From positions 1-34,720 of the forward strand of contig JAKQPD010000419.1 in the NCBI GenBank assembly GCA_029564935.1: a stretch of DNA of 34,720 nt. Reading direction: 5' to 3'. The notes beneath the pieces were generated by a model. The model was not told the origin of the DNA and did no database searches. It saw nothing but the letters and a program-made list of their open reading frames with translations. Positions 1 through 34,720 of this stretch are shown here, piece after piece; within the stretch, counting starts at the first letter, position 1, and every line of letters begins with the position of its first letter. The translations under genes were made by a program, and so were the position numbers. This DNA comes from Bacteroidota bacterium (GTDB lineage: Bacteria; Bacteroidota; Bacteroidia; Bacteroidales; VadinHA17).

Positions 1-255
1 GATATAGGAAGCTATCATGTTTCCGATCCATATTCTGAAATTGCTGATAATGCAAAATATGCAATCTCCTGGCAGCTCAAGGAAAAGGTCTTCATTAATG
101 AGGAACAGGTTGATACTGATTATTCGAAAATAAGAGATATAGTAAAACAATGTGGTTATAAGGGATATCTGCCCATCGAAACCCTAGGCGAAGGAGATCC
201 GGCTCTGAAAGTCCGTACACTATTCAATAAGGTTACTTTGTTACTGAATTCCTGA
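1..255 (+). CDS. Sugar phosphate isomerase/epimerase, C-terminal fragment
   Basis: An open frame enters from the left edge and ends at a TGA at 253-255, giving 84 residues. The fragment reads like the last helices and strands of the xylose-isomerase-like TIM barrel (AP endonuclease 2 superfamily). It has a DIGSYHVSDPYSEIA segment, a WQLKEKVF segment and a late GYLPIETLGEGDPALKV stretch, typical of the final beta strand with its metal- or substrate-binding Glu. Members isomerise or epimerise sugars or keto sugars, often beside Gfo/Idh/MocA oxidoreductases. The substrate cannot be told from this piece. It is convergent with the next gene and separated from it by a hairpin at 357-385. Confidence 0.7.
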   Translation, partial: DIGSYHVSDPYSEIADNAKYAISWQLKEKVFINEEQVDTDYSKIRDIVKQCGYKGYLPIETLGEGDPALKVRTLFNKVTLLLNS

Positions 256-356
256 ATAATCCTGAATGGTATAATACCATGAAGAAGTAATATATACGCT
301 CTGAAGCCTGCTATTTCTTCCTTATAACTGTTACCAAAAGAGTTTTGGAGACAAAA

Positions 357-385
357 GTTTCCCCTCCTTCAAAAGGAGGGGAAAC
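357..385. terminator. Bidirectional hairpin terminator between convergent genes
   Basis: A perfect 13-bp stem (357-369 with 373-385) has a 3-nt loop. It has GC-rich cores and is flanked by A/T runs on both sides, so it could terminate both the left-edge gene and the minus-strand gene ending at 389. The stem sequence closely resembles the right-hand hairpin of the dispersed element at 34387-34712 (see findings). Confidence 0.65.
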
Positions 386-388
386 GAT

Positions 389-3300
389 TTACGCCTCGAC
401 TTCCACCGCCACCGCCGCCATCGAAGCCGCGTACTCCTTCACCTGGAACGCAAATGCCTGAAGCCTTGTGTCGAGTGAAACAGTATCCTGCCCGTCGTAT
501 GCAAGATTTATGAACGGGATATTATTATGATCCTTCCTGAATGAATCGCTTACTGCTGAAACCAGCGTACCAGGCATACAGGTAAATGGCAGTATTGCAG
601 CCAGTCCTGACACACCTCTCTTTGTGAGCGCAACGGATGTCCCCATTGCTATTGGCGGATCACCGTCATAATACTGGTCGACATATGTATTGCAGAGATT
701 AAGCATATCATGGAGCGATACATCCTTCTGATGATCAGTGAATTTCTTGATATTCTTCAGGAGGGAACCGGCAATTACATCCTGTCCGAATCCCTGTATT
801 TTGGATTTGATGATCCCTTTGGTATCTCTTTTCCATTTACTATCACGGGTAAAACGGTGAGTGGAATAATAGATCCACTCCGAGAACGGACCAATAACCA
901 CCTCCAGACCCAGATCCTCTAGACGGTTGGCAATGTTCCCGTTACAACCGGCATTATCGCGCATATAAATTTCACCAATGACAGCAACAACCGGTTTACG
1001 CACACTCTTCTCAACAGGTATTGCAAGGAACTCACGGGTTATTTCTGAAAGCAGCTTGTGTAATCCTTTGGTTCCCTTTTCAATACATATTTCAAGCCTT
1101 TTAAGGGATTTCTCATACAGACGATCTGCATCTCCTTTATTTATCTCATACGGTCTGGTTTCCCTGTAGATCTTTCTCAGGAAATCCGCCACAATAAATC
1201 CCTTCCATGCATTTATCCTGAATTTCTGCCCGTGTTCCCCCGCTAAATCCTCATATGATGTATCATTGGAGGGTGTTATTATTTCAGCATCCTTATACCC
1301 AAGCCTGTCAAAAAGTATCCTGTGAAAATGGTTATACTGACCGAATCTGCATGGGCCGTTATGATCGGGCATAAAGAAGCTCATCTTAGAAGGATCTGCT
1401 CCCGGTTCCTGAAGTTTCTTTACAAAACTGCCGGTTACACATATCATCGGGAAACACTCCTTGGAGGATGTGTACTTACGTCCGATGGCAATATCTTCAT
1501 CTGTCTGCTTGGGAAGTACTTCAGATTGCACACCTATACTCCGTGTAGCTGCAGCCAGAAGGTAAGCTCCGTCGTTCATATAGGGGAAATACAACACCCT
1601 GTCTTTCGGAGGAGAAGGCGGACTTGGTCTGGGCCTGAATATTTCAACATTTCTTTTTTCGTTCTGTTCGGAACCTTTCAGGCTGTCGAGGAATGCTTCG
1701 ATACGTGTGACCATACCCGCATCTGCGGAATGTTCATCAACTTCAAGATGAAGGAAAGGCTTGCCTTTCAGTTCTTCGGTAACATAATGCCATATAAATG
1801 AATCGGGTCCGCACCTGAAATTGCTCAGATAAACTGCATAAAGACCATCTGTCTGCGCCACATGCTGGGCGGCAGCAATGATCTTCTGGCCATTGGGCCA
1901 GTACATATTCCTGTAATTCTTAAAGATATTATATGGTGTAAGATCGAGCATATCCACGGGGATAGGCATAACATTCTGTGCGATAAGCTTTTCGACAAGT
2001 CCCAGGTTCAGATGCGGATCTGTACTGTTATATGGTTTTCCGAGAAGAACGACCGGACGGCAGTTCTTCGGGATATTATTGAAAACATTCTTTCCGTAAT
2101 CGACAAGTCGTTTTTCAAACATTGTCTGGATGTTATCAGCATAATAAACAGCTTCCCTGATCTGTTTCCTGCTTATCCCGAATTTCTGGCTGAAATATGC
2201 CATCATCTCTTTCACAAGGGCGCTTTCAAAGAACCTGAAATGAAGAGTGGGAACCAGAAGCTTTGATTCGTCGATCTTGCCCCTGAGTGCTGCCTTAATC
2301 ATGAAGGGGTAGGTCTGTACCCATGGACAGTTACAGTTGAATGTTTTCTCATAGCCGCGGAATTTTGCGTTAACTATGAATGGCAGGAAGATATAATCGA
2401 CATTTTTTTCGATGAGGTCAATTACGTGCCCGTGCATAAGTTCGACCGGGAGGCAGGTTTCGGTGGTGATTGTTTCGATGGACTGGGTCATCAGCGCTTT
2501 ATCTGATTCTCTGGAAATGACCACCTGAAATCCGATCTGCTCGAAGAAGTGCCTCCAGAAGGGGAACTGCTGGTAGAATACCATCAGGGCACGGGGTATT
2601 CCTATAGTGGGTTTTGTTCTGGGTTCATTCTCATTATATCCCTCCATCAGCATTTCGGTCCTTATTGTAAAGAGATTAGGGATATTATTGGCGACTTTCT
2701 TCCGTCCGTCAGTCTCATATTTCTCGCATCTTCCTCCGTAGAACAGGGACTTCTGCTCACCTGCGATCTTTACCCGTCTGATCTCGCAATGGTTTGTACA
2801 TGCCTGGCAAGTAAACCTGCTGTTATCGTATGTGGCATTCCTTATCCCGAAGCCCTTGAAAGTCGTCTTTTGTTCAGGTTTCATCGCCCTCTGTGCCAGA
2901 ATAGCGGCGCCGATAGCTCCGGTAACATCGAAATGAGGAGGAATAGTAATTTTCTTTCCGGTTACATATTCGAAAGCGGCAACAACGGCTTTGTTATTCG
3001 TGACTCCTCCCTGGAAGAATATTTTATTTCCAACCCTCCGGTCTGCAACAACTTTCTGCAGGTAATTGTAAACTATCGAATATGCAAGTCCGCCGACAAG
3101 ATTATCATTTCTGGCGCCTTTTTGCATGAATGAATTCAGATCCGATTCCATGAAAACCGTACACCTGTCGCCCAGCTTAACCGGATTCTCCGAGTCGAGT
3201 GCCATTTTCCCGAATTCCCCGACAATGTTTATATTCAGTTTTTCAGCCTGTTCTTCAAGGAATGATCCGGTACCGGCAGCACAAACCTTGTTCATTTCAA

Positions 3301-4651
3301 AATCGGTAACAACGCCGTTTTCTATGCTTATGTATTTTGAATCCTGTCCGCCGATTTCAAATATTGTATCAACGGTAGGATCATAATCGATAGCTGCGGT
3401 AGCCTGTGCTGTTATCTCATTCTGGATCGTATCGGCTCCGATGAAATCCCCCGTTAAATAGCGGCCCGAGCCTGTGGTTCCGGCGCCGATGACCTCAACA
3501 GCTTCACCCACTTCATCATAGATCTCTGTTAAACCTTTCTGGATAGCTTCAAGGGGTTTGCCGGCAGTGGGAAGGTATCTGCGGGATATTACATTATGAT
3601 CTTTATCGATAAGAACAACATTGGTACTCAGTGAGCCCACATCTATTCCCAGATAGACCGGAAGTCTCTCATTTCCGTTCTTTTTAAAATTGACTGCCTT
3701 ATCATATACTGCTTCGGATTCCTTTAATTTCGGAAGGCTGGCAAAGGCCGAGGTGGTATCTGAAAGGTATTTCTCAAGATTACCGAGTCCGGGGAAGCTG
3801 TTCATTTCAAGTTTATTTGAATGAGCATACATAACGGCTCCGATAGCTCCCATAGATGCATGATATTGCGGGATGATAAGTTCATCCTCTTTCAGTTCCA
3901 GCACTTCTCTGAAGGCTCTTATCATTCCTATATTTGCTGCAACTCCACCGGAAAAGATGACCGGTTTATTGAATTCCTTGCTTTTCCCCACGTTGCTTCG
4001 GAAATTCCTTGCAAGGGCGAAGCATAATCCTGCAACAATATCGTGAAGCGGAGTGGCTATCTGCTGGTGGTGTATCATATCGCTCTTGGCGAAAACACTG
4101 CAACGGCCTGCGATTCTGGGAGGATTTTCAGATCTGAGAGCCATCTCCCCGAATTCTTTTTCAATGGGTACACCTATCCTGCGTGCCTGCTGATCAAGAA
4201 ATGATCCGGTACCTGCTGCGCAGATGCTGTTCATCTCGAAATCGACAAGTTTTGACGGACCACCCGCAGGATCTTTCTCAAGTATAATAAGCTTTGAATC
4301 TTCTCCTCCGATCTCGATAACAGTCTTTACTTCGGGATAAAGCCTGCCGCAGGATGTGGCCTGTGCAATTATCTCATTTACAAAAACACCTCCGATGAGT
4401 TCTGTTGCCAGCTTCCCTCCGGTACCGGTTATTGCAATGCCGCTTAGCGATCCTGCAGGATACTTTTCAGAAAGTGATTTAAGCCGTTCATTAAGAACAT
4501 GAAAGGGTTTACCATGAACATAATCATAGTAATTTTCAACTACATTGTATTTTTCATCAAGCAGTACCGTATTCAGCGAAACAGATCCGATATCCAACCC
4601 CAGCATTATTTTCCGTCCATCCGTACTGAAATGTTTAGAATTATTTGCCAT
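389..4651 (-). CDS. Double BadF/HgdC-type acyl-CoA dehydratase activase fused to DUF2229 and a dehydratase-like region
   Basis: This 1420-residue protein carries two complete ASKHA ATPase activator modules. Module 1 (about 15-280) has phosphate-binding DIGSVS, IGGEDSK and the cluster cysteines C144 (CAAGTG) and C184 (GRCSVF). Module 2 (about 332-590) has DVGSLST, IGGQDSK, C457 and C497. A CxxCxxxC cysteine group (C615, C618, C622) follows, then a DUF2229-type domain from about 680 and a region resembling the D component of 2-hydroxyacyl-CoA dehydratases. In characterised relatives such as HgdC a homodimer bridges one [4Fe-4S] cluster and uses ATP to drive a low-potential electron into a dehydratase. 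The fused two-module layout suggests an intramolecular pair of activators. The electron acceptor and substrate are unknown, and no separate HgdA/HgdB genes are in the window. The ferredoxin-like gene 202 bp upstream is a plausible electron donor. Confidence 0.85.
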   Translation of the reverse strand: MANNSKHFSTDGRKIMLGLDIGSVSLNTVLLDEKYNVVENYYDYVHGKPFHVLNERLKSLSEKYPAGSLSGIAITGTGGKLATELIGGVFVNEIIAQATSCGRLYPEVKTVIEIGGEDSKLIILEKDPAGGPSKLVDFEMNSICAAGTGSFLDQQARRIGVPIEKEFGEMALRSENPPRIAGRCSVFAKSDMIHHQQIATPLHDIVAGLCFALARNFRSNVGKSKEFNKPVIFSGGVAANIGMIRAFREVLELKEDELIIPQYHASMGAIGAVMYAHSNKLEMNSFPGLGNLEKYLSDTTSAFASLPKLKESEAVYDKAVNFKKNGNERLPVYLGIDVGSLSTNVVLIDKDHNVISRRYLPTAGKPLEAIQKGLTEIYDEVGEAVEVIGAGTTGSGRYLTGDFIGADTIQNEITAQATAAIDYDPTVDTIFEIGGQDSKYISIENGVVTDFEMNKVCAAGTGSFLEEQAEKLNINIVGEFGKMALDSENPVKLGDRCTVFMESDLNSFMQKGARNDNLVGGLAYSIVYNYLQKVVADRRVGNKIFFQGGVTNNKAVVAAFEYVTGKKITIPPHFDVTGAIGAAILAQRAMKPEQKTTFKGFGIRNATYDNSRFTCQACTNHCEIRRVKIAGEQKSLFYGGRCEKYETDGRKKVANNIPNLFTIRTEMLMEGYNENEPRTKPTIGIPRALMVFYQQFPFWRHFFEQIGFQVVISRESDKALMTQSIETITTETCLPVELMHGHVIDLIEKNVDYIFLPFIVNAKFRGYEKTFNCNCPWVQTYPFMIKAALRGKIDESKLLVPTLHFRFFESALVKEMMAYFSQKFGISRKQIREAVYYADNIQTMFEKRLVDYGKNVFNNIPKNCRPVVLLGKPYNSTDPHLNLGLVEKLIAQNVMPIPVDMLDLTPYNIFKNYRNMYWPNGQKIIAAAQHVAQTDGLYAVYLSNFRCGPDSFIWHYVTEELKGKPFLHLEVDEHSADAGMVTRIEAFLDSLKGSEQNEKRNVEIFRPRPSPPSPPKDRVLYFPYMNDGAYLLAAATRSIGVQSEVLPKQTDEDIAIGRKYTSSKECFPMICVTGSFVKKLQEPGADPSKMSFFMPDHNGPCRFGQYNHFHRILFDRLGYKDAEIITPSNDTSYEDLAGEHGQKFRINAWKGFIVADFLRKIYRETRPYEINKGDADRLYEKSLKRLEICIEKGTKGLHKLLSEITREFLAIPVEKSVRKPVVAVIGEIYMRDNAGCNGNIANRLEDLGLEVVIGPFSEWIYYSTHRFTRDSKWKRDTKGIIKSKIQGFGQDVIAGSLLKNIKKFTDHQKDVSLHDMLNLCNTYVDQYYDGDPPIAMGTSVALTKRGVSGLAAILPFTCMPGTLVSAVSDSFRKDHNNIPFINLAYDGQDTVSLDTRLQAFAFQVKEYAASMAAVAVEVEA

Positions 4652-4853
4652 AATCCGCTTTTTATTAATTGTTTAACCCCTGAATAACCTAAAATACAAT
4701 TGTAAAAAAATGAAGGTTTAAATATATGCTTTTCTTTCTTTCTTATCCAGAGGCATCGTCAAATTCCTGATCATTATCATATTAAATACCTTCATTGGTA
4801 TAAGCATTTAGACTGATTAACAGAAATTTTTTACCACACCCATGAATAAAAAT

Positions 4854-5765
4854 CTAAATCCATTCTTCATTTAGAATCTCCCCCGAAATACCAACTATCA
4901 TTTGTTTTACAGGGACTTTTATTGCAGCTGCTGCTGACGCTGCTTTTATCATCTGCAATAGTCCCCCGCAGCACGGTACCTCCATCATCATTACAGTTAT
5001 CGTGTTGACTCTGGCAATGTCGATGAGGGCTTTCAGCTTTTCTACATAGATTTCAGTATTTCTGTCAAGTTTAGGGCAGGCGATCACAAGTGATTTACCC
5101 TTCAGGAACCTGCTGTGGAAAGACCCGGTTGAATAAGCTACACAATCTGCAGCTGCAAGAAGGTCTGCTCCCTGGAAATATGAAGCATTGGGATTGATCA
5201 GATGCATCTGAACAGGCCAGTGACGTAGCTCGGATTGTGAGGTTTCGCCGTAGATACCCGTTGTCGCAGCTGTCGGTTTTTCCAGAACCCTCTCTTTTGA
5301 TCCTGGACAACCGCTGCTTTTGTGAGCTTGTGAATGTGAGTGTTGATGTTGCACCACAGGTTCCTCTTCTTTACGGCCGCTGTTATGTACCTCTTCAAGA
5401 AGCGCATCCATATCAAAGCCAAGCCCTGTCCTGTTTTGCTTCAGGTATCCGACCCCTTCCTTCAGATAACCTGTTTCGCCATGATCCTTAAGATGTTTCA
5501 GATGTGCGGCAATTGTGTTCCTTCCCTTACTTACCATCTGTTCAATAACCCTGACCTCATCATATGGTTCTGCTTCCCTTTTTTCGATAGTAATGGCTCC
5601 CTCGGGACAATATCCGATGCAGGCGCCCAGTCCGTCGCACATCAGTTCGCTTACAAGCCTTACTTTACCGTCAATAACCTGAAGAGCTCCCTCATGACAG
5701 TTGGGAACACATAATCCGCAACCAGTACAGAGTTCTTCATTTATTTTTAAAATATCTCTTATCAT
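4854..5765 (-). CDS. Ferredoxin-like protein with two 4Fe-4S motifs and a Cys-rich C-terminal domain
   Basis: This 303-residue cytoplasmic protein starts with a ferredoxin domain. Cluster 1 cysteines are C13, C16, C19 and C23. The second motif has C43, C49 and C53 in the spacing CDGLGACIGYCP, so it lacks one cysteine of the canonical CxxCxxCxxxCP. A linker rich in His follows (HQHSHSQAH, about 140-150). The C-terminal part contains CPKLD and a PCCGG motif that may bind another metal or cluster. It lies upstream of, and in the same direction as, the fused activase, so an electron-transfer partnership is a reasonable inference from position. I recognise it as a 4Fe-4S binding protein but know no assigned reaction for this architecture. 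Confidence 0.75.
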   Translation of the reverse strand: MIRDILKINEELCTGCGLCVPNCHEGALQVIDGKVRLVSELMCDGLGACIGYCPEGAITIEKREAEPYDEVRVIEQMVSKGRNTIAAHLKHLKDHGETGYLKEGVGYLKQNRTGLGFDMDALLEEVHNSGRKEEEPVVQHQHSHSQAHKSSGCPGSKERVLEKPTAATTGIYGETSQSELRHWPVQMHLINPNASYFQGADLLAAADCVAYSTGSFHSRFLKGKSLVIACPKLDRNTEIYVEKLKALIDIARVNTITVMMMEVPCCGGLLQMIKAASAAAAIKVPVKQMIVGISGEILNEEWI

Positions 5766-5827
5766 GTGCGCAATCTTATGAAATTCTGTTTATACTCCCT
5801 GCGAAAGTGATAATTGTCATTTTCATC

Positions 5828-7333
5828 TCAGAAGGCGAGGGATGTATCGTTTGCCATCGCCGTAAGAGCAATATAAATCATCCTTGCAGCATCCTGCATA
5901 ATATCTATTGTCACTGCATCAGGGTCATCTCCGGGAAGGTGATACCAGACTTTTTTATAAGCTCCTGTAGTACCGATTGACATTGTCCGGTACCCAATGG
6001 AGCTGAAATTAAAAGAATCGCTTCTCGGGCGGCCGTAATACTGCATTGGTTCAGGTGCAGATCCACGGAACGGACGATGGATATACGAGGCATTAGCATC
6101 CTCAAAATACTTCAGCAGGTTTTTATATGGAGAAGAAGCGTTGACAGATAATCCTGTACCGTTACCCACCATATCAAGATTGATAAATGTAACTGTCTTT
6201 TCTTTTGGAAGTACCGGATTATTTGCATATAACCTGCTGCCGATCAATCCATTTTCCTCACCTCCGAACAAAACAAATACCACAGATCTTTTTAGCTGTA
6301 TCCCCGACCTGGCCATGGCCTTTGCGGCTCCCATAATATTAACAACACCGCTTGCATTATCGAGAGCTCCGTTAACAATTTTACCGGCCTGGCCGACAGC
6401 ATCAAGATGTGCACCTATAATTATCGATTCGTTTTTCAGAACTGGATCTGTTCCCTCAATGATCCCTACAACATTACATGCTTTCCCATCAGGTACACGG
6501 GTTGTATTTGCCTTTATTGTCATCACTTTCTTTGTGTTGAAAGAGGCTGGTTTGAAGGTCTTCCTCATCTGCGATAACAGGGTCTGGTTATCGGTCTTTA
6601 GTCCGGCAAAAATATCCGACAGAGGTTCCGGTCCGATACCTGCTACAATTATTGAAGGATCATATGAGATATTTGGATTGGCTGATGCTCCATCAATATA
6701 TAAAAATCCCGAAGCTCCGTGCTTTACTGCATTTTCAAGCTTGTACTGGTGATAGCAGTATTTGACCCATTTCTGGTATTCGGGATTCCGGGGATCAGTA
6801 TGGGGTACATCACGGTTTACGAGGACTATCTTTCCCTTAACATCAATCCCCTTATAATCGTCATAGTTCAGTTCAGGAGCAGTTACACCGAAACCTGCGA
6901 AAACAACTTCCGCAGATATCTCACCGTTTCCCGAATTCATACCCGGGTAATATTCATCGGGATAGGTGTAATTCTTGATAATTGAAGAACCGTCAGCAAG
7001 AGTGATCTTCATTGACAGGCTTCCGATATCGTTCACAACAGTATAAGGATGGTCGAACCATTGGAAAAAGCTTCCATCGTTACCTGCCGGTTTAATACCC
7101 CATTCCCTGAACATTCCGGCAACCCATTCGGCTGATGCCATATATCCCGGAGTACCTGTCAGCCTGCCTTTGTATTCCGGAGAACATAACTTTTCAACCC
7201 AGCTCATCATTTCTTCACTGGTTATCCGATGAAACTGTTCAAGAAGTTTAGTTTCAGCGTTGTCCTGTGAAAAGGTTTGAGCAGTACATGAATAAAGTAC
7301 GGCTATAATAATAAAGGATGAAATTTTTCTCAT
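5828..7333 (-). CDS. Secreted or lipid-anchored M28 family metallopeptidase
   Basis: This 501-residue exported peptidase has an N-terminal signal segment that ends near LYSC, possibly a lipobox with C16; cleavage after the following FSQ by signal peptidase I is the alternative. Residues about 130-260 correspond to a PA-like insert. The M28 zinc aminopeptidase core follows, with ligands and catalytic residues in order: H309 and D311 (GAHLDAVG), D325 (LDNASG), the EE pair 359-360, D387 and H465 (WYHLPGDD). Family members release N-terminal amino acids or dipeptides using two Zn ions, here in the periplasm or at the cell surface. It lies 62 bp upstream of the ferredoxin gene on the same strand, and the M3 peptidase gene is immediately upstream on that strand. 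Confidence 0.88.
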   Translation of the reverse strand: MRKISSFIIIAVLYSCTAQTFSQDNAETKLLEQFHRITSEEMMSWVEKLCSPEYKGRLTGTPGYMASAEWVAGMFREWGIKPAGNDGSFFQWFDHPYTVVNDIGSLSMKITLADGSSIIKNYTYPDEYYPGMNSGNGEISAEVVFAGFGVTAPELNYDDYKGIDVKGKIVLVNRDVPHTDPRNPEYQKWVKYCYHQYKLENAVKHGASGFLYIDGASANPNISYDPSIIVAGIGPEPLSDIFAGLKTDNQTLLSQMRKTFKPASFNTKKVMTIKANTTRVPDGKACNVVGIIEGTDPVLKNESIIIGAHLDAVGQAGKIVNGALDNASGVVNIMGAAKAMARSGIQLKRSVVFVLFGGEENGLIGSRLYANNPVLPKEKTVTFINLDMVGNGTGLSVNASSPYKNLLKYFEDANASYIHRPFRGSAPEPMQYYGRPRSDSFNFSSIGYRTMSIGTTGAYKKVWYHLPGDDPDAVTIDIMQDAARMIYIALTAMANDTSLAF

Positions 7334-7590
7334 TTCGGGAATATAAATTATTCATTTTACCACATAGTGTGCAACCTTAGAGAACTCAGGAACATCAGCT
7401 ATAATAGCTCCTGCCCTTCTTGCCACCCCTTGCCCCCAGGGGGGTGCTCAGACTCAAAAGTCCTGCCGAAGCGACAGCGCAGGCAGGGATTTAGGGGTGA
7501 GTTATATAGTAGGATCACAAAGGTTATCACAAAGGAACATAAAGGAGTACAAGGAGTTAAGTATTCTTATAAAATAAACGGCTTATAAAC
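7334..7590. repeat. Intergenic region with a GC-rich palindromic repeat
   Basis: This gap between two minus-strand peptidase genes holds no convincing gene. About 7424-7500 carries C-runs and G-runs ending in GGGATTTAGGGGTGA, the same motif seen at 10149-10178 and 11244-11340, and a small CCTGCC/GGCAGG stem at 7462-7487. From 7513 to 7556 there are degenerate CACAAAGG-type repeats. Confidence 0.55.
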
Positions 7591-9705
7591 TTATTGTACA
7601 GTCTTCAGTCCCCTGTTGATCAGAAGGGCATCTATTCCGGGCTCTTTACCTCTGAAGGCCACATACATCTTCACAGGATCCCTTGTGCCGCCCTTTGAGA
7701 GTATTTCGTTCTCAAATTTCGAAGCGACTTCCCTGTTGAATATGTCTCCGGTCTCCTTAAATGCCTGGAATGCATCAGCATCAAGCATTTCGCTCCAGTA
7801 ATAGCTGTAATATCCTGCTGCATAACCTCCCGACATGGAATGGTTGAAATAAGTCGTTCTGTATCTTGGCTTTATTTCAGGTATTAATCCGTATTTGTCA
7901 AGTACCTGTTTCTCATATTCCCTGATATCAAGGGTTGCTGGTTCTTTGAGGCTGTGATATTCCATATCCAGCAGGGCAGCTGCCAGAAATTCAACTGTCT
8001 CAAAGCCGGTATTGAATTTACCTGCTTTATCAAGTTTTTCTACAAGATCAGCCGGAATTACTTCTCCGGTCTGGTAATGTTTAGCATATACTTTCAGTAC
8101 TTCAGGTTCGAATACCCAGTGTTCCATTATCTGTGAAGGGAGCTCAACGAAATCGCGCGGAACAGATGTTCCTGATACACCGGGATATGTTGAATTTGAT
8201 AGAAGCTGGTGCAGGGCATGTCCGAATTCGTGGAACAATGTTTCAGCCTCATATGCTGTGAGAAGAGAGGGCTTGTCTCCCGTAGGAGGGGTTGAGTTGG
8301 TGACCATGGTAACGACCGGGGTGATCATTTTCCCTTTGATATCGCGGCTCTGCCCCCTGTAAGCGCCACACCATGCACCTCCCCGTTTCGACTGACGGGG
8401 ATAATTATCAATCATCAGTATTCCCACATGCTTCCCGTCACGCTTTACTTCAAATGTTTTTACATCGGGATGATATTTCGGGATATCATTTCTTACACTG
8501 AAATCAAGCCTGTAAAGCCTGTTGGCGACATAGAACATTCCCTCAATAACATTATCAAGCTTGAAATAAGGCCGGGTCGATTCATCATCCAGGTCATATT
8601 TTTCTTTTTTGATCTTTTCGGTATAATACCACCAGTCCCATGGAGCAAGTTTGAACTTGCCTCCTTCCCGGTTTATTATCTCCTGCTGTGCTGCAGCTTC
8701 TGCTTTTGCAACAGGAAGCGCTGCATCCCAGATCTCTCCGAGAAAATCAAAAACTCTTCCGGGTGTCTTGGCCATGTTCCTTTCAAGAGCAAAATCAGCA
8801 TAACTGTCATACCCGAGAAGCTTTGATCTTTCTACTCTCAGATTCACTATCCTGCTGCAGATCTCCTTGTTATCCCTGGAATTGTCATTATCGCCTTTCA
8901 TGAAATATGCTGTGAAAAGCTTTTCTCTCAGATCACGTTTTGTAGAATATTTCAGAAAAGGCTCCATTATGGGGTACTGGATCGTAAACACCCATTTCCC
9001 GTCGAGACCCATTCCTTTCGCCATGGCTGCTGACTGAGCTATTACTCCTTCGGGAAGCCCGTCGAGATCTTCTTTTTTATCAATAATGAGTTTGAAATCA
9101 TTGGTTTCGGCCAGGAGATTCTGACCGAATTTAACTGTAAGAAGCGAAAGCTCCCCGTTTATTTTCCTCAGCTTGTCCTTATCTTCAGGAGATAAGGCAG
9201 CACCACTTCTGACAAAACTTTTATAGGTATCATCAAGTACTTTTTCCTCCTCCTCAGTCAGATTCAATTTATCCATATTCTCATATACCGACTTGATCCG
9301 CTGAAAGAGACTGTCATTGAGACTGATATCGTCCCTGTGCTTTGAGGAAAGGGGAGCAACTTCCATATTAATTGCCTGAAGTGAGTCATTTGTATTGGCT
9401 GAATTTAGGCTTCCGAAAACCCTGCTGACTTTCGTAAGAAGTTGCCCGCTATACTCCAGCGCTTTTATTGTATTATCAAACGTTGGTTTTTTGGGGTTGT
9501 TTATTATTTCCCTGATCTCATTCTTCTGCTCTTCAAAAGCTTTTAGATAAGCCGGCATGAAATGAGCTGCTTTTATCTGATCGAAGGGAGGTACCTCAAA
9601 GGGAGTATCCCATTCATTTAAAAACGGATTGTCACTCTTCATTTCTTTTTTACATCCTGTGATTAAAAAGATCCCTGCTGCCAGGACCAGAAATAACTTC
9701 TTCAT
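7591..9705 (-). CDS. dcp: M3 family peptidyl-dipeptidase (Dcp) lipoprotein
   Basis: This protein has 704 residues when started at the ATG at 9705. That start is chosen because it begins the signal peptide (KKLFLVLAAGIFLITGC, lipobox ITGC with C18); an in-frame ATG 33 bp upstream would add 11 charged residues before it. The protein is typical for M3 dipeptidyl carboxypeptidases: a long helical N-terminal half, then HEFGH (about H492, E493, H496) with the third zinc ligand probably Glu in DFVELPSQ. Dcp removes C-terminal dipeptides from oligopeptides, so this lipid-anchored form would trim peptides in the periplasm. With the M28 peptidase just downstream it forms a peptide-degrading pair. A TAnnTTTG element lies about 70 bp upstream. 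Confidence 0.9.
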   Translation of the reverse strand: MKKLFLVLAAGIFLITGCKKEMKSDNPFLNEWDTPFEVPPFDQIKAAHFMPAYLKAFEEQKNEIREIINNPKKPTFDNTIKALEYSGQLLTKVSRVFGSLNSANTNDSLQAINMEVAPLSSKHRDDISLNDSLFQRIKSVYENMDKLNLTEEEEKVLDDTYKSFVRSGAALSPEDKDKLRKINGELSLLTVKFGQNLLAETNDFKLIIDKKEDLDGLPEGVIAQSAAMAKGMGLDGKWVFTIQYPIMEPFLKYSTKRDLREKLFTAYFMKGDNDNSRDNKEICSRIVNLRVERSKLLGYDSYADFALERNMAKTPGRVFDFLGEIWDAALPVAKAEAAAQQEIINREGGKFKLAPWDWWYYTEKIKKEKYDLDDESTRPYFKLDNVIEGMFYVANRLYRLDFSVRNDIPKYHPDVKTFEVKRDGKHVGILMIDNYPRQSKRGGAWCGAYRGQSRDIKGKMITPVVTMVTNSTPPTGDKPSLLTAYEAETLFHEFGHALHQLLSNSTYPGVSGTSVPRDFVELPSQIMEHWVFEPEVLKVYAKHYQTGEVIPADLVEKLDKAGKFNTGFETVEFLAAALLDMEYHSLKEPATLDIREYEKQVLDKYGLIPEIKPRYRTTYFNHSMSGGYAAGYYSYYWSEMLDADAFQAFKETGDIFNREVASKFENEILSKGGTRDPVKMYVAFRGKEPGIDALLINRGLKTVQ

Positions 9706-9774
9706 GATTTTCTTGGGATTTAAGTTTTTCGGTCGCAAAATACAAAAAGGATTTCATGATAAAAACTGAACTGT

Positions 9775-9782
9775 CAAATATA
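9775..9782 (-). promoter_or_regulatory. Candidate Bacteroidota -7 element for dcp
   Basis: Read on the minus strand this is TATATTTG, an exact match to TAnnTTTG, about 70 bp before the dcp start and downstream of the 9806-9831 terminator. No clear TTTG at -33 is visible, so the call rests on the -7 box and position alone. Confidence 0.4.
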
Positions 9783-9795
9783 TTATACATGATGT

Positions 9796-9890
9796 ATAAA
9801 AAAGAGGAAAGACACCTGGCAGTGTCTTTCCGCGATTAACTATAAACCTGATCGTAGAATTGGCCGAACGGCCGTTATGTAGACTATTTT
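9796..9890 (-). ncRNA. Candidate small RNA or leader ending in an intrinsic terminator
   Basis: On the minus strand a possible promoter (TACATTG at 9897-9891) is followed by a short GC palindrome (GGCCG/CGGCC, 9862-9873). Then comes a perfect 10-bp stem (9831-9822 with 9815-9806, loop of 6) and a T-rich run, the form of a rho-independent terminator. No open frame fits the segment. It could be an independent RNA of roughly 90 nt, or a terminated leader of dcp. I do not recognise it as 6S, SRP or another named RNA. Confidence 0.35.
9806..9831 (-). terminator. Intrinsic terminator
   Basis: GGAAAGACAC pairs perfectly with GTGTCTTTCC around a 6-nt loop. A TCTTTTTTAT run follows only on the minus strand, which sets the direction. 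No protein gene lies directly upstream on that strand. Confidence 0.7.
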
Positions 9891-9933
9891 CAATGTATAG
9901 ACGCAAAGAAACCAATTTTGTTGCATAAGATTG

Positions 9934-9970
9934 TGTTAATGTAATGTTAATCAATGTTAAAGTTTGTTAA
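9934..9970. promoter_or_regulatory. Four helically phased TGTTAA motifs
   Basis: TGTTAA occurs at 9934, 9945, 9955 and 9965, spaced 11, 10 and 10 bp, so all copies face the same side of the helix. The array would lie about 50 to 85 bp upstream of the possible minus-strand start near 9885, a usual position for an activator site or UP-like element. No regulator gene is adjacent. Confidence 0.35.
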
Positions 9971-10148
9971 GCATCAGATTATCAGGCATTAACAATAATA
10001 TCATGAATGTTTATTTTCAAGGTCCGGGAATCCATATCGTTTAAAGTAACGATTATTGAATGACAATATTTTTAAATTGACAGGTAAAAAATATATAACT
10101 TGCATTATTCATGAGTTTATTTTTTCCGCTTACTCCGCCCCGGGGATT

Positions 10149-10178
10149 ACCCCCAAACCCCCTGGGGGATTTAGGGGT
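10149..10178. repeat. GC-rich imperfect palindrome (GGGGATTTAGGGGT family)
   Basis: ACCCCCAAACCCCC is followed after one base by GGGGGATTTAGGGGT, a nested near-perfect palindrome. A partial copy (AACCTCCAAATCCCCCT) lies at 10242-10258, and related copies are at 7424-7500 and 11244-11340. All are between genes. Confidence 0.7.
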
Positions 10179-10373
10179 GGATTTCGGTTTGCAGAGATGG
10201 AGGCAGGAGAAAGAAAACCGATAGGTGTGTAAATGTAGAACAACCTCCAAATCCCCCTGATAACTGGGTAAAAAAATGATTTTCGGGTTTCTGTTGAAAT
10301 ATATATTTATCAAAATAAATTCTCGTTTCTTGTTAAAGTTTATGAATTAATCTGGATAACTTGCACCCCGGTA

Positions 10374-11174
10374 ATGAAAGGTCTCATTTTCAGCGTTAAA
10401 AGATATTCTATCCACGACGGACCGGGGATAAGGGTTACATTTTTCATGAAGGGATGCCCTCTTTCATGTTGGTGGTGCCATAACCCGGAAGGAATTTCTC
10501 CCGATCCCGAACCATTCGGTGAGATACACAAAATCGGTGACAGGGAATTCCATAAACCAGCTGAAGCCGGACGATATTATTCAGTCAGTGAGGTAATGAG
10601 GATACTCGAAAAGGACAGGGTCTTTATTAATGAATCGAAAGGAGGGGTGACTTTCTCAGGAGGTGAACCGCTCCTGCAGTATGAGTTCCTTTCCGAAACC
10701 CTTAAAGAATGCAGGTCTCAGGGCTATCATACTGCTGTGGATACCTCAGGATATTCGTCTCCTGAGAGCTATCTGATGATAATTCCCACTACCCGGCTGT
10801 TTCTTTTCGATATAAAACATCTTGATGACCTGAAACATGTTGAATGTACCGGTGTCTCAAATGCCCGTATACTGGATAACTTCAGGCTGATCCTCGACAG
10901 CGGGACTGATACGTATGTAAGGATCCCGGTCATACCGGGATATAATGATGATGAAGATCATCTTGAGAGGATCAGGAATTTCCTGACCGAAAACAGGTCG
11001 GAAAACCTTAAGAAGATTAATCTGCTTCCCTTCCACAGGGTAGGACAATCAAAGTATGAAAGGCTTGGCATTCCATATAAATTGAGCGCGATAAAACCTC
11101 CATCAAAAGAGAGGATGAGTTATTTAAAAGAGTATTTTTCGGAAACCGGAATTAAAGTTAAGGTTGGGGGATAA
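10374..11174 (+). CDS. Glycyl-radical enzyme activating enzyme, short radical SAM form
   Basis: This 266-residue radical SAM protein has YSIHDGPGIRVTFFMKGC and the cluster motif CxxxCxxC (C28, C32, C35, as GCPLSCWWC), followed by HNPEG and the SAM-binding GGEP (96-99). It would reductively cleave S-adenosylmethionine and abstract hydrogen from the glycine of its partner, here almost certainly the glycyl-radical enzyme 231 bp downstream. Most activases of the dehydratase group carry a ferredoxin-like insert with eight cysteines after HNPEG. Here that stretch (about 41-75) has no cysteine, so the protein resembles pyruvate formate-lyase activase in having one cluster. The start at 10374 leads directly into the conserved N-terminal strand. 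Confidence 0.92.
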   Translation: MKGLIFSVKRYSIHDGPGIRVTFFMKGCPLSCWWCHNPEGISPDPEPFGEIHKIGDREFHKPAEAGRYYSVSEVMRILEKDRVFINESKGGVTFSGGEPLLQYEFLSETLKECRSQGYHTAVDTSGYSSPESYLMIIPTTRLFLFDIKHLDDLKHVECTGVSNARILDNFRLILDSGTDTYVRIPVIPGYNDDEDHLERIRNFLTENRSENLKKINLLPFHRVGQSKYERLGIPYKLSAIKPPSKERMSYLKEYFSETGIKVKVGG

Positions 11175-11405
11175 TAGGATAAGAAATTCACAATTAAACA
11201 TGGATTTAAAAACTCGTAAGATACTCTGGCAACTTATGTTATTTACCCCCAAACCCCTCGGAGGATTTTACCCCCCATACCCCCAAGGGAGGCCTTAAGT
11301 AACCGGAACATTAAGTCCCCTTTTGGGGGATTTAGGGGTAAAAGAAGCTGTAGGATTGATAATATTTAAAATACTACTGGTTAGTAATAATATAAGTGAT
11401 GAAAA
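11175..11405. repeat. Intergenic GC-rich palindromic repeat between activase and hypD
   Basis: The 231-bp gap carries a large copy of the C-run/G-run repeat at 11244-11340: TTACCCCCAAACCCCT at the left and GGGGGATTTAGGGGTAA at the right, with a second C-run/G-run pair between. It may form a hairpin that separates or tunes expression of the two genes. The last 60 bp before hypD are AT-rich; no exact TAnnTTTG box was found. Confidence 0.65.
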
Positions 11406-13775
11406 ATGATACTTTCTGAAAGAGTCCGTAGACTAAGGGAACAAAGTCTGAATGCAGTCGAAAAGCTTTCGGCAGAAAGAGCGCTTCTCGTTACGCAGTT
11501 CTATAAAAGTGATGAAGCCCGGGAACTGTCGGTCCCGGTTAAAAGAGCAAAGACCCTTGAATACATTCTAAGGAATAAGAAACTGTATATTGGAGATGGC
11601 GAACTGATAGTGGGGGAGAGAGGTCCGGCACCCAAAGAAACCCCCACATACCCGGAGATAAGTCTTCATTCGCTTGAAGACCTTGAGGTACTCAATTCAA
11701 GGCCGAAAGTGTCATTCAGGATTGACGATGAAGCAAAAAGGATCTATGCGGAAGAGATAATTCCTTTCTGGAAAGGTAAAAGCAACCGCGACCGGATAAT
11801 GGGACTGATGACCCCGGAATGGCACAATGCATATAATGCCGGAATATTTACCGAGTTCCAGGAGCAAAGGGCACCCGGACATACTGTTCTGGGTTACAAA
11901 ATGTTCAGAACAGGGTTCCTGGATCTGAAAGCAGAAATACAGGAAGCCATTTCCCGGCTTGATTATTTCAATGATCCCGGGGCTTATGAAAAGTCCGAAG
12001 AGCTCAAGGCGATGGAAATCGCCTGTGATGCCATAATAATGTATGCGAACCGTTATGCGGATGAACTGCTGAGGCTTGCTGATATTGAAACAGATCCTTT
12101 ACGGAAGGGCGAACTTGAGAAGATGGCTGCAGTATGCCGGAAGGTCCCTGCAAATGCTCCGGAAACCGTTCATGAGATGCTCCAGCATTACTGGTTCATA
12201 CATCTCGGAGTAATAACCGAACTGAATCCATGGGATTCTTTCAATCCCGGCCGCCTCGATCAGCATCTGTGGAGGGTTTATAAACAAGAAAAGGAATCGG
12301 GATCTCTCACTGATTCATTCCTTTATGATCTGCTCGGCTGTTTCTGGGTGAAATTCAATAATCATCCCGCCCCTCCTAAAATGGGTGTTACAGCCTCCGA
12401 AAGCAGTACATATACCGACTTCTGCCTTATCAACCTGGGAGGTGTGAAATCCGATGGCACCGATGCTGTTAATGAGATGACATATATCCTTCTCGATGTA
12501 ATAAAAGAGATGAGGATACTCCAGCCCAGTTCAATGGTCCAGATAAGCAGGAAAAATCCCGACAGGTTTGTTCACAAAGCGCTGGATATTATCCGGACTG
12601 GCTTCGGACAACCGTCATGCTTTAATACCGAAGCGATAATTCAGGAACTTCTGCGGCAGGGGAAAAATATTGTCGATGCACGCAACGGCGGCGCTTCAGG
12701 ATGTGTGGAGACAGGCGCCTTCGGGACCGAAGCCTACTGGCTGACAGGTTATTTCAACCTGCCAAAAATTCTGGAGATCACCCTGAATGATGGTTTTGAT
12801 GAAAGGACAAAAACACAAATTGGTCTACGGACAGGATATGCAGCCGATTATCAAACCTTTGATGCACTTATGTCTGCTTTCAGGGCACAGGTAAATTATT
12901 TTACCGGAATAAAGATCAGGGGAAATAATATTATCCAGCGGATCTTTGCCGACTGGTTGCCGGTTCCCTTCCTTTCCCTCCTTGTCGAAGATTGTATTTC
13001 GAACGGGAAGGATTATAACAATGGCGGGGCACGATATAATACGACTTACATACAGGGAGTAGGGCTGGGAAGCATAGCAGATATTCTGACCTCCGTCAGA
13101 TTTAATATTTATGACAGGAAGAGATATACATGGTCTCAGCTTAAGGCTGCTCTTGATGCTGATTTTGAAGGGAATGAAGAAATACAGCATGACCTAATCT
13201 TTGAAACTCCCAAATACGGCAATGATGATGATTATGCTGATCAGCAGGCTGTATCGGTTTTTGAGATATATTATGATGCAGTCAATGGCAGGCCGGATTC
13301 GCGGGGAGGAGTTCACCGTATTAATATGCTGCCCACTACATCACATATTTATTTCGGAAGTGTAACAGGCGCCACTCCTGATGGACGAAATGCTCACAAA
13401 CCATTGTCGGAAGGCATCTCTCCGGCTCAGGGCGCCGATAAGGAAGGGCCCACAGCAGTTATTAAATCTGCATCAAAGATAGATCACCTGCGTACCGGCG
13501 GAACTCTACTTAACCAGAAATTCTCTCCTCAAATCTTTGAAGACGAGGAAAGCTATAATTGTCTGACAGCTTTGATAAGAAGCTATTTTGCGCTCGACGG
13601 GCACCATATCCAGTTCAATGTAGTTAATGCTGCCACCCTCAGGGAGGCACAGAAACATCCGGAATTATACAGGGACCTGATTGTGAGAGTGGCCGGTTAC
13701 AGCGATTATTTCACTGACCTGGGCGGGGAGCTTCAGGATGAGATAATCAGGAGAACCGAGCATGAAAAAGTGTGA
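11406..13775 (+). CDS. hypD: Glycyl-radical trans-4-hydroxy-L-proline dehydratase
   Basis: This 789-residue enzyme has the length I recall for Clostridioides difficile HypD. Its key residues fall one position earlier than there: thiyl C433 and acid/base E435 (ASGCVETG), radical G764 (RVAGYSDYF), and H159, D277 and Y449 lining the pocket. HypD dehydrates trans-4-hydroxy-L-proline to 1-pyrroline-5-carboxylate, which ProC then reduces to proline; no proC is in the window. Conserved stretches such as NPWDSFNPGRLDQHL, KMGVTASESSTYTDF and GNDDDYAD support this subfamily over glycerol, choline or isethionate lyases. The enzyme is cytoplasmic and oxygen-sensitive, implying anaerobic growth. Its activase gene is just upstream; peptidase genes across the divergent region could supply the substrate. 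A perfect palindrome 10 bp downstream ends the unit. Confidence 0.88.
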   Translation: MILSERVRRLREQSLNAVEKLSAERALLVTQFYKSDEARELSVPVKRAKTLEYILRNKKLYIGDGELIVGERGPAPKETPTYPEISLHSLEDLEVLNSRPKVSFRIDDEAKRIYAEEIIPFWKGKSNRDRIMGLMTPEWHNAYNAGIFTEFQEQRAPGHTVLGYKMFRTGFLDLKAEIQEAISRLDYFNDPGAYEKSEELKAMEIACDAIIMYANRYADELLRLADIETDPLRKGELEKMAAVCRKVPANAPETVHEMLQHYWFIHLGVITELNPWDSFNPGRLDQHLWRVYKQEKESGSLTDSFLYDLLGCFWVKFNNHPAPPKMGVTASESSTYTDFCLINLGGVKSDGTDAVNEMTYILLDVIKEMRILQPSSMVQISRKNPDRFVHKALDIIRTGFGQPSCFNTEAIIQELLRQGKNIVDARNGGASGCVETGAFGTEAYWLTGYFNLPKILEITLNDGFDERTKTQIGLRTGYAADYQTFDALMSAFRAQVNYFTGIKIRGNNIIQRIFADWLPVPFLSLLVEDCISNGKDYNNGGARYNTTYIQGVGLGSIADILTSVRFNIYDRKRYTWSQLKAALDADFEGNEEIQHDLIFETPKYGNDDDYADQQAVSVFEIYYDAVNGRPDSRGGVHRINMLPTTSHIYFGSVTGATPDGRNAHKPLSEGISPAQGADKEGPTAVIKSASKIDHLRTGGTLLNQKFSPQIFEDEESYNCLTALIRSYFALDGHHIQFNVVNAATLREAQKHPELYRDLIVRVAGYSDYFTDLGGELQDEIIRRTEHEKV

Positions 13776-13784
13776 CATCAACGT

Positions 13785-13840
13785 ATTAAAAAACGTATTA
13801 AAAAACGTAGTTAACTACGTTTTTTAATACGTTTTTTAAT
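13785..13840. terminator. Perfect 56-bp palindrome, bidirectional terminator
   Basis: The 28 bases 13785-13812 are the exact reverse complement of 13813-13840, with no loop. Each arm holds two copies of an ACGTATTAAAAA-like unit. It lies between convergent hypD and the SPFH gene, and A/T runs within the arms give U-tracts in either direction. Confidence 0.8.
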
Positions 13841-13886
13841 TTATCCGGGATGAGCTGATCACTCTTCCGGAGGTAAGCCGGGTGGA

Positions 13887-14852
13887 TTATTTCTTCTTAT
13901 CCCTGGTTTCGTTGAATACCGATGTTGCGGTAGCCACAATGCCGGCAATATCTGACAGATTTGAAGGAAGGATAAGGGTATTATTTGTTTTTGCCAGATT
14001 CCCGAATGCATTAAGATATTGTTCAGCAATACGCAGGTTAACTGCATTAAGGCCGTTGTCTTCCGAAATTGCTGTAGCGATAGCTCTCAGTCCGTTCGCC
14101 GTTGCAGTTGCGACCTGTTCGATTTCAGATGCACGTCCTGCAGCTTCGTTTATGCGTCTTTGTTTCTCACCTTCCGATTTCAGGATGAACTCCTGCTTAT
14201 CGCCATCAGCAACATTTATCTTTGCCTGCCGCGTTCCTTCCGACTCAGCGATGATTGCCCTCTTTTCCCTTTCAGCCCTCATCTGCTTTTCCATGGCATC
14301 TCTGATGCTCTGGGGCGGAGAGATATTCTTCACTTCATACCGGGTTACTTTTACTCCCCATGGTTCGCTGGCTTTATCAACAGCATCCACGATAGTTGCA
14401 TTTATTGACTCACGCTCTTCAAACGTACGGTCCAGCTCAAGTTTGCCGATCACGCTTCTCATTGTGGTCTGTGCTATCTGGATTGATGCAAAACGATAAT
14501 TGTCAATTCCATACGAGGCCTTCTGGGGATCGAGTACCTGCAGATAAAGGATACCATCGACCTCAACAGCAATGTTATCGCGGGTTATACAAACCTGGGG
14601 GGCGACATCAATTGCCTGTTCCTTCAGGGTATGCCTGTACCTTACCTTATCAATGAAAGGGATAAGGATTTGAAATCCAGCCGTATATACTGCCTTAAAC
14701 TTACCAAGCCTTTCCACAATGATCGCGGTTCTCTGGGGAACAACCTTAATCATTGATGCAATCAGGATGAAACCGAGTATGATTACACCAATGAGTATAA
14801 CTGTTATGCTCGATTCTGCCATTAATAATAAATGAATGTTCAATTGTGTCAT
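13887..14852 (-). CDS. SPFH/band 7 (stomatin-like, QmcA type) membrane protein
   Basis: This 321-residue protein has one N-terminal membrane helix (about 15-36) followed by the SPFH domain (VVPQRTAIIVERLGKF onward, about 37-200). A charged coiled-coil region rich in Ala, Glu and Lys (about 195-260) precedes a short C-terminal tail ending DKKK. Stomatin-like proteins form ring-shaped membrane microdomain scaffolds and often associate with proteases. The gene follows the NfeD gene by 7 bp on the same strand, the standard NfeD-SPFH pair. The start at 14852 gives ten extra residues; the ATG at 14822 (MAESSITV) is a good alternative right before the helix. Confidence 0.92.
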   Translation of the reverse strand: MTQLNIHLLLMAESSITVILIGVIILGFILIASMIKVVPQRTAIIVERLGKFKAVYTAGFQILIPFIDKVRYRHTLKEQAIDVAPQVCITRDNIAVEVDGILYLQVLDPQKASYGIDNYRFASIQIAQTTMRSVIGKLELDRTFEERESINATIVDAVDKASEPWGVKVTRYEVKNISPPQSIRDAMEKQMRAEREKRAIIAESEGTRQAKINVADGDKQEFILKSEGEKQRRINEAAGRASEIEQVATATANGLRAIATAISEDNGLNAVNLRIAEQYLNAFGNLAKTNNTLILPSNLSDIAGIVATATSVFNETRDKKK

Positions 14853-14858
14853 TTTGTC

Positions 14859-15311
14859 TTATTTTTTTGGTTCAACTTTTAACTTAAAACTATCTTTTTC
14901 CAGAATAATCACCTTTTGTCCGGCTGTTATTTCCGATTTCGATTCGGCTTTCCATGAGGTTCCCTTGAATTCCACTTTCCCGGTTCTGTCAACGCCGAAA
15001 TCGTCAACCGCTACAGCTTCTTTTCCCGTAAATTCGTCTTCAACCTCTCCGGAACGGTCATCTTTGTTATAAATGAATTTATTCTGAATCATATTTCGGA
15101 AAACCAGCAGTGCAAGTACGGAAGTAATTGTAAAGATGATCACCTGGAGGTTGATACCGGGATTGCTGATAAGGCATACAAGCGCTGTTATCCATGCGCC
15201 CACACCAAAAAAGAAAATAACAAATCCCGGGAGCACCAGTTCCATAAGGAGCAAGACCAATCCAAGGATAAACCAGAAAAGCTCCGGTTTTGTCGTAAAA
15301 AATTCGTTCAT
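14859..15311 (-). CDS. NfeD-like membrane protein (short form)
   Basis: These 150 residues contain three or four hydrophobic helices (about 11-29, 30-48 and 55-73) and then a soluble C-terminal OB-fold domain (about 93-147) of the NfeD family. The short form lacks the ClpP-like serine protease domain found in long NfeD proteins. NfeD partners bind and modulate SPFH proteins in membrane microdomains, matching its place just upstream of the SPFH gene with which it surely forms an operon. No catalytic residues are expected or seen. Confidence 0.88.
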   Translation of the reverse strand: MNEFFTTKPELFWFILGLVLLLMELVLPGFVIFFFGVGAWITALVCLISNPGINLQVIIFTITSVLALLVFRNMIQNKFIYNKDDRSGEVEDEFTGKEAVAVDDFGVDRTGKVEFKGTSWKAESKSEITAGQKVIILEKDSFKLKVEPKK

Positions 15312-15444
15312 AGATTAATGTTTTATTGATTTTAGGAATATAATTCGGCGGAAGTAAAATTAAACAAATCACCCGAATAATCAAATAATGCGACAAAATA
15401 CCTTTGGGATTGCAGAAAATTTTCAGAATGATCCGGTGTGCCTT

Positions 15445-15987
15445 TTACTTCGGTGAGCCTGTATCAATGATCTCCTTCATCCATGAAACTATCTTTTTCG
15501 AATAGAAATTAAGGTTTTCACAGGTGTTATCTCCCTCCATTTTAATAAGATAGCCTTTATATACATGGAAGGTCTCATCGAATTTATAACAGATGAATTT
15601 ATGCGAACCCATGTCGGCACCGGTATTACGGACTGCTGACACTTTGCTTGATGAGATATTTGGAATATGACGGGTGAACTTCTCAAGCTCGTACAGAGGG
15701 ATTATTTTGTCAGAAATTGTACACCTGTCAAGGTTCTCATGCAGCTTGTCCTGATAGATCATCAGATCATTGTCAGGGTTGTTCCATTCTTCGGGATTAT
15801 TGTAAATCAGAATATTACCTTTCTTATCTATGAAATATCCCGAGTGCTGCTTCCCCCAGGCATGATTTCTGTATTCATACTGAAAGAGCACCTCCTGATC
15901 ATCGCTCAGGGTGAAATTCTTACGGCATCCCGCCAGAGAGACAAGAACCAGCAAAAGGATCAGTATCTTATTTACCTGTACTTTCAT
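15445..15987 (-). CDS. Predicted lipoprotein of unknown function
   Basis: This is a 180-residue protein when started at the ATG at 15987; a GTG two codons upstream is less likely. Residues 1-21 form a signal peptide with a clear lipobox (SLAGC, C21), so it should be anchored in a membrane facing the periplasm. The mature part is mixed polar sequence with aromatic residues, two or three further cysteines, and no recognised domain. It stands alone, 133 bp upstream of the NfeD gene on the same strand. Function unknown. Confidence 0.7.
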   Translation of the reverse strand: MKVQVNKILILLLVLVSLAGCRKNFTLSDDQEVLFQYEYRNHAWGKQHSGYFIDKKGNILIYNNPEEWNNPDNDLMIYQDKLHENLDRCTISDKIIPLYELEKFTRHIPNISSSKVSAVRNTGADMGSHKFICYKFDETFHVYKGYLIKMEGDNTCENLNFYSKKIVSWMKEIIDTGSPK

Positions 15988-16248
15988 AGTCACTGAAATC
16001 CTACAAAAATCGTTCCATTATAAGGTTGACTGAATGCAGGTTTCAAAGAATTTATCAGCAAAAATTCAACGCAGGGAGAAAAAAAATATTCCTCTAATTG
16101 AATTTTTTTTCTTAACTTATAGCAGTATTTAAAGGATGGGAAAAGTATTGTACAACGCTTCTCGCGGGAGTCATTTTTTCAGGATAAACAACATATTTAT
16201 AGTTATTTAAAGATAAGGTATATCAGGTAGCAATTGTTCCATAAACTC

Positions 16249-16255
16249 AGGAGGG
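16249..16255 (+). promoter_or_regulatory. Unusually strong Shine-Dalgarno sequence
   Basis: AGGAGGG lies 7 nt before the ATG at 16263. Most other starts in this window have no such sequence, as usual in Bacteroidota, so this supports the start and suggests efficient translation. The rest of the preceding gap (15988-16248) shows no gene and no recognisable site. Confidence 0.6.
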
Positions 16256-16262
16256 AAATAAA

Positions 16263-16985
16263 ATGGAGAAATTCTTTGATTATTTCGATGCCCGTCATCG
16301 CCAGACCATAATGAACAAACCGGCCGGAACTGATGGTCCTGTTATTACAATATCAAGACTGACGGGATGTGACGCCCGACAGGTGGCCGGACAGGTTGTG
16401 GATATCCTGAATCGGAGAGAGAATGCAAAAAAATGGAGATGGGTAGATAAGGATATTATTTATGATATTGCCAGAGAGCTGAATACCAATTCCGAAAGGG
16501 TGGAGACATTCTATAAAGGGTATGAACTATCAGATATGTCAGAAATGATAATGGCTTTTTCTGGAGCGTATGTAAGCGATCTGAGGGTAAAAAAGGCCAT
16601 CAGGGACGTTGTCCTTCCGATGTGTAAGGAAGGCAATATTGTTCTTGTGGGCAGAGGCGGGGTTTCGATAGCACAGAACATTGAAAATGCACTTCATGTC
16701 AGACTTATTGCTCCCTTTTACTGGAGGGTTGAAAATGTAATGAAGAAGAAGCATCTGGATATGAGCAAAGCTGAAGAGTTCATTGTGGATACCGACGAGA
16801 AGAGACATCAGCTTATAACAACTTTCCTCGAAAAGAAATCAGTGAATATCGATTACCTTTTCGATATCACACTTAACAGGAAATCTTACGGAATAGATGA
16901 AACCGCCGGACTCATTGTCGAAATGTATGACAAAAAGTGCAAAAAAACAGTACCGGAAACTTCAAAGACCTCAAATATATTCTGA
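16263..16985 (+). CDS. Cytidylate kinase-like family protein
   Basis: This 240-residue protein belongs to the cytidylate-kinase-like P-loop family (AAA_26 type). The usual P-loop position is VITISRLTGCDARQVA (about 27-42), a form without the classic GxxGxGKS/T that is typical of this family. Further matching segments are WRWVDKDIIYDIA and ILVGRGGV-like IVLVGRGGVSIA, followed by VRLIAPFYWRVENV and a dependable basic region. True CMP kinase activity is not established for the family; some members may be regulatory. It is monocistronic, followed by a mobile-element-like repeat. Confidence 0.82.
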   Translation: MEKFFDYFDARHRQTIMNKPAGTDGPVITISRLTGCDARQVAGQVVDILNRRENAKKWRWVDKDIIYDIARELNTNSERVETFYKGYELSDMSEMIMAFSGAYVSDLRVKKAIRDVVLPMCKEGNIVLVGRGGVSIAQNIENALHVRLIAPFYWRVENVMKKKHLDMSKAEEFIVDTDEKRHQLITTFLEKKSVNIDYLFDITLNRKSYGIDETAGLIVEMYDKKCKKTVPETSKTSNIF

Positions 16986-17039
16986 TCAAATTTTCTACAA
17001 ACACTGACACGTCGCCACCACCTCTCTCAATTCAGTTGT

Positions 17040-17355
17040 CATAGCCGTCAACTTAAGGAATATTTTAATAACTAAGACTATTGTAATTATTTGGATTATA
17101 TGTAAATAAGTTTCCCCGCCTTTTAAAGGCGGGGTGGCCGGGATTACAATATTTTGAAATGTTTACGATTTTACTTTCCCGGCCGGGGTGGTTAAAAAGG
17201 GCTTATCAAACGTGAATTTACTGCTCTAAATTAAATATACCACCCCGGCCAGAATATCCATATTTCTGCAAATTAGATAATGTTGTATTCTGGCCACCTC
17301 CCGCCAAAGCGGGAGGAAACTTTAATCCCCAGAACTTCTCAGGTTGATGGCTATG
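17040..17355. mobile_element. MITE-like palindromic element, copy A
   Basis: This 316-bp noncoding element begins CATAGCCGTCAAC and ends GTTGATGGCTATG, terminal inverted repeats with one mismatch. Inside, each half has a hairpin (17114-17134; 17297-17316), GTGGCC/GGCCAC motifs, and a perfect 12-bp inverted repeat in the centre (17181-17192 with 17239-17250, GGCCGGGGTGGT). It aligns end to end with 34387-34712. No clear target duplication flanks it, and it has no open frame of interest. It lies between convergent genes. Confidence 0.8.
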
Positions 17356-17390
17356 CCCACGTGCCTGTTCGCTCTGAGTTCTTCGATCTC

Positions 17391-17438
17391 CGCCCTCGCC
17401 CTCCGCCCTGCGCCCTTCGCCCTACGCCCTTCGCCCTC
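17391..17438. repeat. Heptamer tandem array CGCCCTN, G-quadruplex-capable
   Basis: From 17397 six consecutive units CGCCCT plus one variable base follow without a register break, after one 6-bp unit. On the minus strand, which is the coding strand of the malic enzyme, this gives GGG tracts every 7 nt right after the stop codon, which overlaps the last unit. Confidence 0.85.
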
Positions 17439-18744
17439 ACACGCAACTTATTTCCCCTATCTTCTTTATATGCTCATTGGTCCTCCGGTCGAGGCTCTTT
17501 ATATAGGCTTCCCAGTCAGAAACAGGGAATTTTGCCACACCGCTTTCAATTGCAGCTTTTGCTACTGCCGGCGCAACACATGAAATAAGCCTGGGATCGA
17601 GAGGTTTCGGAATTATATATTCCTTTCCGAATAAAAGTTTATCGAGGTTATAGGCTTTCAGCACACAGTCCGGGACAGGTTCTTTGGTAAGTGCAGCAAG
17701 GGCTTTTGAAGCAGCAAGCTTCATCTCCTCATTAATAGTCGAGGCTCTTACATCTAGCGCTCCGCGGAAAATATAGGGAAATCCGAGAACATTGTTGATT
17801 TGGTTGGGATAATCCGAACGACCGGTGGCAAAGATAAGATCGTCCCGTGTTGCCATCGCATCCTCATATGATATCTCAGGATCGGGATTGGCCATAGCAA
17901 AGACAACAGGATGATCAGCCATTGTTGCAAGCATCTCTTTCGAAAGCATTTTTGCAACAGAAAGGCCAAGGAAAAGATCCGCTCCCCTTACAGCCTCAGC
18001 CAGTGTATCTATATTTCTTTCTGTGGCAAATTCCTGTTTATATTTATTGAGATCGGTCCTTTTACGGTTTATGACACCTTTGCTGTCGGCCATAACTATG
18101 TTCTCTCTTTTAACTCCGAGAGAAATATACAGTCTGGAGCAAGATATTGCTGCCGCACCGGCTCCGCAGACGACGATCTTCAGTTTGTCTATCTCCTTTC
18201 CTGTTATCTCAAGAGAATTCAGAAGGCCGGCTCCAGAAATTATCGCCGTGCCGTGCTGATCGTCGTGAAATACCGGTATGTCGAGCATCTCCTTCAGCTT
18301 TGACTCGACCTCAAAGCATTCAGGCGCCTTGATATCTTCCAGGTTTATCCCTCCGAATGTCGGGGCAATTTTTGCACAAACCTCAACAAGCTTATCGGGA
18401 TCTTTTTCATCAACCTCAATATCGAAAACATCAATATCTGCAAAGACCTTGAATAATAATCCTTTACCCTCCATGACAGGTTTTCCGGCAAGGGTTCCTA
18501 TATCACCGAGACCTAATACGGCGGTTCCGTTAGAAATAACTGCAACAAGGTTGCCTTTGGCTGTATAATTATAAGCATCCTCAGGTTTTTTCTGTATCTC
18601 CAGGCATGGAAAAGCAACTCCGGGAGTATAAGCAAGACTTAAATCGAATTGTGTTGAATAAGGTTTAGTCGGGATGACTTCAACCTTCCCGTGGCGCCCC
18701 CTGCTGTGATAGAGAAGCGCATCTTCCTTTGTGATTTTTGCCAT
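17437..18744 (-). CDS. NAD(P)-dependent malic enzyme, single-domain form
   Basis: This 435-residue enzyme oxidatively decarboxylates malate to pyruvate. The N-terminal malic domain has YTPGVA (Y39), the lysine of VMEGK (K94), and metal ligands in NLEDIKAPE (E136, D137) and FHDDQHGT (D161, D162). The nucleotide-binding domain shows [11 protein letters not shown] (194-199 loop). Many Gram-negative MaeB proteins continue into a phosphotransacetylase-like domain of about 320 residues; this one stops after the malic part ([12 protein letters not shown] and a short tail), and nothing resembling that domain follows. Single-domain forms are known, so it is probably complete. Divergent from the ROK gene; cofactor preference is not readable here. 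Confidence 0.92.
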
Positions 18745-18872
18745 ATATCTTCTTATGAATGTATATCGGATAAACCTTCATCAGGTATTTGTTGTCCGAA
18801 ATTATAATATTTAAACCATAATAAACATTAAAAAGATCAGGTTTTGGAATAATTGAAAATAAATTTTGTTGT

Positions 18873-18907
18873 GAAGCCGATTTTAGATATTTTCAAAGCC
18901 GGTTTTA
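18873..18907. promoter_or_regulatory. Direct repeat upstream of the sugar operon
   Basis: GAAGCCGATTTTA (18873-18885) recurs as AAAGCCGGTTTTA (18895-18907), 22 bp apart or about two helical turns, ending 36 bp before the ROK start. It could be an operator for a sugar-responsive regulator. No regulator gene is nearby. Confidence 0.3.
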
Positions 18908-18942
18908 CCAGATAATAATTAACCTTTTTATTCCGGATATTT

Positions 18943-19878
18943 ATGGATCAGAAACTAGCAATCGGTGCTGATATAGGTGGAAGCCATATCAGTTGCGCGG
19001 CAGTTGATATTGTATCATACAGGATACTTAAAGAGACGATAACTGAGAGGGAAGTGAACAACAAAGCTCCGGCCGGAGAGATCATTTCTGTCTGGGCTGA
19101 TGCTCTTTCGGCAGCTATAAGTAAAATTCCCCGCGAAAATCTTAAGGGTATCGGCTTCGGTATGCCGGGTCCTTTCGATTATGTCAAAGGGATCAGTTAT
19201 ATTAAAGGTGTGGCCAAATATGAGAATCTGTACGGCTGCAATGTTAAGGAAGAAATCGCAAAAGCTCTTAAGGTCCCGGATGATTTTCCTGTCAGGTTCA
19301 TGAATGATGTTTCATCATTTGCGGTCGGGGAAGCGCTGATGGGGAAGGCTGCACCATATAACCGGTCAATGTGTATTACGCTGGGAACCGGATTCGGATC
19401 GGCATTCATCAGTAACAGGATCCCTGTTGTCGACGGACCTGAAGTTCCCCGGCTCGGATGCGTTTATCATCTTCCTTATAAAGATAATATTGCAGATGAT
19501 TATTTTTCAACCAGATGGTTCATTAAAAGCTATAACACACTTACAGGTGTGGAAATGAAGGGGGTTAAGGAACTTGCCGAAAAAGCTGCTTCAGATCAGA
19601 TCGCAATAAACCTTTTCCGTGAATTCGGCGATAACCTGGCAGTATTTCTTGCACCCTGGCTCATAAAATTCAGGGCAGAGATAGTTGTAATCGGAGGAAA
19701 TATATCTCATGCCTATAATCTCTTCGGTGATATGTTCGAGAAAAAGCTTAAACAGGAAAACTGCAACTGCAGAGTTGCTCTGTCTGAACTTAAAGAAGAT
19801 GCCGCCCGCCTTGGCGCCGCCTTCCTTATGGATGAGAAATTCTGGCAGGATATCCAGCATGCATTGCCATTAATGTGA
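18943..19878 (+). CDS. ROK family sugar kinase-like protein
   Basis: This 311-residue ASKHA-fold protein has phosphate motif ADIGGSH (9-15), the catalytic-base segment MNDVSSFAVGEA (D122) and LGTGFGSA (147-154). There is no DNA-binding N-terminal domain, so a kinase role is more likely than a repressor role. The ROK zinc motif CxCGxxGC is absent; the region after GPEVPRLGC is quite different, so the sugar specificity is uncertain. It begins a same-strand run of transporter, oxidoreductase, DUF1080 protein and fucosidase-like genes and probably phosphorylates the sugar they deliver. Confidence 0.82.
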   Translation: MDQKLAIGADIGGSHISCAAVDIVSYRILKETITEREVNNKAPAGEIISVWADALSAAISKIPRENLKGIGFGMPGPFDYVKGISYIKGVAKYENLYGCNVKEEIAKALKVPDDFPVRFMNDVSSFAVGEALMGKAAPYNRSMCITLGTGFGSAFISNRIPVVDGPEVPRLGCVYHLPYKDNIADDYFSTRWFIKSYNTLTGVEMKGVKELAEKAASDQIAINLFREFGDNLAVFLAPWLIKFRAEIVVIGGNISHAYNLFGDMFEKKLKQENCNCRVALSELKEDAARLGAAFLMDEKFWQDIQHALPLM

Positions 19879-19880
19879 AA

Positions 19881-19929
19881 AGTTGGCAGTAGGCATTTAT
19901 AAGTTGGCAGTAGGCAGTTGGCAGTTGGC
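19881..19929 (+). repeat. Heptamer array AGTTGGC/AGTAGGC
   Basis: Seven units of exactly 7 bp follow in register: five of the type AGTTGGC or AGTAGGC around one ATTTATA, then one more. It begins 2 bp after the ROK stop codon. Confidence 0.85.
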
Positions 19930-19949
19930 AATTACTCCTGCCCCGGAAC

Positions 19950-20005
19950 TTTGAATCTTGAATCTTGAATTTTAAACCTTGAATCTTGAAACACTAAACT
20001 CGAAA
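19950..20005 (+). repeat. Heptamer array CTTGAAT abutting a start codon
   Basis: Eight consecutive 7-bp units (TTTGAAT, CTTGAAT twice, TTTAAAC, CTTGAAT, CTTGAAA, CACTAAA, CTCGAAA) end 2 bp before the MFS ATG. They decay towards the start codon. The array forms the whole immediate upstream region of that gene. Confidence 0.8.
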
Positions 20006-20007
20006 CA

Positions 20008-21162
20008 ATGAATACACAAAAAATCAATCTGTCAAAAATAGCTCCGGTACTCCTGGCATTCTTTGTCATGAGTTTTGTTGACCTGGTCGGGGTAATCGTC
20101 GACCGTGTAAGCAGCGATATGAACCTCAGTGCGACTGTTGCACAGCTTATTCCTTCAGCAATCTTCCTGTGGTTTTTTCTGCTTTCTGTTCCTATTGGCG
20201 TACTCCAAGCCAGGATAGGTAAACGCAATATGCTTAATATTGGAATGGGTGTGACTGCTCTGGGATTACTTGCCCCATGGCTCTTCTATTCATTCCCGAT
20301 GGTAATGACAGGAGCTGCATTGCTTGGTATCGGAAATACGATTGTCCAGGTATCGGCCAATCCGCTGCTTGTAGATGTGGTCCCAGGGAACAGACGGTCA
20401 AGTTTCCTGAGTTTCTCACAGTTTGTCAAAGCCATCGGCTCGATGCTCGGTGCACCTCTGGCCGCACTCTTTGCAGCGAAATTCGGAGACTGGAAAATAC
20501 TATTCCTGGTATTTGGCATTGTATCGATACTGTCGGTACTTTGGCTCGGGAATGTAAAAATTGAAGAAACAAAGCAGGAAGGCCTTAAAGTTTCTATCGC
20601 GTCATCATTCAAACTGCTTGGAAATAACTTCATACTGCTTATGGTATTGTCTATTTTCCTTGTTGTAGGAGTGGATGTCGGATTTAATTCAAACTCAGGA
20701 CAGTTCCTCATTAAGAGGTTTGGTATTGAACAGGTTGCAGCCGAACAAGGAAGGAGTATATATTTCCTCGGCCGTATGCTCGGTACTTTTGCAGGGGCTA
20801 TCATGCTTACAAAGATATCTTCACAGAAATTCTTCATGTGGACATCACTTCTCGGCATACTTTTCCTGGTTGCCATTCTGCTTATAAAATCATCAGCCCT
20901 TGCATGGGTGCTGATTTTCCTTATAGGTCTGGCAGTTGCCAACATATGGCCCCTTGTATTCTCAATAGCAGTCGGGAAATATCCTGAGCGCAGCAATGAA
21001 ATTTCAGGACTGATGATGATGGCTATATCAGGCGGAGCAGTCATTCCGCTTCTGGTAGGCTGGATAGGAGAAATAAGCAATCTGAGTATAGGTATGCTCG
21101 TTCTGGTCGCCTGTATGATATATCTGTGGGCAGTTGCTATGTATTGTCTCAAGAAAGAATAA
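20008..21162 (+). CDS. Sugar MFS transporter (FucP-like)
   Basis: This 384-residue inner-membrane protein has about 12 hydrophobic helices arranged as two six-helix halves. The loop after helix 2-3 holds the MFS signature variant GVLQARIGKRN (about 70-80). The sequence resembles the Bacteroidota sugar:proton symporters of the FucP/glucose-galactose type. The transported sugar cannot be stated. Its start codon is 2 bp after a heptamer array. The next gene follows 18 bp behind its stop, so it is co-transcribed with the Gfo/Idh/MocA gene. Confidence 0.88.
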   Translation: MNTQKINLSKIAPVLLAFFVMSFVDLVGVIVDRVSSDMNLSATVAQLIPSAIFLWFFLLSVPIGVLQARIGKRNMLNIGMGVTALGLLAPWLFYSFPMVMTGAALLGIGNTIVQVSANPLLVDVVPGNRRSSFLSFSQFVKAIGSMLGAPLAALFAAKFGDWKILFLVFGIVSILSVLWLGNVKIEETKQEGLKVSIASSFKLLGNNFILLMVLSIFLVVGVDVGFNSNSGQFLIKRFGIEQVAAEQGRSIYFLGRMLGTFAGAIMLTKISSQKFFMWTSLLGILFLVAILLIKSSALAWVLIFLIGLAVANIWPLVFSIAVGKYPERSNEISGLMMMAISGGAVIPLLVGWIGEISNLSIGMLVLVACMIYLWAVAMYCLKKE

Positions 21163-21180
21163 CAAAATAATTACTGAACA

Positions 21181-22446
21181 ATGAAAGAAATAAAAATCGG
21201 CAGACGTGATTTCCTTAAAAAGAGCACTGCTGCCACGGTAGCTTTTTCGATAATTCCAAGATATGTTCTTGGCGGCAAGGGTTATACAGCTCCAAGCGAT
21301 CAGCTCACCAAGGGTATAATCGGAGTTGGAGGAATGGGTCGCGGTCATATCGGGTACGAAGGACGTCTGCTGGCTGTATGTGACGTCGATAAGAATCATC
21401 TTGACCAGGCAATCGCCGAAGCTGGTGGAAATATTACCGGTTATCACGATTTCCGGGAACTCATTGCCAGAGATGATATTGATGTTGTACATATTGCAAC
21501 CCCGCCTCACTGGCATGGGATAATGGCAAAGATGGCCGCTGAAGCCGGGAAGGATATCTGGTGTGAAAAGCCGATGACAAGAACCATTGGCGAGGGAATC
21601 AAAGTTGTGGAGGCTGTACAGAAATATGGCAGGATGTTCCGCCTCAACACCTGGTTCAGGTTTAAAGATCAGTTCTATGGAATGAATACTGAAGTAAAAC
21701 CCATTAAGAAACTGGTGGACAGCGGAGCTCTTGGATGGCCCCTCAAGGTAACCGTCAGCGGTATAACCGGTTATGACTGGAAATTTTACTGGAGCGGTCT
21801 GCATAATCTGAAGCCTGAAACGGTTCCGGCTGAGCTTGATTATGACTTCTGGCTCGGACCGGCACCGTATAAACCCTATAATGTGGAAAGAGTCCATTCG
21901 AAATTCAGGGGATACTGGGATTATGACGGCGGAGGATTAGGCGATATGGGTCAGCACTATCTCGATCCGGTTCAGTACTTCCTGGGGAAAGATGAAACGG
22001 GACCGGTTTCGGTAGAGATCGATGCACCCCAGCAGCACTATGATGCAGTAGGCTCATGGAGAAGGATAACCTATACATATGCCGACGGATGCCAGATAAT
22101 ACTTGACGGTGAGAACAGGGACAAAAATGCTGCATATATTGAGGGGCCGCATGGTAAGCTGTTCAAAGGATTCAAATCAGATATAAAGGATATTGATAAG
22201 CTTCTTGCCTCGCTTCCCGATCCGGAACCACAGATAACCACATTCTCGGAATCGGTGAGGACAAGACAGAAGTTTGCTCTTAATGAGGCTAATGGCCACA
22301 GGTCGTGTTCGGTTGTGAACCTGGGCATTACAGCCCTCCGGCTTGGAAGGAACCTTAAATATGATCCTGCAGCCCAGAGGTTTGTTGATGATGATGGAGC
22401 CAACAGGCTTATTGATCAACCTATGCGTGATCCCTGGAAAATCTGA
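21181..22446 (+). CDS. Gfo/Idh/MocA family oxidoreductase with Tat signal
   Basis: This 421-residue protein starts with a twin-arginine signal (GRRDFLKKS, R8-R9) and a short hydrophobic stretch, so it should be exported folded with its cofactor bound. The Rossmann domain has IIGVGGMGRGH (GxGxxG at 48-53) and the family EKP motif (CEKPMTR, K130). The C-terminal alpha/beta domain follows (FWLGPAPYKPYN, GGGLGDMGQHYLDP). Members oxidise or reduce sugar hydroxyls with NAD(P). Next to DUF1080 genes the usual inferred role is C3 oxidation of glycosides in the periplasm. It sits 18 bp after the transporter and 26 bp before the DUF1080 gene. Confidence 0.92.
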   Translation: MKEIKIGRRDFLKKSTAATVAFSIIPRYVLGGKGYTAPSDQLTKGIIGVGGMGRGHIGYEGRLLAVCDVDKNHLDQAIAEAGGNITGYHDFRELIARDDIDVVHIATPPHWHGIMAKMAAEAGKDIWCEKPMTRTIGEGIKVVEAVQKYGRMFRLNTWFRFKDQFYGMNTEVKPIKKLVDSGALGWPLKVTVSGITGYDWKFYWSGLHNLKPETVPAELDYDFWLGPAPYKPYNVERVHSKFRGYWDYDGGGLGDMGQHYLDPVQYFLGKDETGPVSVEIDAPQQHYDAVGSWRRITYTYADGCQIILDGENRDKNAAYIEGPHGKLFKGFKSDIKDIDKLLASLPDPEPQITTFSESVRTRQKFALNEANGHRSCSVVNLGITALRLGRNLKYDPAAQRFVDDDGANRLIDQPMRDPWKI

Positions 22447-22472
22447 AATTAAAAATTTGAAAATTTGAAACT

Positions 22473-25400
22473 ATGAAGATCAAGAAATTATTTTTCGCGT
22501 GTTTGTCTTTCCTGATGATTTCGGTCATATCGTTTTCCCAGGATAAGCGAACTCTCGAAACCAAAGTCGCTGACCTGCTGGCTCAGTTCCCTGCTACCGG
22601 CCTTGCTTATACAGATAAGCTTATGGAGGATATGGCAGGACTTGGTGAAGCCGGTCTGAAGCAGATCTGCGATCAGATAATCCCGGCCGGAACAGGGGAT
22701 GATACAAAAGCCCGGTTTGCAATTGAGACGTTCTCGAGGTTCATTTCAGGTAAAGGACGGGAAACAGGAAGAAAAATATGGGAGGAGATATGTATATCAT
22801 TTGCTTCAGGGAAGAAAGACCCCGGAGTGAAAGATTTCTTTATTAAACAATTGCAACTGATAGGAAGTGAAAAGGCAGCCATGGCTCTGAAGATATTTAT
22901 TGCTGACAAGGAAAATTGTACATCTGCTATATCAGCGATCACGGCAATTGGGGGGGACATAGCTGAACAGATCTTTTCAGAGTCGCTCACGAACACGGAT
23001 CTGTCCTGTGCAGCTGCAGTTATGAATGCACTTGCTTCAATGAGATCGAAAAAAGCAGTCAAGGAATTCATCTATTGGTCAGGCGTGGAGAATCCCAATA
23101 CCAAAGCATCTGCATATAATGCCCTTGCCATGAGTGGAGCAGCGGAAGCCCTGCCTGTTCTTCTTAAAGCAGCCAGAAGCTATGGTTATCGCTGGGAAAG
23201 AACCGGAGCAACAGCTTCACTGATAAATTTTGCCAATACAGCAGGTCTGAATGGTGATATAAAGACCATGGATAAGATATGTAAAATGCTGATCAAAAAA
23301 TGTAATGACAAGCTTACATTACATAATAAAGCAGCAGCCCTGAAAACCTATGTCAGTTTTCACGGGACCGATGCCATGTCCGATATCCTGAAAGCGGCCG
23401 GTCATCCCGATGCCAGATACCGTAATGCCGCCATTGCTCTGACAGATATGTTAAAAGGAAGCGATGTTACCGGTAATTGGATTGAATACTTTCCGAAAGC
23501 TATTCAGGAAGCTAAACCGGAAATTATAAGGATGCTTGGGAAAAGGGGTGATGAAAAAGCTCTCGGGCTTATAAGTGCATCTCTGAATGATCCGGACTCT
23601 GCTGTCAGAAAAGCCGCCTCGGAAGCAATTGCCATGCTTAGCGGCAAAAATGCTGTTCCCGAACTGATAGGCTATATGATGAAACAGGATTCTGATAGTG
23701 ACCAGGAAGCCGTAGTATCAGCTCTGAAAAGTATCGCCGGCGACAAGGAGATTTCAGGACTGAAAGATGTACTGAAGAACGGATCTCCGGCAGCTAAAAT
23801 AAGTGCCATTGAATTGATGGCCTGGAACAGAAATAATGATAATTTCAGCGAAATCCTTCCTCTGGCATCATCACAGGATGAGAAGGTAAAAGCTGCTGCC
23901 TTCAAAGCCCTGAAGGAGCTTGCAGGCGAAGGAGACCAGGAAGTGCTGATAGGCCTTCTTCGTTCACCGGGGAATACTAAGTTCAGTTCTGAGATACAGC
24001 AGGCGATTGCCGTCTCTGCAAATAAATCCGCTGATACAGAAAAAAGATCCGGACAGATACTCAAAGCTATGGATGGTTCAATCGATAAGAAACTTCTTAT
24101 TCCGGTTCTTGCAAAGACAGGTGGAAGAAAAGCCTTATCGGCAGTGCTGAACGAATTTGAAAATGGTAATCCTGAAATGAGGGAAGTGTGTTTCAAAGCT
24201 CTTACATCATGGAATGATTATTCGGCATCTTCAGCATTGTATGAAATATGCGCATCAGGAAACAAAACATATGAGGCACCTGCTTTCGAAGGATATATCA
24301 CACAAATAAAAAATGCCGGCATTCCCGATGAACAGAAACTTCTTCTTTACAGGAAGATAATGCCTTATGCCCTGTCGGCTGAACGTAAGAATCAGATCCT
24401 GGCAGAACTGGGCAAACTGAAAACGTACCAGACTCTCTTTCTTGTTGGCGAATATCTTGATGATCCTGCCACATCTGCTACTGCTGCAAAATCAGCAATG
24501 TATATTGCACTGCCTTCTGTTTCCGAAACGGCAGGGATGTATGGGGTAAAAGTCAGGGAAATATTAAATAAGGCGCTGCTGAAAATTGCAGGCCAGGAGA
24601 GCGAATATGACAGGGAAATGATTAATAAATATCTTATGTCAATGTCGGCCGACGAAGGATTTATTCCGATGTTCAATGGTAAGGATCTCACCGGCTGGCA
24701 GGGTTTAGTTGAAAATCCGCTTACACGTGAAAAGATGAAACCTGCCGAGCTGGCAAAAAAACAGGCTGAGGCTGATAAAAAAGTCCCTCTGAACTGGAGT
24801 GTGAAGGATGGATGTATCTGGTTCAACGGTCGCGGGGATAATCTCTGTTCAATAAAGCAATACGCCGATTTTGAGTTGCTTGCCGACTGGAAAATTACGA
24901 AGGAAGGCGACAGCGGTATATACCTGAGAGGAACACCACAGGTACAGATTTGGGATACATCACGTGTTTCAGTAGGAGCTCAGGTCGGATCGGGCGGACT
25001 TTACAATAACCAGACAAATCCTTCAAAACCTCTTAAGGTTGCAGATAATCCTGTCGGGGAATGGAACACATTCAGGATCATCATGATCGGGGAAAAAGTA
25101 TCGGTATGGCTTAACGGCGAGCTTGTGGTGGATAACGTTACCATGGAGAATTACTGGGACCGGAAGATCCCGATCTTCCCGAAGGGTCCGATAGAACTGC
25201 AGGCACATGGAACCGACCTTGCATTCCGTGACATCTATGTAAGGGAGATCAGTGAAAAGGAATATAATCTGACACCTGAAGAAAAAGCGGAAGGATTCGT
25301 TGCATTGTTCAACGGGAGAAATCTTGACAACTGGACAGGGAACAAGGAATCATATGTAGCAGAAGACGGGATGATAGTGATAAGGCCCGATAAAGGAAGC

Positions 25401-25871
25401 GGCGGGAATCTGTATACCGAAAAGGAATACAGCGATTTTATATTCAGGTTCGAATTTCAGCTTACACCCGGGGCAAACAACGGATTGGGTATAAGGGCGC
25501 CACTTACCGGCGATGCCGCTTATGTCGGAATGGAACTGCAGATCCTTGATAATACCGCCCCCGTATATGCAAACCTTCAGCCATACCAGTACCATGGATC
25601 TGTATATGGTGTGATTCCGGCAAAGAAAGGGTTCCTGAATCCTGTCGGCGAATGGAATTATGAGGAGGTGATCGTTCAGGGAACACAAATAAAAGTGATC
25701 CTTAACGGGACAACCATTGTGGATGGGGATATTGCCGGACCGAGAGATAACGGGACAATGGATCACAATGAACATCCGGGATTAAAGAATAAATCCGGCC
25801 ATATAGGATTCCTCGGACACGGTTCTGTGGTAAATTTCCGTAACATTCGAATTAAAGACCTTTCACAATAA
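22473..25871 (+). CDS. Exported HEAT-repeat protein with two DUF1080 (3-keto-glycoside-acting) domains
   Basis: This 1132-residue protein has a signal peptide (KKLFFACLSFLMISVISFSQ). It continues with about 680 residues of HEAT-like alpha-helical repeats (about 40-715). Two DUF1080 jelly-roll domains follow. Domain 1 (about 726-927) shows FNGKDLTGW, DSGIYLRG, VGEWNTF and LQAHGTDLAFRDI. Domain 2 (about 938-1132) shows FNGRNLDNW, NNGLGIRAP, YHGSVYG, VGEWNYEE and GHGSVVNFRNI. DUF1080 proteins have been linked to hydrolysis or elimination of 3-keto-glycosides made by Gfo/Idh/MocA enzymes, which matches the gene just upstream. The HEAT part is probably a binding scaffold. Tandem DUF1080 domains on a HEAT solenoid are unusual. 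Confidence 0.85.
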   Translation: MKIKKLFFACLSFLMISVISFSQDKRTLETKVADLLAQFPATGLAYTDKLMEDMAGLGEAGLKQICDQIIPAGTGDDTKARFAIETFSRFISGKGRETGRKIWEEICISFASGKKDPGVKDFFIKQLQLIGSEKAAMALKIFIADKENCTSAISAITAIGGDIAEQIFSESLTNTDLSCAAAVMNALASMRSKKAVKEFIYWSGVENPNTKASAYNALAMSGAAEALPVLLKAARSYGYRWERTGATASLINFANTAGLNGDIKTMDKICKMLIKKCNDKLTLHNKAAALKTYVSFHGTDAMSDILKAAGHPDARYRNAAIALTDMLKGSDVTGNWIEYFPKAIQEAKPEIIRMLGKRGDEKALGLISASLNDPDSAVRKAASEAIAMLSGKNAVPELIGYMMKQDSDSDQEAVVSALKSIAGDKEISGLKDVLKNGSPAAKISAIELMAWNRNNDNFSEILPLASSQDEKVKAAAFKALKELAGEGDQEVLIGLLRSPGNTKFSSEIQQAIAVSANKSADTEKRSGQILKAMDGSIDKKLLIPVLAKTGGRKALSAVLNEFENGNPEMREVCFKALTSWNDYSASSALYEICASGNKTYEAPAFEGYITQIKNAGIPDEQKLLLYRKIMPYALSAERKNQILAELGKLKTYQTLFLVGEYLDDPATSATAAKSAMYIALPSVSETAGMYGVKVREILNKALLKIAGQESEYDREMINKYLMSMSADEGFIPMFNGKDLTGWQGLVENPLTREKMKPAELAKKQAEADKKVPLNWSVKDGCIWFNGRGDNLCSIKQYADFELLADWKITKEGDSGIYLRGTPQVQIWDTSRVSVGAQVGSGGLYNNQTNPSKPLKVADNPVGEWNTFRIIMIGEKVSVWLNGELVVDNVTMENYWDRKIPIFPKGPIELQAHGTDLAFRDIYVREISEKEYNLTPEEKAEGFVALFNGRNLDNWTGNKESYVAEDGMIVIRPDKGSGGNLYTEKEYSDFIFRFEFQLTPGANNGLGIRAPLTGDAAYVGMELQILDNTAPVYANLQPYQYHGSVYGVIPAKKGFLNPVGEWNYEEVIVQGTQIKVILNGTTIVDGDIAGPRDNGTMDHNEHPGLKNKSGHIGFLGHGSVVNFRNIRIKDLSQ

Positions 25872-25902
25872 AATTCCGGATTTTGTTAGAGAATAAAATA
25901 AA

Positions 25903-26000
25903 TTAACCGCGAAGAGCGCAAAGTATTTACGCAAAGGCCACAAAGAATCTAGTGGTAAACTTTGTGTCCTTTGCGCCTCCTTTGAGCACTCTGCGGTTAA
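25903..26000. repeat. Large imperfect inverted repeat (TTAACCGC...GCGGTTAA)
   Basis: TTAACCGCGAAGAGCGCAAAG at the left matches, as an imperfect reverse complement, the right arm ending CTCTGCGGTTAA, with a small loop near AATCTAGTGG. The arms are about 40 bp and contain CGCAAAG-like units. It fills most of the 176-bp gap before the fucosidase gene and may attenuate transcription or stabilise the mRNA end. Confidence 0.7.
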
Positions 26001-26047
26001 AATTAATTTCAGGACAGCTATATTTTAATGATAAAATTTATTAATAA

Positions 26048-27493
26048 ATGAGACAACATCTGATATTACTGGTACTTATTCTCAGTTTTTCAGCCTGTAA
26101 ACAGATTCTGCCGCCCGAGCCGTTCGGACCAATACCATCTGAAAGGCAGCTGGCATGGCATCAGCTTGAATATTACATGTTTGTTCATTTCACGGTAAAC
26201 ACATTTACAGATAAGGAATGGGGTTACGGTGATGAAAAGGAATCTGTATTCAACCCTTCGGAACTTGATTGCCGCCAGTGGGCAAAAGTGGCAAAAGATG
26301 CAGGTATGAAGGGAATAATTATTACAGCAAAACATCACGACGGTTTTTGTCTGTGGCCTTCTGAATATACTGATCATTCGGTAAAGAATTCCCAATGGAA
26401 AAGCGGACAGGGTGATGTTCTTCGTGATCTGAGAAAAGCATGTGATGAATTTGGACTTAAAATGGGTGTTTACCTTTCGCCATGGGACAGGAACAGTGCT
26501 GTATACGGCACTCCGGAGTATCTTGTTTATTACCGGAATCAGCTTCGGGAGCTTCTGACAAATTATGGCGATATATTTGAGGTATGGTTCGACGGCGCAA
26601 ATGGTGGTGATGGATATTATGGCGGCGCCCGGGAAACAAGAAGGATTGACAATAAGACTTATTATGACTGGCCTAATACACATAAAATCGTCAGGGAATT
26701 GCAGCCGGCTGCAGTCATGTTCAGTGATGCAGGACCTGATGTAAGGTGGGTTGGTAATGAAAGCGGAATGGGCAGTATAACCAACTGGTGTCTTCTCAGG
26801 AGAGATGAACTGTGGCCGGGAGGCAATTTTGCATCAATCCTGGGCGAAGGACATGAAGACGGTAATTATTGGGTACCTGCCGAGGTTGATGTATCAATCC
26901 GCCGAGGTTGGTTTTATCATCAGTCGCAGGATTCTCTTGTGAGATCGCCCGAAAATCTTATGGAACTATATTACTCTTCAGTCGGAAGGAACAGTAATCT
27001 TCTTCTGAATATACCTCCCGACAGAAGAGGCTTGCTGCATGAAAATGATGTGAAATCACTGATCGCTTTCAGGGAACTCAGGGAAAAAGAGTTTGCAAAT
27101 GAACTTGCCAAAGGCAAAAATGCCAAAGCCTCTTTTTCAAGGGGTAAGGAGTACAGGCCGGGTAATACAATTGACGGGAATCCCGAAACTTTCTGGACCA
27201 CCCCGGATGATCAGACAACGGCTGAGATCACGATAGATCTGGGACCGGAGACTGAAGTGAACAGGATACTCATCCAGGAATATATAAAGCTCGGTCAGCG
27301 TGTCAAAGCATTCAAGGTAGATGCATTGGTTGACGGTGCATGGAAACAGGTCGTTGAAGGAACAACAATAGGGTATAAGGTTATAAGGAAATTTCCTGCT
27401 GTCAGGGCATCAAAGATCAGATTGACAATAAGTGAGTCCAAAGCCTGTCCGGTTATTTCGAATATTGAGTTGTACAGGGCAGCGGGTGAGTAG
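26048..27493 (+). CDS. GH29 alpha-L-fucosidase-like lipoprotein with C-terminal F5/8-type C domain
   Basis: This 481-residue protein has a signal peptide with lipobox FSAC (C17), so it is lipid-anchored in the periplasm or outside. The GH29 TIM barrel (about 30-335) shows MFVHFTVNTFTDKEWGYG, the substrate-binding pair KHHDGF (H96-H97), and EVWFDGANG with the probable nucleophile D182. Residues about 345-478 resemble a discoidin/F5-8C (CBM32-like) sugar-binding domain with IDLGPETEVNRILIQEY. GH29 enzymes release L-fucose, in subfamily B mainly from alpha-1,3/1,4 links; the subfamily is not resolved here. It is last in the sugar gene run and probably acts first on the substrate. Confidence 0.88.
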   Translation: MRQHLILLVLILSFSACKQILPPEPFGPIPSERQLAWHQLEYYMFVHFTVNTFTDKEWGYGDEKESVFNPSELDCRQWAKVAKDAGMKGIIITAKHHDGFCLWPSEYTDHSVKNSQWKSGQGDVLRDLRKACDEFGLKMGVYLSPWDRNSAVYGTPEYLVYYRNQLRELLTNYGDIFEVWFDGANGGDGYYGGARETRRIDNKTYYDWPNTHKIVRELQPAAVMFSDAGPDVRWVGNESGMGSITNWCLLRRDELWPGGNFASILGEGHEDGNYWVPAEVDVSIRRGWFYHQSQDSLVRSPENLMELYYSSVGRNSNLLLNIPPDRRGLLHENDVKSLIAFRELREKEFANELAKGKNAKASFSRGKEYRPGNTIDGNPETFWTTPDDQTTAEITIDLGPETEVNRILIQEYIKLGQRVKAFKVDALVDGAWKQVVEGTTIGYKVIRKFPAVRASKIRLTISESKACPVISNIELYRAAGE

Positions 27494-27496
27494 TTG

Positions 27497-27524
27497 GCGC
27501 AGGGCTCAGAGCGCAGGGCTCAGG
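27497..27524 (+). repeat. Short heptamer array GCGCAGG/GCTCAGR
   Basis: Four 7-bp units in register (GCGCAGG, GCTCAGA, GCGCAGG, GCTCAGG) start 4 bp after the GH29 stop codon, the fourth array with this period in the window. Confidence 0.7.
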
Positions 27525-27607
27525 GCAAGAAGCGGGGCAATAACCGGATCGGATTGCTTTGTGCCGGCTTCGGTGTGGTCCTCAATTACAGTAAAGGATT
27601 GCTTCGT

Positions 27608-27634
27608 CTCCCGTTTTGTGGGGCAAAACGGGAG
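27608..27634. terminator. Hairpin between convergent genes
   Basis: CTCCCGTTTTG (27608-27618) and CAAAACGGGAG (27624-27634) form a perfect 11-bp stem with a 5-nt loop. It lies between the GH29 gene and the convergent ROK gene, inside a GGATTGCTTCGT...CTCGCAATGAC segment of the kind often repeated in genomes. No long T-run follows, so it may be a REP-like palindrome. Confidence 0.5.
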
Positions 27635-27659
27635 CCTCGCAATGACCGTAGCTTCGACG

Positions 27660-28643
27660 TTACTTTTGTAACAGGTTGGAGGCGACGGAGAGTGCTGCAT
27701 AGTCGCCAAGATCCTCGCCGAGTTGGGCAGGAACTATCCGGCAGACATCTGCTGAATGGAACAGAGCTTCTTTTCTGATCACTTCCATAGCATAAGCTTC
27801 CAGCAGCTTCCTTGATCTGGCGAATATACTTCCGATAACGATCATCTCGGGGTTCAGTATATCGATAAGTACGGAGAGCCCTCTGCCGAGGTATTCACCC
27901 GATATCCGGTATATCTCAATTGCAAGTTTATCACCTTTCATTGCAGCTTCGGCAACAACCTGTGCATTTATATTATTCAGGTCGTCAGCCGATTTACAAA
28001 AACTTACACTCTCACCCATCTGAAATTTCTCCATGACCATGGTCCTTGCTAACTGTGCTATCCCGCCGCCACTGCAGAAGCCTTCCCAGCTTCCAGCCTT
28101 GCCATAACCCACTGGTCCGAATCCGCTGAGCCTTATATGCCCGACTTCTCCGGCCATATCATTTGTGCCGGCATATAAACTCCCGTTAATTATCAATCCC
28201 GCACCGAGCCCTGTCCCGAAAGTCATGAATATCATGTTCTCTGTTCCCTTTCCGGCGCCGAATTTCCATTCCGCAAGTGCACAGGCATTTGCATCATTCT
28301 GTACTCCGGCTTTAATACCGTATCTGTCTGATAATAGCTTAACCAGCGGAACATTATCCCAGCCCGGCAGGTTCGGTGGAGACATTATAACCCCGGTCTT
28401 GCTGTCAAGCGGGCCTCCGCAACTGATCCCGATAGCTCTAACCTTGTCAGAATTCAGACCATTTCTTTCAATGATCATGTCGATTTGCCTGTAAATTGCA
28501 TTCAGAGTATGATCAAGCCCGAGATTTGTTTCAGTCGGGAATCCGGCTTTATCGGCTATTTCAAGCTTGTCTCCTTCTGCCCGTCCATATATGACGGCAC
28601 ATTTTGTGCCTCCGATGTCAAGTCCGATCAATGTTTCGGGCAT
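27660..28643 (-). CDS. ROK family sugar kinase
   Basis: This 327-residue ROK kinase has GLDIGGTKC (7-15), GISCGGPLD, catalytic D117 (VQNDANACALAEW), TFGTGLGAG (141-149) and GEVGHI with H169. The zinc-binding CxCGxxGC is replaced by VGYGKAGS (from V178), so all three cysteines are lost although the histidine remains. No helix-turn-helix domain is present, so it is a kinase rather than a repressor. Its ATG lies 1 nt after the stop of the KDPG aldolase gene, so the two are translationally coupled. Phosphorylation of a sugar or keto-deoxy sugar acid is a guess from that pairing. Confidence 0.85.
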   Translation of the reverse strand: MPETLIGLDIGGTKCAVIYGRAEGDKLEIADKAGFPTETNLGLDHTLNAIYRQIDMIIERNGLNSDKVRAIGISCGGPLDSKTGVIMSPPNLPGWDNVPLVKLLSDRYGIKAGVQNDANACALAEWKFGAGKGTENMIFMTFGTGLGAGLIINGSLYAGTNDMAGEVGHIRLSGFGPVGYGKAGSWEGFCSGGGIAQLARTMVMEKFQMGESVSFCKSADDLNNINAQVVAEAAMKGDKLAIEIYRISGEYLGRGLSVLIDILNPEMIVIGSIFARSRKLLEAYAMEVIRKEALFHSADVCRIVPAQLGEDLGDYAALSVASNLLQK

Positions 28644-28644
28644 G

Positions 28645-29319
28645 TTATTTCTTCCTCAGCGTCTGAGCTATCTTTAAGGTCGCTGCGATCTTTTCGGAAA
28701 GTCCGTCCCAGTCCTTTTTCGCAATGATATCTTTCGTAATGAGATTTGATCCCATTCCTACACATACTGCACCTGCATCATACCATGATTTAAGGTTCTC
28801 AATTGTAGGTTCTACACCTCCGGTTGGCATGAGGCTTGTCCATGGGCATGGACCTTTCACTGATTTGATAAAATCGGGACCACCTACCGATGACCCGGGG
28901 AAGATCTTTATTATATCAGCTCCAAGCTCTTCGGCATAACTTATTTCTGAAACCGATCCGCAACCCGGAGTCCATAAAATTTTTCTTCGGTTACAGACCC
29001 TTGCCATATCTGCATTAAGCAGGGGAGAAACTATGAAATTTGCTCCAAGCTGAATATATAACGAAGTTGTGCCGGCATCAACCACCGAGCCTACACCCAT
29101 TATCAGCTCCGGGACTTCTTTTTCAGCCCATTTATTAAGCTCACTGAAAACCTCATGGGCAAAATCGCCCCTGTTCGTAAATTCAAAAACTTTAAGTCCG
29201 CCTGCAAAGCTTGCCTTGATTACATTCCTGCATGTTTCGATATCCTTATGATAAAATATAGGGATTATCCCTGTTTCTCTCATCCTGACTATTACGTCGG
29301 TACGTGTGAATCTTGCCAT
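28645..29319 (-). CDS. eda: KDPG/KHG aldolase
   Basis: This 224-residue class I aldolase matches Eda. Its Schiff-base lysine is K138 in IIKIFPGS, the acid/base glutamate E46 is in VFEFTNR, and R50 binds phosphate or carboxylate; it also shows MGVGSVVDAG and LMPTGGVEP. It splits 2-keto-3-deoxy-6-phosphogluconate into pyruvate and glyceraldehyde 3-phosphate, and often 4-hydroxy-2-oxoglutarate into pyruvate and glyoxylate. The second activity would also fit hydroxyproline-related metabolism, but its neighbours point to sugar acids. It is the first gene of a two-gene unit with the ROK kinase, read from a promoter at 29342-29373. A dehydratase for sugar acids is not in the window. Confidence 0.93.
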   Translation of the reverse strand: MARFTRTDVIVRMRETGIIPIFYHKDIETCRNVIKASFAGGLKVFEFTNRGDFAHEVFSELNKWAEKEVPELIMGVGSVVDAGTTSLYIQLGANFIVSPLLNADMARVCNRRKILWTPGCGSVSEISYAEELGADIIKIFPGSSVGGPDFIKSVKGPCPWTSLMPTGGVEPTIENLKSWYDAGAVCVGMGSNLITKDIIAKKDWDGLSEKIAATLKIAQTLRKK

Positions 29320-29341
29320 AGTATTTTTCTTTCGTTTCCTG

Positions 29342-29373
29342 CAAATGTATAGATAAAATGTTAGTCTGACAAG
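29342..29373 (-). promoter_or_regulatory. Bacteroidota-type promoter of eda
   Basis: On the minus strand TACATTTG (29349-29342) exactly fits the -7 consensus TAnnTTTG. CTTG, with its TTG at 29372-29370, lies 20 bp upstream as the -33 element. Transcription would start about 15-20 bp upstream of the ATG at 29319. The same gap must hold the divergent promoter of the SpmAB-like gene. Confidence 0.55.
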
Positions 29374-29420
29374 TCGTGCAGTTGTGGAGAATCCTTATCT
29401 TAGCACCACATACTCTGAAT

Positions 29421-30653
29421 ATGGCATTGAATTATATCTGGATTGCCTTTTTCCTCATCGGGTTCCTTGTTGCCCTGGGACAATTGATCTTTGCCGGAAA
29501 TACGCAGATATTCAATGAACTCGTTAACTCAATATTCAACAGCGCCAAAACCGGTTTTGAAATATCACTGGGTCTTACCGGAGTGCTGGCTCTGTGGATG
29601 GGTCTGATGAAGGTGGGAGAGAAGGGCGGAGTCGTAACTATACTTGGGAGGATGTTTGGTCCCTTATTCCAGAGATTGTTCCCCGGATTGCCCAAGGGAC
29701 ATCCGGCTTACGGATCAATAATGCTTAATTTCTCGGCCAATATGCTTGGTCTGGATAATGCTGCGACACCCATGGGACTTAAGGCCATGAAGGAAATGCA
29801 GGAGGTAAATCCCGATAAGGAAAGCGCATCAAATGCACAGATAATGTTCCTGGTGCTGAATGCCTCAGGACTTACAATAATACCTGTTACAATAATTGTT
29901 TACCGTACCCAGCTTGGAGCCGCAAATCCCGCGGATATTTTCATTCCGATTATGATAGCGACGTTTGCGGCAACAATGGCCGGACTGATAAGTGTTGCCA
30001 TTGTACAGAGAATAAATCTTTTCAATAAGGTTATAATAGCTTATCTGGGCGGCCTTACTGCAATAGTTGCCGGTATAGTATTTTATTTTACTAATCTGCC
30101 GAAGGAACAGATCACTGCCGTTTCGACATTTGCCGCAAATTTTATGCTTATAATAATTATTGTATTGTTCATTGTGCTTGCAGTGATAAAGAAAGTAAAT
30201 GTATATGATGCATTTATTGAAGGGGCTAAGGAAGGATTCGGTATTGCGGTAAAGATCATACCCTTCCTGGTGGCTATCCTTGTGGGTATCGGGATATTCA
30301 GGGCATCAGGCGCTATGGATCTGCTTGTGGATGGTCTGGCAAAATTCTTTGCATGGCTTGGATTTGATACGGAATTCACCGGGGCCCTGCCGGTAGCAAT
30401 GATGAAACCACTGAGCGGCAGCGGCTCGAGGGGATTGATGATAGACGCAATGAAAACATTCGGTGCCGATTCATTTATCGGCAAAATGTCGTGTGCATTG
30501 CAGGGTTCAACAGATACTACTTTTTATATACTTGCAGTTTATTTCGGATCGGTAGGTATCAAAAATACCCGTCACTCAGTCGTCTGTGCACTGATAGCCG
30601 ATTTTACAGGGGCTGTTTCGGCAATTCTGGTGTCGTATTTATTTTTCAAATAG
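29421..30653 (+). CDS. SpmA-SpmB fusion, nucleoside-recognition (Gate) domain membrane protein
   Basis: This protein has 410 residues from the ATG at 29421, which gives a clean membrane start (MALNYIWIAFFLIGF). An upstream GTG frame adds 15 unlikely residues. It has two Gate domains: an SpmA-like half (about 1-190, with MLNFSANMLGLDNAATPMGLKAM) and an SpmB-like half (about 230-410, with KPLSGSGSRGLM and ALQGSTDTTFYI). Helices number about ten. Fused SpmAB proteins are common in non-sporulating Bacteroidota, so the spore name is historical and the transported solute is unknown. It is first in a plus-strand run with an unknown protein, a GntP permease and glycerate kinase. Confidence 0.88.
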   Translation: MALNYIWIAFFLIGFLVALGQLIFAGNTQIFNELVNSIFNSAKTGFEISLGLTGVLALWMGLMKVGEKGGVVTILGRMFGPLFQRLFPGLPKGHPAYGSIMLNFSANMLGLDNAATPMGLKAMKEMQEVNPDKESASNAQIMFLVLNASGLTIIPVTIIVYRTQLGAANPADIFIPIMIATFAATMAGLISVAIVQRINLFNKVIIAYLGGLTAIVAGIVFYFTNLPKEQITAVSTFAANFMLIIIIVLFIVLAVIKKVNVYDAFIEGAKEGFGIAVKIIPFLVAILVGIGIFRASGAMDLLVDGLAKFFAWLGFDTEFTGALPVAMMKPLSGSGSRGLMIDAMKTFGADSFIGKMSCALQGSTDTTFYILAVYFGSVGIKNTRHSVVCALIADFTGAVSAILVSYLFFK

Positions 30654-30731
30654 GCATAGGTGCGAGGGGGAGAGAGGGAGAAAAGGATAGAGGGAGAAGA
30701 GAATTATGTTTGTGGTTTTAAGATTTATTAA

Positions 30732-31679
30732 ATGACGAATAATTTTTACGATAAATCTGAGACTTATTCTTTACCGTTGAAAGAGCTGGTGGTGGATGGC
30801 GAGATAGCCAATCCCGGCCCTGTAGATTTTACCAGTCTGCATAAAAGATCAGTTATAGTAAAGGAAGCGCTTCCGGAAAATAATGGCAGTAACAGATTTA
30901 CAGGAGCATTCCGGTATGATGGATATTCTCTTTTCGATATACTTGACAGAAGGATTATTAAGAAAGTAAACGCAGCTGAATATAATTCCGTTATCGACCT
31001 TTTCCTTGTAATAGAGAATGATAAAGGCGAAAAAACAGTGTTCAGCTGGGGGGATATTTATTATCCCGGTAATCTTCACAAAGTTATAATTGCTTCAGAT
31101 GTATCCAGGATAGTACCCTCAAAAACCAAAGAACTGTGGGAACTTCCTGTCGACAGTAAGATTGTGGCAGCCAATGATCTGATAACAGTCAGAAATATTT
31201 CCGGCCCGGTGAAAATCACTGTAAGATCATATCCCTTATCTATGAAAATGAACAGGGGAATGTCGCCGATGTACAGTCCGGTGATAAAGATCCTGGAAAA
31301 TAGTCGCAAAACAGGGGAAATAGACCTGATCCCAGGACATTTAAGGAAGGAGAGATTTGAGGTGATCTTTTATGGCAGGGGCAGGGGCATTCACTCAACG
31401 ACTCCCTTTACAGGCCTGCTTGTAAAAGAAGTACTGGGAAATTTCTTCCCGGTTAATCCGGAGAAAATTCGGACAGGTATGCTGTGTTTCGCTGGGCTTG
31501 ACGGATATCGGTGTGCAGTTTCTTTTTCGGAATTGTTCAACAGGAATGATCAGCAGGAGTTCCTTCTTGTAAATATGAATAAAAATCAAGACGGAGGCGA
31601 ATGGAGGATGTTTGCTGCCTGTGATTTCTTTTCCGACAGAGCTGTCAAATCACTTAGCGAGATACATCTTAGCTTTTAA
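30732..31679 (+). CDS. Unknown protein, possibly a duplicated sulfite-oxidase-like fold
   Basis: These 315 residues have no signal peptide or membrane helix. The start (LKELVVDGEIANPGPVDF, about 17-33) resembles the opening strand of sulfite-oxidase-type molybdopterin domains. Segments FTGAFRYDGYSLFDIL (56-71) and FTGLLVKEVLGNFF (226-239) look alike, each followed by a strand pair ending in FSWGDI or SFSELF, suggesting an internal duplication. The molybdenum-coordinating cysteine motif is not seen, so if the fold is right it is non-catalytic or binds something else. It is placed between membrane transporters in a likely operon. Assignment weak; function unknown. Confidence 0.6.
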   Translation: MTNNFYDKSETYSLPLKELVVDGEIANPGPVDFTSLHKRSVIVKEALPENNGSNRFTGAFRYDGYSLFDILDRRIIKKVNAAEYNSVIDLFLVIENDKGEKTVFSWGDIYYPGNLHKVIIASDVSRIVPSKTKELWELPVDSKIVAANDLITVRNISGPVKITVRSYPLSMKMNRGMSPMYSPVIKILENSRKTGEIDLIPGHLRKERFEVIFYGRGRGIHSTTPFTGLLVKEVLGNFFPVNPEKIRTGMLCFAGLDGYRCAVSFSELFNRNDQQEFLLVNMNKNQDGGEWRMFAACDFFSDRAVKSLSEIHLSF

Positions 31680-31707
31680 ATAGTTTCATTGATATTACAT
31701 TAATTAT

Positions 31708-33039
31708 ATGAGTATTACAGTTATCTCAATCCTGGTACTGGTAAGCATTATTGCTATAATCCTTCTGACCTCATCACTTAAACTGAATGCTTTTGTCGCA
31801 CTTTTCCTTGTTTCTGTGTTCCTGGCATTTGTAACTCTGCCGGCTGATACAATTGTTACATCAATCAAACAGGGATTTGGTAATACTATGGGGTCGATCG
31901 GTTTCCTAATAATATTCGGAGCGATGATTGGGATCATACTTGACCGTACCGGAGGGACAATCAGTATAGCAAACTACATCCTGTCCAAAACAGGTGAAAA
32001 GAAAAGTTCGAGGGCTCTGGCTATAACCGGTTTCATTACCGGGCTTCCCATCTTTTGCGATTCAGGATTTATAATCCTCAGCGGACTGGCAAAATCCTTC
32101 AGTTCAAAATCACGTTTACCTGTTGCTTTTATGGCTACTGTTCTGGCAACATCATTATATTCGGTTCATTGCCTTATCCCCCCGCATCCCGGAGCACTGG
32201 CTGCCGCAGGTATTATGGAAGTAAATGTCGGCAACCTGATACTTCTGGGGATACTTTTTGCCGTACCCGGTGCACTTGCAGCCTATCTGTGGTCAAAATG
32301 GATTGTTAAGGGAAGGGACTATCCACCTGCTGAAGATACGGGAACAGATATTTCACAGGATAAAAAGGAACTGCCTCCGGTCTTTCTTTCATTCCTGCCG
32401 ATAGTTGTTCCGTTGCTGCTTATCACTATAAAATCATTAATCAATCTGTTCGACACAACCGGGGAAAGCCTGATTGCAAAGATATTTTATTTCCCGGGAG
32501 AACCTGTCTTCGCGCTGGCAACCGGAGTATTGATTGGTTTATTCCTGATCAGGAAGAAGAGTATCGATTCCTTTAACACGGTATTCACTGAGGCTATAGT
32601 TAAAGCAGGACCCATTCTTATTGTAACCGCTGCAGGCGGGATGTTCGGAATGGTCATTAAATCAACGGGAGTGGGAGAAGCTATGGGGAAGCTTCTGGCG
32701 GACACCAACATTGGTCTGTTTGTTCCCTTTCTTATTGCTTTGGTCATGAAGACTGCACAGGGTTCATCGACAGTCGCAATTATCACAACAGCCTCCTTTG
32801 TACTTCCTATGCTTGATTTACTGGGACTGGATTCGGAATGGGGACGTATGCTGACTATGTTGTCTATGGGAGCCGGATCGATGATAGTCAGCCATGCAAA
32901 CGACTCTTATTTCTGGGTTGTCTCAAATTTTGCAGGACTGGATATTAATACCAATCTGAAGGTTTACTCAACCTCTACCATGGTAATGGGAACAGTTGTT
33001 TTTGCATTTGTCTGGATCTCATCATTATTTCTGATGTAA
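31708..33039 (+). CDS. GntP family sugar-acid permease
   Basis: This 443-residue inner-membrane protein has about 12 to 14 helices of the GntP family. Typical segments are FGNTMGSIGFLIIFGAMIG, TGLPIFCDSGFIIL, and HCLIPPHPGALAAAGI. Family members import gluconate, related aldonates or glycerate with protons. Being 21 bp ahead of a glycerate 2-kinase, with a KDPG aldolase nearby, D-glycerate or gluconate are the best guesses. Confidence 0.93.
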   Translation: MSITVISILVLVSIIAIILLTSSLKLNAFVALFLVSVFLAFVTLPADTIVTSIKQGFGNTMGSIGFLIIFGAMIGIILDRTGGTISIANYILSKTGEKKSSRALAITGFITGLPIFCDSGFIILSGLAKSFSSKSRLPVAFMATVLATSLYSVHCLIPPHPGALAAAGIMEVNVGNLILLGILFAVPGALAAYLWSKWIVKGRDYPPAEDTGTDISQDKKELPPVFLSFLPIVVPLLLITIKSLINLFDTTGESLIAKIFYFPGEPVFALATGVLIGLFLIRKKSIDSFNTVFTEAIVKAGPILIVTAAGGMFGMVIKSTGVGEAMGKLLADTNIGLFVPFLIALVMKTAQGSSTVAIITTASFVLPMLDLLGLDSEWGRMLTMLSMGAGSMIVSHANDSYFWVVSNFAGLDINTNLKVYSTSTMVMGTVVFAFVWISSLFLM

Positions 33040-33060
33040 ATTATTAAAAAAGAATAAGGA

Positions 33061-34410
33061 ATGAATAACCAGAATAATGCCAGGCAGATATTTCTGGCAG
33101 GTGTAAAAGGAGTACTTCCCGGGAAGCTGATAAACGATCTCATTTCTTTAAAAGGATCCATCCTGAAAATTGGTTACAGGAGTTATGATCTTACACAGAT
33201 ACAAAATGTTTACGTAATCGGAGCAGGGAAAGCAAGCGCTGCCATGGCCCATTATCTTGAATCTGTACTGAAAGGAAGAATCACAAAGGGTTATGTTGTC
33301 ACAAAATACGGACATGCCTGCAGTCTCAGATATATAACTGTATCCGAAGCGGGTCATCCTGTTCCGGATGCAAACAGCTATAAAGCTGCTGAGGAAATCC
33401 TGAAAATTACGGGAGCAGCCGGTGAAAATGACCTGGTTATATGTCTCTGGTCCGGTGGAGGATCTTCGCTTCTTGCTGATCACCCTGAAAATTCGTCACA
33501 GGAGGAAATGGCGAATCTCAATGATATACTCGTCAGATGCGGAGCAGATATTGCCGAAATTAATGCAGTAAGAAAACATCTTTCGAAAGTCAAGGGAGGA
33601 ATGCTGGCAACACACATTGCACCGGCATCTTTTGTAAACATTCTGCTTTCGGATGTTATCGGTGATCCTCCGGATATAATTGCATCAGGGCCTGCTGTAC
33701 CTGATAATTCGACATTTTCTGATGCCATTGCTATCATTGAAAAGTACAATCTGGCTGAAGTACTGCCCAATACGCTGGTCAGCTACTTAAGAGAGGGTGT
33801 TAACGGATTGCATCCTGAAACGCCGAAACCAGGAGCTGATGTGTTCAAAAAATCAGCACTTTTCTTTGCAGGGAGCAATAAAACAGCCCTTCAGTGTGCG
33901 CGAACGGAAGCTGAAATAAGGGGGTTTGAGACATTTATTATCACTGATTCTCTGAGGGGTGATACGGAGACTGCCTGCACTTATATTATAAATGAGATAA
34001 AAAACCGCAGGGCTGAAAATGATCTTCAAAAACCTGTGTGCCTGCTCTTTGGAGGAGAGACAACGGTCAAAGTTACCGGAGAGGGCGCCGGCGGAAGAAA
34101 CCAGCATCTTGCGCTTTATATAGCTTTTCATATTAAGGATATTCCGGGAACGACATTTCTTTCAGCCGGAACCGACGGGAATGACGGGAATACAGATTCA
34201 GCCGGAGCTGTGGTTGATTCGGATACTATCAGGAAAGCCCGGGAAAATAATACAGATCCTGAAACATACCTGAAGAATTTCGATTCATATAATTTCTTTA
34301 AAACAGCAGGGGGCCTCATCCTTACCGGCCCGACGCTTACCAACGTCATGGATCTTATGATCACCCTTATCGACCACCCTGAACCCCATAGCCGTCAACT
34401 TAAGGAATAA
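33061..34410 (+). CDS. Glycerate 2-kinase (GckA/MOFRL type), C-terminus supplied by an inserted element
   Basis: This 449-residue cytoplasmic kinase phosphorylates D-glycerate to 2-phosphoglycerate. The N-terminal DUF4147 domain has VIGAGKASAAMA, SEAGHPVPD, WSGGGSSLL and LLSDVIGDPPDIIASGP. The C-terminal MOFRL domain has FGGETTV, GAGGRNQHLAL and SAGTDGNDGNTDSAGA. The domain ends normally at GPTLTNVMDLMITLI. The last seven residues, HSRQLKE (443-449), and the stop codon come from the left end of the element at 34387, so the original tail and stop were replaced; the conserved domain itself looks intact and the enzyme should be functional. It follows the permease by 21 bp. Confidence 0.9.
   Translation: MNNQNNARQIFLAGVKGVLPGKLINDLISLKGSILKIGYRSYDLTQIQNVYVIGAGKASAAMAHYLESVLKGRITKGYVVTKYGHACSLRYITVSEAGHPVPDANSYKAAEEILKITGAAGENDLVICLWSGGGSSLLADHPENSSQEEMANLNDILVRCGADIAEINAVRKHLSKVKGGMLATHIAPASFVNILLSDVIGDPPDIIASGPAVPDNSTFSDAIAIIEKYNLAEVLPNTLVSYLREGVNGLHPETPKPGADVFKKSALFFAGSNKTALQCARTEAEIRGFETFIITDSLRGDTETACTYIINEIKNRRAENDLQKPVCLLFGGETTVKVTGEGAGGRNQHLALYIAFHIKDIPGTTFLSAGTDGNDGNTDSAGAVVDSDTIRKARENNTDPETYLKNFDSYNFFKTAGGLILTGPTLTNVMDLMITLIDHPEPHSRQLKE
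34377..34384. repeat. Target-site duplication, left copy
   Basis: CCCTGAAC here recurs at 34713-34720, exactly where the element's right end stops and the window ends. The duplication may extend to 10 bp (CCCTGAACCC), which would place it directly against the inverted repeat at 34387. Confidence 0.65.
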
Positions 34411-34712
34411 TTTAAATAAATTTTAACTACTGTAATTATCAGAATTATAGGCAAATAACTTTCCTCCCGCCTGAGGCGGGAAGGGGTGGCTGGGATTGCT
34501 AATTTTGAAGCGTTTACAATTATCCTTTTCCCGGCCGGGGTGGTTAATGTGGACTTACCAAAAGTGGACTTCTTTCTCAGAATTAAATAAACCACCCCGG
34601 CCAGAACATCTATATTTCTGCCTATTGGATGGTCTTGTAGTCTGGCCACCCCTCCTTAAAAAAAAGGAGGGGAAACTTTTGCCCACAAAACTCCGTCAGG
34701 TTGACGGCTATG
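34387..34712. mobile_element. MITE-like palindromic element, copy B
   Basis: This 326-bp element begins CATAGCCGTCAAC and ends GTTGACGGCTATG, perfect 13-bp inverted ends. It has hairpins at 34463-34484 and 34649-34672 and a central inverted repeat (34533-34544 with 34591-34602), in the same order as copy A. It has no transposase gene, so any movement would need one acting in trans. The minus-strand frame 34395-34649 is a by-product of the palindromes. Confidence 0.82.
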
Positions 34713-34720
34713 CCCTGAAC
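34713..34720. repeat. Target-site duplication, right copy
   Basis: CCCTGAAC abuts the right inverted end of copy B and equals 34377-34384. The window ends here, so its full length cannot be seen. Confidence 0.65.

Follow-up and report, generated by a model that had tools for sequence, protein, structure and literature searches.

MITEs and mobile insertion cassettes are moved in trans, and a MIC231-type cassette is made of IS231-type ends placed around a gene other than a transposase. The ends of the IS231 subgroup follow the pattern CAT-------AA--TAA and are accompanied by repeats of 10–12 bp (De Palmenaer et al., Table 1; PMC2266710). The element described here resembles the IS231 subgroup, its MITEs and MIC231 by such ends, by duplications of about 10 bp and by the YREK IS4 transposase found in a relative, and its 690-bp copies resemble MIC231-type cassettes in holding a non-transposase gene between IS ends; it differs from them by the nested palindromes which bound a Vsr-like nuclease gene or its remains. 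With REP, BIME and REPIN sequences associated with RAYT (REPtrons, TIRtrons; PMC3733652), it shares multi-copy intergenic palindromes, inverted pairs and a palindrome-flanked gene, but the gene flanked here encodes a DUF559 nuclease and not an HUH tyrosine transposase. The homing endonuclease I-Bth0305I is similar by the fold match of the predicted DUF559 structure and by the filled and unfilled states seen at one site, whereas the present cassette is bounded by palindromes, occupies many sites per genome and is found in both orientations, homing-like cleavage by its nuclease being our suggestion. Finally, the Caulobacter protein VsrA carries the same DUF559 domain and was termed Vsr-like, within the PD-(D/E)XK superfamily; it is discussed as a mismatch-repair nuclease, and "palindrom-" is absent from that text (PMC12907096).

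The stretch analyzed here (the window) comprises 34,720 nucleotides from a Bacteroidota bacterium of the VadinHA17 lineage. It contains two copies, A and B, of what is very probably a two-layer mobile element, made of an IS4-family shell and of a palindrome-bounded DUF559 cassette, of which both copies would be non-autonomous, internally deleted members. Their inverted ends (TIRs), palindromes (P1), stems (P2) and cores, together with a third, worn relic, are located as follows.

17040-17355, no strand: copy A, whole element, 316 bp, the inner cassette being oriented with its gene on the minus strand
17040-17058, plus strand: copy A, left TIR, CATAGCCGTCAACTTAAGG, which matches every fixed base of the IS231-subgroup pattern CAT-------AA--TAA
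17343-17355, minus strand: copy A, right TIR, inward reading CATAGCCATCAAC, 1 mismatch
17114-17134, no strand: copy A, left palindrome P1, CCCCGCC..GGCGGGG
17136-17184, no strand: copy A, stem P2 of the GGCCGGGA type, then GGGGTGGTT, equivalent to the 3' side of the gene in full copies
17193-17220, minus strand: copy A, core, a possible worn DUF559 coding stub (19/28; best of 60 shuffles also 19)
17247-17295, no strand: copy A, stem P2 of the GGCCAGA type, equivalent to the 5' side of the gene in full copies
17297-17316, no strand: copy A, right palindrome P1, CCTCCCGCC..GCGGGAGG
34387-34712, no strand: copy B, whole element, 326 bp
34387-34410, plus strand: copy B, left end, which provides the last codons of the upstream MOFRL-domain ORF (33061-34410)
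34463-34485, no strand: copy B, left palindrome P1, CCTCCCGCC..GGCGGGAAGG
34559-34586, minus strand: copy B, core, a putative remnant of DUF559 coding sequence (23/28, versus 20 for the best of 60 shuffles)
34649-34672, no strand: copy B, right palindrome P1, CCCCTCC..GGAGGGG
34700-34712, minus strand: copy B, right TIR, exact
340-386, no strand: worn relic, right-arm-like sequence with a single P1 palindrome (361-381), without TIR

Both segments lie where the original prediction had placed them and display their parts in the same order, the inverted ends CATAGCCGTCAAC being recovered at both extremities of A and B with 0–1 mismatches. They also align from one end to the other (mean column identity of 83%, with some flank included; 76% by BLAST), a failure to align beyond the hairpins having been named beforehand as the result that would speak against such a family. 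As anticipated, folding is far stronger than in shuffled sequences, both as RNA (z = -10.0) and as DNA (z = -8.1) for copy A, and as RNA for copy B (z = -7.2). The notion that each half is an inverted version of the other did not survive, the outer arms being unequal (one long, one short) and the inner stems being of two types (GGCCGGGA and GGCCAGA). The supposed absence of coding capacity holds inasmuch as neither A nor B contains an ORF of at least 120 aa, with the reservation that the core of B looks like a coding-sequence stub. In the ORF whose end copy B provides, the MOFRL match stops earlier, at residue 431 of 449, and the right flank of this copy, 8 bases up to the contig end (CCCTGAAC), is identical to the first 8 of the 10 left-flank bases. 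No Rfam match reached gathering scores across the whole window.

The two copies first recognized are real but greatly underestimate the family. With up to two mismatches, the TIR pattern has 108 matches in the genome (4.18 Mb, 441 contigs) versus 14 for the reversed pattern, and copy B, used as a DNA query, detected at least 61 matching stretches, some of which are pieces of one copy (40 of 117 first-look candidates scored). In the fetched loci, 45 copies are bounded by paired TIRs from end to end, three chance pairings (642, 774, and 790 bp) being left out of this count. Eleven of these copies measure 101–190 bp and contain one palindrome, 25 measure 286–346 bp, seven 391–442 bp and two 688–690 bp; the 316–326 bp class represents 21 of the 45. 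Exact CCCCTCCTT..AAGGAGGGG palindromes occur 125 times in this genome, versus none for the control, and 65 of them lie inside the 45 copies. A shorter palindrome pattern occurs 5–129 times in seven other genomes (controls 0–3), with only a slight excess in two of the seven (6 vs. 2 and 5 vs. 3).

The outer layer can be compared directly with the IS231 subgroup, since the left ends of A and B match all fixed bases of its pattern and the right ends are off by one. Agreement between the two flanks peaks at 10 bp, with 67% identity versus 43% at 9 and 11 bp, in 44 of the 45 copies (copy B, whose right flank is cut, was omitted). On average 6.66 of the 10 flank bases are identical, versus 3.66 (sd 0.25) after a random exchange of flanks among the copies, and at least 8 of 10 are identical in 20 of the 44 copies, versus 1.4 expected; copy A has no clear target duplication (2/10). 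The target sites are GC-bounded, and their most frequent bases approximate CCCTTTAGGG. When 36 genomes of the genus were searched with PF01609, 29 new loci, fewer than the matches, were retrieved and checked for TIRs, and two of these, L233 and L235, possess TIR-like ends. The former, in a congener, is a complete IS of 1632 bp (1071-2702) with 17 identical terminal bases at its two ends, and encodes a transposase that scores 173 bits against an NCBIfam IS4 cut-off of 115 and has the YREK signature and a D70D138E spacing (family criterion D60-110D100-150E); its target duplication is unreadable because the contig ends. L235 is a partial or broken related IS with one exact TIR. Using the congener's transposase as query, we found no matching transposase in the 441 contigs of the genome under study, an empty result of this search proving nothing by itself. 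The single PF01609 match of this genome (L058) was rejected as a transposase with these ends because its locus has no TIR pair; TIRs are present on the same contig, some 4.5 kb from the match.

The ends, the 10-bp duplication and an IS with the same ends are thus all present, and by these sequence features the shell fits an IS4-family MITE of the IS231 type, which would most likely owe its movement to an IS4-family transposase acting in trans. The original prediction had hesitated between a MITE and a REP/BIME-like unit, and had proposed to look for further copies with the same ends and for a related full-length transposon. Both were found (the 45 copies and L233), so that MITE suits the shell; REP/BIME-like suits the appearance of the palindromic inside, but the likely origin of that inside from a nuclease cassette had been missed.

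Evidence on the inner layer comes from copies and relatives that retain more of it. In relatives of the same genus, the same order of palindromes surrounds apparent pieces of a DUF559 gene, with PF04480 matches at several of these places. The genome under study has seven PF04480 matches at E ≤ 0.01, three of them weak, and five of the seven lie between these bookends: the three weak ones, which are remnants, and two intact ORFs of 121 aa (the 690-bp L087) and 125 aa (the 688-bp L086, with worn ends), both TIR-bounded. In these two copies, IS231-type ends thus enclose a non-transposase gene that A and B are devoid of. Of the four longer DUF559 genes found in this genome, two (L088 and L089) are without these bookends. 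The full cassette reads P1 palindrome, P2 stem, GGGGTGGTT, DUF559 gene, AACCACCCC, P2', and P1'. Among the 34 copies longer than 250 bp, we found 55 P2 stems, 52 of them with at least seven perfect pairs, of which three or four are fixed by the search pattern. Both stems were detected in 22 of these copies, always one of the GGCCAGA and one of the GGC(C/T)GG type, as in full copies; 11 copies show one stem and one shows none. The core could be parsed in 25 of 32 copies, the seven others being dropped, and in 24 of the 25 its best match to the cassette falls at offsets 79–104 of 435, 13 of the cores exceeding all of their own 60 shuffles. In copy A the core equals the best shuffle (19 vs. 19) and is not significant alone, although it matches the same stretch as in other copies; this copy is read as a deleted cassette because of its stems and its kinship with the other copies. 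From these resemblances, A and B look like descendants of the cassette by internal deletion, in minus orientation.

The protein of the L087 type is recognized by Pfam as DUF559 (3e-33), and its putative catalytic residues D56, E67, H73, and D82 are invariant in 36 sequences, D69, a further candidate, being nearly so. Its predicted structure (pLDDT 89.5) ranks first with another DUF559 protein (3hrl, TM 0.87 by target), second with a mitoribosomal protein at a TM of only 0.18, and third with the homing endonuclease domain 3r3p (TM 0.76 by target, E = 1.7e-3), which we take to be that of I-Bth0305I, with a Vsr-like fold. Escherichia coli Vsr is absent among the best 50 fold matches listed. A PADLOC match to DpdF was discarded as evidence for a defence role, being weak and partial (20 bits).

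We then examined whether the association extends to other genera, using 80 named relatives of the L087 protein (the best 80 of 574), which come mostly from Flavobacteriia and other Bacteroidota, and also from an ignavibacterium, a cyanobacterium, a Dehalococcoidia, a Patescibacterium, and proteobacteria. Four loci were dropped and 76 had enough flank. C/G-run hairpins, defined as stems of at least 7 containing CCCC, CCTCC, CTCCT or complements and located within 200 bp of the gene, occur on both sides of 32 of the 76 DUF559 genes versus 1 of 127 other ORFs of the same loci (Fisher p 3e-15, a value that is too small because the rule was framed after seeing examples and because the loci are related). 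By side, the counts are 44 versus 7 upstream and 52 versus 12 downstream, and 12 of the 76 loci have such a hairpin on neither side. Inverted repeats of at least 13 bp also span the gene in 13 of the 76 loci, versus 0 of 425 shifted windows. Paired shell TIRs were found around none of the DUF559 genes of these named loci, the only traces being ten scattered two-mismatch TIR matches. The cassette also exists independently of the shell, related DUF559 genes being found between like palindromes without these TIRs. In five of the loci examined (L160, L166, L191, L202, and L218), the DUF559 ORF extends beyond its usual end into a tail, for example PPSPPFSKGGG, and such tails look like translated C/G-run palindromes.

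One orthologous site illustrates the alternative states of the cassette. In Pontibacter aydingkolensis (L211), a DUF559 gene lies between the convergent genes of a radical-SAM TRAM protein and of a PH-domain protein. We compared this site in that genome and 40 congeners, 40 of the 41 intergenic stretches being sorted by eye (G084 was left out). The DUF559 gene is present in one orientation in seven genomes and in the opposite orientation in three, all three confirmed by Pfam; in one of the latter (G100), the frame lacks a usual start and the DNA bears little resemblance to that of the others. Other genomes carry a palindrome pair without the gene (four), a lone palindrome (two, G068 and G089) or a remnant (one). 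The remaining stretches have a terminator-like hairpin only (six), a different ORF (14; the one tested had no Pfam match) or are not colinear (three); in G090, the right neighbour is outside the stretch. Both occupancy and orientation thus vary at a single site, and the gene-less palindrome pair corresponds in kind to the interior of the window element. In a tree of the left gene from 20 of the 41 genomes, the states are interspersed; gains and losses were left uncounted because several nodes have low support (0.16–0.61). G101 and G104, whose left genes are sisters, were considered as a clean unfilled/filled junction and set aside, their intergenic stretches being too different for exact edges.

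These data suggest a scenario in which an IS4-family shell of the IS231 type, with TIR CATAGCCGTCAACTTAAG, a 10-bp duplication and GC-bounded 10-bp targets, and without a transposase, would be mobilized in trans by an IS4-family transposase, while its content, a palindrome-bounded cassette for a DUF559 (Vsr-like) endonuclease, would have spread by itself. The nuclease probably acts on such palindromes, which would make them landing sites, and the cassette would be propagated by a homing-like break followed by repair, one palindrome being left on each side. Apart from a stub some 30 bases long, the whole gene would have been lost from the 316–326 bp class, and copies deleted in this way would then have been amplified. 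A broader version of this scenario, which we regard as plausible though still somewhat short of an even chance, is that a large unnamed class of palindrome-bounded elements relies on DUF559 nucleases as its dedicated enzymes of mobility. These nucleases would recognize C/G-run palindromes (CCCCTCC..GGAGGGG and relatives such as CCCCC..GGGGG), into which the cassette would home, and internal deletion would leave paired or lone intergenic palindromes across Bacteroidota and other phyla. If so, the system would parallel RAYT/REP with a nuclease as its driver, and the window element would represent its gutted form within an IS4 shell.

A simpler alternative is a plain IS4-family MITE whose inner palindromes are purely decorative and which, like MIC231-type cassettes, carries its passenger, here the nuclease gene, by accident. 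Mobility in this genome would indeed require no more than the TIR, the target duplication and the matching IS, and the 690-bp copies are formally IS ends plus a passenger gene. We consider this unlikely, given that like bookends surround DUF559 genes of other genera without these TIRs and that the cassette occurs in both orientations, at the Pontibacter site as well as relative to the shell, the inner part being flipped with respect to the arms in copies C1 and C129. It seems less likely again that the palindromes are ordinary REPs moved by a Y1/RAYT transposase, with DUF559 incidental. Y1 genes are present in 30 of the 36 genomes of the genus, three of them in this genome, and TIRs containing a GGGGWSAS motif flank certain Y1 genes in other organisms (PMC3733652). 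We compared Y1 genes with DUF559 genes of the genus and order. Five of the 33 DUF559 loci were dropped, as were six of the 30 Y1 loci, of which two were not entered and four had too little flank. Inverted repeats of at least 12 bp, whatever their sequence, flank 7 of 24 Y1 genes versus 9 of 28 DUF559 genes, which does not separate the two. C/G-run hairpins on both sides, on the contrary, are found for 2 of the 24 versus 11 of the 28, a suggestive difference that is not independent, the criterion having been chosen after DUF559 examples.

The elements might also be kept between genes as bidirectional terminators or RNA stabilizers, their mobility belonging to the past. Their strong folding and their position agree with such a role, none of the 45 copies lying inside an ORF and 22 of the 42 copies with ORFs on both sides lying between convergent ones (17 tandem, 3 divergent), as compared with a placement control of 12 gaps only. 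Nevertheless, the P1 palindromes have no terminator T-run by eye, the target duplications show insertion, and a separate terminator-like hairpin is kept at the Pontibacter sites (also by eye), which makes this the least probable of the explanations considered. A different question is whether the short single-palindrome copies are original empty sites for cassette insertion and not later collapse products. This has a respectable chance of being correct, if not quite an even one: the arms of these copies are the same and their single P1 is symmetrically flanked, and lone palindromes exist at the Pontibacter site too (G068 and G089). Conversely, by eye their P1 loops resemble those on one side or on the other (left or right) in long copies, as recombination between two P1 would give.

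With the two-layer element as the preferred reading, its shell is of a known kind, and the new part is that the shell carries a palindrome-bounded nuclease cassette which appears mobile in its own right; on this ground we count the whole element as a new variant. Among the literature matches listed, judged on titles and abstract starts, with subscription journals mostly outside, we found no account of such a cassette, nor, among the same matches, a partner gene named for such multi-copy intergenic palindromes. For DUF559, a small nuclease family of unclear role, a position between palindromes of this kind is here much more frequent than for its neighbours. Should this link be causal, it would provide a function for a widespread orphan domain and an origin for a common kind of genomic repeat, and both could be tested using a single small protein and short hairpins as substrates. 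The window element would further indicate how one kind of mobile DNA can lodge within another and how the two can be amplified as a unit once both enzymes are lost.

Several other repeats were observed in the course of this work. Two TIR-bounded copies of this genome (L027 and L030) adjoin a GGATTTAGGGGTGAGTTATATAGTA-like sequence on their right, as if inserted in another repeat, and a similar repeat is present in the window (compare 7486-7515). In three other copies of this genome (L026, L051, and L127), an extra layer of about 85 bp (..ATGTTGTCATTAG..) separates the TIR from the arm and is possibly a further nested insertion; related sequence is also found in L011. The window contains another kind of palindromic repeat, CCCCC..GGGGG with GGGATTTAGGGG, at 7433-7515, 10147-10268, and 11243-11343. 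Similar palindromes (CCCCCAAGGGGG) flank the DUF559 genes of L095, L102, L104, and L107, and the CCCCC..GGGGG repeats may for this reason represent a second class of palindromes belonging to this system. A perfect 28-bp inverted repeat with zero spacer (ATTAAAAAACGTATTAAAAAACGTAGTT) lies at 13785-13840, and degenerate short tandem repeats occur at 17380-17440 (CGCCCTTCGCCCT-like, by eye) and at 19880-19935 (AAGTTGGCAGTAGGC-like).
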